From assembly GCF_001894825.1 (NCBI RefSeq), contig NZ_BCWY01000005.1, positions 124,001 through 188,000 on the forward strand: a stretch of DNA of 64,000 bases, in the 5' to 3' direction. Under the pieces are notes generated by a model, which made no database searches, was not told where the DNA came from, and saw nothing but the letters and a program-made list of their open reading frames with translations. Shown in pieces: positions 1 to 64,000 of this stretch. The stretch is from Rhodococcus jostii NBRC 16295. Its GTDB lineage: Bacteria > Actinomycetota > Actinomycetes > Mycobacteriales > Mycobacteriaceae. Position numbers and translations under genes: made by a program. Every line of letters starts with the position of its first letter. Within the stretch, counting starts at the first letter, position 1.

Positions 1-755
1 CCGACCTGATCGCCACCATCGAAGGCTTCTCCCGCGAGGACGTCGACGCGTATGCCGTCCGTTCGCAGGACCTCGCCGCGAAGGCGTGGACCGGCGGCTA
101 CTTCGCCAAGTCCGTCGTCCCGGTCAAGGACATCAACGGCCTCACCGTGCTGGACCAGGACGAGCACATGCGTCCCGGCACCACCCTCGCGAACCTCGCG
201 GGCCTCAACCCGTCGTTCGCCGGCGTCGGCGAGATGGGCGGCTTCGACGCCGTGTCGCTGCAGAAGTACCACTGGGTCGAGAAGATCAACCACGTCCACC
301 ACGGCGGCAACAGCTCCGGCATCGTCGACGGCGCCGCACTGGTGCTCGTCGGATCGGAGCAGGCGGGCAAGGACATGAGCCTGACCCCCCGCGCCCGCGT
401 CGTCGCGACGGCCACCAGCGGTGCGGACTCCACGATCATGCTCACCGGCCCGACGCCGGCGTCGAAGAAGGTGCTCGCCGCCGCCGGTCTGACCGTCGAC
501 GACATCGACCTGTTCGAGATCAACGAGGCGTTCGCGTCCGTGGTGCTCAAGTTCCAGAAGGACCTGAACATCCCCGACGAGAAGCTCAACGTCAACGGCG
601 GTGCCATCGCGATGGGTCACCCGCTCGGAGCCACCGGCGCCATGATCACCGGCACCATGATCGACGAGCTCGAGCGTCGTAACGCCCGGTACGCCCTCAT
701 CACCCTGTGCATCGGCGGCGGTATGGGCGTCGCCACCATCATCGAGCGCGTCTGA
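1..755 (+). CDS. fadA: acetyl-CoA acyltransferase (thiolase), 5' end cut by window
   Basis: This is the C-terminal part of a thiolase, which cleaves 3-ketoacyl-CoA with CoA to release acetyl-CoA in fatty acid beta-oxidation. The reading frame is open from base 3, so the start lies outside the window. Thiolase signatures are visible in order: FEINEAFA, the [18 protein letters not shown] segment with the active-site His, and the C-terminal CIGGGMG loop with the second catalytic Cys. The gene ends 29 bases before fadB, which is the usual fadA-fadB operon of the trifunctional complex (M. tuberculosis Rv0859/Rv0860). Synthetic thiolases look similar, but the fadB partner favours a degradative role. 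Confidence 0.95.
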
Positions 756-784
756 CCGCCCGGACCATCAGGAGACTTGAAGCA

Positions 785-2923
785 GTGAGCGAGCAGAACA
801 TCATCAACTGGGAGCAGGACGCCGACGGCATCGTCGTGCTCACCATCGACGATCCCAACCAGGGCGCGAACACCATGAACGACGCCTACATCTCCTCGAT
901 GAAGGCGACCGTCGACCGCCTCGTCGACGAGAAGGACTCCATCACCGGCGTCGTCATCACGTCCGGCAAGAAGACGTTCTTCGCCGGCGGCGACCTGAAG
1001 AACATGATCAAGGTCGGCCCGGAGAACGCCGACGAGATCTACAGCCACAGCGTCGCGATCAAGTCGGACCTGCGCCGCCTCGAGACGCTCGGCAAGCCCG
1101 TCGTCGCCGCCATCAACGGTGCCGCCCTCGGTGGCGGACTCGAGATCGCCCTGGCCACGCATCACCGCGTCGCCGCAGACGTGAAGGGCGTCAAGATCGG
1201 CCTGCCCGAGGTCACCCTCGGTCTGCTGCCCGGCGGCGGTGGCGTCGTCCGCACCGTGCGCATGCTCGGACTGCAGAACGCACTCATGCAGGTGCTGCTC
1301 CAGGGCCAGCAGCGGGGACCGGTGCAGGCCAAAGAGGTCGGGCTCGTCGACGAGGTCGTGTCCTCGGTCGAGGAACTGGTGCCCGCCGCGAAGGCGTGGA
1401 TCAAGGCCAACCCCGAGGGCGGCGTCCAGCCGTGGGACAAGAAGGGCTACCGGATCCCCGGCGGCACCCCGTCCACCCCGGCGTTCGCAGCCAATCTGCC
1501 CGCGTTCCCCGCGAACCTGCGCAAGCAGCTCAAGGGCGCCCCCATGCCGGCACCGCGCGCCATCATGGCCGCCGCCGTCGAGGGCTCGCAGGTCGACATC
1601 GACAACGCGCTCGTCATCGAGGCCCGGTACTTCACGTCGCTGGTCACCGGCCAGGTCGCGAAGAACATGATCCAGGCGTTCTTCTTCGACCTGCAGGCCA
1701 TCAACTCCGGCGCCTCCCGCCCCGAGGGCATCGAGAAGACCCCGATCACCAAGATCGGTGTGCTCGGTGCCGGAATGATGGGCGCCGGCATCGCCTACGT
1801 GTCCGCGAAGGCCGGCTTCGACGTCGTCCTCAAGGACGTCACCATCGACGCCGCGAACAAGGGCAAGGCGTACTCCGAGGGCATCGAGGCCAAGGCGCTC
1901 TCGCGTGGCAAGACCACCGAGGAGAAGTCGAAGAGGCTGCTCGACCGCATCACGCCGACCGCCGACCCCGCCGACTTCGCCGGAGTCGACTTCGTCATCG
2001 AGGCCGTGTTCGAGTCACAGGACCTGAAGCACAAGGTGTTCCAGGAGATCGAAGACATCGTCGACCCGAAGGCCCTGCTCGGGTCGAACACGTCGACCCT
2101 GCCAATCACCGGCCTCGCGACCGGTGTGAAGCGTCAAGAGGACTTCATCGGAATCCACTTCTTCTCACCCGTCGACAAGATGCCGCTCGTCGAGATCATC
2201 CGCGGAGAGAAGACGTCGGACGAGGCCCTCGCACGCGTCTTCGACTACGTGCAGGCCATCCGCAAGACGCCGATCGTCGTCAACGACTCGCGCGGCTTCT
2301 TCACCTCCCGCGTCATCGGCACGTTCATCAACGAGGCCATCGCCATGCTCGCGGAGGGCATCGAGCCCGCCACCATCGAGCAGGCAGGCCTGCAGGCCGG
2401 CTACCCGGCGGCTCCGCTGCAGCTGTCCGACGAGCTGAACCTCACGCTGATGCAGAAGATCCGCAAGGAAACCGCGGAAGCCGCGAAGGCCGAAGGCAAG
2501 GAACTGCCCGCCGATCCGGCAGGCGACGTCATCAACACGATGGTCGACAAGTTCGACCGCAAGGGCAAACTCGGCGGCGCCGGCTTCTACGACTACGCCG
2601 ACGGCAAGCGCACCGGCCTCTGGTCCGGTCTCCGGGAGAACTTCGGTTCCAAGGAACTCGAGGTCCCGTTCCAGGACCTCATCGAACGCATGCTGTTCAT
2701 CGAGGCCATCGAGACGCAGAAGTGCTTCGACGAGGGCGTGCTCCTCACCACCGCCGACGCCAACATCGGCTCCATCATGGGTATCGGCTTCCCCGCCTGG
2801 ACCGGCGGTGTGTCGCAGTACATCCAGGGCTACGACGGCGGCCAGGCCGGCTTCGTAGCGCGCGCTGAGGAACTCGCCGCCAAGTACGGCGAGCGCTTCA
2901 CCCCGCCGGCGTCGCTGAGGTAG
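785..2923 (+). CDS. fadB: 3-hydroxyacyl-CoA dehydrogenase / enoyl-CoA hydratase
   Basis: This 712-residue multifunctional beta-oxidation enzyme hydrates enoyl-CoA and then oxidises the 3-hydroxyacyl-CoA with NAD. An N-terminal crotonase domain carries the oxyanion-hole segments [10 protein letters not shown] (about residue 65) and [13 protein letters not shown] (about 112). A Rossmann domain follows with [13 protein letters not shown] (about 325-337), then HFFSPVDKM (about 458) and the C-terminal hydroxyacyl-CoA dehydrogenase helices. The GTG start is chosen because AGGAGA lies about 10 bases upstream and the peptide [16 protein letters not shown] matches the FadB N terminus. It is cotranscribed with fadA. 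A 46-bp palindrome begins 16 bases after the stop. Confidence 0.96.
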
Positions 2924-2938
2924 TAGGCGGCTCCGCCG

Positions 2939-2984
2939 CCCGTGCGCCTTTTTGGTAGCTGCAACAACCAAAAAGGCGCACGAG
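2939..2984. repeat. 46-bp palindromic element, copy 1
   Basis: The arms CGTGCGCCTTTTTGGT (2941-2956) and its exact complement (2967-2982) are separated by 10 bases. A small hairpin, GGCGGCTCCGCC (2926-2937), stands directly to its left next to the fadB stop. The GTGCGC hexamer at element positions 4-9 and GCGCAC at 38-43 match the spacing of the other eleven copies. It could act as the fadB terminator, although no T-run follows it. Confidence 0.85.
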
Positions 2985-2988
2985 GCGG

Positions 2989-3040
2989 GTTATCCACAAC
3001 TTCGCGGTTATCCACAGGCAACGTGGATAACCGCGTTTTT
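2989..3040. promoter_or_regulatory. TTATCCACA motifs and hairpin with T-run upstream of AbiEi-like gene
   Basis: TTATCCACA, the classical DnaA-box 9-mer, occurs at 2990-2998 and again at 3008-3016. The second copy lies in a hairpin with perfect 13-base arms (3003-3015 and 3023-3035) that is followed by TTTTT. The structure resembles an intrinsic terminator or attenuator about 40 bases upstream of the gene start. GTTATCCACA also lies upstream of the paralogous gene at 11869, so the motif seems tied to this gene family more than to replication. Confidence 0.5.
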
Positions 3041-3080
3041 GTCGGCATCGGAGTCGGACGCGCATCGCACGATGCGCCGT

Positions 3081-4127
3081 ATGACCGACATCGATCTCCA
3101 CGACTTTCAGCGACTCGTCGACACCCAGTTCGGGATCGTCACACAGTCCCAACTCGAGCCATTCGGCTTCTCTCGCGGCAGGGTTCGTCACCTCTTGGAC
3201 TCGGGACAGTGGCGCCGTGTCCTCCAAGGTGTCTACGCCGTCACCAACGGCCCGTTGACCCGGGACATGATCCTGTCCGCCGCTCTTCTCTACGGGGGCG
3301 GGCATGCGATGCTCAGCCACGTCACCGCCGCGGAGGAATGGGGGATGGTCCCTCGCCGCGACGGCGAGCCGATCCACATCACGGTGCCGTACGGGAAATC
3401 GTCGCGGTGCCAGAGCGAGACAGGTATGCGTCCGTCGCGAAAGCCCGGCAATCCGATCGCACTGTCCTCACCGCTGCATCCCGGCGTCATCGTGCACCGG
3501 TCGAGGGCACACGATTACATCGCCGTCGACACGGACCAACCCCGGACGGCGAGGGCGGACACGGCCTTGGACGTCGCGATCGCCGAGCCGACGGCGCGGG
3601 ACGCCTACACCCGGCTCATCGCTCTCGTGACCAATGCCCGGATCCCGCTGCGCGACATTCGACGACGCATGGAGGAGCGACGGCCGCGTCGCTACCGCAA
3701 GGCGCTCGCCGACGCCGTGCGACTGCTGGCCGAAGGAGTGCAGTCGGTGCTCGAATATCGCTACGCCACCGACGTCGAGGACGCGCACGGGCTACCCCGG
3801 GCGCGGCGGCAGTCGCCCGTGGTCGTGGACGGGCGGACCCTGTTCGAGGACTGCGACTATTCCGACCACGGTGTGGCGCTCATCGTGCGACTCGACGGCC
3901 GCCGCGCGCACGCCATGGCGGAGGTCGCATTCCGGGACCGTCGACGCGACAACGCGGCCGAACTGCAGGGCCGGCCGCGACTCGTCTACGGGTTCGACGA
4001 GGTGACGAACAATCCGTGCGTGGTGGCCCGCGAAGTGGAGACCGTACTGGTGCGGGAGGGGTGGAGGAGGCCCGGCGAGAGGCCGTGCCCGGCGTGTGAG
4101 TGGTCAAGGAGTGCAGAGACTCCTTAA
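3081..4127 (+). CDS. AbiEi-like wHTH protein with restriction-endonuclease-like C terminus (paralogue 1)
   Basis: This 348-residue protein has no assigned function. The N-terminal 80 residues resemble the AbiEi antitoxin winged helix (IVTQSQLEPFGFSRGRVRHL). The C-terminal third resembles Vsr/DUF559 PD-(D/E)XK proteins, with SVLEYRYA, FEDCDYSDHG, LIVRLDGRRAH and FRDRRRDNAAEL as likely active-site blocks. No AbiEii-type toxin gene is adjacent. A close paralogue lies at 11869. The ATG at 3081 is preferred over 3072 because it aligns with that paralogue. The stop lies inside a 46-bp palindrome, so the last ten or so residues come from the repeat. A second palindrome lies upstream, so the gene is bracketed. 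It interrupts the fadB-tmsB interval and may be a mobile cassette (inference). Confidence 0.75.
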   Translation: MTDIDLHDFQRLVDTQFGIVTQSQLEPFGFSRGRVRHLLDSGQWRRVLQGVYAVTNGPLTRDMILSAALLYGGGHAMLSHVTAAEEWGMVPRRDGEPIHITVPYGKSSRCQSETGMRPSRKPGNPIALSSPLHPGVIVHRSRAHDYIAVDTDQPRTARADTALDVAIAEPTARDAYTRLIALVTNARIPLRDIRRRMEERRPRRYRKALADAVRLLAEGVQSVLEYRYATDVEDAHGLPRARRQSPVVVDGRTLFEDCDYSDHGVALIVRLDGRRAHAMAEVAFRDRRRDNAAELQGRPRLVYGFDEVTNNPCVVAREVETVLVREGWRRPGERPCPACEWSRSAETP

Positions 4128-4138
4128 CCACTCACGGG
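4093..4138. repeat. 46-bp palindromic element, copy 2
   Basis: The arms starting GTGAGTGGTCAAGGAGT (4096-4112) and their near-complement (4119-4135) surround the core GAGTGCAGAGACTC (4109-4122). The copy at 29885 has the same 14-base core at the same central position. A small hairpin, GGCGGAGCCGCC, follows on the right next to the tmsB stop, mirroring the one beside copy 1. The element overlaps the end of the AbiEi-like gene and lies between convergent genes. Confidence 0.85.
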
Positions 4139-4150
4139 CGGCGGAGCCGC

Positions 4151-5452
4151 CTACTTCCACCACGGCCGGAGCGGGACATGTGCCTCGCCCTTGGGCCCGA
4201 GCTTGACGGCGAGAACCTGGTGCAGCTGAACGACGTTGCGTTCGAAGCCGAGCCGCGACCCGGCCATGTAGAGGCCCCAGACGCGGGCGGTTCCCTCTCC
4301 GACTTCTTCGACGCAGGCGTCCCAGTTGTCGACGAGGTTCTGGCACCACCCGGCGAGGGTGAGTGCGTAGTGCTCGCGCAGGTTCTCCTCGTGCCGGACC
4401 TCGAGGCCCACGTTCTGGATCTCGGTGATGATGCGTCCGGAACCGGTGAGTTCGCCGTCGGGGAAGACGTACCTGTCGATGAAGCCGCCGGCGCGTGCCT
4501 GACTCTGGTTGTCGGGCCGGGTGATGCAATGGTTGAGCAGCCGGCCGCCTTCGCGGAGCTTGCTCTGCAGCAGGCCGAAGTAGGCGGGGTAGTTGCCGAC
4601 GCCGATGTGCTCGGTGAGGCCGATCGAGGAGATGGCGTCGAATCCGGTCTCGGGGACGTCACGGTAGTCGGAGAACCGGACCTCGGCGAGGTCGGACAGT
4701 CCCTCTTCGGCGATGGCCTTCTGCGCCCATTCGGCCTGTTCGCGTGACAGGGTGGCGCCGATGACCTTGACGCCGCGGCGGGCGGCGTACCGGACCATCG
4801 ATCCCCAGCCGCAGCCGATGTCGAGCAGTCGGTCGCCGGGTTGGAGTCCGAGCTTCTCGAAGACGAGGCGGTACTTGTTGTCCTGCGCCTCCTCGAGGGT
4901 CTGTTCGGCGTTCTCGTAGCAGGCGCAGGTGTACGTCATGGAGGGGCCGAGGACGTACTCGTAGAAGGTGTTCGAGACGTCGTAGTGGTGGTGGATCACC
5001 TCGGCGTCGCGGGACTTGGAGTGCCGCAACCCTTCCGCGACCCGGCGCCACCGAGGGAGGTGCTCCTGCGGGGGAGGGGCGATGGGGCGCAGCAGATCCC
5101 AGCCGAGGGAGCGGGTGATGGCCGCGAGGGTCAGCGCGGACGGGCGGCGGAAGTGCAGCTCGTCGCCCATGACGCGGAGGATCTCGTACGGGTCGCCGGG
5201 GTGGACGCCGCGGGCCTCGAGGTCGCCGGACACGTAGGCGCGGGCCATGCCGAGGTCGCCGGGTGCGGTCGCCAGGTAGGTGGTGCCGCGGGTCGTCTTG
5301 AGGTGGAGTCCGTAGGGCGCGTCCTCGGGGCCGGCGGCGCTGCCGTCGTACGCGGAGAACCGCAGGGGGAGCATGCCGTCGGACAGAGTTTCGAGAATCT
5401 CTGCGATGGTCAGCTTGTGGTCTTGGGAGCGTGAAGCTTTCAGAGTTGTCAT
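4151..5452 (-). CDS. tmsB: SAM-dependent fatty-acyl methyltransferase (cyclopropane-synthase family, tuberculostearate type)
   Basis: This 433-residue member of the cyclopropane-fatty-acyl-phospholipid synthase family transfers a methyl group from SAM to the double bond of a phospholipid-bound oleoyl chain. It carries the SAM-binding motif LLDIGCGWGSMVRYAARR (about residues 205-222) and the preceding block VIHHHYDVSNTFYEYVLG. Its ATG overlaps the stop of the upstream FAD oxidoreductase by four bases, so the two are translationally coupled. The pair and its neighbours (SRPBCC, ybaB, recR) match M. tuberculosis Rv3720-Rv3719-Rv3718c. Such pairs (TmsB/TmsA, BfaB/BfaA) make 10-methylstearate: this protein forms the 10-methylene intermediate and the partner reduces it. 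True cyclopropanation cannot be excluded from sequence alone. Confidence 0.85.
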   Translation of the reverse strand: MTTLKASRSQDHKLTIAEILETLSDGMLPLRFSAYDGSAAGPEDAPYGLHLKTTRGTTYLATAPGDLGMARAYVSGDLEARGVHPGDPYEILRVMGDELHFRRPSALTLAAITRSLGWDLLRPIAPPPQEHLPRWRRVAEGLRHSKSRDAEVIHHHYDVSNTFYEYVLGPSMTYTCACYENAEQTLEEAQDNKYRLVFEKLGLQPGDRLLDIGCGWGSMVRYAARRGVKVIGATLSREQAEWAQKAIAEEGLSDLAEVRFSDYRDVPETGFDAISSIGLTEHIGVGNYPAYFGLLQSKLREGGRLLNHCITRPDNQSQARAGGFIDRYVFPDGELTGSGRIITEIQNVGLEVRHEENLREHYALTLAGWCQNLVDNWDACVEEVGEGTARVWGLYMAGSRLGFERNVVQLHQVLAVKLGPKGEAHVPLRPWWK

Positions 5453-6933
5453 CGACGTTGCACCGCCTTGGAGAAAAGGTCCAGTAATCGTGATTTCGGG
5501 TCGTAGCGTTTTTTCAGTTCCGTATATCGATCGCCGCCGTAGTAGAGGCGTTCGAAGTCTTCGCGGGAATAGTACGAATCGGAGTAGAGGGACTTGTGTC
5601 CGTCGAAGTCGCTGACCTTGTCCTCGATCAGTCGATTCGCCGCCCCCTCGGGTCGGCCCGGAACGATGGGCACCGATGACCAGAATCCGATGTTCACGTA
5701 CGTGCGTTTCGGTTCGAGGGGGTACAGGGGCCACGGGCGCTGCGACGACGCACCGGCGGGGGCGGGTTCACGCAACCGCAACGGGCACAGCCACAGCGGC
5801 TCGATGGGGATCTCGTCGAGGAACCAGCGGACGAAGTCGGCGGTGCGCTCGATGGGAACTTCGACGTCCTGCACGACGCGTTCCCGCGGCGGGTTGCCCT
5901 TGCGCTTCTCGAGCCGGTCGCCGATGTCGTACTTGTGGTCGAGGGCGATGAGCTTCCAGTAGAAGCTGCTGCGGAGGAGCCGCTTCGGCCACAGTCGGCG
6001 GATGGTGGGGTTCTGGGCGCCGAACGCGCGCGAGCACCAGAACCAGTCGGTGTCCCAGCGCCACAAGTAGTCTCGTATGGTGAGTTTGTCCGTTTTGGGA
6101 TGGTTCACCGATGCGTGCTGGATGGACCGGTAGAAGATGTCCGGTCCGGTGTAGTCGCTGACGGGGCCGCCCTCGTCGGTCTGGTGGCCCAACGTGAGGT
6201 AGCTCTCGGAGCCGGTGAAGACGACGCCGTCCAGGTAGTCGACGGGGATGCCGTCGTGGACGCGGTCGGTGACGATGCGATCCATCGCCGACTGCAGGTC
6301 GTCGAGGGAGTCGAACCGCAGGTGACGCAGTGCCACATACCGTTTGACGGGCTCGAGCTGGATGCGCAGACGCGTCGAGTAGCCGAGGGTTCCGTACGAG
6401 TTGGGGAATCCCCAGAACAGGTCGGAGTTCTCGCCTTCCGGTGTCGCGGTGACGATGTCGCCGCTGCCCGTCAGGACGTCGATCTCGAGCACCGATTCGT
6501 GGGGGAGGCCGTTGCGGAACGAGGTCGACTCGATGCCGAGGCCGGTGACCGCGCCGCCCAGTGTGATCGTCTTGAGCTGCGGAACCACCAGCGGCGCCAG
6601 CCCGTACGGCAGGACGGCGTCCACCAGGTCCTCGAACGTGCACATGCCGGCGACGTCCGCGGTCCGCGCCTGCGGGTCGACGGAGATGACACCGCCGAGT
6701 CCGGAGACGTCGAGGCCGGGTGCGGTGGTCTGTGCCCGCGCCCGGAACAGGTTGGACGTCTTCTTCGCGAGCCGCACGGTGGCGTCCGCGGGAATTGCCC
6801 GGTAGGACGCGAGGAGCCGTTCGACGCCGGCGCGGTGAGCGTCGATCCCCGTGACGGGCAGAGTGCGATGCGCACGGAAGGGGCGTCCACCCTCCCGCAT
6901 GCTTTTCAGTAGTTCAACCGAAGAGGCAGCCAC
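5449..6933 (-). CDS. tmsA: FAD-binding oxidoreductase, probable 10-methylene fatty acyl reductase
   Basis: This 494-residue protein has an FAD-binding-4 (p-cresol methylhydroxylase/DHCR24-like) N-terminal half, with VDPQARTADVAGMCTFEDLV and ITLGGAVTGLGIESTS (about residues 121-136). Its C-terminal half includes a proline-rich LWLCPLRLREPAPAG stretch. It is first in a two-gene operon and ends in an ATGA overlap with the methyltransferase. In tuberculostearate synthesis the partner flavoprotein reduces the 10-methylene acyl chain to the 10-methyl product. The GTG at 6933 is preceded by GGAGAGGG about 15 bases upstream; an in-frame ATG at 6900 is the alternative. The 215-base gap to the divergent SRPBCC gene should hold both promoters. 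Confidence 0.82.
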   Translation of the reverse strand: MAASSVELLKSMREGGRPFRAHRTLPVTGIDAHRAGVERLLASYRAIPADATVRLAKKTSNLFRARAQTTAPGLDVSGLGGVISVDPQARTADVAGMCTFEDLVDAVLPYGLAPLVVPQLKTITLGGAVTGLGIESTSFRNGLPHESVLEIDVLTGSGDIVTATPEGENSDLFWGFPNSYGTLGYSTRLRIQLEPVKRYVALRHLRFDSLDDLQSAMDRIVTDRVHDGIPVDYLDGVVFTGSESYLTLGHQTDEGGPVSDYTGPDIFYRSIQHASVNHPKTDKLTIRDYLWRWDTDWFWCSRAFGAQNPTIRRLWPKRLLRSSFYWKLIALDHKYDIGDRLEKRKGNPPRERVVQDVEVPIERTADFVRWFLDEIPIEPLWLCPLRLREPAPAGASSQRPWPLYPLEPKRTYVNIGFWSSVPIVPGRPEGAANRLIEDKVSDFDGHKSLYSDSYYSREDFERLYYGGDRYTELKKRYDPKSRLLDLFSKAVQRR

Positions 6934-7148
6934 ACCCTGACGCTATCCCTCTCCACGGGTTGAAGCCACGCATATCGGCGCGCTCGACCGAAGATTCACA
7001 CAAATGTCTCATCAATCCGCGGGTCGCGACCACGACGAGGTGACCTACCTCACAATAGATTGCCACGTCATCGCCGGGACTCGTGCACGGCAGGCAGGAT
7101 GGGAGGTGGAAGCAGTTTCGTACAAATCGTACAAGAGGAGTCAGCACA

Positions 7149-7583
7149 GTGGGCCAGGTCAGCGCGAGCAGTTCGATCACCGTCGCAGCCACACCGGAGA
7201 AGACACTCGCGGCGTTGGCGGACTACGAGACGGTGCGCCCGCGCATCCTCTCGGAGCAGTACCTGGACTACCGCGTCCTCGAGGGCGGACAGGGCGGCGG
7301 CACCGTCGCGCAGTGGACTCTGAAGGCCACCGAGAAGCGGTCCCGCGACATCAAGGCCACGGTCACCGTGGCGGGAAACACCATCACGGAGACGGATGCG
7401 AACTCGTCCCTCGTCACCACCTGGGTCGTCGCCCCGAGCGGCAGCGGCTCGACGGTCACCACGACCACCGAGTGGAAGGGCGCCGGCGGCATCGGCGGCT
7501 TCTTCGAGAAGACGTTCGCCCCGCTGGGTCTCAAGAAGATTCAGGGGCAGGTGCTGGCGAACCTCGAGCGCGAACTCGCCTGA
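7149..7583 (+). CDS. SRPBCC family protein
   Basis: This 144-residue START/polyketide-cyclase-like fold protein begins with the [20 protein letters not shown] motif typical of the family and has no transmembrane segment. Its ligand and function are unknown. The position corresponds to Rv3718c in the conserved recR-ybaB region. The GTG start has AGAGGAGT about 10 bases upstream. A direct repeat of CGTACAA (7120-7137 region) lies just before the ribosome-binding site and may be regulatory. It is transcribed divergently from tmsA. Confidence 0.85.
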
Positions 7584-7701
7584 CACGACCACGGTCCGCT
7601 CCGGCGCTGTCCGCGTGACTTCGCGCGACGGCGTCGGTGCCGGACCGCACCGACGGTCACGGTCTACGCTGGCAGGGGAAACAGCAGAAAGGACCACGTC
7701 A

Positions 7702-8043
7702 GTGCAACCAGGTGGACAACCCGACATGTCGGCGCTCCTCGCGCAGGCACAGCAGATGCAGCAGCAGCTGATGGCCGCCCAGGAGGAGATGGCCGAGGCC
7801 GAGGTCACCGGGCAGGCCGGTGGCGGACTCGTGACCGCGACGGTCAAGGGGACAGGTGAAGTCGTCGGTCTGAAGATCGATCCCAAGGTCGTCGATCCGG
7901 ACGACGTCGAGACTCTGCAGGACCTCGTGATCGGTGCGATCGAGGACGCGTCGGCCAAGGCACAGGAGATCGCGGCGCAGAAGCTGGGTCCGCTCGCGGG
8001 TGGATTCGGTGGGGGAGGCCTGCCCGGTCTCCCCGGTTTCTAG
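7702..8043 (+). CDS. ybaB: YbaB/EbfC family nucleoid-associated protein
   Basis: This 113-residue DNA-binding protein of the YbaB/EbfC family forms homodimers that coat DNA. The glutamine-rich N terminus ([20 protein letters not shown]) forms the family's long helix, followed by the strand [20 protein letters not shown]. The tail is glycine and proline rich ([14 protein letters not shown]). The GTG start at 7702 follows AAAGGA. recR begins 10 bases after the stop, the conserved ybaB-recR arrangement. The dnaX gene that often precedes ybaB is absent here. Confidence 0.93.
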
Positions 8044-8052
8044 AGGCGCGGC

Positions 8053-8661
8053 GTGTACGAAGGTCCGGTTCAGGATCTGATCGACGAACTCGGCAAGCTG
8101 CCCGGCGTCGGGCCGAAGAGCGCTCAGCGCATCGCGTTCCACCTGCTCAGCGTCGAGCCGCCCGAGATCGACCGGCTCAAGAATGCGCTGCAGCGGGTGC
8201 GTGACGGCGTCCAGTTCTGCGTGGTCTGCGGCACGGTGTCCGACAAGGAGCACTGTCGTATCTGCGCCGATCCGCGCCGCGACCGCACGGTGATCTGTGT
8301 GGTCGAGGAGCCGAAGGACGTCCAGGCCGTGGAACGCACACGCGAGTTCAAGGGCCGCTATCACGTCCTCGGCGGCGCGCTGGATCCGCTGTCCGGGGTG
8401 GGGCCCGATCAGCTCCGTATCCGGGAGTTGCTCGCGCGCATCGGCAATCAGGAGGACGGCGTCGACGTCTCCGAGGTGATCATCGCGACCGACCCCAACA
8501 CGGAGGGTGAGGCCACCGCGACGTATCTGGTGCGGATGCTCCGGGACTTTCCCGGGTTGACGGTCAGCCGGCTCGCGTCGGGTCTGCCGATGGGCGGCGA
8601 CCTCGAGTTCGCCGACGAACTCACCCTGGGCCGGGCGTTGTCGGGGAGACGCACGCTGTGA
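8053..8661 (+). CDS. recR: recombination mediator RecR
   Basis: This 202-residue RecR acts with RecF and RecO to load RecA at single-strand gaps. It shows the helix-hairpin-helix DNA-binding segment ([20 protein letters not shown]), a four-cysteine zinc finger [16 protein letters not shown] (about residues 56-72), and a Toprim domain starting [15 protein letters not shown]. Length and domain order are normal. The GTG start is the first codon after ybaB. Its stop overlaps the GTG of the downstream TetR gene. Confidence 0.96.
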
Positions 8662-9230
8662 CGTCCGATCCGGGGGTCGCTGCGCCCGCCAAACGCACGG
8701 CCGAGCAGTCGCGGTCGCTGATCGTCGACGCGGCGGGGCGGGCGTTCGCGACGCGCCCGTACCGGGAGATCACGCTCAAGGACATCGCCGAGGACGCCGG
8801 GGTCAGCGCCCCGCTGATCATCAAGTACTTCGGGTCCAAGGAGCAGTTGTTCGACGCCCTCGTCGACTTCCGTGCCGCCGCGGAGATGCTGTTCAGCGGC
8901 CCGCTGGATGGTCTCGGTGAGCGGATGGTGTCGATGTTCGCGCGGCCGCTCGAGCCGTACAAGCCGCTGTCGCTGAACATTCTGTTCATGAGCGGGCCGA
9001 GCGCGGAGAGTAGCCGCAAGCTGCGGGCCAACTATTCGGCGCAGATGATCGACGCGCTGGCCGAACGGCTGCCGGGGCCGGATGCCCGGCTGCGCGCGGA
9101 ACTGGTGATGTCGATGTTGACGGGCCTCGCCGTGATGCGTCGCAGGATGATGCAGGAGCACGCGACGGGCACTCCGGACGAGGTGGTGGCGCATTACGCC
9201 CCGCTGGTGCAGGAGTTGCTCGACAGCTGA
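8658..9230 (+). CDS. TetR family transcriptional regulator
   Basis: This 190-residue regulator has an N-terminal TetR helix-turn-helix ([32 protein letters not shown] in three contiguous helices, about residues 35-70) and a divergent ligand-binding C terminus. The GTG start overlaps the recR stop by four bases. A perfect palindrome lies 20 bases after its stop and immediately before the MFS exporter gene, which makes that exporter its likely target. The effector is unknown. Confidence 0.9.
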
Positions 9231-9250
9231 GCGGAATGTCCGGCTTGCGG

Positions 9251-9292
9251 GGTAAATGGTTGTTCACCTAATGTGGTGAACAACCATTTACC
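9251..9292. promoter_or_regulatory. probable TetR operator, perfect 18-bp inverted repeat
   Basis: GGTAAATGGTTGTTCACC (9251-9268) and its exact complement (9275-9292) are separated by six bases. It lies between the tetR stop and the MFS start, where a repressor would block the exporter. No T-run follows, so a terminator is less likely. Its 42-bp length and lack of a GTGAGT-type hexamer distinguish it from the 46-bp element family. Confidence 0.8.
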
Positions 9293-9311
9293 AGCTGCGC
9301 GGGGGTGACGC

Positions 9312-10769
9312 TTGACGATCTCGTTGCCGCGCCCGCTCTCGGCGCTCGCGGATCAGCCGGTCGCGTCGCCCGAATCGGCCAACGGATCGCGTTACCTCTT
9401 CCCGATTCTCGCGTTCGCGGGTGTCTTCCAGGCGGTCTTGCAGACCGTCATGGTTCCCCTGCTGCCCAGCATGCCGACGTTCACCGGCGCGAGTCAGACC
9501 GCGGTGTCTTGGCTCATCACTACGACCCTCCTGGTCGGCGCGGTGGTCACCCCGATTTTCGGCAGGCTCGCCGACATGTTCGGCAAGAAGCGGATGCTTC
9601 TCGTCGCGTTCGTGTTCATGACGGTCGGCGCGCTGATCTGCGCCGTGACGTCCGACATCGCATTCCTGATCTTCGCGCGCGGACTGCAGGGCGCCGGCGC
9701 CGCCGTCATCCCGGTCGGAATCTCGATCCTCCGTGACGAATTGCCGCGCGAGAAGGTCAACGGCGCCATCGCCATGATGAGCTCGACCCTCGGGATCGGC
9801 ACGGCGCTCGGGCTTCCGTTCGCGGCGTCCGTCGCCGAGTACTCCAACTGGCACGTCCTGTTCTGGGTGATCGCGGGAATCGGGCTCGCCGTCACCACGG
9901 CCGCGGTGCTGTTCATCCGTGAGTCCGAGGTGCGGTCCGGCGGACGGTTCGACGGCGTCGGCGCCGTCGGTCTCACCGCGGCCCTCGTCTGCCTGCTCGT
10001 GCCGATCACGCAGGGCAGCTCGTGGGGCTGGGGTAGTCCCGCGGTGCTGGGCATGTTCGCGTCCGCGGCGTTCCTGTTCGCGCTGTGGGGGTATCAGCAA
10101 CTGCGCAACCGGAACCCGCTCGTGGACCTGCGGGTGTCGGCGCGCCGGTCGGTGCTGCTGCCGCACGTGACGGCGCTGCTCGTGGGGTTCGCGTTCTACG
10201 GAAACGCCCTCATCACCACCCAGCTTCTCCAGGCGCCCCGTGGGGACGCCGGCTACGGCCTCACGATCCTGCAGGCCGCGGTGTGCCAGCTGCCGACGAG
10301 TCTGTCGATGATCGTCTTCGCACAGGTCGGCGCCCGGGTGTCCGAACGCTTCGGGTCCAAGGTCACGATCCTCTCGGGCGCGATCTGTCTCGTCCTCGGC
10401 TACGCGCTGCACACCGTGCCGCACAAGGAATTGTGGATGGTGATCGCGGCCCTCGGCGTCGCGGCGATCGGTACCGCGCTGGTGTACAGCACCCTGCCGA
10501 TGCTGATCGTCCGGGCCGTGCCGTCGACGCAGATGGCCGCCGCCAACGGCGTCAACGTGCTGCTGCGGACGATGGGCACCACGATGTGCAGCGCGGTGGT
10601 CGCGACCGTCCTCGCGGCGAGCATGGTCGGTGGCGTCGCCTCGGCTGCCGGGTTCTCGCTGGCCTACGGGGTGTGCGCGGTGCTGGCGGTCCTGGTGTTC
10701 GCGGTCTCCCTCGCGCTGCCGGGACATGATCGGGCGAAGGAAACTCCGATGGAACCTCTTGTGACGTAG
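9312..10769 (+). CDS. MFS transporter (DHA2-like drug exporter)
   Basis: This 485-residue membrane protein has about fourteen predicted hydrophobic segments, as in the DHA2 family of proton-driven drug exporters. The cytoplasmic motif A appears as GRLADMFGKKRMLL between the second and third segments, and the fourth carries FARGLQGAGAAVIPVGISIL. The start is taken as TTG at 9312, with GGGGGTG upstream; no ATG or GTG fits better. It is probably repressed by the TetR encoded just upstream through the palindrome in between. The substrate cannot be told from sequence. Confidence 0.88.
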   Translation: MTISLPRPLSALADQPVASPESANGSRYLFPILAFAGVFQAVLQTVMVPLLPSMPTFTGASQTAVSWLITTTLLVGAVVTPIFGRLADMFGKKRMLLVAFVFMTVGALICAVTSDIAFLIFARGLQGAGAAVIPVGISILRDELPREKVNGAIAMMSSTLGIGTALGLPFAASVAEYSNWHVLFWVIAGIGLAVTTAAVLFIRESEVRSGGRFDGVGAVGLTAALVCLLVPITQGSSWGWGSPAVLGMFASAAFLFALWGYQQLRNRNPLVDLRVSARRSVLLPHVTALLVGFAFYGNALITTQLLQAPRGDAGYGLTILQAAVCQLPTSLSMIVFAQVGARVSERFGSKVTILSGAICLVLGYALHTVPHKELWMVIAALGVAAIGTALVYSTLPMLIVRAVPSTQMAAANGVNVLLRTMGTTMCSAVVATVLAASMVGGVASAAGFSLAYGVCAVLAVLVFAVSLALPGHDRAKETPMEPLVT

Positions 10770-10846
10770 GTCACTCGCGTGTATCGTCAGTGATGCGGAT
10801 CGAGGAAATGTACCTGTGAGCAGAGAAAACTCGAGAAGCAGAGATC

Positions 10847-10896
10847 CGGCCGAGAATGCAGAAGCATTCCCGGCCGAACCCCTGTCTGGGGTGTTT
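10847..10896. terminator. two hairpins between convergent MFS and arsR genes
   Basis: A 13-base hairpin (10847-10859 with 10864-10876, one mismatch) is followed by a short CCCC/GGGG hairpin (10879-10891) running into TGTTTA. They lie between convergent genes and can terminate the MFS transcript. Confidence 0.65.
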
Positions 10897-11221
10897 ACTC
10901 CTCCATCGATTCCGCGATCTCCTTGATGGCGGACAGCCGGCGATCCCACTCGGCGCCGATCCGCTCCAGCGTCCGTGCCGTCTTGTTGAGTTCGGCGCCC
11001 AGCGCGCGGTAGCGAACCTCGCGGCCCACCTTCACCGACTCCACCAGACCGCAGGCCTGCAGCGCGCTCAAATGCTTGGCGATGGCCTGCCGCGACACCG
11101 GAAGCCGGGTGGCCAGCGACGATGCCGACTGGTCGGCCCGGCCGAGTTCGGTCAGGATCTCCCAGCGGGTCTCGTCGGACAGCGCCGCGAACACCGACGC
11201 CAGTTCGGAGTGGGTGCTCAT
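10895..11221 (-). CDS. ArsR family transcriptional regulator
   Basis: This 108-residue winged-helix regulator has the ArsR core ASSLATRLPVSRQAIAKHLS followed by the wing VKVGREVRYRAL. It lacks the cysteine-rich metal site of classical ArsR proteins. Its ATG overlaps the stop of the upstream SRPBCC gene by four bases. ArsR/SRPBCC pairs of this kind usually autoregulate, and two identical-spaced inverted repeats lie just upstream of the pair. The signal is unknown. Confidence 0.9.
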   Translation of the reverse strand: MSTHSELASVFAALSDETRWEILTELGRADQSASSLATRLPVSRQAIAKHLSALQACGLVESVKVGREVRYRALGAELNKTARTLERIGAEWDRRLSAIKEIAESMEE

Positions 11222-11664
11222 GCCTTCACGCCGTGCAGGTATGCGACCAGTTCGTCGAGTTCGGCGTGCCAGCCCTGGACGTTGCCCTCGCGGGCCCGCT
11301 TCTGGTCGGCGACATCGCGGTCGAGGGTGTCGAACCCGGTCTCGACGACGGTCAGTTCGGTGCCGGCCGCGTGCTCGGACAGCGTGAACCGCACCAGGGT
11401 CGAGTTGCCGACCACCGGGTCGGCGCCCATGTCGGCGGCCCAGCGGAAACCGAATGCGTTCGGTTCGTCGACCTCCGTGACGACGGCGCGGGCGGTGCCG
11501 TGCTCGTCCCAGGTGAAGGCGGCCTTGCCGCCGACTGCGAGGTCGAGCGACGTGCGCTGCCCGAACCACTGGCTGATCTTGTCTGGGTCCGTGATCGCCG
11601 CCCACACCGCCGACCTCGGGGCATTGACGACAACGGTCCGGGTGATGCTGCTCGACGCGTCCAT
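11218..11664 (-). CDS. SRPBCC (AHSA1-like) domain protein
   Basis: This 148-residue AHSA1/START-fold protein carries VNAPRSAVWAAITDPDKISQ at the N terminus and the C-terminal block GWHAELDELVAYLHG typical of activator-of-Hsp90-like proteins. The start ATG at 11664 has AAGGTG upstream. It is first in a two-gene operon with the ArsR regulator. Substrate and partner are not predictable. Inverted repeats at 11694 and 11727 lie 30 and 63 bases upstream. Confidence 0.88.
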   Translation of the reverse strand: MDASSSITRTVVVNAPRSAVWAAITDPDKISQWFGQRTSLDLAVGGKAAFTWDEHGTARAVVTEVDEPNAFGFRWAADMGADPVVGNSTLVRFTLSEHAAGTELTVVETGFDTLDRDVADQKRAREGNVQGWHAELDELVAYLHGVKA

Positions 11665-11693
11665 GGGGGTCACCTTTTTCGACGAGGTTGATA

Positions 11694-11744
11694 TGCAACT
11701 CCATGGTTGCACTCTTTTCGGCATCCTGCAACTGTCCGGTTGCA
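11694..11744. promoter_or_regulatory. twin ArsR-type operators
   Basis: TGCAAC-N6-GTTGCA occurs twice, at 11694-11711 and 11727-11744. The copies start 33 bases apart, about three helical turns, so two dimers could bind the same face. They sit directly upstream of the SRPBCC-arsR pair and are probably its autoregulatory sites. Confidence 0.75.
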
Positions 11745-11748
11745 CCCC

Positions 11749-11794
11749 CACGTGAGTGCCAATGTGTGCCCGGGGGCGCATTCCCACTCACATG
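11749..11794. repeat. 46-bp palindromic element, copy 3
   Basis: The arms beginning CACGTGAGTGCCAATG are paired with an imperfect complement ending CCACTCACATG. This is the only copy lying between divergent gene starts (SRPBCC and the second AbiEi-like gene). GTTATCCACA follows immediately (11796-11805), as it does after copy 1 upstream of the first paralogue. Confidence 0.85.
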
Positions 11795-11868
11795 GGTTAT
11801 CCACAGGCTGTGGAAATAGTGGGTGATGGGGGCGATTCCTGTCGGGGCGGGCCGACACCGTTCCCGGC

Positions 11869-12885
11869 ATGGAACACGACTCATGGCAGGCCCTTCTCGA
11901 CGCCCAGGACGGCGTCGTCACCTCCGCGCAGCTCCGAGCGCACGGCGTCAGTGCCACCGCGCTCCGGCACCGTGTGGTCGCCGGCCAATGGTTGCGGGTG
12001 CTTCCCCGTGTCATCGCCGTCACCAACGGCCCGCTCACCCGGCCGATGGCCCTCTCCGCGGCACTCCTGTACGGCGGTAGCCGGGCGATCCTGAGCCACC
12101 GGACCGCGGCAGAGGAGTGGGGAATGCTTCGCGTCGACGACCCGTCGGCGCCGGTCCACATCACCGTGCCCTACAAGTGCTCGGCCGTGCATCAGGGCCC
12201 GACGGTGCGGACGCCGGGCGGTCCGCGCCCGACCTCGGTGGGCAACGCTCTCGTTCACGGCGGCGTCGTGGTCCATCGGTCCCGCGCGTTCGAGCACATC
12301 TCGGTCCCGTTTCGACGGCCGCGGACATCGTTGGCCGACACCGTGATCGACCTCGCGGTGTCCGAGGACTCCCCGCGGGAGGCGGCCCTGCGATTCGTCG
12401 AGGCGGCCACCAGCGGCAAGGTCCACGTCGAGGTGCTCCGCCGGAAACTCGAGGTCCGGCGTCCGCACCGCTATGCGACCGACATCGCCGACGCCGTGAT
12501 GATGCTCGGGGACGGCGTCCAATCGGCTCTCGAACATCGGTATGCACTCGACGTCGAACGGTCGCACGGGCTGCCGAACGGGAAACGTCAGATGCCGCAC
12601 GTCGTGGACGGCCGGATTCTGTACGAGGACGTCGACTACAGCCCGTCGGGAGTGCCACTGATCGTCCGGCTCGACGGACAGCAGTATCACAACGCGCACC
12701 AGTCCCGCTTCCGCGACCGTCGTCGCGACAACGCAGCGGAACTCGCCGATCGTCCACGGCTGGTCTACGGGTGGGACGAGACGACTCGTGATCCCTGCGG
12801 GGTGTTCGAGGAAGTGCGCCGGGTGTTGGTCCGCGAAGGCTGGACCGATACGTCGCGCCGCTGCCCCGCCTGCCCACGTGAGTGA
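11869..12885 (+). CDS. AbiEi-like wHTH protein with restriction-endonuclease-like C terminus (paralogue 2)
   Basis: This 338-residue protein is a clear paralogue of the one at 3081. The shared blocks include AVTNGPLTRPMALSAALLYG, LSHRTAAEEWGML, VVHRSRAFEHI, GVQSALEHRYALDVE, LYEDVDYSPSGVPLIVRLDG and FRDRRRDNAAEL. The N terminus resembles the AbiEi antitoxin winged helix; the C-terminal E...D...VRLDG pattern resembles Vsr/DUF559 nuclease folds. No toxin partner is adjacent. The stop TGA is formed inside a 46-bp palindrome, and another palindrome plus TTATCCACA lies upstream, so this paralogue is bracketed just like the first. Function is unknown; a defence or DNA-processing role is inference. 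Confidence 0.75.
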   Translation: MEHDSWQALLDAQDGVVTSAQLRAHGVSATALRHRVVAGQWLRVLPRVIAVTNGPLTRPMALSAALLYGGSRAILSHRTAAEEWGMLRVDDPSAPVHITVPYKCSAVHQGPTVRTPGGPRPTSVGNALVHGGVVVHRSRAFEHISVPFRRPRTSLADTVIDLAVSEDSPREAALRFVEAATSGKVHVEVLRRKLEVRRPHRYATDIADAVMMLGDGVQSALEHRYALDVERSHGLPNGKRQMPHVVDGRILYEDVDYSPSGVPLIVRLDGQQYHNAHQSRFRDRRRDNAAELADRPRLVYGWDETTRDPCGVFEEVRRVLVREGWTDTSRRCPACPRE

Positions 12886-12920
12886 CGAAGTGTGCCCGGA
12901 CACTCTTTCTCGCTCACGTG
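12875..12920. repeat. 46-bp palindromic element, copy 4
   Basis: It begins CACGTGAGTG and ends CGCTCACGTG with imperfectly paired inner arms. It contains the stop codon of the second AbiEi-like gene. It is one of a tandem pair separated from copy 5 by only two bases. Confidence 0.85.
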
Positions 12921-12922
12921 CG

Positions 12923-12968
12923 CAGGTGAGTGAGAAAGCGTGGGGGAAGACACATTGCCGCTCACGTG
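12923..12968. repeat. 46-bp palindromic element, copy 5
   Basis: It begins CAGGTGAGTGAGAAAG and ends CCGCTCACGTG, and it abuts the gatD stop codon. Copies 4 and 5 form a back-to-back pair between convergent genes, the only tandem pair in the window. Confidence 0.83.
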
Positions 12969-12969
12969 C

Positions 12970-13680
12970 CTAGACGCGCAGGCGCTCCCGGCGCAGCTGC
13001 TCGACCTCCGGAAGGTCGAGGGGCGCGAGTTCGTCGACGCCCAGTGCCCGCTTCAGCAGCAGGTCGGCGAGTTCGGGGTTGCGGGCGAGGACGGGTCCGT
13101 GCATGTAGGTGCCGATCACGGAACCCTGGACGACACCTTCGAGCCCGTCTCCGACGCCGTTGCCGACACCGTGCGTGACCCGGGCGAGACCCCGGGCGCC
13201 GGCGCCGAGTGTGGTGCCGCCGCGGTGGTTTTCGAACCCCGACAGCGGTTGGGTCAGACCGTCCGTGAGCGGTGTCGTGATCACCTCGCCGATCGACCGC
13301 GTCGCCTGCGGGGACGTGGTGACGTCGAGCATGGACACGCCGTCGACGCGTTCGCCGCTGGACGTCTCGTACCAGTTGCCGAGCACCTGGATGGCGGCGC
13401 AGATCGCGAGGACGGGGGCGCCGCGTTCGGCGGCCTTCTGCAGTCCGGGGTACTGGGTGAGGTGGCGGGTGGCGAGCCGCTGCGCCGAGTCCTCCGCGCC
13501 GCCGAGCGTGTACACGTCGAGGGAGTCGGGAACCGGGTCGTTCAGGGTGATCTCGACGATCTCCGCGTCGTAGCCACGCATGCGCAGCCGCTGCCGGAGG
13601 ATCAGGGCGTTGCCGCCGTCGCCGTAGGTGCCCATCACGTCGGGCAGGACCAGGCCGATGCGGACAGTCGAGTCAGGCAT
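12970..13680 (-). CDS. gatD: lipid II isoglutaminyl synthase, glutaminase subunit GatD
   Basis: This 236-residue class I glutamine amidotransferase (CobB/CobQ-like) supplies ammonia for amidation of the lipid II stem-peptide glutamate. The nucleophile is Cys94 in VLAICAAIQVLG, the same number as in S. aureus GatD, and the catalytic His lies in GTYMHGPVLARNPELAD. It pairs with MurT, whose 3' end overlaps its start by eight bases. The order matches Rv3713-Rv3712. The amidation is needed for efficient transpeptidation in actinobacteria. A 46-bp palindrome adjoins its stop. Confidence 0.94.
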   Translation of the reverse strand: MPDSTVRIGLVLPDVMGTYGDGGNALILRQRLRMRGYDAEIVEITLNDPVPDSLDVYTLGGAEDSAQRLATRHLTQYPGLQKAAERGAPVLAICAAIQVLGNWYETSSGERVDGVSMLDVTTSPQATRSIGEVITTPLTDGLTQPLSGFENHRGGTTLGAGARGLARVTHGVGNGVGDGLEGVVQGSVIGTYMHGPVLARNPELADLLLKRALGVDELAPLDLPEVEQLRRERLRV

Positions 13681-14926
13681 TGCGCGCCTCCTTCGCGATG
13701 GCGGTGTTCAGGTCGCGGAAGGCGGTGTAGTTGGCGAGCACCTCGACGCGTCCGGGCGGGCAGGACGCGATGGCCCGCAACGGGTTCGGGTCGAGTGTGT
13801 GCTCGACGCCGGCGTAAGTGAGGCGGACGGCCAGGTCGGTGCCGCGTTCACCGGCGGCCACCACCTTGACGCCCTCGAAATGCTCGAACCGGACATCCCA
13901 CAGCCACGACAGGTCCTCGCCGTCGGGGACCTGCCCGTTGACGGCGATCACGAGGCCGTCGACGGTGGGGTCGATCATCGACAATGCTTCCTGCCAGCCG
14001 GCGGGGTTCTTGGCGAGCAGCATGTGCACGGAATGCGACCCGACCTCGACGGTGCTGTAGCGGCCCGCGACCTCCTGCACGGTGGCCGCGGCGGCGACCG
14101 CGTCCTCCGCCGTCGCGCCCATCGCGACCGCCGCGGCGACGGCCTGCGCGGCGTTGCCGCGGTTCGCGCGTCCGGGCAGGGCGAGGGTCATCGGGATCTT
14201 CAGGCCGTCGGGCCCGTACAGATTTTCGTCGTCGAGCCACCAGTCGGGGGTGGGACGCGCGAAGTCGGAACCCGTGCTGCGCCAGTGCGAGCCCTCCCAG
14301 ACGATGGGTTCGCCGGTGCGCGGACAGCTGGCGGCATCGCTGGCCCACCCGCCGCCGGCGGCCACCCAGACGACGTTCTTCGCGTCGTAGGCCACGGAGG
14401 CGACGAGGACGTCGTCGCAGTTGGCGATCACGACGGCCTCGGGGTGCGCGGCGACGCAGGCGCGGAGCTTGCGTTCGATCATGTTGATCTCGCCGACGCG
14501 GTCGAGTTGGTCGCGGCTGAGGTTGAGCAGGACCAGGGCCTCGGGGTTGACGGCGTCGCTGACGTGCGGGACGTGGAGTTCGTCGACCTCGAGGGCGGCG
14601 AGGGGCGCGTGGACGCGGTTGCTCAGTGCCGCGACGATGCCGGCGTCCATGTTGGCGCCATCGGCCTGGGTCGCGACCTCACCGAGCGTGGAGAGCGCCG
14701 CCGCGGTCATCCGGGTGGTAGTGGACTTGCCGTTGGTGCCGGTGATCACCGCGGTGCGCCGGCGCGCGCCGAGCTGTTCCATCAGCGTCGAGTCGATCTT
14801 CAGGGCGATCAGGCCGCCGATCATCGAGCCCTTGCCGCGTCCGGCCTTCTGCGACGCCCAGGAGGCGGCCGCCGCTGCGCGCAGGGCGAGCTTGCCGCGC
14901 GTGGTGATCCCAGTTCCAGTACTCAC
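13673..14926 (-). CDS. murT: lipid II isoglutaminyl synthase, Mur ligase subunit MurT
   Basis: This 417-residue Mur-ligase-like protein activates the alpha-carboxyl of D-glutamate in lipid II with ATP and receives ammonia from GatD. It has the P-loop VITGTNGKSTTTRM (about residues 60-72), the central Mur ligase domain, and the C-terminal DUF1727 region. The start is taken as GTG at 14926 (peptide MSTGTGITTRGKLALRAAAA). The 3' end overlaps gatD by eight bases, so the two subunits are coupled. Synteny with recR and leuA follows M. tuberculosis. Confidence 0.94.
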   Translation of the reverse strand: MSTGTGITTRGKLALRAAAAASWASQKAGRGKGSMIGGLIALKIDSTLMEQLGARRRTAVITGTNGKSTTTRMTAAALSTLGEVATQADGANMDAGIVAALSNRVHAPLAALEVDELHVPHVSDAVNPEALVLLNLSRDQLDRVGEINMIERKLRACVAAHPEAVVIANCDDVLVASVAYDAKNVVWVAAGGGWASDAASCPRTGEPIVWEGSHWRSTGSDFARPTPDWWLDDENLYGPDGLKIPMTLALPGRANRGNAAQAVAAAVAMGATAEDAVAAAATVQEVAGRYSTVEVGSHSVHMLLAKNPAGWQEALSMIDPTVDGLVIAVNGQVPDGEDLSWLWDVRFEHFEGVKVVAAGERGTDLAVRLTYAGVEHTLDPNPLRAIASCPPGRVEVLANYTAFRDLNTAIAKEARNA

Positions 14927-14951
14927 TCCGCGAGTTTTGCACAGGGTCCGG

Positions 14952-15878
14952 TCAGACGCCGACTCGCGCAGGGGCAGGTGAGTGCGGATGTGTGCTCGGG
15001 CGCACTTTGCCACTCACCTGGGTGGCGGCGGCACCGGCGATGACGACGGCCCCGCCGATCAGCGACAGGGCGCTCGGCTCCTCGTGCAGCACCAGCCACG
15101 ACGCCCCGATTCCGACGATGGGAACCAGCAGGGAGAACGGCGCGACCATGCCGGCGGGGTAGCGGCTGAGCAGCGCCGTCCACAGTCCCGAGCCGGCGAT
15201 CGTGCCGAGGATCACGATGTAGGCGAGCCCCCCGAGGGCGAGCGGGCCGTTGCCGTGCAGCGACGACGTCAGGGAGTCCCAGCCCGCCGACGGACCCTCC
15301 ACGACGAACGACAGCGCCAGCATCGGCAGCGGCGGGATGACGCACATCCACAGCATCAGGCGCATCGGCTGATCCGACGCGGCCTTGCGGTTGCCGATGT
15401 TGCCCACCGCCCACGACAGTCCCGCGAGCAACGTCAGGGCCACCGGCAGCAGTGCGGCGTGCTGGGCGCGGTCCCAGCCGATGAGCGCCATCCCGGCCAT
15501 CGCCACGAGGAGTCCGCACACCTGCGTCGGCCGCAGCCGCTCCCGCAGCAGGACCGCACCGAGGACCACGGTGAACGGCGCCGAGGACTGCAGCACCAGC
15601 GACGCCAGCCCGGTCGGCATCCCCACGTGCATGCCCCAGAACAGGAACGCGAAGTGGCCGACGCCGAACCCGAGGCCGTACACCAGGAGCCACTTCAGCG
15701 GGACCTGCGGGCGGGGAACGAACAGGATCACGGGGATCGCGATGACGAAGAACCGCAGCGCCGCGAAGAAGAACGGCGGGAAGTGGTCGAGGCCCGCGCG
15801 AATCGCGAGAAAGTTGAGCCCCCACAGGACGACGACGGTGAGTCCGAGCAGCCGGTCGCGGGAGGTCATGCATTCCAT
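14952..15878 (-). CDS. EamA family (DMT) transporter
   Basis: This protein of about 308 residues has ten hydrophobic segments and two EamA repeats, as in drug/metabolite exporters of the RhaT/YdcZ type. The first segment is LLGLTVVVLWGLNFLAIRAG. The start may be the ATG at 15878 or the one at 15869. A complete 46-bp palindrome (14975-15020) lies inside the reading frame and encodes most of the C-terminal tail (about QVSGKVRPSTHPHSP), so the natural 3' end seems to have been replaced. It is divergent from a LysR-type gene that probably regulates it. The substrate is unknown. Confidence 0.88.
   Translation of the reverse strand: MECMTSRDRLLGLTVVVLWGLNFLAIRAGLDHFPPFFFAALRFFVIAIPVILFVPRPQVPLKWLLVYGLGFGVGHFAFLFWGMHVGMPTGLASLVLQSSAPFTVVLGAVLLRERLRPTQVCGLLVAMAGMALIGWDRAQHAALLPVALTLLAGLSWAVGNIGNRKAASDQPMRLMLWMCVIPPLPMLALSFVVEGPSAGWDSLTSSLHGNGPLALGGLAYIVILGTIAGSGLWTALLSRYPAGMVAPFSLLVPIVGIGASWLVLHEEPSALSLIGGAVVIAGAAATQVSGKVRPSTHPHSPAPARVGV
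14975..15020. repeat. 46-bp palindromic element, copy 6 (inside EamA 3' end)
   Basis: It begins CAGGTGAGTG and ends CCACTCACCTG with a variable middle. It is entirely within the EamA coding frame. It also separates that gene from murT, transcribed in the same direction. Confidence 0.85.
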
Positions 15879-15926
15879 CGTGAGGGCCGGAAACAATCAG
15901 GACAAGCGCATTAAAGTGCATCATCG

Positions 15927-15943
15927 ATGTAGTTTTGCTACAT
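15927..15943. promoter_or_regulatory. LysR-type box overlapping the lysR start codon
   Basis: ATGTAG-TTTTG-CTACAT is a perfect inverted repeat with the T-N11-A spacing of LysR boxes. It lies between the divergent EamA and LysR genes, and its last bases are the LysR ATG, so binding should block the regulator's own expression. Confidence 0.7.
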
Positions 15944-16835
15944 GGATGCGACCCGGTTGCGCGTGCTGCGCGAGCTGGCGGACCGCGGGACGGTGGCCGC
16001 GACCGCGCGGGCATTGTCGATGACGCCGTCGGCGGTGTCGCAGCAACTCAAGATCCTCGCGAAGGAAGCCGGGGTCACCCTGCTCGAACCGGCCGGCAGG
16101 CGGTTGCGCCTCACCGATGCCGGGCAGGCCCTCGTCGTCCGCGCCGACGACGTCGTGGCCGCCCTGGACCGCGCGGCCGCGGAGATGACGGCCTACCGGG
16201 GTTCACCGCGCGGCCGGGTGCGGGTGGCGTTGTTCCCGTCCGGCGCCGCCCTGCTGCTGCCGGGACTGCTGGACGCGCTCGCGGGCAGTGGGGTGGACGT
16301 GCAGGCCCGCGACGAGGACCTCCCGGCCGCCGCGGTGCCCTCGCTCCTGGCCGATTACGACGTGGTCCTGACCCATCGCGACGAGCGGGCACCCGACACG
16401 TCGTCGCCGCGGGTGACGGCGGAACCGCTGATGCGGGAACCCATCGACCTGATCCTGCCGCCGGGTCATCCGCTTGCCGGACAGGACTCGGTGCGCCCCG
16501 ACCAGTTGGCGGACGAGCGGTGGATCAGTGTGCGCGGCGGGTTCCCCGTCGACGACGTGCTGCTGTCGGTGGCCGCCGCGACCGGGGTGCAGCCGCGGGT
16601 GGCGATGCGCATCAACGACTTCCGCGTCATCGAGGAACTGGTCGCCGGTGGTCACGGCGTGGCTTTGCTGGCCCGGCACGCGGTGACCAACCGCGCGGTG
16701 GTGCAGTTGCCGCTCGCCGGGGTCCGCGCGGCCCGCATCTATGAACTGGCTCGGCGACCCGCCGCCGACGACGTCCCCGCCGTGGCGACCGTGCTGCAGG
16801 CGTTCCGGGACGTCGCGGCCCGCATCGCGGACTGA
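15942..16835 (+). CDS. LysR family transcriptional regulator
   Basis: This 297-residue regulator has an N-terminal LysR helix-turn-helix (GTVAATARALSMTPSAVSQQ, about residues 17-36) followed by a substrate-binding domain of two periplasmic-binding-like lobes. The start ATG follows the divergent promoter region of the EamA gene at once, which points to that exporter as the target. The inducer is unknown. Confidence 0.92.
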   Translation: MDATRLRVLRELADRGTVAATARALSMTPSAVSQQLKILAKEAGVTLLEPAGRRLRLTDAGQALVVRADDVVAALDRAAAEMTAYRGSPRGRVRVALFPSGAALLLPGLLDALAGSGVDVQARDEDLPAAAVPSLLADYDVVLTHRDERAPDTSSPRVTAEPLMREPIDLILPPGHPLAGQDSVRPDQLADERWISVRGGFPVDDVLLSVAAATGVQPRVAMRINDFRVIEELVAGGHGVALLARHAVTNRAVVQLPLAGVRAARIYELARRPAADDVPAVATVLQAFRDVAARIAD

Positions 16836-16851
16836 ACGGGCCGGAAACGGA

Positions 16852-16880
16852 AGAAGGCCCGCCGGGTAGGCGGGCCTTCT
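16852..16880. terminator. bidirectional terminator hairpin
   Basis: AGAAGGCCCGCC (16852-16863) pairs perfectly with 16869-16880 across a five-base loop. It lies between the convergent LysR and SHOCT genes and can serve both, with T or A residues flanking the stem. Confidence 0.85.
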
Positions 16881-16893
16881 ACGGGGCGGGTGC

Positions 16894-17274
16894 TCAGCTG
16901 CTCAGCGCCTTCGCCTTCAACGTCTCGTACTCCTCCTGCGTGATGGTGCCGGCATCGAGCAGTCCCTTCGCGTCGGCGATCTGCTCGGCCGAGGACTTGC
17001 CCGCGACGGACCGGATGTAGCTGTCCTGCGCCTGCTTGACCTCCTGGGCGGCTGCCATCGACCGCTGGGCCATTCCGTCGCTCCTGACGATGAGGTACAC
17101 GAGCGCGGTCAGCAGCGGGATGAAGAACAGGAAGACGATCCAGATGGCCTTCACCCAGCCTGACGTCTTATGGTCGCGGAACAGGTCGGTGATGATGGAG
17201 AACAACAGGATCAGGTAGGCCACGAAGCCGAAGGTGACGATGATCACCCAGAGAAAGTCCCAGAAAGAGTCCAT
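16894..17274 (-). CDS. SHOCT domain membrane protein (PLDc_N-like)
   Basis: This 126-residue protein has two membrane segments (WVIIVTFGFVAYLILLFSII and AIWIVFLFFIPLLTALVYLI), the arrangement of the phospholipase-D-nuclease N-terminal-like family. A C-terminal SHOCT domain follows (IADAKGLLDAGTITQEEYET). No enzymatic domain is present. SHOCT motifs are thought to mediate oligomerisation. Its role here is unknown. Confidence 0.88.
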   Translation of the reverse strand: MDSFWDFLWVIIVTFGFVAYLILLFSIITDLFRDHKTSGWVKAIWIVFLFFIPLLTALVYLIVRSDGMAQRSMAAAQEVKQAQDSYIRSVAGKSSAEQIADAKGLLDAGTITQEEYETLKAKALSS

Positions 17275-17459
17275 TGCAGCGCTCCATTCACAGTCGAATT
17301 CACTCTGCGCTGACTATCGCACCGGCCCGGCGCGGCCCGCGTCATCCGAAACAGGTGAAATGCACTCCCCGGGCCACCCGATGTGACATCGGTGCAGTGT
17401 GAGCAACCCGCGGTGACATCGGGCCGACACCCACTGCGACGCGACACCCCCTGAAACGC

Positions 17460-17497
17460 CGAACGGCCGCGACACCGGTGGGTGCCGCGGCCGTTCG
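17460..17497 (-). terminator. terminator downstream of the carboxylase gene
   Basis: CGAACGGCCGCG (17460-17471) pairs perfectly with 17486-17497, nine bases after the carboxylase stop in the direction of transcription. GGCGTTTC follows on the minus strand. Confidence 0.75.
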
Positions 17498-17505
17498 GGT
17501 GGGGA

Positions 17506-22992
<5,487 letters not shown>

Positions 22993-23408
22993 CTGTTATC
23001 GCTCCGTTTCCGTAAAACTCATTGATCCGCAGAGTGTTTCGATGGCCAAGGCCATGTCCGCCGAGGACTGGGTGCCGCCTTCGCGGACACGTGCACCCCT
23101 GCACAACCCACTTGACTACCTCCAGGGGCGCCCCGAACGCGATCGTCGGACCTGCGCCATTGCGGGTCCGCTGCTCGGGGAATGCGAGCATAACGTCGAA
23201 AATATGTACCCGCGCGTAACTTCAGCGAGGCCCCGATCAGCTTGTCAAGCGTTCAAGGACTTGCGTGTCGACCCTACGAGAGAGTAATAAGGCCGGAATT
23301 CCGGCGAGCTGGGCGTCCTCCGGCGAGGTATCTGCAACCCGTTGTCACGGAGTCGCTTTCGTCCGGTTCGTCGAGAAGTTCTCGGGGAGCGGAACTTTCA
23401 CTCGGAGG
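22993..23408. other. 416-base intergenic region with no gene
   Basis: This lies between ctaD (3' end) and the carboxylase start, both on the minus strand, so it should hold the carboxylase promoter. On the minus strand TATGCT (23192-23187) is a possible -10, but no convincing -35 is seen. A palindrome GGCCGGAATTCCGGC lies near 23291 and a small CGAGAA/TTCTCG dyad near 23369. I find no credible coding sequence or RNA gene. Confidence 0.5.
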
Positions 23409-25148
23409 TTACTGACGGTTCACCTTCGGGTCGGCGGACGCCGGTTCGGTCGCGTGCGCCACCGCGCCCCGCACACCCACATGTGCCTCGCGGTGCATTC
23501 GGTCGACCATGTGCGGATAGTGCAGCTCGAACGCCGGACGCTCGGAGCGGATGCGCGGCAGCTCGGTGAAGTTGTGCCGCGGCGGCGGGCAGCTCGTCGC
23601 CCACTCGAGGGAGTTGCCGAAACCCCACGGGTCGTCCACCGTGACCACCTCGCCATAGCGGTAGCTCTTGAAGACGTTCCAGACGAACGGCACCGTCGAC
23701 GCACCCAAAACGAACGCGAACACGGTGGAGACCGAGTTGAGAACCGTGAACCCGTCCGAGGGCAGGTAGTCGGCGTAGCGGCGCGGCATCCCCTCGGCGC
23801 CGAGCCAGTGCTGGACCAGGAACGTGCCGTGGAAACCGGTGAACGTGGTCCAGAAGTGCCATTTGCCGAGGCGTTCGTCCAGCATGCGCCCCGTCATCTT
23901 CGGGAACCAGAAGTAGATGCCGGCGTAGGTGGCGAAGACGATCGTCCCGAACAGGACGTAGTGGAAGTGGGCGATCACGAAGTAGCTGTCCGTGACGTGG
24001 AAGTCCAGCGGGGGGCTCGCGAGGATGACGCCGGTGAGGCCGCCGAAGATGAACGTGATCAGGAAGCCGAGCGAGAACAACATGGGGGTCTCGAACGTCA
24101 GTTGCCCCTTCCACATGGTGCCGATCCAGTTGAAGATCTTCACCCCCGTCGGCACTGCGATCAGGAACGTCATGAACGAGAAGAACGGCAACAGGACCGC
24201 GCCGGTGGCGTACATGTGATGTGCCCACACCGCGATCGACAGGGCCGCGATCGCGATCGTCGCGTAGACCAGGCCGCTGTACCCGAAGAGCGGCTTGCGG
24301 CTGAACACCGGGAAGATCTCCGACACGATGCCGAAGAACGGCAGCGCGACGATATACACCTCCGGGTGGCCGAAGAACCAGAACAGGTGCTGCCAGAGCA
24401 GCACACCCCCCGTCGCCGGGTCGTACAGGTTGCCGCCGAGATGCCGGTCGACGAACAGACCCATCAGCGCGGCGGTGAGGATCGGGAACGCCACCAGGAT
24501 CAGGATGCTGGTGATGAAGATGTTCCACGTGAAGATCGGCATCCGGAACATGATCATGCCGGGCGCGCGCAGGCAGATCACCGTGGTGATCATGTTGACG
24601 CCGCCGAGGATGGTGCCGAGACCGGACAGTGCCAGCCCCATGATCCACAGATCGGCGCCGACACCCGGCGAATGCAGGGTGCTCGTCAGCGGCGAGTACG
24701 CCGTCCAGCCGAAGTCCGCGGCGCCGCCGGGGGTGATGAACCCGGCGATCGCGATGGTGCCGCCGAACAGGAACGCCCAGTAGCTGAACGCGTTGAGGCG
24801 GGGGAACGCCACGTCGGGGGCACCGATCTGCAGCGGAAGGATGTAGTTGGCGAACCCGAACACGATCGGCGTCGCGTACAGCAGCAGCATGATCGTGCCG
24901 TGCATCGTGAACAGCTGGTTGTACTGCTCGTTGGACAGGAACTGCAGACCCGGGACCGCGAGTTCGCCGCGGATCAGCAGGGCCATCAGGCCACCGGCCA
25001 TGAAGAACGCAAACGACGTGATCAGGTACAGAATGCCCAGGTCCTTGGGATCCGTCGTCGTGATCATCTTGTAGAAGAAGCTGCCCTTGGGGCGGCGCCG
25101 GGCCGGATACGGACGGACCGGACGATGCTGTGGAATTGCCAGATTCAC
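23409..25148 (-). CDS. ctaD: cytochrome c oxidase subunit I (aa3 type)
   Basis: This 579-residue membrane protein is the catalytic subunit of the aa3 oxidase, which reduces oxygen and pumps protons. It has twelve hydrophobic segments. Haem and copper ligands are visible: MHGTIMLLL (haem a His), FFGHPEVYI with the cross-linked His-Tyr pair, AHHMY (CuB histidines) and [10 protein letters not shown] (haem a and a3 histidines). The GTG start gives [15 protein letters not shown]. The other oxidase subunits are not nearby, as in other actinobacteria where ctaD is separate from ctaC/ctaE. It could be one of several ctaD paralogues. Confidence 0.95.
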
Positions 25149-25253
25149 GACGCCCCCCGAAGGGTCCGAGGCGGTTCGGGTCCGGTGTGGACTCCGTTAC
25201 CAGGGTAGTCACCCCGAGCTCCGGAGGTGGGCTTTTATTGCGGCCGGAAACGA

Positions 25254-25292
25254 CGCTGCCGCAGGTGCGCGTGGTGCGCGCCTGCGGCAGCG
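25254..25292 (-). terminator. strong hairpin downstream of leuA
   Basis: An 18-base stem (CGCTGCCGCAGGTGCGCG with 25275-25292, one mismatch) and a three-base loop lie 16 bases after the leuA stop. No long T-run follows, but its place suggests transcription termination. Confidence 0.65.
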
Positions 25293-25307
25293 AGGGGGAG
25301 TGAGCGG

Positions 25308-27209
<1,902 letters not shown>

Positions 27210-27225
<16 letters not shown>

Positions 27226-27251
27226 CAACCAAGGAGGAGTGCGCGCTGCAT
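27210..27251 (-). CDS. leucine-rich leader peptide of leuA
   Basis: ATG opens a 13-codon frame encoding MQRALLLGCRDGV, with three consecutive leucine codons, ending in TGA about 93 bases before the leuA start. CGGAGT lies about 10 bases upstream as a ribosome-binding site. Its codons overlap the 5' arm of a 10-bp hairpin. This is the layout of a transcription-attenuation leader: leucine shortage would stall the ribosome on the leucine codons. Confidence 0.78.
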
Positions 27252-27319
27252 ACTCAGCACTGTACTCCGGGCATCGTCGTTCGCGTGCCGGGGTTCGAAG
27301 TCCGAGTGAGGAGAGACCG

Positions 27320-28345
27320 GTGAGCCGCAGCGCGACGGTGGTATCACCGCTGGTGGCCGCCCTTTTTACGGTACTCCTGGTGTCGTGTTCCGGCACGGTC
27401 GTGGGGGCGCCGAGCGTCCCCGGGGCCGGCGAGCCCGTCTACGGTCAGCCGGTCAGCGAACACACCCGGGCGGAACTGGCCGTCGCCGCCGCGGCCCGCG
27501 ACCTCGCGCCGTGCGGGCTGCTCGACGAGGATCTGGTGGCGTCGCTCGGACAGGTCACCGCCTTCGGGCCCGTCGGCGACCTGTCGACCTGCCACGCCGA
27601 GCTGGTGCCTCCCCGCGGCACACCCGCCAACCCCGTCTGGGTCGAGGTGGCGGTCGGTGAACGCGAACCCACGGAGCGAACCGGTGCCGGCGAGGCGACG
27701 GCCGGACTCGAGGTGCGGCCCGCAGCCGGCGCGCTCCCGGGCACGTGCACCCTCTACTTCTCGCTGCCGCCGGTCCCGGGGGTGCAGGACGACGTGGCGG
27801 CGGGCCGCTGGGGGCACGTGTCGTATCTCGACGGGGCAGGCGGAACGGGTGACTCCGCCGCCGGCGACGACTGTGCGGAGGCGCGCACGGTGCTCGGATC
27901 GGTGACGGACAGGCTGCGCTCGCCGGTTCGTATTCGTTCGGATATCCCTCTCGCGCAACAGGATCCGTGCCGAGTGGTCGAGAACATGTCCGAACGGGGC
28001 ATCGAGACGTTCGCTCCGGGCAGCCGCCCCTACGAATGCCTCCTGACACTCCGCGGCGGCGTGGAGGCGTCCGTGCAACTCGCGCTGTCGCCGGAACCGC
28101 CACGGGCCGGCGGCCCCGACGCCGTCGAACTCGACGGCAGGCCGTTCACGTACTTCCGGGACGCCGTCTCGTGTCACTACTACTTCTATCCGGGTGCCGT
28201 GTTCGACACCAACCTGCCGTCGAGCCCGGTGAGTGAACGGGACAAACGGAGCAATCGGCTCACGGCGTCCGTGGCGGCGTCGGCGCCGAACTGCGACGAC
28301 GCGGAAACACTGGTGCTCGCGTCGGCCGAGATGTTCGACTACTGA
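27320..28345 (+). CDS. DUF3558-like lipoprotein with two similar halves
   Basis: This 341-residue secreted protein has a signal peptide ending in a lipobox (LLVSCSG, Cys about residue 23). Two related segments, each with paired cysteines (LAPCGLLDEDLVASLG...C and DPCRVVENMSERG...ECLL), suggest a duplicated DUF3558-type domain, common in actinobacterial surface lipoproteins. The GTG start at 27320 has GAGGAGA about seven bases upstream. It is divergent from the leuA leader and followed, after one base, by a small gene. Its function is unknown. Confidence 0.8.
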   Translation: MSRSATVVSPLVAALFTVLLVSCSGTVVGAPSVPGAGEPVYGQPVSEHTRAELAVAAAARDLAPCGLLDEDLVASLGQVTAFGPVGDLSTCHAELVPPRGTPANPVWVEVAVGEREPTERTGAGEATAGLEVRPAAGALPGTCTLYFSLPPVPGVQDDVAAGRWGHVSYLDGAGGTGDSAAGDDCAEARTVLGSVTDRLRSPVRIRSDIPLAQQDPCRVVENMSERGIETFAPGSRPYECLLTLRGGVEASVQLALSPEPPRAGGPDAVELDGRPFTYFRDAVSCHYYFYPGAVFDTNLPSSPVSERDKRSNRLTASVAASAPNCDDAETLVLASAEMFDY

Positions 28346-28346
28346 C

Positions 28347-28697
28347 ATGAACACACAGGTCGATGTCGCCCGGGCCTACCTGGACGCGTTGCTCAGCCAC
28401 GACGGCAACTCGGTGCCCATCGAACCCCGGGCGGTCCGGTACGAGGTGGGCCTGAAGACGGCATTCTCCGGAAATCACCTGCGCCGAAGCCTGTCCGGCG
28501 GCCCCCAGTACCGGGTGATCCGGGCGATCCGCGACTGCGTGTGGTCGGTCGACGGCGACACCGTCACCGTCGACTACCTCCTGGACGCCGGACTGTTCGG
28601 CCGCACCCTCGTCACGGTCCGGGTGGTCGAGACGTTCCGGATCCCGCCGGACGACCTGCGAATCCACCGCATCGACGCGAAGATCAAGCGCCCCTGA
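28347..28697 (+). CDS. small hypothetical protein, NTF2/SnoaL-like
   Basis: This 116-residue cytoplasmic protein begins MNTQVDVARAYLDALLSHDG, the pattern of NTF2/SnoaL-like folds with an N-terminal helix before a curved sheet. It has no membrane segment or lipobox. The ATG is one base after the stop of the lipoprotein gene, so the two are coupled. Function is unknown. After the stop a run of roughly 15-base tandem units (CTGCGCCTCCTGGCC-like, 28700-28755) precedes the 46-bp palindrome. Confidence 0.72.
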   Translation: MNTQVDVARAYLDALLSHDGNSVPIEPRAVRYEVGLKTAFSGNHLRRSLSGGPQYRVIRAIRDCVWSVDGDTVTVDYLLDAGLFGRTLVTVRVVETFRIPPDDLRIHRIDAKIKRP

Positions 28698-28775
28698 CCC
28701 TGCGTCTGGCCCCGCGCTTCCTGGCCCTGCGCCTCCTGGCCCTGCGCCGAACCGTCTGTCAGGCAGGGTCTTCCG

Positions 28776-28821
28776 CACGTGAGTGGCAATGTGTGCCCCG
28801 CCACGCTTTGCCACTCACATG
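28776..28821. repeat. 46-bp palindromic element, copy 7
   Basis: CACGTGAGTGGCAATGTGTG is paired with a near-complement ending GCCACTCACATG around a short centre. It lies between convergent genes, three bases from the pirin stop codon. Confidence 0.88.
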
Positions 28822-28824
28822 GGG

Positions 28825-29790
28825 TCAGTCGAGCGTTTCGTGCGCTGCGGGAATCGAACCCAGGCGACCGGCCTGGAAGTCCTCGAACGCCTGCATCACC
28901 TCGGCCCGGGTGTTCATGACGAACGGTCCGGCCATTGCGACGGGCTCCCGGATCGGCTTGCCGCCGAGGACGAACACCTCGAAGGACTTGGTCCGCGAAT
29001 CCTGGGTGTCGGCCGCGGTGATCGTCAGGGTGTCACCGCGTCCGTAGACGGCGGTCTGGCCCATCCGGATCGGCCGGCGCTCGGAACCGACGAGTCCCTC
29101 GCCCGCGAGGACGTAGGCGACTGCGTTGAATTCGGGGTTCCACGGCAGCGTCAGGCTCGCGCCCGGCGCGACCGTCGCGTGGACGAGGCTGATCGGCGTG
29201 TACGTGGACCCGGGACCGTGGTGGCCGTCGACATCACCGGCGATCACGCGGACGAGGGCGCCGCCGTCGGCCGAGGACAGCAGGGCCACCTTCTGTCCGG
29301 TGATGTCCTGGTAGCGGGGCGCGGCCATCTTGTTGTCGCGGGGCAGGTTGACCCACAACTGGACGCCGTGGAACAGGCCACCGCTCATCACCAGATGCTC
29401 GGGCGGGGTCTCGATGTGCAGGATGCCGCCACCCGCCGTCATCCACTGCGTGTCGCCGCCGCCGATGGTCCCGCCGCCGCCGTTGGAATCCTGGTGCTCC
29501 ATGATGCCGTCGATCATGTAGGTGACGGTCTCGAAGCCGCGGTGCGGATGCCACGGTGTGCCCTTGGGTTCACCGGGTGCGTAGTCGACCTCACCCATCT
29601 GGTCCATGTGAATGAACGGGTCGAGGGCGGACAGGTCGATGCCGGCGAACGCGCGGCGAACCGGGAAGCCTTCACCCTCGTACCCGACAGGTGCGGTGGT
29701 GAGGGAGAGGACCGGGCGGTCGACGGCGCCGGGAGCGGGTGCGTCGATACGCGGCAGGGCAAGGATGTTGTCGACCGTCACGGCAGGCAT
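28825..29790 (-). CDS. pirin family protein
   Basis: This 321-residue bicupin has the pirin N-terminal metal site (HPHRGFETVTYM with a further His downstream) and a C-terminal cupin. Pirins bind iron; bacterial members often have quercetinase-like dioxygenase activity or act as redox sensors. The start at 29790 is chosen because GAGGAGA precedes it by six bases; an in-frame ATG at 29811 would overlap the likely operator. The promoter shares a near-palindrome with that of the luciferase-like gene at 38162. The gene is bracketed by 46-bp palindromes. Confidence 0.9.
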   Translation of the reverse strand: MPAVTVDNILALPRIDAPAPGAVDRPVLSLTTAPVGYEGEGFPVRRAFAGIDLSALDPFIHMDQMGEVDYAPGEPKGTPWHPHRGFETVTYMIDGIMEHQDSNGGGGTIGGGDTQWMTAGGGILHIETPPEHLVMSGGLFHGVQLWVNLPRDNKMAAPRYQDITGQKVALLSSADGGALVRVIAGDVDGHHGPGSTYTPISLVHATVAPGASLTLPWNPEFNAVAYVLAGEGLVGSERRPIRMGQTAVYGRGDTLTITAADTQDSRTKSFEVFVLGGKPIREPVAMAGPFVMNTRAEVMQAFEDFQAGRLGSIPAAHETLD

Positions 29791-29813
29791 GGGGTGTCTC
29801 CTCGTACTCATGT

Positions 29814-29830
29814 AATTGATTGTTCAACTA
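29814..29830. promoter_or_regulatory. near-palindromic operator upstream of pirin
   Basis: AATTGATTGTTCAACTA contains TTGA-N4-TCAA. It lies 24-40 bases upstream of the pirin start and is nearly identical to the site at 38182, which points to one regulator for both genes, possibly MarR- or HxlR-like (inference). Confidence 0.6.
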
Positions 29831-29884
29831 CTTCATGGTGTGTAACACCCGCTGCGTCCAGGTATTCCCAGGGCGGCTCCGCCG

Positions 29885-29930
29885 CCCGTGCGCGGCTGAC
29901 GAGTGCAGAGACTCGCTCACCACGCACGGG
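29885..29930. repeat. 46-bp palindromic element, copy 8
   Basis: CCCGTGCG and CGCACGGG ends surround the core GAGTGCAGAGACTC, identical to that of copy 2. Small hairpins flank both sides: GGCGGCTCCGCC on the left and CGCGAAGCGC on the right, next to a TAG stop. The two accessory hairpins give a cloverleaf-like layout. Confidence 0.85.
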
Positions 29931-29940
29931 CGCGAAGCGC

Positions 29941-30351
29941 CTAGTTGAGGACGTTCTCGTGATCGGGGCAGTACCGGGTGATCGCGCCGATGATGTACGG
30001 GTAGACGCCGTCGTTGGTGAGCATCGGCGTCCACTCCTCACGCACCTGGTCGAGGGGCTTACCCGCGTCGAGTGCGGTGCAGATCTCGCCGGCCTGATGG
30101 ACCGCGAGGTCGTCGTCGGTGACGGTCTGGTTGTTCGCGCGCAGGTAGGCCAGGTAGTCGGCGGCCGTTCCCGGGTTGTCGGCGACCGAGAAGACGCGGC
30201 TTCCGGGGGCCGTCGCAGCGGTGGTCCGCGCCGCCACGGAGGCGGAAGCGGACGTGGTCTCGGATGCTGCGGTGTCGGTGTCGCCACCGCACGCGGTGAG
30301 GAATGCCGCGGAGCAGACGGTGAGGGCGGTCAGAGCAAGGGTGCGGCGCAT
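29941..30351 (-). CDS. DUF732 lipoprotein
   Basis: This 136-residue secreted protein begins MRRTLALTALTVCSAAFLTA and has a lipobox Cys in LTACGG. The mature part has the DUF732 pattern AADYLAYLRANNQTV...HQAGEICTALDAG with its two conserved cysteines. DUF732 proteins are small actinobacterial surface proteins of unknown role. The stop TAG is next to the CGCGAAGCGC accessory hairpin of copy 8. Confidence 0.82.
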   Translation of the reverse strand: MRRTLALTALTVCSAAFLTACGGDTDTAASETTSASASVAARTTAATAPGSRVFSVADNPGTAADYLAYLRANNQTVTDDDLAVHQAGEICTALDAGKPLDQVREEWTPMLTNDGVYPYIIGAITRYCPDHENVLN

Positions 30352-30533
30352 GGGGCGTGTGATTCCTTTCGAGGCCTGTGACGGCGACGATCGTATCGTC
30401 CGCGCGACCGTTGGTCCCGACGGCGAGTGGCCAACCGCAAACCGGCGGCGGCCGGTAAATCCGCTGCCCGGCGACGGTGGGTGGAGGTAGTGTTGCCAGT
30501 CCGAGCAGGATCCGAATCGAGGAGGTGAGACCC

Positions 30534-30593
30534 ATGTCCGTTCGAACAGGTCGGGTGCTCTCACTCCGCGACCGCGCGGTCTTACCGACATAA
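30534..30593 (+). CDS. possible 19-residue leader peptide
   Basis: ATG at 30534 follows a strong ribosome-binding site, GAGGAGGTG, and opens a frame for MSVRTGRVLSLRDRAVLPT ending in TAA, 43 bases before the methyltransferase start. The ribosome-binding site is better than that of most genes here, so it may be translated and affect the downstream gene. No homologue is recognised; it could also be chance. Confidence 0.4.
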   Translation: MSVRTGRVLSLRDRAVLPT

Positions 30594-30636
30594 GGTGACC
30601 GGGAGAGCGCCCATCGGCATTCCGAAAGGCTCTCCC

Positions 30637-31425
30637 ATGTCAGTGTCTCTGTCACCGTCCCTCGAATTCGTCCTCGTCACGAGGCTGCGCGCCGCCGGCT
30701 GTGTGTTCGCCGAGGACGAAGCGCAGTTGATCGTCTCCGCGGCCCGGACGTCGGACGAACTCGCGTCGATGCTGGACCGTCGCGTCGCCGGCGTACCCCT
30801 CGAGCATGTTCTCGGCTGGGCCGAGTTCTGCGGGCTGCGGATCGAGGTGGATCCGCAGGTGTTCGTGCCCCGGCGCCGCACCGCGTTCCTGGTCGAGCAG
30901 GCAGCCGCCCTCGCGCCGACGAACGCTGTCGTGGTCGACCTGTGCTGCGGATCGGGGGCGGTGGGGGCCGCGCTGGCTGCCACGCTCGATCGGATCGAGT
31001 TGTATGCGGTGGACATCGACCCCGCCGCCGTCCGGTGCGCCCGGCGCAACGTTCCGGACCCCGGCCGGGTGTTCGAGGGCGACCTGTACGCACCGCTGCC
31101 CACGTCGTTGACGGGACGCGTCGACATCCTGGTGGCCAACGCCCCGTACGTCCCCACCGGGGCGATCAGGTTGATGCCGCCGGAGGCCCGGCTCCACGAA
31201 CCGAGGGTCTCACTCGACGGCGGCGCCGACGGCCTCGACATCCAGCGTCGCGTGACCACGGCCGCGCGGAGCTGGCTCGCGCCCGGCGGGCACCTCCTGA
31301 TCGAGACCAGCGGGAGGCAGGCGCCGCACACCGCCGAGGCGTTCGCGGACGCCGGGTTGGCGACGCGGGTCGAGAGTTCCGACGAGGTGGGTGCCACCGT
31401 CGTCGTCGGCACCGCCCCCAGGTGA
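30637..31425 (+). CDS. putative protein N5-glutamine methyltransferase (PrmC/HemK-like)
   Basis: This 262-residue SAM-dependent methyltransferase has an N-terminal helical domain and a Rossmann core with VVVDLCCGSGAVGAALAA and YAVDIDPAAVRCARRN. The NPPY substrate motif of PrmC is NAPY here (ANAPYVPTGA). This is a lineage variant rather than the release-factor PrmC located near prfA, so the target glutamine is uncertain. The ATG follows AAAGG. The stop TGA is formed by the first bases of a 46-bp palindrome. Confidence 0.82.
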   Translation: MSVSLSPSLEFVLVTRLRAAGCVFAEDEAQLIVSAARTSDELASMLDRRVAGVPLEHVLGWAEFCGLRIEVDPQVFVPRRRTAFLVEQAAALAPTNAVVVDLCCGSGAVGAALAATLDRIELYAVDIDPAAVRCARRNVPDPGRVFEGDLYAPLPTSLTGRVDILVANAPYVPTGAIRLMPPEARLHEPRVSLDGGADGLDIQRRVTTAARSWLAPGGHLLIETSGRQAPHTAEAFADAGLATRVESSDEVGATVVVGTAPR

Positions 31426-31464
31426 GTGGCAATGCGTCCTAGAGCACTCTTTGCCACTCACGTG
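31419..31464. repeat. 46-bp palindromic element, copy 9
   Basis: It begins CAGGTGAGTGGCAATG and ends TTTGCCACTCACGTG. It supplies the TGA of the methyltransferase gene and lies between convergent genes. Confidence 0.87.
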
Positions 31465-31496
31465 TCGATATACGTGTAACCGCGACTGTCGGGTCG

Positions 31497-32210
31497 TCAG
31501 GACGCTGACCTGCCGAGGTCGAGCAGTTCCTCGTGGAACCCTCCGATTCCGCGTTCGCGATCGACGAGATGGATCTCGAGGATCCAATGGCACTGCACGC
31601 CGGAGGAGTCGAGTCGGCGCATCGGCTGGTCGCTGCCCGGCGCGATGTACGACCGGACCTCGTCGCCGCGGATCTTCTCGTGCGGGAACTGTCCCACGAG
31701 GTGGCCGGCGATCGCGCCGCCGAATTCCCAGCGGGTTCGTTCGACGAACTCGGTGACGTGCGCGAACAGTTGCTCGCCGGTGATGTCGGGTTCGGCGTCG
31801 AAGTAGGCGCGCCCGGCGTCGAAGACCGCGGGCAGGGCGTCTTTCAGTTCGTGCTTGACCGGGTCGTCGCCGAGTACGAAGGTCCGCCCGAAGTCGGCTT
31901 CCCACTCTTCGAAGATGGGGCCGAAATCGCAGAACACGATGTCGTCGTCGCCGATGAGACGGTCCGGTGGATTCTCCCGGTACGGCTCGAGCGTGTTGAC
32001 ACCCGCTCGCACGATCCGCTTGTGCCAGTACCGGCTGATGCCGAACAGGTCTGCGGCGAGATCGCGGATGGTGTTGCTCGCCTCCGACTCCAGAGTTCCC
32101 GGCCGGATCACCCGTTCGGAGGTGACGGCCTCGAACAACTCGGCGGCTTTCGCCTGCGCGTCGAGCAGTTTCGCCGCCCGCACGCCCTCGTCCTGGATCG
32201 TGTTGCTCAC
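31497..32210 (-). CDS. M24 family metallopeptidase
   Basis: This 237-residue pita-bread-fold peptidase resembles Xaa-Pro aminopeptidases but lacks their N-terminal creatinase domain. Metal-ligand candidates follow the M24 order: CDFG Asp, ADFGRT Asp, AGHLVG His, LEIHL Glu and GGFHEE Glu. The GTG start overlaps the stop of the upstream regulator by four bases. The substrate is unknown. Confidence 0.85.
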   Translation of the reverse strand: MSNTIQDEGVRAAKLLDAQAKAAELFEAVTSERVIRPGTLESEASNTIRDLAADLFGISRYWHKRIVRAGVNTLEPYRENPPDRLIGDDDIVFCDFGPIFEEWEADFGRTFVLGDDPVKHELKDALPAVFDAGRAYFDAEPDITGEQLFAHVTEFVERTRWEFGGAIAGHLVGQFPHEKIRGDEVRSYIAPGSDQPMRRLDSSGVQCHWILEIHLVDRERGIGGFHEELLDLGRSAS

Positions 32211-32911
32211 CCGTCGACGGTAACAGCGGGGTCCGGACCGGCCGTGACGTCCTCGATCCGCACGCAGCAGAACCCGTCCCTGGGTGCCAGTGTGGCGCGG
32301 CGATTTTCGCGCCCGGCACCGTCGAGAAGTCCGGCGAGGAGCGCGAGGTTCATGCTGCACACCATGTCGGTGTGTCTGCGTGCGAGGGTGTGGAACGGAC
32401 AGTTGACCAGGTCGATGGTGCCGCCGCCGCTGCGCGGTTCGTAACCGCATTTCTCGAGCGCGGCGATCAGGTCGTCGTCCGTGCTGCCCGCGTCGGCGCC
32501 GAGTCCGCGCCCGAAGTCGTGTGCCCGTGCGCCGAGGGCCGCGCGCGGCGATGTGCCGGTGGTCTCGGCGTCTTCGATCGCCCGGGCGAACAACTCTCCC
32601 GCCAGCACGTACGCGCGTTCGGGGAGATGCACCGAGAATTCGCGGTCGGAACGACGGTAGAGCTTGGCGGGACGTCCCGCCCCGGGCCCCGATCGCCCGC
32701 TCCGCCGCGCGAACTCCACCGCCAGGAGTCCCTCGTCGGCCAACTTCTCGAGATGGAACGCGGACGTCGAGCGGGCGAGGTCCAGCGCCTCGGCGACGTC
32801 GTCGCGACTGACCGGCGACGTCTGTGCGCGCACGTAGTCGTAAAGCCGTCGCCGGACCGGCTCGTCGAGGGAGGAGACGGCCGAGACGTCCGAGTGCGGC
32901 GTGGCATCCAT
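32207..32911 (-). CDS. SufR-like helix-turn-helix regulator with cysteine-rich C terminus
   Basis: This 234-residue regulator has an N-terminal winged helix (VSRDDVAEALDLARSTSAFH) of the ArsR/COG2345 type. The C-terminal half has spaced cysteines (EKCGYEP, VNCPFH, MVCSMN, GFCCVR), like the iron-sulfur ligands of SufR. It is coupled to the M24 gene by a GTGA overlap and divergent from doxX. A broken inverted repeat (TGACTAAATTC with GAATTCTATAGTCA) overlaps the doxX promoter and is a candidate operator. The cluster assignment is inference. Confidence 0.8.
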   Translation of the reverse strand: MDATPHSDVSAVSSLDEPVRRRLYDYVRAQTSPVSRDDVAEALDLARSTSAFHLEKLADEGLLAVEFARRSGRSGPGAGRPAKLYRRSDREFSVHLPERAYVLAGELFARAIEDAETTGTSPRAALGARAHDFGRGLGADAGSTDDDLIAALEKCGYEPRSGGGTIDLVNCPFHTLARRHTDMVCSMNLALLAGLLDGAGRENRRATLAPRDGFCCVRIEDVTAGPDPAVTVDG

Positions 32912-32936
32912 GACGCCATTGTAAAACCAAAAAGCG

Positions 32937-32990
32937 TTGACTAAATTCTGCTTCGAATTCTATAGTCAGTGGACATAGATTTTAGAAGGA
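32937..32990 (+). promoter_or_regulatory. doxX promoter with overlapping dyad
   Basis: TTGACT (32937-32942) and TATAGT (32961-32966) are spaced by 18 bases, a good SigA-type promoter. AGAAGGAGT lies before the doxX ATG. A TGACTA/TAGTCA dyad spans both boxes, so a repressor bound there would occlude RNA polymerase. Confidence 0.7.
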
Positions 32991-32996
32991 GTCGTC

Positions 32997-33434
32997 ATGA
33001 CTACCAACACTCCACCCCAGGTCAGCCACCATTCGCACACCCTGTCCGACCCCGGGTACCAGGCCTTCCTCGTGCTTCGCACGGTCTTCACGGTCGCGCC
33101 GATCCTGTTCGGACTGGACAAGTTCACGAACTGGCTCACCGACTGGCCGCAATACCTGGCGCCGTGGATCGACGGCATCCTGCCGGGAACAGCGCAGCAG
33201 GGCATGTACGTCGTCGGCGTGATCGAAGTGCTCGCAGGAATCCTCGTCGCCGTCGCGCCGCGAATCGGTGCCTGGGTCGTCGCCGCCTGGCTGGCCGGGA
33301 TCATCGTCAACCTGCTCACGCTGTCCGGGTACTACGACGTCGCGCTGCGCGACTTCGGACTGCTCGCCGGCGCCGTCGCTCTCGGCCTGCTCGCCGCGGA
33401 ATACGGGCGTCCGCTCCATCGTCCGCACACCTGA
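32997..33434 (+). CDS. DoxX-like membrane protein
   Basis: This 145-residue protein has four hydrophobic segments (AFLVLRTVFTVAPILFG, GMYVVGVIEVLAGILVAV, IGAWVVAAWLAGIIVNLL, FGLLAGAVALGLLAA), as in the DoxX family of small membrane proteins linked to oxidative stress or quinone redox in some bacteria. It is divergent from a SufR-like regulator that may control it. No catalytic residues are apparent. Confidence 0.85.
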   Translation: MTTNTPPQVSHHSHTLSDPGYQAFLVLRTVFTVAPILFGLDKFTNWLTDWPQYLAPWIDGILPGTAQQGMYVVGVIEVLAGILVAVAPRIGAWVVAAWLAGIIVNLLTLSGYYDVALRDFGLLAGAVALGLLAAEYGRPLHRPHT

Positions 33435-33480
33435 TCGGACCGCCCGCGGCACGTGAGATGCACCTCATCGCCTGTTTGGA

Positions 33481-35124
33481 GTGACGCGACCGCTCGTATC
33501 GTGTGTGGTCGTGTCGGTAGGTGCGCAGGATCAGGGAACCGGGTCGCGGGATCACGGTGTGCCGATCCCTGCGCCGGCCCCGGCACGGTCGTTGCTTCTC
33601 GGGGTGCCCAAGCAGGGGCGCCGGTGGCCGGGTGTGGTGCGCGCCGGGGTGGCCGTCGCGTTGCCCGCGCTGGCCGGCGTCGCGCTCGGACATTCGGCGG
33701 TCGCTGCGATCGCGACTCTGGGAGCGTTCGCCGTCGTGTACGGCGAGGGCCGGGCGTACCGGGTGCGGTGGCGGGTGGTGTCGATCGCCGCCGCGGTGAT
33801 GGTGCTGCTGGCCGGTGTCGGCGCCGCGGTCGGTGCATTCGTCCACGACGCGACAGCGGCGGGCGGTTCCGCGCTGTGGGGGATGACGCTGGTTCTGGTG
33901 ATGACCGCCGTTGTCGCCGTCTGCGCTTTCGTCGTCGACGGACTGCGACTCGGGGCGCCGGGTGCTTTCCTGCCCCTGCTCACCGTGGAGATCGCGTCGG
34001 CGCTGCCCGCGCTCGGTGTCGCTGTGACGGAGGTGCTGGCCTGGTCGACGGTGGGGGCGGCGTCGGCGTTGATCGTGTCGATGTCGGGTGCGGTGGCGCG
34101 GCCACGCACCCCCGAGCGCGCCGCTGTCGGGACTGCGGCCGCCGCCGTCGACGCCGCGCTTTCGGACACGGCCTCGCCGACTTCCCGCCGGGACGCGGTG
34201 CGGTCGCTGCACGCCGCATGGCAGTGCCTTCACGACGCCGCCCTCGTCGGCCGCGATCACCCGCTGACCCGCACGTTGCGGTCGGCGCACCTGCGATGCG
34301 CGTCGGCCGTGGACGGCCTCGACTCGGACCACGCGTCGGATATCGACGACCTTCGACCGCAGGTCCCGCTGCCCAGGCCGTCGATCCGCTACCGGCTCGC
34401 ACGGGCGGCTCATCTGCGGGGCAGGTCCTGGACGATCGTCGCGCGACTGCTGGTCGCGGGCCCGGCCGCAGGTCTCCTGGCGCTGGCGTTCGGTGTCGGA
34501 CGGCCCGACTGGGCGGTGATCACCGCGGCGATGATCCTGCATCAGGGCCCGGACCGTGTGCTCGGGACGTATCGCGGACTGCACCGGTTTTTCGGGACGG
34601 TGCTCGGTCTCGTTCTGCTCGCCGCGCTGTCGACGCTCGACCTGACGGCGGCCGCGCTGGTACTCGTCCTGGCGGTCCTGATGGCGGGAATCGAGGCCTT
34701 CCTCGTCCGTAACTACGGTCTGGCGATGGTGTTCATCACCCCGCTCGCCCTGGTTCTCGGCGGTCTCGGAACGCACGTCGACCTCGTCGTGGTCTCCCGG
34801 GACCGGCTCCTCGAAACCGCTCTCGGTGTGGCGGTGGCGCTGGCGGTGTTGTGGACCGTGCTTCCGGGTTCGTACCGCCGGATACTGCGGGACGCGGACG
34901 AACAGGTTGCCGGCACGATCGGGCGGATCGGCGATGCCCGCGACCCTGGTGCCGTCGCCGAACTCGGCCGCGACCTCGAATTCGATCTGCACAGTTCCAC
35001 GACCGCCGCGATCACCGCCGCCCACACGGACCCGGCGTGGACCCGCACCCGGTGGCCCGAGCACCACCACCTCCACGAGCTGGGCTACCGAATTCTCACC
35101 CGGCACTTCGGACCTCGCCTTTAG
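33481..35124 (+). CDS. FUSC family membrane protein
   Basis: This protein of about 547 residues has two clusters of hydrophobic segments (about residues 55-200 and 320-450) with a central and a C-terminal cytoplasmic domain, the layout of FUSC/aromatic-acid exporter family members. The start is uncertain: the GTG at 33481 has TTGGAG directly before it, while the in-frame GTG at 33511 has TATCGT upstream and could be a leaderless start. The substrate is unknown. A single gene, followed by ggt after 37 bases. Confidence 0.82.
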   Translation: MTRPLVSCVVVSVGAQDQGTGSRDHGVPIPAPAPARSLLLGVPKQGRRWPGVVRAGVAVALPALAGVALGHSAVAAIATLGAFAVVYGEGRAYRVRWRVVSIAAAVMVLLAGVGAAVGAFVHDATAAGGSALWGMTLVLVMTAVVAVCAFVVDGLRLGAPGAFLPLLTVEIASALPALGVAVTEVLAWSTVGAASALIVSMSGAVARPRTPERAAVGTAAAAVDAALSDTASPTSRRDAVRSLHAAWQCLHDAALVGRDHPLTRTLRSAHLRCASAVDGLDSDHASDIDDLRPQVPLPRPSIRYRLARAAHLRGRSWTIVARLLVAGPAAGLLALAFGVGRPDWAVITAAMILHQGPDRVLGTYRGLHRFFGTVLGLVLLAALSTLDLTAAALVLVLAVLMAGIEAFLVRNYGLAMVFITPLALVLGGLGTHVDLVVVSRDRLLETALGVAVALAVLWTVLPGSYRRILRDADEQVAGTIGRIGDARDPGAVAELGRDLEFDLHSSTTAAITAAHTDPAWTRTRWPEHHHLHELGYRILTRHFGPRL

Positions 35125-35161
35125 CCGGATTTCGCCGGATCTCCGCTGTTAGGGTTCGTTG

Positions 35162-37132
35162 ATGGGTCCTGTGACGGGAATCGGAACAGCAATTCGGGCC
35201 TCGTTGGCCGCCGCTCTGTGCGTCGGCATGCTGGCCGCGTGCGCGTCGGACGAGGAGCCGCAGAGCGACCCCGCGGCCACGTGTGCGGACGTCCCCAACG
35301 GCACCCCGATCACCGCGGCGCCGCCGCCCCCCGGTCCGGCGCCGACCACCCAGAATCTCGCGACGAACCCGGAGATCGCGACCGGCTACCGCTCCGGGAT
35401 GACGCCCGTGGACACCGCGTCGTACGCGGTGTCCACCGCCAACCCGGTGTCGACGCAGGCCGCGTGCGAGGTGTTGCGGGACGGGGGAACGGCCGCCGAC
35501 GCGCTGATCGTGGCCCAGACGGTGCTGGGTCTCGTCGAACCGCAGTCCTCCGGAATCGGGGGCGGGGCGTTCCTGCTCTACTACGACGCGGGGCAGAACA
35601 GTGTCGAGGCATACGACGGGCGTGAGGTCGCGCCGATGGCCGCGACGGAGAACTACCTCCGCTGGATCAGCGACACGGACCGCACCGTGCCCCAGCCCGA
35701 CGCCCGCGCGAGTGGCAGGTCCATCGGTGTTCCCGGCGTCGTGCGGATGCTCGAGACGGCGCACCGGGACCACGGACGGGACGAATGGCGGGAACTGTTC
35801 GACCCGGCCATCTCACTCGCCGACCAGGGTCTCGAGATCAGCCCCCGGATGGCCGGGCAGATCGCCGAGTCCGCGCCCCACCTGGCCGTCGACGAGGCGT
35901 CGAAGGCGTACTTCCTGAATCCCGACGGCACTCCGAAGCCTGCCGGGACGAAGCTGACGAACCCGGCCATGGCCAAGACGCTGGGGGCGATCGCCGCGGG
36001 CGGCGCCGACGCATTCTACACCGGGGTCATCGCACAGGGCATCGTCGATGCGACGGCAACGGCGACGGGCGGTCGCACGCCCGGCCAGATCACTCTCGAC
36101 GACCTCGCCCACTACCAGGCGAAGAAGCGGACCCCGCTGTGCACGCCGTACCGGGACCACGAGATCTGCGGCATGCCGAACCCGTCGTCCGGTGGCACGG
36201 CGGTCGCGGCGACGCTGGGCATCCTGGAGAACTTCGACCTGTCGCAGTACGGGCCGACGAACCTCGACGACAACGGGGGAAAGCCGACAGCGGAGGCCGT
36301 GCACCTCATCTCCGAGGCGGAGCGCCTCGCGTACGCCGACCGGGACAAGTACGTCGCGGACTCGGATTTCGTTCCGCTGCCCGGCAATTCCATCGACACG
36401 CTGCTGAACGAGGACTACCTGAAGCAGCGGGCCGAGCTCATCGACCCCGGCAAGAGCATGGGCACTGCGCAACCCGGCAACTTCGGGCCCGTTCCGCTGG
36501 GGGTGCAACCGCAGGACAAGGAACACGGCACCAGTCAGATCTCGATCGCCGACACGTACGGCAACGTGGCGTCGATGACGACCACGGTGGAATCGGCGTT
36601 CGGGTCGTTCCATATGACGGACGGCTTCGTGCTCAACAATCAGCTCACCGACTTCTCGGCCCAGCCGGTCGGACCCGACGGGGCGCCGCTCGCCAACCGC
36701 GTCGAACCGGGTAAGCGTCCGCGTAGTTCGATGGCGCCGACCCTCGTCTTCGACCGCGGCAGCGACGGTTCGCGGGGCGACGTCCAGTACGCGACCGGTT
36801 CCCCGGGCGGTTCGGTGATCATCCAATTCGTCGTGAAAACACTGGTGAGCATGCTGGATTGGGGTCTGAACCCGCAGCAGGCCGTGTCGGCGGTCGACTT
36901 CGGGGCGGCGAACACCCCGGTCACCGGCGTCGGCGGGGAGCATCCGAACATCAATGCGGCCAACGACGGCGCCGACGACCCGCTGATCGTGCAACTCCGG
37001 GCGATGGGCCACCAGGTGTCGGTCGCCCCGCAGTCCAGTGGGCTCAGTGCGCTGCAACGCCAGGGTTCGGGGTGGGTCGGCGGCGCGGACCCGAGACGTG
37101 AGGGCGCGGTGATGGGTGACGGCACGGGTTGA
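35162..37132 (+). CDS. ggt: gamma-glutamyltransferase, lipoprotein form
   Basis: This 656-residue Ntn-hydrolase cleaves gamma-glutamyl bonds of glutathione-like peptides outside the membrane. A signal peptide ends in a lipobox (GMLAACAS). The precursor self-cleaves before the nucleophilic Thr in KEHGTSQISIAD (about residue 457), giving large and small subunits. Family motifs PNPSSGGTAVAATLG and GSPGGSVIIQFV are present. Actinobacteria make mycothiol rather than glutathione, so the substrate may be imported glutathione or other gamma-glutamyl compounds. Confidence 0.93.
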   Translation: MGPVTGIGTAIRASLAAALCVGMLAACASDEEPQSDPAATCADVPNGTPITAAPPPPGPAPTTQNLATNPEIATGYRSGMTPVDTASYAVSTANPVSTQAACEVLRDGGTAADALIVAQTVLGLVEPQSSGIGGGAFLLYYDAGQNSVEAYDGREVAPMAATENYLRWISDTDRTVPQPDARASGRSIGVPGVVRMLETAHRDHGRDEWRELFDPAISLADQGLEISPRMAGQIAESAPHLAVDEASKAYFLNPDGTPKPAGTKLTNPAMAKTLGAIAAGGADAFYTGVIAQGIVDATATATGGRTPGQITLDDLAHYQAKKRTPLCTPYRDHEICGMPNPSSGGTAVAATLGILENFDLSQYGPTNLDDNGGKPTAEAVHLISEAERLAYADRDKYVADSDFVPLPGNSIDTLLNEDYLKQRAELIDPGKSMGTAQPGNFGPVPLGVQPQDKEHGTSQISIADTYGNVASMTTTVESAFGSFHMTDGFVLNNQLTDFSAQPVGPDGAPLANRVEPGKRPRSSMAPTLVFDRGSDGSRGDVQYATGSPGGSVIIQFVVKTLVSMLDWGLNPQQAVSAVDFGAANTPVTGVGGEHPNINAANDGADDPLIVQLRAMGHQVSVAPQSSGLSALQRQGSGWVGGADPRREGAVMGDGTG

Positions 37133-37151
37133 CACACCGCCACCCTTCCGA

Positions 37152-38162
37152 TCACGCCTGTTCGAGGAGCGGGGCCACCTTGGTTCCGAGCAGTTCGATC
37201 GCGCGCATCACCTTGTCGTGGGGCAGCGGTCCGACGCTCGGGTGCAGCATGAACCGCTCGATGCCCAGAGTGTCGCGCATGCCGACGATCTTCTCGGCCA
37301 CCTGCTCGGGGTTGCCGAGCACCAGTGAGCCGCCGGGTCCGCGCAGACCGTCGAAGGCCTGCCGGTTCATCGGCGCCCACCCACGTTCGCGTCCGAGCCC
37401 GGTCATGGCCGCGGCGTACGACGGGTAGAACTCCGAGGCCGCCCGGTCCTCGCTGTCCGCGACGTAGCCGTGCGCGTGGACGGCGATGGGCTGCGGTGCG
37501 TGCCCGCCCTCCGACACCGCGCGCCGGTGCAGGTCGGCCAGCGGGGCGAAGCGCGCGGGTTCGCCACCGATGATCGCCAGCGCCATCGGCAGGCCGAGCA
37601 GTCCGGTGCGTGCCACGGATTCCGGGTTGCCGCCGACGCCCACCCAGACGGGAAGGGGGCGCTCGGGCCGCGGGTAGACGGACTGGTCGGTGAGAGCCGG
37701 CCGGTGACGCCCCGACCAGTTCACGGTCTCCGAGTCGCGGAGTGCGAGCAGCAGGCCGAGTTTCTCGACGAACAACTCGTCGTAGTCGGCGAGGTCGTAA
37801 CCGAAGAGCGGGAACGATTCGGTGAACGATCCGCGGCCGGCCATCACCTCGGCGCGCCCGTCGGAGATGAGGTCGAGGGTCGCGAACTCCTCGAACACCC
37901 GCACCGGGTCGTCCGAGCTCAGGACGGTGACCGCGCTGGTCAACGTGATGCGGGACGTGCGGGCGGCGGCGGCCGAGAGCACGACCGCGGGTGCCGACGC
38001 AGCGAAATCCGCGCGGTGGTGTTCGCCGACGCCGTACACGTCGAGCCCCACCTGCTCGGCGAGCACGACCTCCTCGAGCAGGTCCTTCAGACGCTGCCGC
38101 GGCGATACCGCCGCGGTTCCGCCGGAACCGACCTCGGCGAACGTCGTCAATCCGAGTTCCAT
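37152..38162 (-). CDS. LLM class flavin-dependent oxidoreductase
   Basis: This 336-residue luciferase-like monooxygenase (TIM barrel) probably uses reduced FMN or F420. The pattern VGEHHRADFAASAPAVVLSA and the C-terminal LGNPEQVAEKIVGM match the family. It starts at ATG 38162. A near-palindrome 20-36 bases upstream is nearly the same as the one upstream of pirin. It is divergent from the amine-ligase/amidohydrolase fusion gene. The substrate is unknown. Confidence 0.9.
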   Translation of the reverse strand: MELGLTTFAEVGSGGTAAVSPRQRLKDLLEEVVLAEQVGLDVYGVGEHHRADFAASAPAVVLSAAAARTSRITLTSAVTVLSSDDPVRVFEEFATLDLISDGRAEVMAGRGSFTESFPLFGYDLADYDELFVEKLGLLLALRDSETVNWSGRHRPALTDQSVYPRPERPLPVWVGVGGNPESVARTGLLGLPMALAIIGGEPARFAPLADLHRRAVSEGGHAPQPIAVHAHGYVADSEDRAASEFYPSYAAAMTGLGRERGWAPMNRQAFDGLRGPGGSLVLGNPEQVAEKIVGMRDTLGIERFMLHPSVGPLPHDKVMRAIELLGTKVAPLLEQA

Positions 38163-38181
38163 GCCGGACTCCTCACCTATA

Positions 38182-38198
38182 TAGTTGAAACATCAATT
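38182..38198. promoter_or_regulatory. near-palindromic operator upstream of the LLM oxidoreductase
   Basis: TAGTTGAAACATCAATT contains TTGA-N4-TCAA. Its complement differs from the pirin site at 29814 in only two central bases. The shared site suggests a common repressor for both genes. Confidence 0.6.
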
Positions 38199-38275
38199 AG
38201 ATCGTGTAACGGGGCGAGGGTTAGGGATATTCCACCCGATGATTCAGACCCCGACGGGCGGGGAACCCATCGACC

Positions 38276-38356
38276 ATGGCGAAAAATGGAGTGAACGATC
38301 CCCCGGGAGGCGACTGGGTGTTCTTCGACCACACCGAGGGCGCCACCGAGAGATAG
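38276..38356 (+). CDS. possible 26-residue peptide upstream of the fusion gene
   Basis: ATG at 38276 opens a frame for MAKNGVNDPPGGDWVFFDHT plus GATER-like residues, ending in TAG nine bases before the GTG of the fusion gene, in another frame. GGGGAA lies about 10 bases upstream. The compact, charged and aromatic composition looks coding, but no homologue is recognised. It may be a translational-coupling leader. Confidence 0.42.
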   Translation: MAKNGVNDPPGGDWVFFDHTEGATER

Positions 38357-38365
38357 AGACACATC

Positions 38366-40750
38366 GTGCTCGCCAGCGGCCCGCGAAAAGTGGGCGTCGA
38401 GGAGGAGTTCCACCTCATCGATCTGAAGACCCGGCGCCTGACCACCCGCGCGCCGGAATTGCTGGCACGACTTCCCGACGACGCGTACGTCGACGAACTG
38501 CAGCAATGCGTCGTCGAGGTCAACAGTGGTGTGTACTCCGACCTCGGCGGTCTGCGGACCGATCTGGAGCGGCACCGCAGACTGCTCATCGACGAGGCCG
38601 CGGCACTCGGCATCGGCGTGGCGGCCGCCGGTTCGATGCCGCTGGCCCTGCCCGCGGAGATGCACGTGACCGGGTCGCAGCGGTACCGGCGGATGCTCGC
38701 GGACTATCAGGTGCTCGCCCGCGAGCAGTTGATCTGCGGCACACAGTTTCACGTCGACCTGCCCGACCGCGACGACGCCGTCCGGGTCGCCCACCGGGTC
38801 GCTCCCCACATGCCCGTGCTGTTGGCGCTCAGCGCGAGTTCCCCGTTCCGGTCCGACGGCTCGGACACCGGTTACGCCAGCGCGAGGACGCTGCTCTGGT
38901 TGCGCTGGCCCAGCACGGGACCGGCCGCGCCCGTCTCCACGGCCGCCGAGTACGACGGTCTTATCGACGACCTCGTCGCGAGTGGAGTGATCAGCGATCC
39001 CGGCATGGCCTATTTCGACGTCCGGCCGTCGGTGAAACTGCCGACCCTGGAGCTGCGGGTGTGCGACAGCTGTCCGCGCCTCGACACGGTCGTGCTCATC
39101 GCCGCACTGTTCCGTGCTCTCGTGGAACGCGAGGTGGCGGGGCTGCACGCCGGGAGGAATGGTGTCGAGGTCGTGCCGACGCTGACTCGTGCGGCGCTGT
39201 GGCGCGCCGCCCGGTCGGGTCTGGAGACGGACCTCGTCGACATGACGGTTCCACGGGCTCGGCCGGCGTCGGAGCTCGTCGACGACTTCGTGAATTCGCT
39301 GCGCCCACAACTCGAGGAGGCGGGCGACTGGAACACTGTGGCGGAGCTGGCCGCGGAGGCGGCCGCCCACGGCAGCTCCGCGGCACGGCAACGCCACGCA
39401 CTCGGTCGCCGGGGACGGCTCACCGACGTGGTCGACCTGCTGCTCGCGGAGACCGCCGGCCGCACCGAACACCTCCCGGAGGTGGAGGTGCCGCCGGCGC
39501 CGCGGGAGTCGGGTCCGACATCGACCGGCGCCGGCCGGACGCGAAGGTATTGGAGCGCCAGGTTCTGGGACCGCAGCGACACAGCCGACATGACGTGGAC
39601 GGACTCGACCGAGCTCGACGAGAAGAAGCTGATCGAGTGGCGCCGGGACCTGCACGCGCATCCGGAACTGTCGTTCGAGGAACGCCGGACTACCGGGATC
39701 GTGCGCGATCACCTGGTCGGTCTCGGCCTCGAACCCGTCCTGCTGCCCGGCGGCACCGGCCTGTGGTGCGACCTCGGGCCGGAGACGGGCGACCGCGTCG
39801 CATTGCGGGCCGACCTCGACGCGCTACCGGTCGCCGAGACGACGGGTCTGCCGTTCGAGTCGACGGTCCCCGGGGTGTCGCACGCGTGCGGTCACGACGC
39901 CCACACCACGATGCTGATGGGGGCGGCATCCGTCCTCGTGAAGTACCCGCCGCCGTCCCAGGTCCGGCTCATCTTCCAGCCCGCCGAGGAGACCACACCC
40001 GGCGGCTCCGTCGACACGATCGCCGCCGGCGCACTCGACGGGGTGTCGAAAATCTTTGCACTGCACTGCGACCCGCACCTCGAGGTCGGCAAACTCTCGA
40101 CGAGGACGGGGCCCATCACCTCGTCCAACGACTCCGTCACCGTGCGGTTGTGGTCCGCAGGCGGGCACACCGCCCGACCCCACCTGACCGGCGATCTGAT
40201 TCACGCCGCCGCGGTCCTGGTGACGGGACTGGCGTCCGTCCTCGACCGGCGGATCGATGCCCGCACCGCGACCGTCCTGACCTGGGGAAAGGTGGCCGCC
40301 GGGCAGGTCGCGAACTCCGTACCCGAATCGGGTGAGCTGGTCGGCACCCTGCGCAGCGCCTCCCGCGAGACGTGGGCCTCGCTCGAACCACTGGTCACGG
40401 AGACGATCTGTCACCTCCTCGCGCCGTACGACGTGCGGTACGAGCTCTCCTACCGGCAGGGCGTCCCACCCGTCGTCAACGATCCCGACTGCACCGCGGA
40501 CCTGCGGGAAGCGATCGAATCGGTGGTGGGATTCGATCATCTGGCCGAGGCCCAGCAGTCCAGCGGAGGCGAGGATTTCGCGTGGTACCTCGAGCGGGTT
40601 CCGGGGGCGATGGCGCGACTCGGCGTGTGGGACGGCACCGGACCCCATCAGGAACTGCACCAGCCGGCTTTCAACCTCGACGAACGCGCCATGATTCACG
40701 GGGTCCGGACCCTCGTCGCGCTCACCCGGCTCGAAGACCAGTCGGGCTGA
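38366..40750 (+). CDS. carboxylate-amine ligase (GCS2/YbdK) fused to M20 amidohydrolase
   Basis: This 794-residue protein fuses two enzymes. Residues 1-370 are a GCS2/YbdK glutamate-cysteine-ligase-like domain (VGVEEEFHLIDLKTRRL, ICGTQFHVDLPD), which makes a gamma-glutamyl or similar amide with ATP. Residues about 409-794 are an M20D amidohydrolase (WRRDLHAHPELSFEERRT, HACGHDAHTTMLMG, QPAEETTPGGS), a metal enzyme that cleaves N-acyl bonds. The linker is about 35 residues. An internal in-frame ATG at 39590 would allow separate translation of the second domain. The GTG start is chosen because the ligase N terminus MLASGPRKVGVEEEF begins there. The joining of a ligase with a hydrolase is unusual. 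Confidence 0.88.
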   Translation: MLASGPRKVGVEEEFHLIDLKTRRLTTRAPELLARLPDDAYVDELQQCVVEVNSGVYSDLGGLRTDLERHRRLLIDEAAALGIGVAAAGSMPLALPAEMHVTGSQRYRRMLADYQVLAREQLICGTQFHVDLPDRDDAVRVAHRVAPHMPVLLALSASSPFRSDGSDTGYASARTLLWLRWPSTGPAAPVSTAAEYDGLIDDLVASGVISDPGMAYFDVRPSVKLPTLELRVCDSCPRLDTVVLIAALFRALVEREVAGLHAGRNGVEVVPTLTRAALWRAARSGLETDLVDMTVPRARPASELVDDFVNSLRPQLEEAGDWNTVAELAAEAAAHGSSAARQRHALGRRGRLTDVVDLLLAETAGRTEHLPEVEVPPAPRESGPTSTGAGRTRRYWSARFWDRSDTADMTWTDSTELDEKKLIEWRRDLHAHPELSFEERRTTGIVRDHLVGLGLEPVLLPGGTGLWCDLGPETGDRVALRADLDALPVAETTGLPFESTVPGVSHACGHDAHTTMLMGAASVLVKYPPPSQVRLIFQPAEETTPGGSVDTIAAGALDGVSKIFALHCDPHLEVGKLSTRTGPITSSNDSVTVRLWSAGGHTARPHLTGDLIHAAAVLVTGLASVLDRRIDARTATVLTWGKVAAGQVANSVPESGELVGTLRSASRETWASLEPLVTETICHLLAPYDVRYELSYRQGVPPVVNDPDCTADLREAIESVVGFDHLAEAQQSSGGEDFAWYLERVPGAMARLGVWDGTGPHQELHQPAFNLDERAMIHGVRTLVALTRLEDQSG

Positions 40751-40758
40751 GCCCGGCG

Positions 40759-41769
40759 TCAGGCCGGCTTGGCGGCGGCCTCCGCCAGTTGCGGCACGAG
40801 CGCGTCGACCGCGTAGGGGAGGCTGAGGACGGTGCCCCAGGTGAGGGCTCCGGAGACGGTGGGGTCTTCGACGAACACGGCGCGACCGGCCCGGGCGACC
40901 GGCAGCGACTGATAGACCGGGTCGGCCGTGATCTTCGCTGCGGCATCGGGGCTGCTGCCGACATTCCAGACGAGGACGTCCACGTCGAGGATGTCGAGTT
41001 GCTCGGTGCTGATGGTGAACGCATCCAGGTCGCCCGCGAGTTGCGCGATCTGCTCGGGGACGACGAATCCGAGCGACGTCATCAGGCGTGAGCGCGGGTC
41101 GTTGGGGGACCGCACGTAGAACGAGCCGGCGTCCCCCAACTCCGCGACCGCGACCGTCTTGCCCTCGAACTCGGGGTGGGCGGCACGCTGCTCCGCCACC
41201 AGGGCGTCGACGTCCGCGACGAGTTGGTTCGCCTTCTCGTCCTCGCCGAGGGTGGTGCCGACGATGCGGACGGCGTCCTGCCACGGCATCCCGAAATCGG
41301 GGTAGTCGGGCGAGGTGGTGACCGTGGGCGCGATCGCCGAGAGCCGCTGATAGGCGTCGTCGTCGACGTCGATGTACAGCGCGAGGATCAGGTCGGGATC
41401 GAGTTTCGCGATGGCCTCGTACGCGAAGTTGGCCTCACCGGTGAACTGGCCGCGGTTGAAGACTTCGGGGTGCGTCCCGTCCAGCGCGTCCTGGGCCCAC
41501 GGCCAGGTGGCGTCCGGATAGTCGCCGTACCAGTCGGTGACACCGACCGGCTGACGACCGAACGAGAGGAGCGTGTCCTGGTCGGAATAGCCGACGGTCA
41601 CGATGCGCTGCGGGGCGTTCGGGACTTCCGTGGTCCCCTTCTTGTGCGTCACCGTCCGGGTGTCGCCGGCGGAGTCCGCGTCGGTGCCCGAGGAACACGC
41701 TGCGGCGAAAACGGCCAGGCCGACCCCGGCACTCACGGTCAGGAACTTGCGGCGGTCGAGCGTTCGCAT
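40759..41769 (-). CDS. iron-siderophore ABC transporter substrate-binding lipoprotein (Tat type)
   Basis: This 336-residue type III periplasmic-binding protein begins MRTLDRRKFLTVSAGVGLAV, with a twin-arginine motif and a lipobox Cys in AAACSS. It is probably exported folded and lipid-anchored. Family motifs include PQRIVTVGYSDQDTLLSFG and LDPDLILALYIDVDD. The ATG at 41769 is chosen over 41775 because CAGGGAGG then sits about seven bases away. An IdeR-type iron box lies directly upstream, so expression should rise under iron limitation. No permease or ATPase is adjacent, so this binding protein must share another system. Confidence 0.9.
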   Translation of the reverse strand: MRTLDRRKFLTVSAGVGLAVFAAACSSGTDADSAGDTRTVTHKKGTTEVPNAPQRIVTVGYSDQDTLLSFGRQPVGVTDWYGDYPDATWPWAQDALDGTHPEVFNRGQFTGEANFAYEAIAKLDPDLILALYIDVDDDAYQRLSAIAPTVTTSPDYPDFGMPWQDAVRIVGTTLGEDEKANQLVADVDALVAEQRAAHPEFEGKTVAVAELGDAGSFYVRSPNDPRSRLMTSLGFVVPEQIAQLAGDLDAFTISTEQLDILDVDVLVWNVGSSPDAAAKITADPVYQSLPVARAGRAVFVEDPTVSGALTWGTVLSLPYAVDALVPQLAEAAAKPA

Positions 41770-41783
41770 CCACATACCTCCCT

Positions 41784-41802
41784 GTAGGTGAGGCTAACCT
41801 AC
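41784..41802 (-). promoter_or_regulatory. IdeR/DtxR-type iron box
   Basis: GTAGGTGAGGCTAACCTAC matches the TTAGGTTAGGCTAACCTAA consensus at 16 of 19 positions. It sits 15-33 bases upstream of the binding-protein start and overlaps the stop of the small proline-rich gene. Confidence 0.85.
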
Positions 41803-42056
41803 AGGGAGTGATCCGGGCTGTGCATCTGTGGTGGAAACGGGGGAGTCGGCTCGGGAATCGGAGGCCCAGGCGGCGGCGTCGGTCCCGGCGGCCCCGGTTG
41901 CGGTCCGGGCTCGGGAGGTGCAGGTTCGGGGCCGGGCTCGGGCGGAAACGGGTGCGGCGGAGTCGGCGTCGGCGGCACAGGTGGAGGCCCCGGGTCCGGG
42001 GGCGTCGGCTCCGGATCCGGCACGGGGTTGCCGAGCGCGTCGTGGGCACTCGTCAT
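41799..42056 (-). CDS. small proline-rich protein
   Basis: This 85-residue frame encodes MTSAHDALGNPVPDPEPTPP followed by proline repeats of PPG/PEP type with few charges, ending at the iron box. GGAAGG lies about ten bases before the ATG. Such composition can arise from G/C-rich shadow reading, but the opposite strand holds no recognisable gene here. If real, it is a short unstructured protein, possibly surface linked. Unrecognised. Confidence 0.5.
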   Translation of the reverse strand: MTSAHDALGNPVPDPEPTPPDPGPPPVPPTPTPPHPFPPEPGPEPAPPEPGPQPGPPGPTPPPGPPIPEPTPPFPPQMHSPDHSL

Positions 42057-42138
42057 CAACTGACCACCTTCCGATCGGCTGATTGAGTGGTACCCGGAAC
42101 GGGCATCCCGCAATCACAGGGCGAGCTGTGAGCGCCCG

Positions 42139-42164
42139 GGAACAAAATGCGGGATCGGTGCGTT
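42139..42164 (+). promoter_or_regulatory. possible stress-sigma (SigE/SigH-type) promoter
   Basis: GGAAC (42139-42143) and GTT (42162-42164) are spaced by 18 bases, as in SigE/SigH-type promoters. A start of transcription near 42172 would give a 60-base leader to the DUF4193 gene. Confidence 0.4.
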
Positions 42165-42233
42165 GTCTAGCAACCGTGCCCCGCAAGTGTGGAATTTCAC
42201 GACACGGGGAACATGAGCCAAAGGGAGGAAGTC

Positions 42234-42533
42234 ATGGCAACCGACTACGACGCACCACGGGTTACCGTCGACGACGAACTCGCCGCGGACTCGCTCGAAG
42301 AACTGAAGACACGGAGGAACGACTCGCAGTCGTCCGTCGTCGACGTCGAGGAGACCGACACGGCGGAGTCCTTCGAACTGCCCGGCGCCGACCTGTCCGG
42401 TGAGGAACTCACGGTCCGGGTCATTCCGAAGCGAGCCGACGAATTCACTTGCAGCAGTTGTTTCCTCGTCCATCATCGGTCGCGCCTCGCGTCCGAAGAA
42501 GGTGGACAGCTGATCTGCCGCGACTGCGCATAG
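42234..42533 (+). CDS. DUF4193 protein (zinc-ribbon)
   Basis: This 99-residue acidic protein has a C-terminal zinc-ribbon CSSCFLVHHRSRLA...CRDCA (about residues 75-99), the DUF4193 signature of actinobacteria. The family's role is unknown. AGGGAGGAAG precedes the ATG. A small SRPBCC gene follows nine bases later in the same operon. The upstream region has a possible stress-sigma promoter. Confidence 0.9.
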   Translation: MATDYDAPRVTVDDELAADSLEELKTRRNDSQSSVVDVEETDTAESFELPGADLSGEELTVRVIPKRADEFTCSSCFLVHHRSRLASEEGGQLICRDCA

Positions 42534-42542
42534 GAGGTCCGT

Positions 42543-42977
42543 GTGGCCGAGGTCCGTAGAACGTTCACCGTCGCCGCACCGCTCGAGAAAGTCGTCGCAT
42601 ACCTGCGGGACTTCGCGAACACCACGGCCTGGGACCCCGGGACCGTGAAGTGCGAGCAGACCACCCCCGGTCCGGTGGCAGTGGGGACGCAATGGCGCAA
42701 CGTGTCATCGTTCTTCAGGCGGACCACCGAACTGACCTACCGGATGACCCGCGACGACCCCGATCACGTCGTCTTCGAGGGTCGCAACAAGAGCGCCGCC
42801 ACGTCGGACGACCTGGCCTTCGAGCGGGTGGGCGACCACTCGACGTCGATCACCTACCGTGCACATCTCCAATTCACCGGCCTGGCGCGATTCGCCGACC
42901 CCGTCGCGCGCCTGGCGTTCGAGGTGCTGGCCGCCAAGACCGTCAAGCAGATGACCGGGGTCCTCGAAGCGCGGTAG
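42543..42977 (+). CDS. SRPBCC family protein
   Basis: This 144-residue START-fold protein begins MAEVRRTFTVAAPLEKVVAY and has no membrane segment. GGAGGTCC lies before the GTG start, and the gene follows DUF4193 by nine bases. The substrate is unknown. A strong hairpin follows its stop. Confidence 0.86.
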   Translation: MAEVRRTFTVAAPLEKVVAYLRDFANTTAWDPGTVKCEQTTPGPVAVGTQWRNVSSFFRRTTELTYRMTRDDPDHVVFEGRNKSAATSDDLAFERVGDHSTSITYRAHLQFTGLARFADPVARLAFEVLAAKTVKQMTGVLEAR

Positions 42978-42995
42978 GCGCACCCAGCTTCCACG

Positions 42996-43026
42996 AGCGC
43001 CCTCACTCTCGACGAATGAGGGCGCT
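42996..43026 (+). terminator. intrinsic terminator
   Basis: AGCGCCCTCA pairs perfectly with TGAGGGCGCT (43017-43026), and TTGTC follows. It closes the DUF4193-SRPBCC transcript. Confidence 0.85.
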
Positions 43027-43121
43027 TTGTCATGTGCGAGTCAGGGGATGATCCGGTCATCACGGTCCGAGAAGACCTGTTGCACACTGTATTTACGACC
43101 TTGGTGCTGGTGCCCGGCTGG

Positions 43122-43146
43122 GCGCCCCGCACGATGCGGGGCGCCG
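43122..43146 (-). terminator. hairpin downstream of the flavin monooxygenase
   Basis: GGCGCCCCGCA pairs with its complement across a three-base loop, 18 bases after the monooxygenase stop. It can terminate that transcript, although no T-run is close. Confidence 0.65.
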
Positions 43147-43163
43147 CTGCGCGCCGGGGCCCA

Positions 43164-44987
43164 TCAGCTGATGTGATGCACCTCCTGCAACCCGTAGACC
43201 GGCGTCGGGATCTCCTCGTGCCGGGCCTTGAGCTGCAGGGCGAGGTACAGCGAGTAGTGCCGCGACTGGTGGAGGTTGCCGCCGTGGAACCACAACGCTT
43301 CCTGCTGGGTGGGCTTCCACATGTTCCGCTGCTCGCCCTCCCAGGGGCCGGGGTCCTTGGTGGTGTCGGAGCCGAGGCCCCAGCACTTGCCGACCTTGTC
43401 GGCCACCTCCTGTCCCATGAGGTCCGCGGCCCAGCCGTTCATGGAGCCGTAACCGGTGGCGTAGACGACGAGGTCGGCCGGCAGTTCCGTTCCGTCGGTG
43501 AGAACGACGGCGTCCTCGGTCAGTCGATCGACCTGCCCGGACACGAGGTGGATGCTGCCGTCGGCGACGAGCTCGGACGCACCCACGTCGATGTAGTAGC
43601 CGGACCCGCGGCGCAGGTACTTCATGAACAGGCCGGACCCGTCGTCACCGAAATCGAGCTTGAATCCGGCCTTTTCGAGCCGATCGTAGAAGTCCTTGTC
43701 CCGTTCGGCGATCTTCTGATAGATCGGGATCTGGAACTCGTGCATGATCTTGTACGGCAGCGACGCGAACGTCAGGTCCGCCTTCTCCGTCGTCATCCCC
43801 GCCGCGAGGGCGCGCTCCGAGTAGAGGTCGCCGAGGCCGAGGTCCATGAGCGAATCGGACTTCACGATGTGCGTCGACGACCGCTGCAGCATCGTCACGT
43901 CGGCGCCGGTCTCGTAGAGCGCCTTGCAGATGTCGTGGGCCGAGTTGTTGGCCCCGACGACGACGACGCGCTTGCCCGCATAGGCGTCCGGGCCGGGATG
44001 CCGACTCGAATGGTGCTGCTCGCCCTTGAACACGTCCTGACCCGGGAACGTGGGAACACTCGGCTTGCCCGACATGCCGGTGGCCAGCACCAACTGCTTC
44101 GGATGCAGCACCACTTCCTCGCCGTCGCGATCGAGGACGACGGTCCACTCCTTCGTGTCCTCGTCGAACGTCGCGGACGTGCAGGTGGTGGACGACCAGT
44201 ACGGAATCTCCATCACCTTCGTGTACATCTCGAGCCAGTCGCCGATCTTGTCCTTCGGCGCGAACACCGGCCAGTTGTCGGGGAACGGCATGTACGGCAG
44301 GTGGTCGTACCAGACCGGGTCGTGCAGGCACAGCGACTTGTACCGATTGCGCCACTGGTCGCCGGGGCGTTCGTTCTTGTCGACGACGATGGCCGGGACC
44401 CCGAGTTGACGCAGGCGCGCACCGAGAGCGATGCCGCCCTGGCCGCCGCCGATCACGAGCACGTACGGCTGGCGGGCGTAGCCGAGTTCCTTTTCCTCGA
44501 TCTCCCGCTTCTCCGCCCAGCTGAGGGTGTCGCCGCCGGAACCGTGGACCGCGCCCTTGACGCGATTCCGTCCCCGACGTTCCTCGTGACCCTTCAGCTC
44601 CTGCATGGTGGTGAGGAAGGTCCAGGCCTCGTCGTCCTTCAGGCGCAGGTGCCCCTTGCCCCGGCCCGTCGCCGTCTCGAATTCGATCCACGCGGACGTG
44701 AGGCCGTCGGTCTCGTCCGGAGTCTCGCTGGTACGGAAGTTCGTGGGGTCGGTGTCCTCCAGCCGCGCGTGCAGCATCGAGGCGACGGCATCACGTCCCT
44801 CGACGGTCTTGAGGTTCCAGGTGAACGCCACCAGATCCCGCCAGAAGCTGTCGACCGCGAACATGCCTGCCGCGCGGTCGATGTCACGCGTGGCGAGCGC
44901 GGCTTCGAAATTCGCCAACCACAGGTCGACCCGCTCCTGAGGCGTCGAGGACGTCTGCACCGTGGGCGGCTGGACGGTCTGTGTCAT
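43164..44987 (-). CDS. flavin-containing monooxygenase with NTF2-like N-terminal domain
   Basis: This 607-residue oxygenase has an NTF2/SnoaL-like N-terminal domain (about residues 15-140) followed by an FMO/Baeyer-Villiger-type core. The FAD motif is VLVIGGGQGGIALGARLRQL and the NADPH motif is VVVVGANNSAHDICKAL; FMO-type ends include VVYATGY. It probably hydroxylates or oxygenates a small organic substrate with NADPH and oxygen. AAGGAGAGG lies before the ATG. A TTGCA-N6-TGCAA dyad at 45051-45066 upstream may be an operator. It is a single-gene unit. Confidence 0.9.
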   Translation of the reverse strand: MTQTVQPPTVQTSSTPQERVDLWLANFEAALATRDIDRAAGMFAVDSFWRDLVAFTWNLKTVEGRDAVASMLHARLEDTDPTNFRTSETPDETDGLTSAWIEFETATGRGKGHLRLKDDEAWTFLTTMQELKGHEERRGRNRVKGAVHGSGGDTLSWAEKREIEEKELGYARQPYVLVIGGGQGGIALGARLRQLGVPAIVVDKNERPGDQWRNRYKSLCLHDPVWYDHLPYMPFPDNWPVFAPKDKIGDWLEMYTKVMEIPYWSSTTCTSATFDEDTKEWTVVLDRDGEEVVLHPKQLVLATGMSGKPSVPTFPGQDVFKGEQHHSSRHPGPDAYAGKRVVVVGANNSAHDICKALYETGADVTMLQRSSTHIVKSDSLMDLGLGDLYSERALAAGMTTEKADLTFASLPYKIMHEFQIPIYQKIAERDKDFYDRLEKAGFKLDFGDDGSGLFMKYLRRGSGYYIDVGASELVADGSIHLVSGQVDRLTEDAVVLTDGTELPADLVVYATGYGSMNGWAADLMGQEVADKVGKCWGLGSDTTKDPGPWEGEQRNMWKPTQQEALWFHGGNLHQSRHYSLYLALQLKARHEEIPTPVYGLQEVHHIS

Positions 44988-45069
44988 GTGCCTCTCCTTC
45001 GTTCTCGTTGTGACTCACAGCACACTCCTCTTCGGGGCGGGCGACAAGCGTTGCACCGTGTTGCAATGC

Positions 45070-45628
<559 letters not shown>

Positions 45629-45726
45629 CCACGAAGTGGCATTGTCGAAATCCGGGGTTGCTCGTTCGACGTACTGGGTGAGTCCACGGCACAAGGCCGG
45701 GACCGACCACAATCGAGGAGGAAATC

Positions 45727-46167
45727 ATGAGGGTCATGGTGATGATCGAGGGTGCCGGAGCCGACGAGGACAAGATCGCCCCGACGGAGGCGATGCTCGC
45801 CGCGATGGGCGCGTACAACGAGGAACTGGTGAACGCCGGGATCATGCTTGACGGGCAGGGCCTGAAGCCGACCAGCGCGGGGGCGCGGGTGGTGTTCGAG
45901 GGCGGCACGACGTCGGTGGTCGACGGCCCGTTCACGGAGTCGAAGGAGATCATCGCGGGTTACTGGATCTGGGAGGTGCGCTCTCTCGAGGAAGCGATCG
46001 AGTGGGTGAAGAAGTGCCCCGCCGACTCCGGCACCGGACTGCGCCAGCTGATCGAGGTGCGGCCGATCTTCGAGTCGGACGACTTCGGGGACGAGTTCAC
46101 GCCGGAGTTGCGGGAGCGGGAAGAGGCCCTCGCGGCGCGGATCCGCGAGCAGCACCCCGACCGCTGA
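45727..46167 (+). CDS. YCII/DGPF domain protein
   Basis: This 146-residue protein of the YciI-like family carries the DGPF motif (VVDGPFTESKEIIAG). It has a possible catalytic role, but its biochemistry is unknown. GAGGAGGAAATC gives a strong ribosome-binding site. It is followed after one base by an ECF42 sigma factor gene, and DGPF proteins are the standard neighbours of that sigma group. Confidence 0.9.
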   Translation: MRVMVMIEGAGADEDKIAPTEAMLAAMGAYNEELVNAGIMLDGQGLKPTSAGARVVFEGGTTSVVDGPFTESKEIIAGYWIWEVRSLEEAIEWVKKCPADSGTGLRQLIEVRPIFESDDFGDEFTPELREREEALAARIREQHPDR

Positions 46168-46168
46168 C

Positions 46169-47428
46169 ATGGACGCGCGGCGCACGGTCGAGGCGGTGTG
46201 GCGGATGGAGTCGCCGCGGCTCATCGCGTCTCTCACCCGCCTCGTCCGTGATGTCGGCACTGCCGAGGAGATCGCGCAGGACGCGTTCGTGCTGGCGCTC
46301 GAGCAGTGGCCGCGGGACGGCGTCCCCGGCAAACCGGGTGCGTGGCTGACGGCGACGGCCAAGCACAAGGCGATCGACCGGATCCGCCGTGAGCGGTCGC
46401 AGCAGTCGAAGTACACACAGATCGCCGTCGACCCGTCCGCGCAGCAACCGAGCACGATGCCCGCGCCGGACGCTGTCGACGGCGTGGAGGACGACCTGCT
46501 GGCCCTGGTTTTCGTGGCCTGCCATCCGGTGCTTCCCCGGGAATCGCGGGTGGCGTTGACGCTGCGGCTGATCGGAGGCCTGCGCACCGATGAGATCGCG
46601 CGGGCCTTCCTCGTGCCCTCGGCGACGATGGGGCAGCGGATCAGCAGGGCCAAGCGCACGCTGTCGGAGGCGAAGGTTCCGTTCGAGGTTCCGGCATCCG
46701 AGGAACTTCCGGCGAGGTTGTCGGCGGTGCTCGAGGTGATCTATCTGGTCTTCAACGAGGGGTACTCCGCCACGTCGGGTGACGACTGGATTCGGCGTGA
46801 TCTGGCGTCCGAGGCGATGCGGCTCGCCCGGGTTCTCGCCGGGCTGCTGCCCCGGGAACCGGAGGTGCACGGGTTGGTGGCGTTGACCGAGTTGCAGGCT
46901 TCCCGGTTCGCCGCCCGGGTGGGCGCCGACGGCGAGCCGATCCTGCTGCAGGATCAGGACCGGTCGCGGTGGGATCGAACCCTGCTGAAGCACGGAAATG
47001 CGGCGCTGGAGCGGGCGGTCGGGCTCGGCCGCCCACTCGGCCCCTATTCGCTGCAGGCCGCGATCGCCGGGTGTCATGCCCGGGCGCCGCGTTTCGAGGA
47101 CACCGACTGGGAGGCGATCGTCGCCCTGTACGACGCGTTGGCGCAGGTGGCGCCGTCGCCGGTGGTGGAACTCAACCGTGCTGTGGCGCTGCTGCACTCG
47201 GATGGTCCGGAGGCGGCGCTCGCCGCGCTCGATGCCGTGCGGGACGACTCCCGGCTGGCGCGCCACCATCTGTACGGCGCCGTGCGGGGTGAAGTCCTCG
47301 AACGTCTCGGCCGCTACGAGGAGGCAGCCCGGACCCTCGAGGACGCCGCGGCGACAGCACCGACGCAGCGGGAACGGAACCTCCTCATGGCCCGCGCGGC
47401 CGCCGCGTCGGAGCAGGCCGAGCCCTGA
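46169..47428 (+). CDS. ECF42-type RNA polymerase sigma factor
   Basis: This 419-residue protein has sigma region 2 (VGTAEEIAQDAFVLALEQWP, about residues 29-48), a sigma-4 helix-turn-helix (LIGGLRTDEIARAFLVPSAT, about 128-147) and a long helical C-terminal extension with TPR-like pairs (DUF6596). The extension is needed for activity in the studied ECF42 members. These have no anti-sigma factor and are linked with DGPF proteins, as here, where the DGPF gene is one base upstream. The signal and targets are unknown. Confidence 0.92.
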   Translation: MDARRTVEAVWRMESPRLIASLTRLVRDVGTAEEIAQDAFVLALEQWPRDGVPGKPGAWLTATAKHKAIDRIRRERSQQSKYTQIAVDPSAQQPSTMPAPDAVDGVEDDLLALVFVACHPVLPRESRVALTLRLIGGLRTDEIARAFLVPSATMGQRISRAKRTLSEAKVPFEVPASEELPARLSAVLEVIYLVFNEGYSATSGDDWIRRDLASEAMRLARVLAGLLPREPEVHGLVALTELQASRFAARVGADGEPILLQDQDRSRWDRTLLKHGNAALERAVGLGRPLGPYSLQAAIAGCHARAPRFEDTDWEAIVALYDALAQVAPSPVVELNRAVALLHSDGPEAALAALDAVRDDSRLARHHLYGAVRGEVLERLGRYEEAARTLEDAAATAPTQRERNLLMARAAAASEQAEP

Positions 47429-47446
47429 GTCTCGACCATTGATTCA

Positions 47447-47469
47447 CGATTTCCTGAATACAGAAATCG
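47447..47469. promoter_or_regulatory. probable ArsR operator
   Basis: CGATTTC (47447-47453) and GAAATCG (47463-47469) form a dyad with a nine-base centre, 16 bases before the arsR start and after the sigma factor stop. Its place suggests autoregulation of the arsR-CDF operon. Confidence 0.55.
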
Positions 47470-47484
47470 ATGTACAGTCAGTCC

Positions 47485-47814
47485 ATGGAGACTCTGGTCC
47501 ACCGGGACGCCCTCGCGCGTTTCGGGTACGCGCTGTCGGACACCACCCGCACACAGATTCTGCTGAGCCTGCGATCCGGGCCCGGGTATCCGTCGGAGTT
47601 GGCCGAGGCGATCGGGGTGTCCCGGCAGATCCTGTCGAATCATCTGTCGTGCCTGCGTGGCTGCGGTCTGGTCGTCGCGGTGCCGGAGGGTCGGCGGAGT
47701 CGATACGAACTCGCCGACCCGCGCATCGCACGTGCCCTCGACGACCTGCTCGGCCTGGTGCTCGCGGTCGATCCGTCCTGCTGCCCGGACGCGGAGACAG
47801 AAGGCTGCTGCTGA
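47485..47814 (+). CDS. ArsR/SmtB metalloregulator
   Basis: This 109-residue winged-helix repressor has the recognition helix GVSRQILSNHLSCLRGCGLV. Its end is cysteine rich (DPSCCPDAETEGCC), which suggests a metal site like that of cadmium/lead sensors. The downstream efflux gene overlaps its stop by one base. The start is ATG 47485, though an upstream in-frame ATG (47470) exists. Metal release of the repressor would induce the transporter. Confidence 0.9.
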   Translation: METLVHRDALARFGYALSDTTRTQILLSLRSGPGYPSELAEAIGVSRQILSNHLSCLRGCGLVVAVPEGRRSRYELADPRIARALDDLLGLVLAVDPSCCPDAETEGCC

Positions 47815-48500
47815 TGGCGTCCGAACTCGGCATGCCCACCAGGCCGACCGGCGAACGCAGGCAGGTCCTGTCCCGCCGGATCAGGTTCTTCGTGGCCGCG
47901 ACCATCACCTACAACGTGATCGAAGCGGTCGTGGCACTCACCGAGGGTGCGCGGGTGTCGTCGACGGCGTTGATCGGGTTCGGCCTGGATTCGGTGATCG
48001 AGGTGTCCTCGGCGGCCGCGGTCGCCTGGCAGTTCGCGGGACGCGATCCGGAGGCGCGGGAGAAGGTCGCGCTGCGCATCATTGCGTTCTCCTTCTTCGG
48101 GCTCGCCGTGTACGTGAGCGTCGACGCGGCAAGGTCGCTGCTGGGGGTCGGCGAAGCGCAGCACTCGATCGTCGGAATCGTCCTGGCTGCAGTGAGTCTG
48201 GCCGTGATGCCGGTTCTGTCGTGGGCGCAGCGCCGGGCCGGACGTGAACTCGGCTCCCTGTCCGCGGTCGCGGATTCCAAGCAGACGCTGCTGTGCACGT
48301 ACCTGTCGGCGGTGCTGCTGGCCGGGTTGCTGCTCAACAGCACCCTCGGCTGGTCGTGGGCAGATCCGATCGCCGCCCTGGTCATCGCGGTCATTGCGGT
48401 GAAGGAAGGCGTCAACGCCTGGAAGGGCGACACCTGTTGCGCCACCCCGGTCCGTGGCGCCGCAGTTCAGGATCCCGGCTGCGACTGCTGCGACTTGTGA
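47814..48500 (+). CDS. cation diffusion facilitator (CDF-like) transporter
   Basis: This 228-residue protein has about six hydrophobic segments and a CDF-type pattern in IGFGLDSVIEVSSAAAV and ADPIAALVIAVIAVKEG. The usual C-terminal cytoplasmic domain is lacking; instead a short cysteine-rich tail (DTCCATPV...CDCCDL) is present. It is coupled to an ArsR regulator whose own tail is also cysteine rich. It probably exports a divalent metal. Its last 34 bases overlap the convergent crotonase gene. Confidence 0.88.
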   Translation: MASELGMPTRPTGERRQVLSRRIRFFVAATITYNVIEAVVALTEGARVSSTALIGFGLDSVIEVSSAAAVAWQFAGRDPEAREKVALRIIAFSFFGLAVYVSVDAARSLLGVGEAQHSIVGIVLAAVSLAVMPVLSWAQRRAGRELGSLSAVADSKQTLLCTYLSAVLLAGLLLNSTLGWSWADPIAALVIAVIAVKEGVNAWKGDTCCATPVRGAAVQDPGCDCCDL

Positions 48501-49498
48501 TCGCCGAACGGTTCGTCGCGTTCCCGGACGGCCTCGCGGAATCCGGCGGTGGCCGAGCGTAATTGGAACGCATACCCCTCGCGGGTGTGCCGGGACACGC
48601 CGTCGAAGACGGTGCTCACCATGGCCGAGTTGGTGACGCCCTGGGCGAGCAGCGCACTGTTCAGGGCCAGTTTGACCATCATCAACTGGTTGATCGGCAT
48701 CTGCGCGATCCGCCCGACGAGGTCCTCCGCCCGTGCGTCGAGTTCGTCGGCGGGCGCCGACTCCACCGCGAGTCCCCAGTCGGCTGCCTGCCGGCCCGTG
48801 ATGCAGTCGCCGGTGAGGAGGAGTCGTTTCGCCCGCTGGTCGCCGAGTCGGTGCGCCCACATGCCCGCCGCGGGCACACCCCACACCCGGGTCGGGGGAT
48901 AGCCGATCTTCGTGTCGTCCGCGGCGATGATCTGGTCGCAGTACAGCGCGATGTCGGTGCCGCCGGCCACGCAGAAACCGTGGATCTTCGCGACCGTCGG
49001 CTTGTTCGCGTGGAGCAGGCTCGCGAAGCCGCGGTTGAACCGGCTCATCATCGCGTAGTCGGCCATCGGGTCCCAGGTGCCGAACGGATTGTGGTTGCGC
49101 GCCTGGACTATCGGATCGAGGACGGTTCCGGTCGTGCGGTCGGGTGCCTCGCCGGGGGCGCCGCCGTTCTCGGCGAAGACGTTGAGGTCGTATCCGCCGC
49201 AGAATCCCTTCCCGCGTCCCGACACCAGCATGACGTGGACGCGGCGGTCGAGGTCGGCGCGTTCGACGGCGTCGGCTATCTCGAAGGGAGTGTCGCCGGT
49301 GATCGCGTTGCCGTGGTCCGGTCGATCGAACGTGATCCGCGCGATCCGCCCGGTCACCTCGTAGGTGAGGGTCCGGTACTCCGCACTTTCGCCCGCGTGG
49401 CGCGGTGGCCGATCCGCGAACAGGGAGTCGCCGCCCTCGTCCCAGCCGTCGCGCCACGCGGCCGGGCGGGTGCCCGCGTGGTCGTCGTGGCCGGTCAC
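48467..49498 (-). CDS. crotonase family enoyl-CoA hydratase/isomerase
   Basis: This 343-residue crotonase-fold protein is longer than usual because of an N-terminal extension (about residues 1-45). Oxyanion-hole motifs RGKGFCGGYDLNVF and IHGFCVAGGTDIALYC are visible. The GTG start overlaps the stop of the acyl-CoA dehydrogenase gene by four bases, so the two work in one operon. The CoA substrate is unknown; the pairing suggests a specific acyl-CoA degradation route. Confidence 0.87.
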   Translation of the reverse strand: MTGHDDHAGTRPAAWRDGWDEGGDSLFADRPPRHAGESAEYRTLTYEVTGRIARITFDRPDHGNAITGDTPFEIADAVERADLDRRVHVMLVSGRGKGFCGGYDLNVFAENGGAPGEAPDRTTGTVLDPIVQARNHNPFGTWDPMADYAMMSRFNRGFASLLHANKPTVAKIHGFCVAGGTDIALYCDQIIAADDTKIGYPPTRVWGVPAAGMWAHRLGDQRAKRLLLTGDCITGRQAADWGLAVESAPADELDARAEDLVGRIAQMPINQLMMVKLALNSALLAQGVTNSAMVSTVFDGVSRHTREGYAFQLRSATAGFREAVRERDEPFGDHKSQQSQPGS

Positions 49499-51132
49499 GA
49501 CCCCACCTTGGGGGTGGCGCGGTCGATGATGGCGGCGGTGTCGACGCCCGTCGGCAGCGTTCCGAACACGGTGCCCCAGTCGCCGGACAGCCGGCTGACG
49601 CAGAACGCGTCGGCCACCGCGGGGTGCCCGTGGCAGATCAGCAGCGAACCCTGGAGGGCGAGCGCCATGTCGCCGACGACCCGACGGGCCCGGTGCTGGA
49701 GCGTGTCGACGTCGCCGAAACCGGCCTTCAGGTCAGCGACGGCGGCGTCGAGTCGCGCGTCGGCGCCCGCGGTGGAATCGAGTTCGTCGAAGAAGACCTG
49801 CAGTGTCTCCGGTTGTTTCGCGATCGCGCGCAGGGTGTCCAGGGCGGCGACGTTGCCGGAGCCCTCCCACACGGACAGCAGCGGGGCCTCCCGGTACAGC
49901 CGCGGCATCCGGGATTCCTCCACGTACCCGTTGCCGCCCAGGCATTCCAGGGCCTCGGCGGCGTGGATCGGGCCGCGCTTGCACACGTAATACTTGCTGA
50001 CCGCCAACGTGATCCGCCGCAGCGTGTTCGCGTGCTCGTCGCCCGCGGTTGCCCGGTCGGTGAGGGCGGCCAGCCAGAGGGCGACGGTGGTGGAGGCCTC
50101 CGACTCGACGGCGAGGTCGGCGAGCACGTTCCGCATCAGGGGCTGATCCACGAGATGGGCTCCGAACGCGCTGCGGTGCACGGCGTGGTGGGCGGCCTGA
50201 GCCGTACCGGCGCGCATGCCGGTGGCGGTGCCGATGGTGCAGTCGAGGCGGGTCATGTTGACCATCTCGATGATGGTCGGAACCCCGCGACCTTCCTCGC
50301 CGACCAGCCAGGCCAGTGCCTCGTCGTACTCGACCTCGCTGCTGGCGTTGGAACGGTTGCCGAGTTTGTCCTTGAGGCGCTGCAGGTGCATCCGGTTGCG
50401 GGTGCCGTCCGGCAGCACCCGGGGCAGGAAGAAGCACGACAGCCCGCCCGGTGCCTGGGCCAGCACGAGGAACACGTCGGACATCGGTGCCGACGTGAAC
50501 CACTTGTGCCCGGTGAGCAGGTAGCTTCCGTCCGCCTGCGGCACGGCTCGGGTGGTGCCCGCCCGGACGTCGGAGCCGCCCTGCTTCTCGGTCATCGACA
50601 TCCCGGCGATCAGCCCGGCCTTCGTCAGCGGCGGATGCAGCGCCGGGTCGTACACCCGCGCGGTGAGCAGCGGTTCGTACTGTTCCGCCAGTTCCCGGTT
50701 GTGCCGCAGCGCGGGGACGACCGCGTACGTCATGGAGATCGGACAGCCGTGGCCGGCGTCGACCTGGCCCCACACCGCCATCTTCGCGGCCCGGACCAGG
50801 TGGGCGTGCGGATTCGGGTCGGCCCACGGCGCGCCGTGCAGGCCCATCTCGACGGCGGTGGTCATCAGCTGGTGGTACGCGGGGTCGTACTCCACCTCGT
50901 CGATGCGGTGGCCGTAGCGGTCGTGGGTGCGCAGGACGGGAGGGTGCGCCTCGGCGAGGTCGCCCCAGCGTTGCGCCTCCGCGCTTCCCGCGAGTCGTCC
51001 GACGTCGTGGAGGTCCTCGAGCGCGTCGTGTGCGCCTTCACGTTTCAGGGCTTCGAGGATCGGGGCGTAGTCGGCCGCGTCGAAGTCGGTCAGCGGTGGC
51101 ACCTGGTTGAAGACCTCGTGTGTGGCACTCAT
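49495..51132 (-). CDS. acyl-CoA dehydrogenase (AidB-like)
   Basis: This 545-residue flavoprotein is of the long acyl-CoA dehydrogenase/AidB type rather than the usual 380-residue form. Motifs include GMSMTEKQGGSDVRAGTTRA (about residues 180-199), LTGHKWFTSAPMSDVFLVLA and CLGGNGYVEESRMPRLYREA near the active-site region. Its ATG overlaps the stop of the TetR gene by four bases, and the crotonase gene overlaps its end. It probably oxidises a long or branched acyl-CoA; a DNA-protective AidB role is also possible. Confidence 0.88.
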   Translation of the reverse strand: MSATHEVFNQVPPLTDFDAADYAPILEALKREGAHDALEDLHDVGRLAGSAEAQRWGDLAEAHPPVLRTHDRYGHRIDEVEYDPAYHQLMTTAVEMGLHGAPWADPNPHAHLVRAAKMAVWGQVDAGHGCPISMTYAVVPALRHNRELAEQYEPLLTARVYDPALHPPLTKAGLIAGMSMTEKQGGSDVRAGTTRAVPQADGSYLLTGHKWFTSAPMSDVFLVLAQAPGGLSCFFLPRVLPDGTRNRMHLQRLKDKLGNRSNASSEVEYDEALAWLVGEEGRGVPTIIEMVNMTRLDCTIGTATGMRAGTAQAAHHAVHRSAFGAHLVDQPLMRNVLADLAVESEASTTVALWLAALTDRATAGDEHANTLRRITLAVSKYYVCKRGPIHAAEALECLGGNGYVEESRMPRLYREAPLLSVWEGSGNVAALDTLRAIAKQPETLQVFFDELDSTAGADARLDAAVADLKAGFGDVDTLQHRARRVVGDMALALQGSLLICHGHPAVADAFCVSRLSGDWGTVFGTLPTGVDTAAIIDRATPKVGS

Positions 51133-51740
51133 GTCGGGCTCCCGAGAGATCGAAGGGTGAAGGTGAGCAGTGCGGGGATGATTGCGGCGTCGGCGGCGCC
51201 GCGAGCCAGGGGCAGCACGAGCGCTTCGCCGATCGCGCCGACGAGGCACGCCGCGGTCACCGAGGCGTCCTGTTCGGGGATCTCCCCGGCCTCGACGGCG
51301 GCGGCGATCGCGACGGCAAGCGCGTCGCGGAACGATTCGCGGAACAGCAGGCGTTCGGTGTCGACCTGCGGGTCGACGGGTTCGACGAGCAGTGCGTACG
51401 CCAATGTGGGTGCGCGCAAGGCGCGTTCGGCGAACGTGCGGACCGATGCGGTGACGGCCGATACCCGGTCGCCCTCGGCGGTGCGGGCGCAATTGCCGGA
51501 TTCGACGGCCGCGCTCACCTCCCGGCTGCAGACGATGCGGAAGACCTCGGCGAACAGTTCGCCCTTGTTCGCGAAGTGCCGATAGACGGTGCCGGTCCCG
51601 ACGCCTGCCTCGGCCGCGACGGCGGAGATCGAGCACCCGCCGTATCCGTGCCGGGCGATCAGCCCGATCGCGGAATCGATGAGCGTGGTGCGGAGAGCGT
51701 CCAGCCGTTCCTGGACCGCGGGCGTGCGCCGATAGGCCAT
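51129..51740 (-). CDS. TetR family transcriptional regulator
   Basis: This 203-residue regulator has the helix-turn-helix CSISAVAAEAGVGTGTVYRH (about residues 36-55) and an unrelated C terminus. The ATG at 51740 gives MAYRRTPAVQERLDALR. It heads an operon with the acyl-CoA dehydrogenase and the crotonase and is divergent from an enoyl-CoA hydratase gene, so it probably controls both directions and may sense an acyl-CoA. Confidence 0.9.
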   Translation of the reverse strand: MAYRRTPAVQERLDALRTTLIDSAIGLIARHGYGGCSISAVAAEAGVGTGTVYRHFANKGELFAEVFRIVCSREVSAAVESGNCARTAEGDRVSAVTASVRTFAERALRAPTLAYALLVEPVDPQVDTERLLFRESFRDALAVAIAAAVEAGEIPEQDASVTAACLVGAIGEALVLPLARGAADAAIIPALLTFTLRSLGSPT

Positions 51741-51819
51741 ACCCAAGGAGTGAACACCGGTTCCGTTCTTCCGTCAAGGGTGCTACCGTCGCTCGTACCA
51801 GCGAGGAAAGGCGCGCTCG

Positions 51820-52605
51820 ATGACTTCCGACGTGGTACTCGTCCGCAAGAACGGCCCGGTCACGACGATCAGCCTGAACCGGCCCGAGGTGCGTAACGCC
51901 GTCGACCGGCCCACCGCCGAGGCTCTCACCGACGCCTTCCGGGCATTCGACGCGGACGCGGATGCATCCGTCGCGGTGCTGCACGGCGAGGGTGGAACGT
52001 TTTGTGCCGGAGCCGATCTCAAGGCCATCGCGTCGGGAACCGGAAACCGGGTGGCGCCCGACGGTGACGCACCCATGGGCATCTCCCGACTGCGGTTGTC
52101 CAAACCGGTGATCGCCGCGATCGACGGGCACGCGGTGGCCGGCGGCCTCGAACTGGCGCTGTGGGCCGACCTGCGGGTCGCCGGCGACGACGCCGTCCTC
52201 GGTGTGTTCTGCCGCCGCTGGGGTGTGCCCCTCATCGACGGCGGCACCGTCCGCCTGCCGCGACTGATCGGGGAGAGTCGCGCGATGGACCTCGTCCTCA
52301 CCGGGCGGGCCGTCGACGCCGACGAAGCCCTGAGCATCGGGCTGATCAATCGGAAGGTCGCGGCGGGCAACGCCCTCACCGCCGCCCAGCAGCTGGCCGC
52401 CGAGATCGCCGCCCTGCCCCAGGTGTGCATGCGGCAGGACCGGTTGTCGCTGCTCGAGCAGAACGGACTCACCGAGGATCAGGCGATGCTCAACGAATTC
52501 CGCCACGGCGCAACGTCGCTGGCGAACGGAACAGTCGAGGGTGCCGCCCGGTTCGCCGCCGGCGCCGGACGGCACGGGGATGCTGCGCCCGTGAGTACTT
52601 ATTAA
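51820..52605 (+). CDS. enoyl-CoA hydratase/isomerase family protein
   Basis: This 261-residue crotonase has the oxyanion-hole motifs GGTFCAGADLKAIA and IDGHAVAGGLELALW, with normal length. AGGAAAGG lies before the ATG. It is divergent from the TetR-acyl-CoA dehydrogenase operon. The last residues PVSTY and the stop are encoded by a 46-bp palindrome, so the original 3' end has been changed. The substrate is unknown. Confidence 0.9.
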   Translation: MTSDVVLVRKNGPVTTISLNRPEVRNAVDRPTAEALTDAFRAFDADADASVAVLHGEGGTFCAGADLKAIASGTGNRVAPDGDAPMGISRLRLSKPVIAAIDGHAVAGGLELALWADLRVAGDDAVLGVFCRRWGVPLIDGGTVRLPRLIGESRAMDLVLTGRAVDADEALSIGLINRKVAAGNALTAAQQLAAEIAALPQVCMRQDRLSLLEQNGLTEDQAMLNEFRHGATSLANGTVEGAARFAAGAGRHGDAAPVSTY

Positions 52606-52633
52606 CCGCCCGCGGTTAATAAGTACTCACAGG
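52588..52633. repeat. 46-bp palindromic element, copy 12
   Basis: CCCGTGAGTACTTATTAACC with the near-complement ending TAAGTACTCACAGG is close to copies 10 and 11. A small hairpin AGGTGGCGGCACCT (52631-52644) follows on the right. The element spans the end of the hydratase and the start region of the PAP2 gene. Confidence 0.9.
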
Positions 52634-52684
52634 TGGCGGCACCTTCGGCGCGCGGTCTGGTGTGCGTACCTACTCGCGCTGGCG

Positions 52685-53554
52685 GTGACGATCTACACGC
52701 TGGGGCTCCCCACCGACCGCATTTATCAGGCGACATGGATTGTCGTGGGCCTCGTCGCGTTCACGATCGACCGGCCGTGGCAGGACCATCTGCGCGTGGT
52801 GCGGGACTGGTTGCCGCTCGTCGCGGCGCTCGTCGTGTACGACCTCAGCCGGGGCTTCGCCCATCGACTCGGAATGCCCGTCCGGGCGGAAGAACTGGTG
52901 TCCGTGGAGAGCTGGCTCTTCGGCGGCGCCATCCCCACGGTCTGGTTGCAGGAGCACCTCATTGCCCCGACGGGTGAGCTGCCGTGGTGGACGCTGCTCA
53001 CCGGAATCGTCTACACCAGCCACTTCGTCGTCCCGTGGGTGGTGGCCGCCGTCTTCTATGTGTATTCCCGCAGCGTGTGGTCGGGGTACATGCTCCGCGT
53101 GCTGCTGCTGTCGTATCTCGGCCTCGTCACCTATGTCCTGCTGCCCTCCGTCCCGCCGTGGCTGGCCGCGGAGGGCGACGTGATTTCGGGCAGCGTGGGT
53201 CGTGTCGCCGGCTTCGGTTTCGGTGTCGTCCCGACGGATATCAGCACGCGATGGCTGGAGGCGCAGAGCAACCCCGTCGCGGCCCTGCCGTCGCTGCACG
53301 CGGGGTTCGCTCTGCTGGTGGCGGTGGCGCTCTGGCCGTTCGCGAAGAACGTGTGGTGGCGGGCGCTGCTGGCCGCGTATCCGCTCGCGATGGCGTTCGT
53401 ACTGGTCTACGGCGGCGAGCACTACGTCGTGGACGTTCTGGCGGGATGGGCCTATGTGGGCCTCGCGACGTTCCTCGCGCGGGCGTGGGAGGTACGCACA
53501 ACGGCGCCGCCCGGCCCGGTCGTCACCGCCGCCCGCCCGCGGCGTCGCTGGTGA
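52685..53554 (+). CDS. PAP2 family (IPC-synthase-like) membrane protein
   Basis: This 289-residue protein has six hydrophobic segments and PAP2 phosphatase motifs (ALPSLHAGFALLVAV and YGGEHYVVDVLAGWAYVG with active-site His residues). It probably acts on a lipid phosphate at the membrane. The first start codon in frame is the GTG at 52685. The frame stays open upstream and encodes a plausible first membrane segment (AVWCAYLLALAVTIYTL), but no start codon occurs before the 46-bp palindrome. The original start may have been lost when the repeat inserted. The 3' end overlaps the convergent hydrolase by 32 bases. Confidence 0.82.
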   Translation: MTIYTLGLPTDRIYQATWIVVGLVAFTIDRPWQDHLRVVRDWLPLVAALVVYDLSRGFAHRLGMPVRAEELVSVESWLFGGAIPTVWLQEHLIAPTGELPWWTLLTGIVYTSHFVVPWVVAAVFYVYSRSVWSGYMLRVLLLSYLGLVTYVLLPSVPPWLAAEGDVISGSVGRVAGFGFGVVPTDISTRWLEAQSNPVAALPSLHAGFALLVAVALWPFAKNVWWRALLAAYPLAMAFVLVYGGEHYVVDVLAGWAYVGLATFLARAWEVRTTAPPGPVVTAARPRRRW

Positions 53555-54692
53555 CCGACACCTCGTCGAGAATCGGGCGGAGGAACGGCAGGATCCGGTC
53601 GGTGATCGCCTCGTTGTAGGCGGCGGGCTGCTGGTTCGGATTGGCGTGGCCGGTTCCGTCGAGTTTCGCCACCAGCAACGCCCCGTCGGTGCCGCCGGAC
53701 TGTTCGACGAGGATCTTCTGCGTGTAGTCGACGTCGACCACCGGATCCTTCCACCCCGCCCGGGGCCGCACGAAGACGATTCCGGGCCGCGGTTTGTCGT
53801 CGCTCTCCACTGCCAGCGACTTCAGGTTGTCGATGGCACCGGACGCGACGATGGTCTTGAACTGCGATTCGATCAGCCCGTTGCTCGCCACGTCCTCCGA
53901 CAGGACCTTCTCGGTGAGGACCTCGTCGATGACGTCCCGGAACTCGTCTACATCGACGTGCGGGTACCAATCCGACTCGGTGTCCAGGAACCGGCTCTGG
54001 CGTGCCGCGGTTTCCACCACCAGGCGCATCGTCCTGCTCTCCCGGGCGCCGGGCAGCCAGCCGATCCACCGCAGCATGTCCTCACCGCTGTCCCTGCTGC
54101 CGGCCCGGACGGCGTGCAGGTCGACCGGGGTGCAGTCGAGGACCACCCCGATGAGGTTGGCGTCGGTGTCCTCGTAGATGTGCTGCGCCACCTCCAGCGC
54201 GACGACGCCGCCCATGCTGTGCCCGGACAGGACGACGTTGTCGATCCCCTCCTCGGCGGCGCGGGAGGCGATCAGCTCGCTGATCACCTTGGTGTCGATA
54301 CCGCCGTTGTCGTACTGGACCGGCCAGACCCGTCCGATGCGGTCGTACGCGGACAGCGTCCGGGCCGTGTCGGCGGCATCCTTGTTGCCCAGCCCGACCA
54401 GGTCGACGACGGCGGTGTCGTGGTCGGCCCGCGACTGCGCGTCGTACACCTCGTGGATCTGCGGCTGGGTCAGCGCGAGGCGCTCGCGTTCGGGTTGCAC
54501 GTCGTGAACCCAGTACTGGCCGCCGGCGAGGAGCAGGGGAACGGTCCCGAGCGCGACCGTCGCGAGGAGGCGCCGGGTGCGACCGAATTTCTGCCACTGG
54601 TGACCGAGCCGCGTCGCGTGCAGGCGCGCCTTGCGATGGTCGTTGCTCCAGTCGGCCACGGTGGACGGATGGCGTGTGATTCTCTCCGACAT
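53523..54692 (-). CDS. alpha/beta hydrolase with N-terminal membrane anchor
   Basis: This 389-residue protein has one hydrophobic segment near residues 42-62 (LLATVALGTVPLLLAGG) and an extracytoplasmic alpha/beta-hydrolase domain. The nucleophile elbow is LSGHSMGGVVALEVA (about residue 160), and a likely catalytic His is in KLDGTGHANPN. The substrate is unknown. It lies 58 bases after the mce-associated gene in the same direction and may belong to the end of that operon. Its 3' end overlaps PAP2. Confidence 0.85.
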   Translation of the reverse strand: MSERITRHPSTVADWSNDHRKARLHATRLGHQWQKFGRTRRLLATVALGTVPLLLAGGQYWVHDVQPERERLALTQPQIHEVYDAQSRADHDTAVVDLVGLGNKDAADTARTLSAYDRIGRVWPVQYDNGGIDTKVISELIASRAAEEGIDNVVLSGHSMGGVVALEVAQHIYEDTDANLIGVVLDCTPVDLHAVRAGSRDSGEDMLRWIGWLPGARESRTMRLVVETAARQSRFLDTESDWYPHVDVDEFRDVIDEVLTEKVLSEDVASNGLIESQFKTIVASGAIDNLKSLAVESDDKPRPGIVFVRPRAGWKDPVVDVDYTQKILVEQSGGTDGALLVAKLDGTGHANPNQQPAAYNEAITDRILPFLRPILDEVSVTSDAAGGRR

Positions 54693-54750
54693 CCACTCCG
54701 ATGGTACGCGCGGGAGCGGAGTGGCCGCGTGGCACGGAAGTTACGGTGCG

Positions 54751-55308
54751 TTACAGCAGTTGAACATTCGAGAGTTTCCAGCTGTCGCCCTCGTGGACCA
54801 GCGACAGTTGCATCCTGTTCCGATCGACGCGAGGTTCGGGGGAGTTGGAGTTGGTGACCGTCTGGTCGAGGAAGACCAGGACTTCGGCGGCGTCCTGATC
54901 GCCGCTCGCCAACCCGGCCTGGACGATCTGGGCGGACGACGTGGCCTGGTACTGGACGATCATGTCGCGCAGGTTCGACGCCACCTGCGAATACTGTCCG
55001 GCGAATTCGCCGACGGAGTTGCTCTTGACCATCGACAGGTTGGTGTCGAGGTCTTGGTAACTGTAGGTCGCGAGGTCGGTGGCGTATTGCCGGCCGGCGT
55101 CGAGCGCGGACGTCCTCGCCCGGTCGGTCTGCTGGTTCTGCCACAGCGTGAACGAACCCCAGCCGAGGACGGCGAGGAGGGCGACCACCCCGAGCAGCAC
55201 GACCGCGGACGGGCGGCGCTTCAGCCGGTCGCGGAGTGAGCGTGTGCCGGGGGACGGGTCCGGCACGGTGTCGGTGGTCGTGTCGTCTACTGCTGTCGTG
55301 TCGGTCAT
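54751..55308 (-). CDS. Mce-associated membrane protein
   Basis: This 185-residue protein has one membrane segment (SAVVLLGVVALLAVLGWGSF, about residues 34-53) and an extracytoplasmic helical domain of the Mas/Mam type, which stabilises Mce complexes. The ATG overlaps the mceF stop by four bases. It ends the mce operon proper. Confidence 0.88.
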   Translation of the reverse strand: MTDTTAVDDTTTDTVPDPSPGTRSLRDRLKRRPSAVVLLGVVALLAVLGWGSFTLWQNQQTDRARTSALDAGRQYATDLATYSYQDLDTNLSMVKSNSVGEFAGQYSQVASNLRDMIVQYQATSSAQIVQAGLASGDQDAAEVLVFLDQTVTNSNSPEPRVDRNRMQLSLVHEGDSWKLSNVQLL

Positions 55309-56552
55309 TGTGTTCCTTGGAGTAGGAGGGCTGCCCACGATTGGTCACCGAGGATCTGTTGTTGTCCGCCCGACAGTCCCATCCGGACGGCGGTGCCGTC
55401 GCCGGTGGGGATGCGCCCGGAACCCGGGTCGTAGGAGGTGATTCCGGAGAAGTCGCCCGGATCGCCGGCGGGGTGCGGCACGTTCTGGGAGCCGCGCTGC
55501 TGCACGTCGCCCGAGTGGTCCGTGCAGTGCTGATCTCTGTTCAGTTCGGTAGGGCTGGTGTCCTGCACCGACCGCCGTTCGGTGTCGTAGAAACAGACCG
55601 GGCCGACGGCGGTGATCAGATTCAGCTGAGCCCTGCCGTCTTTCACGACGCTGCCGAGGCGGTTGAAGCCGTTCGGGACCGCGACCAGGAGCGCGTCGAG
55701 TGCCGGTATCCGCGCCGCGACGATCTGCGAGGACGTCACCGAGTTCGTCAACAGCAGCGCGAACGGTTCGCGGTTCTCCTCGAGGAGCGGTGCTACCTGG
55801 TTGGCGAGGATCGACGGCGTCCGATCGAGGAGGGCGCGGATGTCGGGGTCGGCGTCGCGTACCTGATCGGTGATCTGCCGTAGAGACTGGGCGATCTGCG
55901 GTAGTGCCTGCACGTTGTCCTCGTTGGCGTCGAACAGCTTTCGCGAGTTCGACGTCAAGGCCGTGAGCTTTGGCTGGTTCACCTCGATCATGCGGACGAG
56001 AGTGCCGAAGTTGTCGACCGTCCGGCGCAGTTCCGGTCCGATTCCGCGCAGTCCGTCTCCCAATTCTGCGGCAAGGGAACGTAACTCGTCGGGGTCGACC
56101 GTGTCGGCGATGGCGTCGAAGTTCGTGATGAGCGTCCCGAGCGGGACGGGAACGCTGGTCCGCTCGCGGGGTATCGACGATCCGTCCTCCAGATACGGGC
56201 CGCCGTCGGACTCCGAGGACAGCTGCATTTTGAGGACGGGCGCCGCCGTGTCCTGGACCACTGCGGCGACGGCGTCGCCGGGAATCGACACGTTCCGGCG
56301 AAGGGCGAGTGTCAGTTCGACGGTGGAGCGATCGTCCGACACGGTGACGGTACCGACCTTGCCGACGGTGACACCGCGGTACGCCACCTCGGAGCCGACG
56401 GCCAGGCCCGCACTGTTCTCCATCACGACGGTGACGTCGTAACCCGAGGACAACGGGTCGGGGCCGCCGACCTGATCGATCACATATACCGAGCTGACCA
56501 CGGCGAGCACCAGGAAGACGATGATCTCGAAATACACGGTCCGGTTTCTCAT
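55305..56552 (-). CDS. mceF: MCE family protein MceF
   Basis: This 415-residue protein has an N-terminal membrane anchor (IIVFLVLAVVSSVYVID) and the MCE domain (SGYDVTVVMENSAGLAVGSE) followed by a long helical region. It forms one of the six subunits of a hexameric lipid-transport ring or tunnel across the envelope. It has a low-complexity polar end. It overlaps mceE and the mas gene by four bases each. As the last of the six, it is assigned F by order. Confidence 0.88.
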   Translation of the reverse strand: MRNRTVYFEIIVFLVLAVVSSVYVIDQVGGPDPLSSGYDVTVVMENSAGLAVGSEVAYRGVTVGKVGTVTVSDDRSTVELTLALRRNVSIPGDAVAAVVQDTAAPVLKMQLSSESDGGPYLEDGSSIPRERTSVPVPLGTLITNFDAIADTVDPDELRSLAAELGDGLRGIGPELRRTVDNFGTLVRMIEVNQPKLTALTSNSRKLFDANEDNVQALPQIAQSLRQITDQVRDADPDIRALLDRTPSILANQVAPLLEENREPFALLLTNSVTSSQIVAARIPALDALLVAVPNGFNRLGSVVKDGRAQLNLITAVGPVCFYDTERRSVQDTSPTELNRDQHCTDHSGDVQQRGSQNVPHPAGDPGDFSGITSYDPGSGRIPTGDGTAVRMGLSGGQQQILGDQSWAALLLQGTQ

Positions 56553-57604
56553 CGGATTCCCCCGGACATCAGCTGACCGAGCCCGGCCGCCACGGGTGCG
56601 GGGACCGGTGGGGCGGCGCCGGGAATGAGCTCGTTCAGCAGTCCCTCGACCGTTCCCTGCACGTCGACGTTCAGGTCGATGTTGACGTAGTCGCCGGGCG
56701 CCGCCCGCTGCACCAGGTCGCGCGCGTCTTCGAGTCTGCTCATGGTGTCCGCGAGGGTGGGACCCATCGCCGCGAACTGGTCGAGGATCGGCTGCAACCG
56801 GTCGACGATGTCGACGATCTGGTCCTCGGACCGGGCGAGCACGGCATTGGTCTGCACGCTCAGCGCGTTCGACCGGTCCATCAGCCCGAGGATGTTCTCG
56901 CGTTGTGCGCTCAGCACGTTCAATGCGGGCGCCGCCGCGCGCAGGCCCTCGTCGATGGTGCCGGTCTCGGCCGCGACGGTCGCGGACAACTGCTGCAGCG
57001 AGTCGATGGCCGTGTCGATCGAGGCCTGTCTGCTCTCGAACGTGCCCAGCAGGTGGTCCAGCCGGGACAGCAGGTCCCGCACCACGTCCTCCCGCCCGCC
57101 CAGGACGAGGTTCGACTCCTCGACGATCGTCTTCACCTGGGCTATCCCGCTGCCGTTCAACAGGGTTCCGACGGCTGCGAGCAGTTGGGCCACCTCCGGA
57201 CCGCGCGCGGTCGAGGAAGAGTCGAGTGTGGAACCGGGGGCGAGCACCGGCCCGTCCGACTCTTCCGGCAGCTGCAGGTTCACGAAGGCGTCACCGATCG
57301 GGGTGGTCAGTTCGATGCGCGCGGTGGTGTCGGACGGCAGCTCGATGTCGCTCTGGATGTCGGTCCGGACGACGGCGCGGAAATTGTCGACGGTCATCGA
57401 GCTCACCCGACCGACGATTGCCTGCCCGATGCGGACCTCGCCGCCGACCGGGAGCAGGGAGGCGTCCGCGAACTCCATGGTGAGCGGGTAGGAGTCGCCG
57501 TCGACGGTGCGCCCGACCGGCAGGTGCTGGAAGTTGGCGCTGCACCCCGACAGGACCGCGACGGCTGCCGCCGCCGTGACACAGACGCGCAAGGGCCGCG
57601 TCAT
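56549..57604 (-). CDS. mceE: MCE family lipoprotein MceE
   Basis: This 351-residue MCE subunit begins MTRPLRVCVTAAAAVAVLSG and has a lipobox Cys in LSGCSA. The lipoprotein signal is the feature that identifies MceE. The MCE domain starts SYPLTMEFADASLLPVGGEV. It overlaps mceD and mceF by four bases each. Confidence 0.9.
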   Translation of the reverse strand: MTRPLRVCVTAAAAVAVLSGCSANFQHLPVGRTVDGDSYPLTMEFADASLLPVGGEVRIGQAIVGRVSSMTVDNFRAVVRTDIQSDIELPSDTTARIELTTPIGDAFVNLQLPEESDGPVLAPGSTLDSSSTARGPEVAQLLAAVGTLLNGSGIAQVKTIVEESNLVLGGREDVVRDLLSRLDHLLGTFESRQASIDTAIDSLQQLSATVAAETGTIDEGLRAAAPALNVLSAQRENILGLMDRSNALSVQTNAVLARSEDQIVDIVDRLQPILDQFAAMGPTLADTMSRLEDARDLVQRAAPGDYVNIDLNVDVQGTVEGLLNELIPGAAPPVPAPVAAGLGQLMSGGIR

Positions 57605-58689
57605 CGTCCACCGCCGAGGATGGTGGCGAGGTCGGTGCCCTCCGGGTCGGGGGGAAATTCGATGGGATTGACCAGCCCGGGGCCCTGGCACAACGGGATC
57701 GGCAGCTTGTCGCACAACGCCTTGGTGGCGGGGAACTGCGACAGGTTGGCCGACACGTCGAGGCGGACCCGTGCCCGGCCCTGGTCGTCGACCAGGTTGG
57801 CGACGTTCTCGAAACCGGTGGGCGCGGTGTCGAGGATCTCCTTCAGTTGCTCCTGTTTGGTGGCGATCGACCCGGTCAATTCCCCGAGTCGGGCGATGTC
57901 CCCGGTGAGCCCGGCGCCGTGGGCGGAGAGGAGAGCCGAGACCTGCCCGAGGACGTCGGTGAGCGAGGACAGCGCGCCGGTGATGTCTTCGCGCTGCGCG
58001 GAGAACTGGTCGGCGGTCACGGTGATCGAGTCGACGAGGGAGTCGACCGTTCCCTGATTGTCCGAGATCGTCTGGACCAGGATCGAGAGGCTGTCGACGA
58101 GCGCCGTGATGTCGCCGGACTCCCCGGCCACCACGGAACTGGCCTGGGAGATGGTGGCGACCGCGTCGCGGAAGGGCTGCCCGTTGCCGTCGAGCGCGGT
58201 GGCGGTGGTGTGCAGCAGGTCGCCGATCCCGGCGCCGGCGTCGGTGGAATTCGGTCCGAGCGCCACCGTGAGGTCGTTGACGGACCGAGTGAGCTGATCC
58301 CACGTGAGCGGCGCGTGAGTCCGTTCGACGGGGATCACCGCACCGTCCGGGAGGACGGGGCCGTCGACGTAGCCGGGATCGAGTTCGATCGTGCGGTCGC
58401 TGATCACGGACGGCGACATCACCCACGCCTCGGCGTCCGCCGGGATCCTCGTACCCCGGGGAAGACTCATCACCACCTGAACCCGCGAGCCGACGGGGTC
58501 GACCTCCGTGATCCGACCGGTCGGCACACCGAGCACCGTCACCTTGTTGCCCGGAAAGACGGCGTCCGTCTGCGTGAACTCCGCAATGACCGTCATGGTC
58601 GAATCCGGTGAGGCCACGTAGTAGACCAGGCCGGCCGCGGCGCAGACCACGGCGCCGAGCGCGGCGAGCCGGATCGCTGTTCGTCTCAT
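57601..58689 (-). CDS. mceD: MCE family protein MceD
   Basis: This 362-residue MCE subunit has an N-terminal anchor (LAALGAVVCAAAGLVYYV) and the MCE domain (MTVIAEFTQTDAVFPGNKVT). The end is proline rich (PIEFPPDPEGTD), as usual for MceD. Coupled with neighbours by TGATG (mceC) and ATGA (mceE) overlaps. Confidence 0.88.
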   Translation of the reverse strand: MRRTAIRLAALGAVVCAAAGLVYYVASPDSTMTVIAEFTQTDAVFPGNKVTVLGVPTGRITEVDPVGSRVQVVMSLPRGTRIPADAEAWVMSPSVISDRTIELDPGYVDGPVLPDGAVIPVERTHAPLTWDQLTRSVNDLTVALGPNSTDAGAGIGDLLHTTATALDGNGQPFRDAVATISQASSVVAGESGDITALVDSLSILVQTISDNQGTVDSLVDSITVTADQFSAQREDITGALSSLTDVLGQVSALLSAHGAGLTGDIARLGELTGSIATKQEQLKEILDTAPTGFENVANLVDDQGRARVRLDVSANLSQFPATKALCDKLPIPLCQGPGLVNPIEFPPDPEGTDLATILGGGR

Positions 58690-59681
58690 CAGCGGCACCC
58701 CTGCACCAGGCCGACGACGCACAACCAGTTGTCCGGGATGAGCGTCGCGGGGGAGTTGAGGTCGAGCCAGTTGCCGTTTCCGGTGGCGTTGGTGACGTAC
58801 CGGACGCTGGGCGCGAAATTGTCGAGCAGGGTGGTCAGCGCCTGTTCGTTGTCCGTCAGCACGGCGGTGACACTGTCGAGTTTCGTGGTCACCGCGTCCA
58901 TCAGCGGCTGGTTGTCGCCGAGGAACTGCGCCGCGCTGTCGGTGAGCCGATGCACGTCCACGAGCAGGGCGTTGATGACGGCGCGGCGTTCGGCGAGCAC
59001 CGTGGTGAGGAGGTCGGCGTTGCCGAGCAGCGTGACGAGGGTGTCCTTCTGCTCCACCAGTGTCCGGGTGGTCGCCTGGGCCTGGGTGAGGAGGCTGCCG
59101 ATGGCGTCGGTGTTGTGGGTGACCATCGCGCCGATGCCGCTGAGCCCGTCGAGGGCCCGCCCCACCAGGGCCGGATCGTCGGGGGTCACCTGCGCCATGG
59201 TGTCGACCATCGCGCGTAGTTGCGTGAGGTCGAGGTTCTCGGTCGTGCCGCGGGCGCTGCGCCCGAGGTCGTCGAGGGTGAACGGGACGCTCGTGCGGTC
59301 GAGGGGGATGGTGGCGCCCGGCTCGAGCCGGCCCGCTCCTGCGGGCACGAGATCGAGGGACCTCCGGCCGAGCACCGTGAAGATCTTGATCGCCGCGGTC
59401 GACCGGTCGCCGAGGACGACGCCGTCGTCGAGCCGGAATCCGACGTCGACCGTGTTGCCGCGCACCGTCATCGACGTGACGATCCCGCTCGCCACCCCGG
59501 CCACATTGACGGGGTCGTCGGGCTGCAACCCCGTCGCGTTGGCGACCACGGCGTGGTACTCCGCGGTCTTGCCGGCGAGGATCAGTTTCGGCACTCCGAG
59601 CGCGGCCAGGACCACCGCGATAGCCGTGAGCAGGCACAGCACTCCGGCCCGGGCCGGGTGCCGCACGGTGAGCCAGTTCAT
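58689..59681 (-). CDS. mceC: MCE family protein MceC
   Basis: This 330-residue MCE subunit has an anchor (GVLCLLTAIAVVLAALGV) and the domain TAEYHAVVANATGLQPDDPV. Its end is NWLCVVGLVQGCR, with two cysteines typical of MceB/MceC. The ATG at 59681 is chosen because it overlaps the mceB stop by four bases; a GTG six bases earlier is possible. Confidence 0.88.
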   Translation of the reverse strand: MNWLTVRHPARAGVLCLLTAIAVVLAALGVPKLILAGKTAEYHAVVANATGLQPDDPVNVAGVASGIVTSMTVRGNTVDVGFRLDDGVVLGDRSTAAIKIFTVLGRRSLDLVPAGAGRLEPGATIPLDRTSVPFTLDDLGRSARGTTENLDLTQLRAMVDTMAQVTPDDPALVGRALDGLSGIGAMVTHNTDAIGSLLTQAQATTRTLVEQKDTLVTLLGNADLLTTVLAERRAVINALLVDVHRLTDSAAQFLGDNQPLMDAVTTKLDSVTAVLTDNEQALTTLLDNFAPSVRYVTNATGNGNWLDLNSPATLIPDNWLCVVGLVQGCR

Positions 59682-60688
59682 CGGCACACCGCCGATCGTT
59701 GCGGCCCCTCGAGCGACGCCGACCGGCCGAGCGCGCTGAACCGAAAGTTGCAGAGGTAGACGTTCACCCAGCTTCCGTAGCTCGCCGCGACACCGAGTTC
59801 GGTGAACAACTCGTCGAACGCGACCACTCCGGCGTGCAGGCTCGCCTGGTTGGCGATCACCACGTCCGACGTGGCGTCGAGCGATTCGAGGGTGGGCGTC
59901 AGCTGCGGTTCGACCTCGTAGAGGAGGTCGGCGAGGCCGCCGGCGAGTGCGCTCGCCGAATCCAGCGTCTGCGCGATCTGCTCTCGATCCTCGGCGAGCC
60001 CGGCGACGAAGGTGTTCAAGGACGTGATCATCTCCACGAAGTGCGGCCGGTTGTCCATCGTCACTCTCAGAACGGAATTCAGGTTGGTGAGCAGTTCGTC
60101 GACCACCGCGTCCTTGGACGCGAGGTTCTCCGTGACGGCCACGGTCTTTCGCAGCAGGCTGTCGACGGTGGCGCCCTGTCCCTGGAACACCCGGACGATC
60201 TCGGTGGCCAGTTGGTTGACCTCGGTGGGATCGAGTGCGTCGAACAGTGGCCGGAAGCCGCCGAGCACGGACGTCAGGTCGAGGGCGGGTTGGGTCCGCT
60301 CGACGGGAATGGTGCCACCGGCAGCGAGGACGGCGGACGTCGCGGGGCCGGTCGGCCCGGGCTCGAGCGTGACGGCCCTTGAACCGAGCAGGTCGGCGTA
60401 TCGGACGACGGCCCTGCCGTTCGCCGGAATACGCTGTGCAGCCTCGACTTCGAAGCTGACCACCGCCTGACCGCCGTGCAGTTCGACGCCCTCGACCCGG
60501 CCCACCCGGACGCCGGAGATCTGCACGTCACTGCCCGGGACGAGCCCGGTGGCGTCGGTGAACACCGCGCGGTATTCGACCGCCGAACCGGATACCGGGT
60601 TGATGAGGGTGCTGAGCACGACAACGGTTCCGGCCAGCGAGAGCGCGGCGAAGAGCGTGAAGCGGATGAGACTCGACCGGACCGTCAT
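59678..60688 (-). CDS. mceB: MCE family protein MceB
   Basis: This 336-residue MCE subunit has an anchor (LIRFTLFAALSLAGTVVVLS) and the domain AVEYRAVFTDATGLVPGSDV. The C-terminal YGSWVNVYLCNFRFS motif with its cysteine is characteristic of MceB. It overlaps mceA by one base and mceC by four. Confidence 0.9.
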   Translation of the reverse strand: MTVRSSLIRFTLFAALSLAGTVVVLSTLINPVSGSAVEYRAVFTDATGLVPGSDVQISGVRVGRVEGVELHGGQAVVSFEVEAAQRIPANGRAVVRYADLLGSRAVTLEPGPTGPATSAVLAAGGTIPVERTQPALDLTSVLGGFRPLFDALDPTEVNQLATEIVRVFQGQGATVDSLLRKTVAVTENLASKDAVVDELLTNLNSVLRVTMDNRPHFVEMITSLNTFVAGLAEDREQIAQTLDSASALAGGLADLLYEVEPQLTPTLESLDATSDVVIANQASLHAGVVAFDELFTELGVAASYGSWVNVYLCNFRFSALGRSASLEGPQRSAVCR

Positions 60689-61797
60689 CAGCGCACCACC
60701 GTCGTCCCGCGCAGGATCGGTCCGGCCATCATCGCCTCGAGGTCGCCGGCCGTCCCGAACAGCTGGAAGATCTGCGCCTTCTCCGAGTCGCTGCCCACCG
60801 GGCCCGCGGTACCGCCGAAGGTGTGGTACGGGTAAAGGTCTTTCACCGACAGGTTCAGGTCGGCGCTGAGCCACGGCCCGTTCGCGACGGCGGGCGGCAG
60901 CGTCGTGACCAAGTTTTGCAGACCGGAGTAGACCGTCGTGATCTGACCGGGCCGGGACGTGAGCGATGCGAGCACAGGATCGGTGTCGTCGACGAGGGTG
61001 ATCAGCCGGTCCCGGTTGTCGCCGATCAGGACGGCGGCGTCGCCGGCGGTGCGGGTGCCGGCCTCGAGCAGAGTCGCGAGGCCCTGCTGTTCGTCGACGA
61101 TCGTGCGGGAGGAGGTGATCGAATTTCCGAGTGTCGTGAGGACGTCCGGTGCGGTCGCGTCGAGTTGGCGCGACAGCGTGGCGATGTCGTCGAGGTCGTC
61201 GCCGAGACCGTCGAGTAGCGGCTGCGACCCGCTCATCGCTGCCTGCAGCGACTCCAGGGAAGCGCCGAGGTCGGCGCCTTTGCCGTCGAGTGCGGTGGCG
61301 ACGGCACCGAGGGTGATGTTGAGGTCGGCGGGGTTCACCGCGCGGACGAGATCGTAGATCCGCGAAAAGGCCTGGTACAGCTGGACCGAGGTGAGGGACT
61401 GGTCAGGGAGCACGGTGTCGCCGGGTGTCAGGGATGCGGCGTCGTCCCGTCCCGGGGGTGGGATCAGGTCCACGAAGTAGTCGCCGAACACGGTGCGCGG
61501 AATCAGCCGCACCCGGACGTCGGCCGGTATGCGCGTCAGCGCGTCCTCGTCGATCCCGAGTGTCACCTCCGACGCCGCCGCACCGGCGTCGATGGCGTCG
61601 ACGCGCCCGACGTGGACGCCCCGGTACAGCACGGACGAGTCGAGTCGCAGCGCGCCCGCCTCGGCCGGCACCGTTGCCGTGATCTGCGGGGTGCTGTCGA
61701 AAGTCCTTGATCCCCAAGCGAAGAGGGATACATACCCGGCGGTGAGCGTCAGGGATGCCAATGCCCCGATCGTCGCGAAGCCTGTCCGCCCGGTCAT
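60688..61797 (-). CDS. mceA: MCE family protein MceA
   Basis: This 369-residue MCE subunit has an anchor (GFATIGALASLTLTAGYVSL) and the domain PQITATVPAEAGALRLDSSV. It is the first Mce gene after the two permeases. The ATG overlaps the yrbEB stop by four bases. The C terminus (YPYHTFGGTAGPVG) resembles other MceA ends. Confidence 0.88.
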   Translation of the reverse strand: MTGRTGFATIGALASLTLTAGYVSLFAWGSRTFDSTPQITATVPAEAGALRLDSSVLYRGVHVGRVDAIDAGAAASEVTLGIDEDALTRIPADVRVRLIPRTVFGDYFVDLIPPPGRDDAASLTPGDTVLPDQSLTSVQLYQAFSRIYDLVRAVNPADLNITLGAVATALDGKGADLGASLESLQAAMSGSQPLLDGLGDDLDDIATLSRQLDATAPDVLTTLGNSITSSRTIVDEQQGLATLLEAGTRTAGDAAVLIGDNRDRLITLVDDTDPVLASLTSRPGQITTVYSGLQNLVTTLPPAVANGPWLSADLNLSVKDLYPYHTFGGTAGPVGSDSEKAQIFQLFGTAGDLEAMMAGPILRGTTVVR

Positions 61798-62639
61798 CCG
61801 GTGAGCCCCGGGACCTGTGGCTTCAGCCCCCACAGCGCGATCGTCATCGCGACGTCGGTGAAGGCGAGGAACACGATGCTGGTGCGCAGTGCGCGACCGG
61901 CGGCCCGGCCGACTCCCTCGGGACCGCCGGTGGCCGTGTAGCCGTAGTAGCAGTGGACCAGGGTCACCACCACCGCGAAGACCATGACCTTCACCAGGGA
62001 CAGCCAGATGTCGGTGGGGGAGAGGAAAAGACTGAAGTAGTACCCGTACGTGCCCTCGGACTGTCCCTTCACTCCGACGACGGCCAGCGCGGTAGCCATG
62101 TAGGACGCGAAGAGACCGACGAGGTAGAGGGGGACCACCGCGATCATCGCGGCGATCGTGCGGGTGGTGACGAGGTAACGCAGCGACGGAACCGCCATCA
62201 CGTCGAGTGCGTCGATCTCGTCCGAGATGCGCATGGCGCCGAGTTGCGCCGTGAATCCGGTTCCCACCTTGGCGGCGAGCGTGATCGCCGCGACGAGCGG
62301 CGCGACCTCACGGGTGTTCGCGATCGCCGACATCACGCCGGAGAGGGGCGCGAGGCCGACGAGATTGAGCCCGCGGAACCCTTCCAGCCCGATCTGTGAA
62401 CCGGCGAAGAACGAGATGGCGAAGATGATGACGACACTGCCGCCGCCGGCGAGCAGGGTGCCGGAGCCGAAGGCGATCTGCGCGACCAGCCGCGCGACCT
62501 CACGGCCGTAGCGGGTGAGTGTGGACGGAATCGCCGCCACCACCCGGATGTAGAACACGAACTGCTCACCGAGGTCGGCGAGGGTGCGGACGGAGCGTTC
62601 GCCGAACCGGCGCGTGCGGATCACCGCGGGGAGGTGCAT
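61794..62639 (-). CDS. yrbEB: YrbE-family permease (B subunit)
   Basis: This 281-residue MlaE-like permease has about five hydrophobic segments. The family's cytoplasmic EExDALDVM coupling motif appears as SDEIDALDVMAVPSLRYLV. With the A subunit and an MceG-type ATPase, encoded elsewhere, it energises lipid import. It overlaps yrbEA by one base and mceA by four. Confidence 0.9.
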   Translation of the reverse strand: MHLPAVIRTRRFGERSVRTLADLGEQFVFYIRVVAAIPSTLTRYGREVARLVAQIAFGSGTLLAGGGSVVIIFAISFFAGSQIGLEGFRGLNLVGLAPLSGVMSAIANTREVAPLVAAITLAAKVGTGFTAQLGAMRISDEIDALDVMAVPSLRYLVTTRTIAAMIAVVPLYLVGLFASYMATALAVVGVKGQSEGTYGYYFSLFLSPTDIWLSLVKVMVFAVVVTLVHCYYGYTATGGPEGVGRAAGRALRTSIVFLAFTDVAMTIALWGLKPQVPGLTG

Positions 62640-63490
62640 CAGTAGGCGCCGTTCACCGAGACGATCAGCGGGTAGAACTGGGTGATCGCCAGGTTCGCGA
62701 TGAAGACGAGGACGAACGAGAGCACCACGGTCTCGTTGACGGCGTCGCCGACGCCCTGCGCCCCCTTCTTCACCGTCAAGCCCTTGTAACTGGCGACGAC
62801 ACCCGAAATGAGGGCGAAGGACAGGGCTTTGACGCCGGAGACCACGAAGTCACTCGGCTGGCTGAACTGCACGAGGTTGCGCAGAAAGCTCTGCGCGTTG
62901 CCGTCGAGGACGAGGACGTGCACCAGCAGGCTCGCGCCCAGGCCGATCACGAGGACGATCGAGTTGAGGAGCACGCAGACGACGGCGACCGCGATCAGCC
63001 GTGGCACCACGAGGCGTTCGAGGACGGGGAGTCCGAGTACCTCGAGTGCGTCGATCTCCTCACGGATGGTGCGGGCGCCGAGGTCGGCGCAGATCGCGGA
63101 GCCGCCCACACCGGCGATGATCAGCGCGCACACGAGTGGTCCGGCCTGGCCGATGATCAGGAACGCGACGACTGCTCCGCTGTAGGAGCCGGCCCCGATC
63201 TGATCGGCGAGCGAGCCGATCTGCAGGGCCACCCCGACGCCCAGGGGGATCATCACCAGGCCCGAGGCCACGGTAGTCACGTGTGCGAGAAACCAGAGCT
63301 GAGTGGCACATTCGCGCCAGGCGAGGCGTCGCCCGGTGACTGTCCGGACCGTTGCCCCGACCGCGCGCACGGCGAATGCGAACAGCATCCCGATCTCGAC
63401 GAGCATCGTCGACAGCATGTCGGTCGAGGGCTCCCGGGTCTTGCCGTTCCCGGGTTCGGCGGAGGAGGCCCCGTCCTGTAGTCGAGTCAC
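62639..63490 (-). CDS. yrbEA: YrbE-family permease (A subunit)
   Basis: This 283-residue MlaE-like permease is the first gene of the mce operon. Its coupling motif is REEIDALEVLGLPVLERLVV, with five hydrophobic segments. The GTG at 63490 is chosen because GAGGGGGA lies six bases upstream and the only other candidate (63571) lies upstream of the predicted transcription start. No MceG ATPase gene is nearby. Confidence 0.88.
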   Translation of the reverse strand: MTRLQDGASSAEPGNGKTREPSTDMLSTMLVEIGMLFAFAVRAVGATVRTVTGRRLAWRECATQLWFLAHVTTVASGLVMIPLGVGVALQIGSLADQIGAGSYSGAVVAFLIIGQAGPLVCALIIAGVGGSAICADLGARTIREEIDALEVLGLPVLERLVVPRLIAVAVVCVLLNSIVLVIGLGASLLVHVLVLDGNAQSFLRNLVQFSQPSDFVVSGVKALSFALISGVVASYKGLTVKKGAQGVGDAVNETVVLSFVLVFIANLAITQFYPLIVSVNGAY

Positions 63491-63562
63491 TCGTCCCCCT
63501 CGTGGTCCGGATTCCGTGTTCTGCGCCCCGATCCTTCGGGATGGTGACGCACGCCACAGGTG

Positions 63563-63598
63563 ACTATACACATGAACTTACTTTTGAGTAAGTTCAAT
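63563..63598 (-). promoter_or_regulatory. mce promoter with overlapping operator
   Basis: A perfect dyad TGAACTTAC (63573-63581) with GTAAGTTCA (63588-63596) has a six-base centre. On the minus strand TTACTC, a 17-base spacer and TATAGT (63568-63563) form a promoter that the dyad covers. A repressor (TetR- or GntR-like, not encoded here) bound there would silence the whole mce operon. Confidence 0.7.
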
Positions 63599-63605
63599 CG
63601 TTTCG

Positions 63606-64000
63606 CTACGTGCGAGCGAGCTGTGCGTACTCGACGCCGGTCAAGTCGACGGACTTCTCCCACAGGGCCGCTGCGAGTTTCGCGTTCCGGGCCCCACCGG
63701 TGCGCGGCGAGCGAGCGACCGGTCCGCGCACCCCGAACAGATCGTTCGGGCCGAGGTAGTCGTCGGGGCGGACGTCGGGCATCGTTGCCGCGTACAGCTG
63801 CCCGAGGGCGCCGTCCTTCTCGTCGTTGCCGACCACCCGCAGTCCGAGGTGGGTCACGGCAAGAGCGCCCGGGATCGGCGGGACCATCGAGTCGAAGAGA
63901 TTGGTGGCGGCGATCCCCGGATGCGTCGCCACCGAGAGCAGGGGCAGCCCCGCAGCCTCGCTGCGTCTGGCCAGTTCGCCGCTGAACAGCAGATTCGCGA
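63606..64000 (-). CDS. short-chain dehydrogenase, C-terminal part (5' end outside window)
   Basis: Only the last 130 or so residues are in the window, beginning ANLLFSGELARRSEAAGLPL and reaching LLSVATHPGIAATNLFDSMV. The NLLFSGEL pattern follows the catalytic YxxxK of retinol-dehydrogenase-like SDRs. It probably oxidises or reduces a lipophilic substrate. It ends 116 bases before the mce start, in the same direction, but the mce promoter lies in between. Confidence 0.8.
   Translation of the reverse strand, partial: ANLLFSGELARRSEAAGLPLLSVATHPGIAATNLFDSMVPPIPGALAVTHLGLRVVGNDEKDGALGQLYAATMPDVRPDDYLGPNDLFGVRGPVARSPRTGGARNAKLAAALWEKSVDLTGVEYAQLART

Follow-up and report, generated by a model that had tools for sequence, protein, structure and literature searches.

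One gene of Rhodococcus jostii NBRC 16295 encodes a GCS2/YbdK carboxylate-amine ligase and an M20D amidohydrolase in a single chain, a new architecture built from known enzyme families. Comparison with relatives gives good support to an origin of these domains from the two ends of an operon of the NAGGN (N-acetylglutaminylglutamine amide) type, and the fusion most likely arose through loss of the operon middle. The gene context tends to favour a role in making and turning over a single small solute. Taken together, an origin by operon collapse and a make-and-recycle role for one small solute represent, in our estimate, an even chance. The gene lies in a stretch of 64,000 nucleotides (the window), to which unprefixed coordinates refer, and has the following features.

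38366..40750, plus strand: YbdK-M20D fusion gene, 794 aa, a single open frame with a GTG start at 38366 and a stop ending at 40750
38384..39457, plus strand: GCS2/YbdK carboxylate-amine ligase domain (aa 7-364; NF010041, 333.4 bits versus 332; TIGR02050; Foldseek)
38393..38407, plus strand: GhExE motif, GVEEE (aa 10-14), the Mg/ATP site of GCS2 ligases according to PMC2588565
39470..39610, plus strand: interdomain linker (aa 369-415), predicted disordered (pLDDT <50), changing faster than the domains between genera
39590..39592, plus strand: in-frame internal ATG 5' of the M20 domain, not conserved
39629..40699, plus strand: M20D amidohydrolase domain (aa 422-778; TIGR01891; Foldseek 1ysj, 4ewt, 6slf)
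39884..39904, plus strand: M20 motif ACGHDAH (aa 507-513), aligned to YxeP, presumably with a metal-ligand role
39980..39994, plus strand: M20 motif PAEET (aa 539-543), aligned to YxeP, which we take to hold the catalytic Glu
40058..40075, plus strand: M20 motif ALHCDP (aa 565-570), aligned to YxeP, presumably with a metal His
40652..40672, plus strand: M20 motif ELHQPAF (aa 763-769), aligned to YxeP, its His taken by us to bind metal

The initial annotation had read positions 38366-40750 as one open frame joining a ligase and an amidohydrolase; the coordinates were exact, and both classes scored above profile cut-offs. Pfam GCS2 (PF04107) matched aa 9-286 with 161.7 bits (cut-off 21), and the best stretch for Peptidase_M20 (PF01546) was aa 479-786 with 130.7 bits (cut-off 24.6). 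The NCBIfam models for YbdK (TIGR02050, 257.3 versus a cut-off of 176.4) and amidohydrolase (TIGR01891, 317.5 versus 153.75) were also passed. The protein fell below the equivalog cut-offs of the cyanobacterial-type glutamate-cysteine ligase GshA (TIGR02048, 36.9 bits versus 249.05) and of the M20D enzymes CpsA (274.4 versus 500) and DoeB2 (238.5 versus 550). A structure model with mean pLDDT of 77.7 and pTM of 0.50 displayed two folded domains flanking residues 369-415, with short weak stretches inside the domains at residues 182-186 and 488-505. By Foldseek, the ligase domain best matched 1r8g (TM-score 0.85 by target) and 1tt4, and the M20 domain best matched YxeP, its top fold match, together with 4ewt, ILL2 and N-alpha-acyl-glutamine aminoacylase. 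The N-terminal domain has the fold and GhExE motif of these YbdK/GCS2 ligases, whose two solved chains are only as long as one domain (372 and 396 residues), whereas the fusion carries an M20D in the same chain. Likewise, the C-terminal domain resembles YxeP (1ysj), ILL2 (1xmb) and the aminoacylase (6slf) in fold and motifs, but differs from the solved M20Ds in being joined to a ligase and in not reaching the CpsA and DoeB2 cut-offs. ACGHDAH, the EE pair and the His residues of ALHCDP and ELHQPAF align with YxeP, and active-site motifs are intact in both domains.

A search of the genome with the fusion returned 13 matches, comprising the fusion itself and paralogues in which YbdK and M20 are separate, topped by an M20 at 58% identity. 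The common M20D paralogue of this genome (L080:1012-2640) neighbours a gene resembling gamma-glutamyl cyclotransferase (AIG2). An internal start yielding a separate M20D is possible in principle at the ATG at 39590, but this codon is not conserved. When ATG, GTG and TTG were sought in the Speluncibacter gene over the 45 codons leading up to the conserved WRRDLH, only a GTG, two codons ahead of it, was found. A promoter scan returned nothing, and terminator-like sites numbered 1 versus 0.6 expected.

The fusion is real and has long been kept by evolution. Of 28 genus genomes, counting the window's own, 10 had the whole frame (80-100% identity), and an eleventh (G016) had it split by contig ends; the remaining 17 had only an M20 paralogue at 56-61% (E <= 1e-60). 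Among the best 80 matches, the fusion occurred in R. opacus, R. koreensis, R. wratislaviensis (91%) and R. tibetensis (80%), and at 73% in Prescottella subtropica and Speluncibacter jeojiensis; G216 also carries it in an uninterrupted frame. Outside the genus it was found in two g10 genomes, Speluncibacter and one g27 genome with a broken N-terminus. The refuting case, in which orthologues are always separate or have a stop in the linker, did not hold: the fused state spans four genus groups (g1, g10, g25 and g27), and both domain trees favour one origin. Separate orthologues do exist, placed at either end of a single operon. The stretch 39500-39590, singled out for a check by the initial annotation, contains neither a missed stop nor a frameshift, and the frame is continuous through this region in all 10 whole-fusion genomes. 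The remark that making and cleaving an amide in one protein is odd was upheld. An artefact or missed stop is ruled out by the uninterrupted frame across genus genomes, Prescottella subtropica and Speluncibacter. A sequencing or assembly error has practically no likelihood, as the identical open frame recurs in independent assemblies and nothing at the fusion point speaks for one. The only broken frame is N-terminal, in Rhodococcus sp. JCM 9791 (L006/L118), where the fused core is present and the first ~82 residues lie in other frames, which may reflect sequencing error or decay. Immediately upstream of this copy is another YbdK (40%; L118:6029-7093).

Copies that had split again were not seen among the genus and other-genera loci examined, and none of 1101 plasmid records with a match aligned at any one place to 80% of the query. 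Across a phylum sample of 396 genomes, the fusion was found only in the window's own genome (E <= 1e-100), in a search that scored two candidates per genome and that weaker fusions may escape. Ligase matches of 53-55% in this sample lay in open frames of 950-988 aa (G501, G717, G791 and G726), which are perhaps the same ligase-ATP-grasp protein described below.

Both fusion domains are under purifying selection. Between the window and eight near relatives, dN/dS was 0.116-0.155 for the ligase part and 0.060-0.093 for the M20 part; against other genera (L116, L117 and L019), values were 0.24-0.28 and 0.16-0.17, respectively. The linker gave 0.058-0.228 against the six nearest relatives, and thus is not free there. 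Its dN/dS was 0.37-0.42 against L004 and L115 and at least 0.59 against other genera, a rough figure given that the linker is short.

In relatives, these two domains open and close an operon with the order [YbdK-circularly permuted ATP-grasp]-[AsnO]-[S9 peptidase]-[M20D]. R. zopfii (L009/L127) instead carries its ligase in one chain with a circularly permuted ATP-grasp (PF14403, 417.3 bits), and AsnO, S9 peptidase and M20D come next. The L009 AsnO belongs to TIGR03104, N-acetylglutaminylglutamine amidotransferase, with 939.6 bits versus a cut-off of 570.1. We mapped 44 stretches (40 regions plus the window, L001, L004 and L019) and distinguished three arrangements: ligase with ATP-grasp (A), ligase without ATP-grasp (B), and fusion (C). 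Most of the 28 arrangement A loci also have AsnO and S9, which were not found at L106, L113 and L114; L111 stops within AsnO and L096 soon after S9. M20D lies behind S9 in six of the 28 (L110, L126, L127, L128, L129 and L133), and the operon can thus do without the hydrolase. At these six loci the ligase and M20D at the operon ends are 66-75% identical to the fusion, and the YbdK-circularly permuted ATP-grasp stands in the place of Ngg (for example, L127:5593-13041). Arrangement B comprises eight loci. Seven (L119-L125, all g10) have AsnO, S9 and M20D and no ATP-grasp, and the eighth (L134) is without M20D. In L120, L122 and L123 the ligase is followed by a short stump matching the ATP-grasp C-terminus, SLRGG(G)GKDTW, which indicates that pieces of the operon do get excised. 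AsnO, S9 and M20D of L120 (also L021) are each split by frame breaks, perhaps sequencing indels. M20D begins at the S9 stop, overlapping it or coming right after it, in four of 12 operon loci examined (L126-L129), and within tens of bases of it in the other eight. A Corynebacterium MAG (L057) also has an M20D behind S9, which sits on a long branch apart from the M20 group of operon and fusion.

Phylogenies of both domains favour a single origin of the fusion, with moderate support from the M20 side. The 13 fused rows formed one group in a 44-row ligase tree (96/93) and in a 25-row M20 tree (93/88, below the star threshold); these trees left out ligase fragments of <280 residues, M20 fragments of <300 residues and M20 matches of <=55% identity. 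Several independent fusions are unsupported, the fused rows being one group in both trees. A smaller M20 tree with paralogues placed seven fused rows together (98/93) and united operon and fused M20Ds (94/99) to the exclusion of the common paralogue. The smaller trees left out fragments of <270 residues; in them L118_6029 (label C) and L133_1212 (label A) are other YbdK or M20 copies at those loci, and the long rows, among them L137_3794, L133_1212, L057_5238 and L081_1504, are of unsure placement. Full-length ligase-ATP-grasp frames occurred in at least 14 genus codes of a family sample of 401 genomes, with two candidates scored per genome, which makes loss of the operon middle simpler than insertion into a fusion. 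The direction of change would then run from operon to fusion. Flanks of fusion and operon differ, with two exceptions: near L127 an FMO matches in part, and near L110 a binding protein matches at 36%. With flanks unmatched, the deletion is deduced from gene order and trees, and not from a preserved site.

Like the NAGGN operon, which comprises asnO-ngg and a peptidase, the relatives of the window cluster AsnO, a ligase and peptidases. Unlike the asnO-ngg operon, they use the YbdK-circularly permuted ATP-grasp, and Ngg (TIGR03103) was above cut-off in none of 15 genomes (14 with operon or remnant plus the window's own); one weak partial match was seen, in G072. The 'Ngg' of a Frankia asnO cluster is reported to be <15% identical to known Ngg (PMC5563000), the peptidase of the NAGGN cluster is proposed to balance the pool (PMC5563000), and a Micromonospora is described as making NAGGN, with asnO and ngg named there (PMC8146288). 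Judged from the AsnO family model, the operon product would be of NAGGN type. That the parent operon is an unrecognised NAGGN-type pathway, with the YbdK-circularly permuted ATP-grasp replacing Ngg and the fusion as its collapsed make-and-break remnant, is a possibility that we put forward tentatively. Titles and abstract openings in the literature yielded none that we recognised as describing this fusion or the parent operon, and no paper was found containing both 'carboxylate-amine ligase' and 'N-acetylglutaminylglutamine'.

Unlike NAGGN systems, the window's genome has no AsnO above cut-off. This was true of all 28 genus genomes, including the 10 with whole fusions, and weaker amidotransferase matches were present in 10 of the 28. 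In a chosen set of 11 genomes, AsnO was above cut-off in none of six fusion genomes and in five of five operon genomes. The two sets, which share G009 and G024, combined gave none of 14 fusion genomes. G258, one of the 14, is 75% complete, and G016, also used for the absence of AsnO, is 74% complete. With neither ATP-grasp nor AsnO, the product of the fusion cannot be NAGGN itself.

We propose that the first and last catalytic domains of the actinobacterial operon were put in one frame when ATP-grasp, AsnO and S9 were lost, most likely once, in an ancestor, and that the fusion would afterwards have been inherited or spread across several genera. The YbdK domain may activate a glutamate-type carboxylate with ATP and couple an amine to it, so that a glutamyl dipeptide-like amide forms. 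Tethered flexibly, the M20D domain would cleave the N-acyl or amide bond of the same compound or of its breakdown product. One and the same small solute, a glutamyl or N-acyl compound, would be produced by the ligase and recycled by the hydrolase, and a single protein would set its pool, much as the synthetase and hydrolase genes would in the parent operon. PafA and Dop are likewise a make-and-break pair (PMC7947786) with a GCS2-like ligase, PafA being described as GCS2-like in PMC2588565. Those are two homologous enzymes acting on a protein tag, whereas the hydrolase of the fusion is an unrelated M20 in the same chain.

Different members of the two families are also paired independently. At 13 Nocardiopsidaceae loci (L020, L022-L031, L033 and L036), a different YbdK (31-33%) directly precedes a different M20D (47-50%) as separate genes, and the YbdKs of the four loci included in trees lie far from the fused ones. 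An adenosine deaminase gene stands behind the pair at L033. This pairing suggests that YbdK and M20D are useful to each other, and it argues against the view that a neutral deletion joined them by chance, each domain being kept for its own use with no common substrate. Chance joining would account for the long disordered linker, fast-changing between genera, and for the whole-model pTM of 0.50. The fusion persists, however, in 10 whole genus copies and beyond the genus, and none of the copies examined has split again; this also weighs against chance joining, which we consider unlikely. The same pairing fits an acyl exchange, in which M20D would deacylate an N-acyl amino compound and YbdK would add gamma-glutamyl to the freed amine, by transamidation or in successive steps. 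The nearest solved M20Ds in fold and sequence include YxeP and N-alpha-acyl-glutamine aminoacylase, both of which free amines from N-acyl amino acids. However, M20D is the final gene of the parent operon, downstream of another peptidase, an order at least as compatible with turnover, and acyl exchange seems to us rather doubtful.

Two genes upstream of the fusion offer a further reading; both are listed as neighbours, with no membership implied.

35159..37132, plus strand: gamma-glutamyltransferase with a lipoprotein-like signal (by eye)
37152..38162, minus strand: divergent luciferase-like monooxygenase (TIGR03858)

A gamma-glutamyl- or cysteine-conjugate pathway would unite these enzymes with the fusion. 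The gamma-glutamyltransferase adjoins the fusion in all 10 whole-fusion genus genomes (L079 and L087-L095), and YxeP, the top fold match, acts in N-acetyl-cysteine-conjugate breakdown beside a flavin monooxygenase. The luciferase-like gene, however, adjoins the fusion in only five of the 10 (L079, L088, L089, L091 and L094), and neither neighbour was found near the fusion at L116, L117, L118 and L019, outside the group. Such a pathway is very improbable. The luciferase-like gene does lie divergently next door, as the initial annotation had it, but a functional tie to it is unsupported, and that annotation as a whole is borne out in part. A PF01497 binding protein gene (iron-siderophore type) also adjoins the fusion, in the window (40759-41775) and at L116 (7647-8738), in differing orientations.

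Synthesis and recycling of one solute by a protein derived from an operon is the reading we prefer, and the fusion provides a clear example of two operon ends turned into one gene. Retention of ligase and hydrolase in one chain hints at a common metabolite, and the source operon narrows the candidates to NAGGN-like solutes. Moreover, the YbdK-circularly permuted ATP-grasp protein is a candidate to fill the role of Ngg in Actinobacteria without being homologous to it. On the more tentative reading that a whole osmolyte operon collapsed into one make-and-break protein, the fusion would be a self-regulating synthetase-hydrolase controlling how much of a glutamyl dipeptide-like solute is present.
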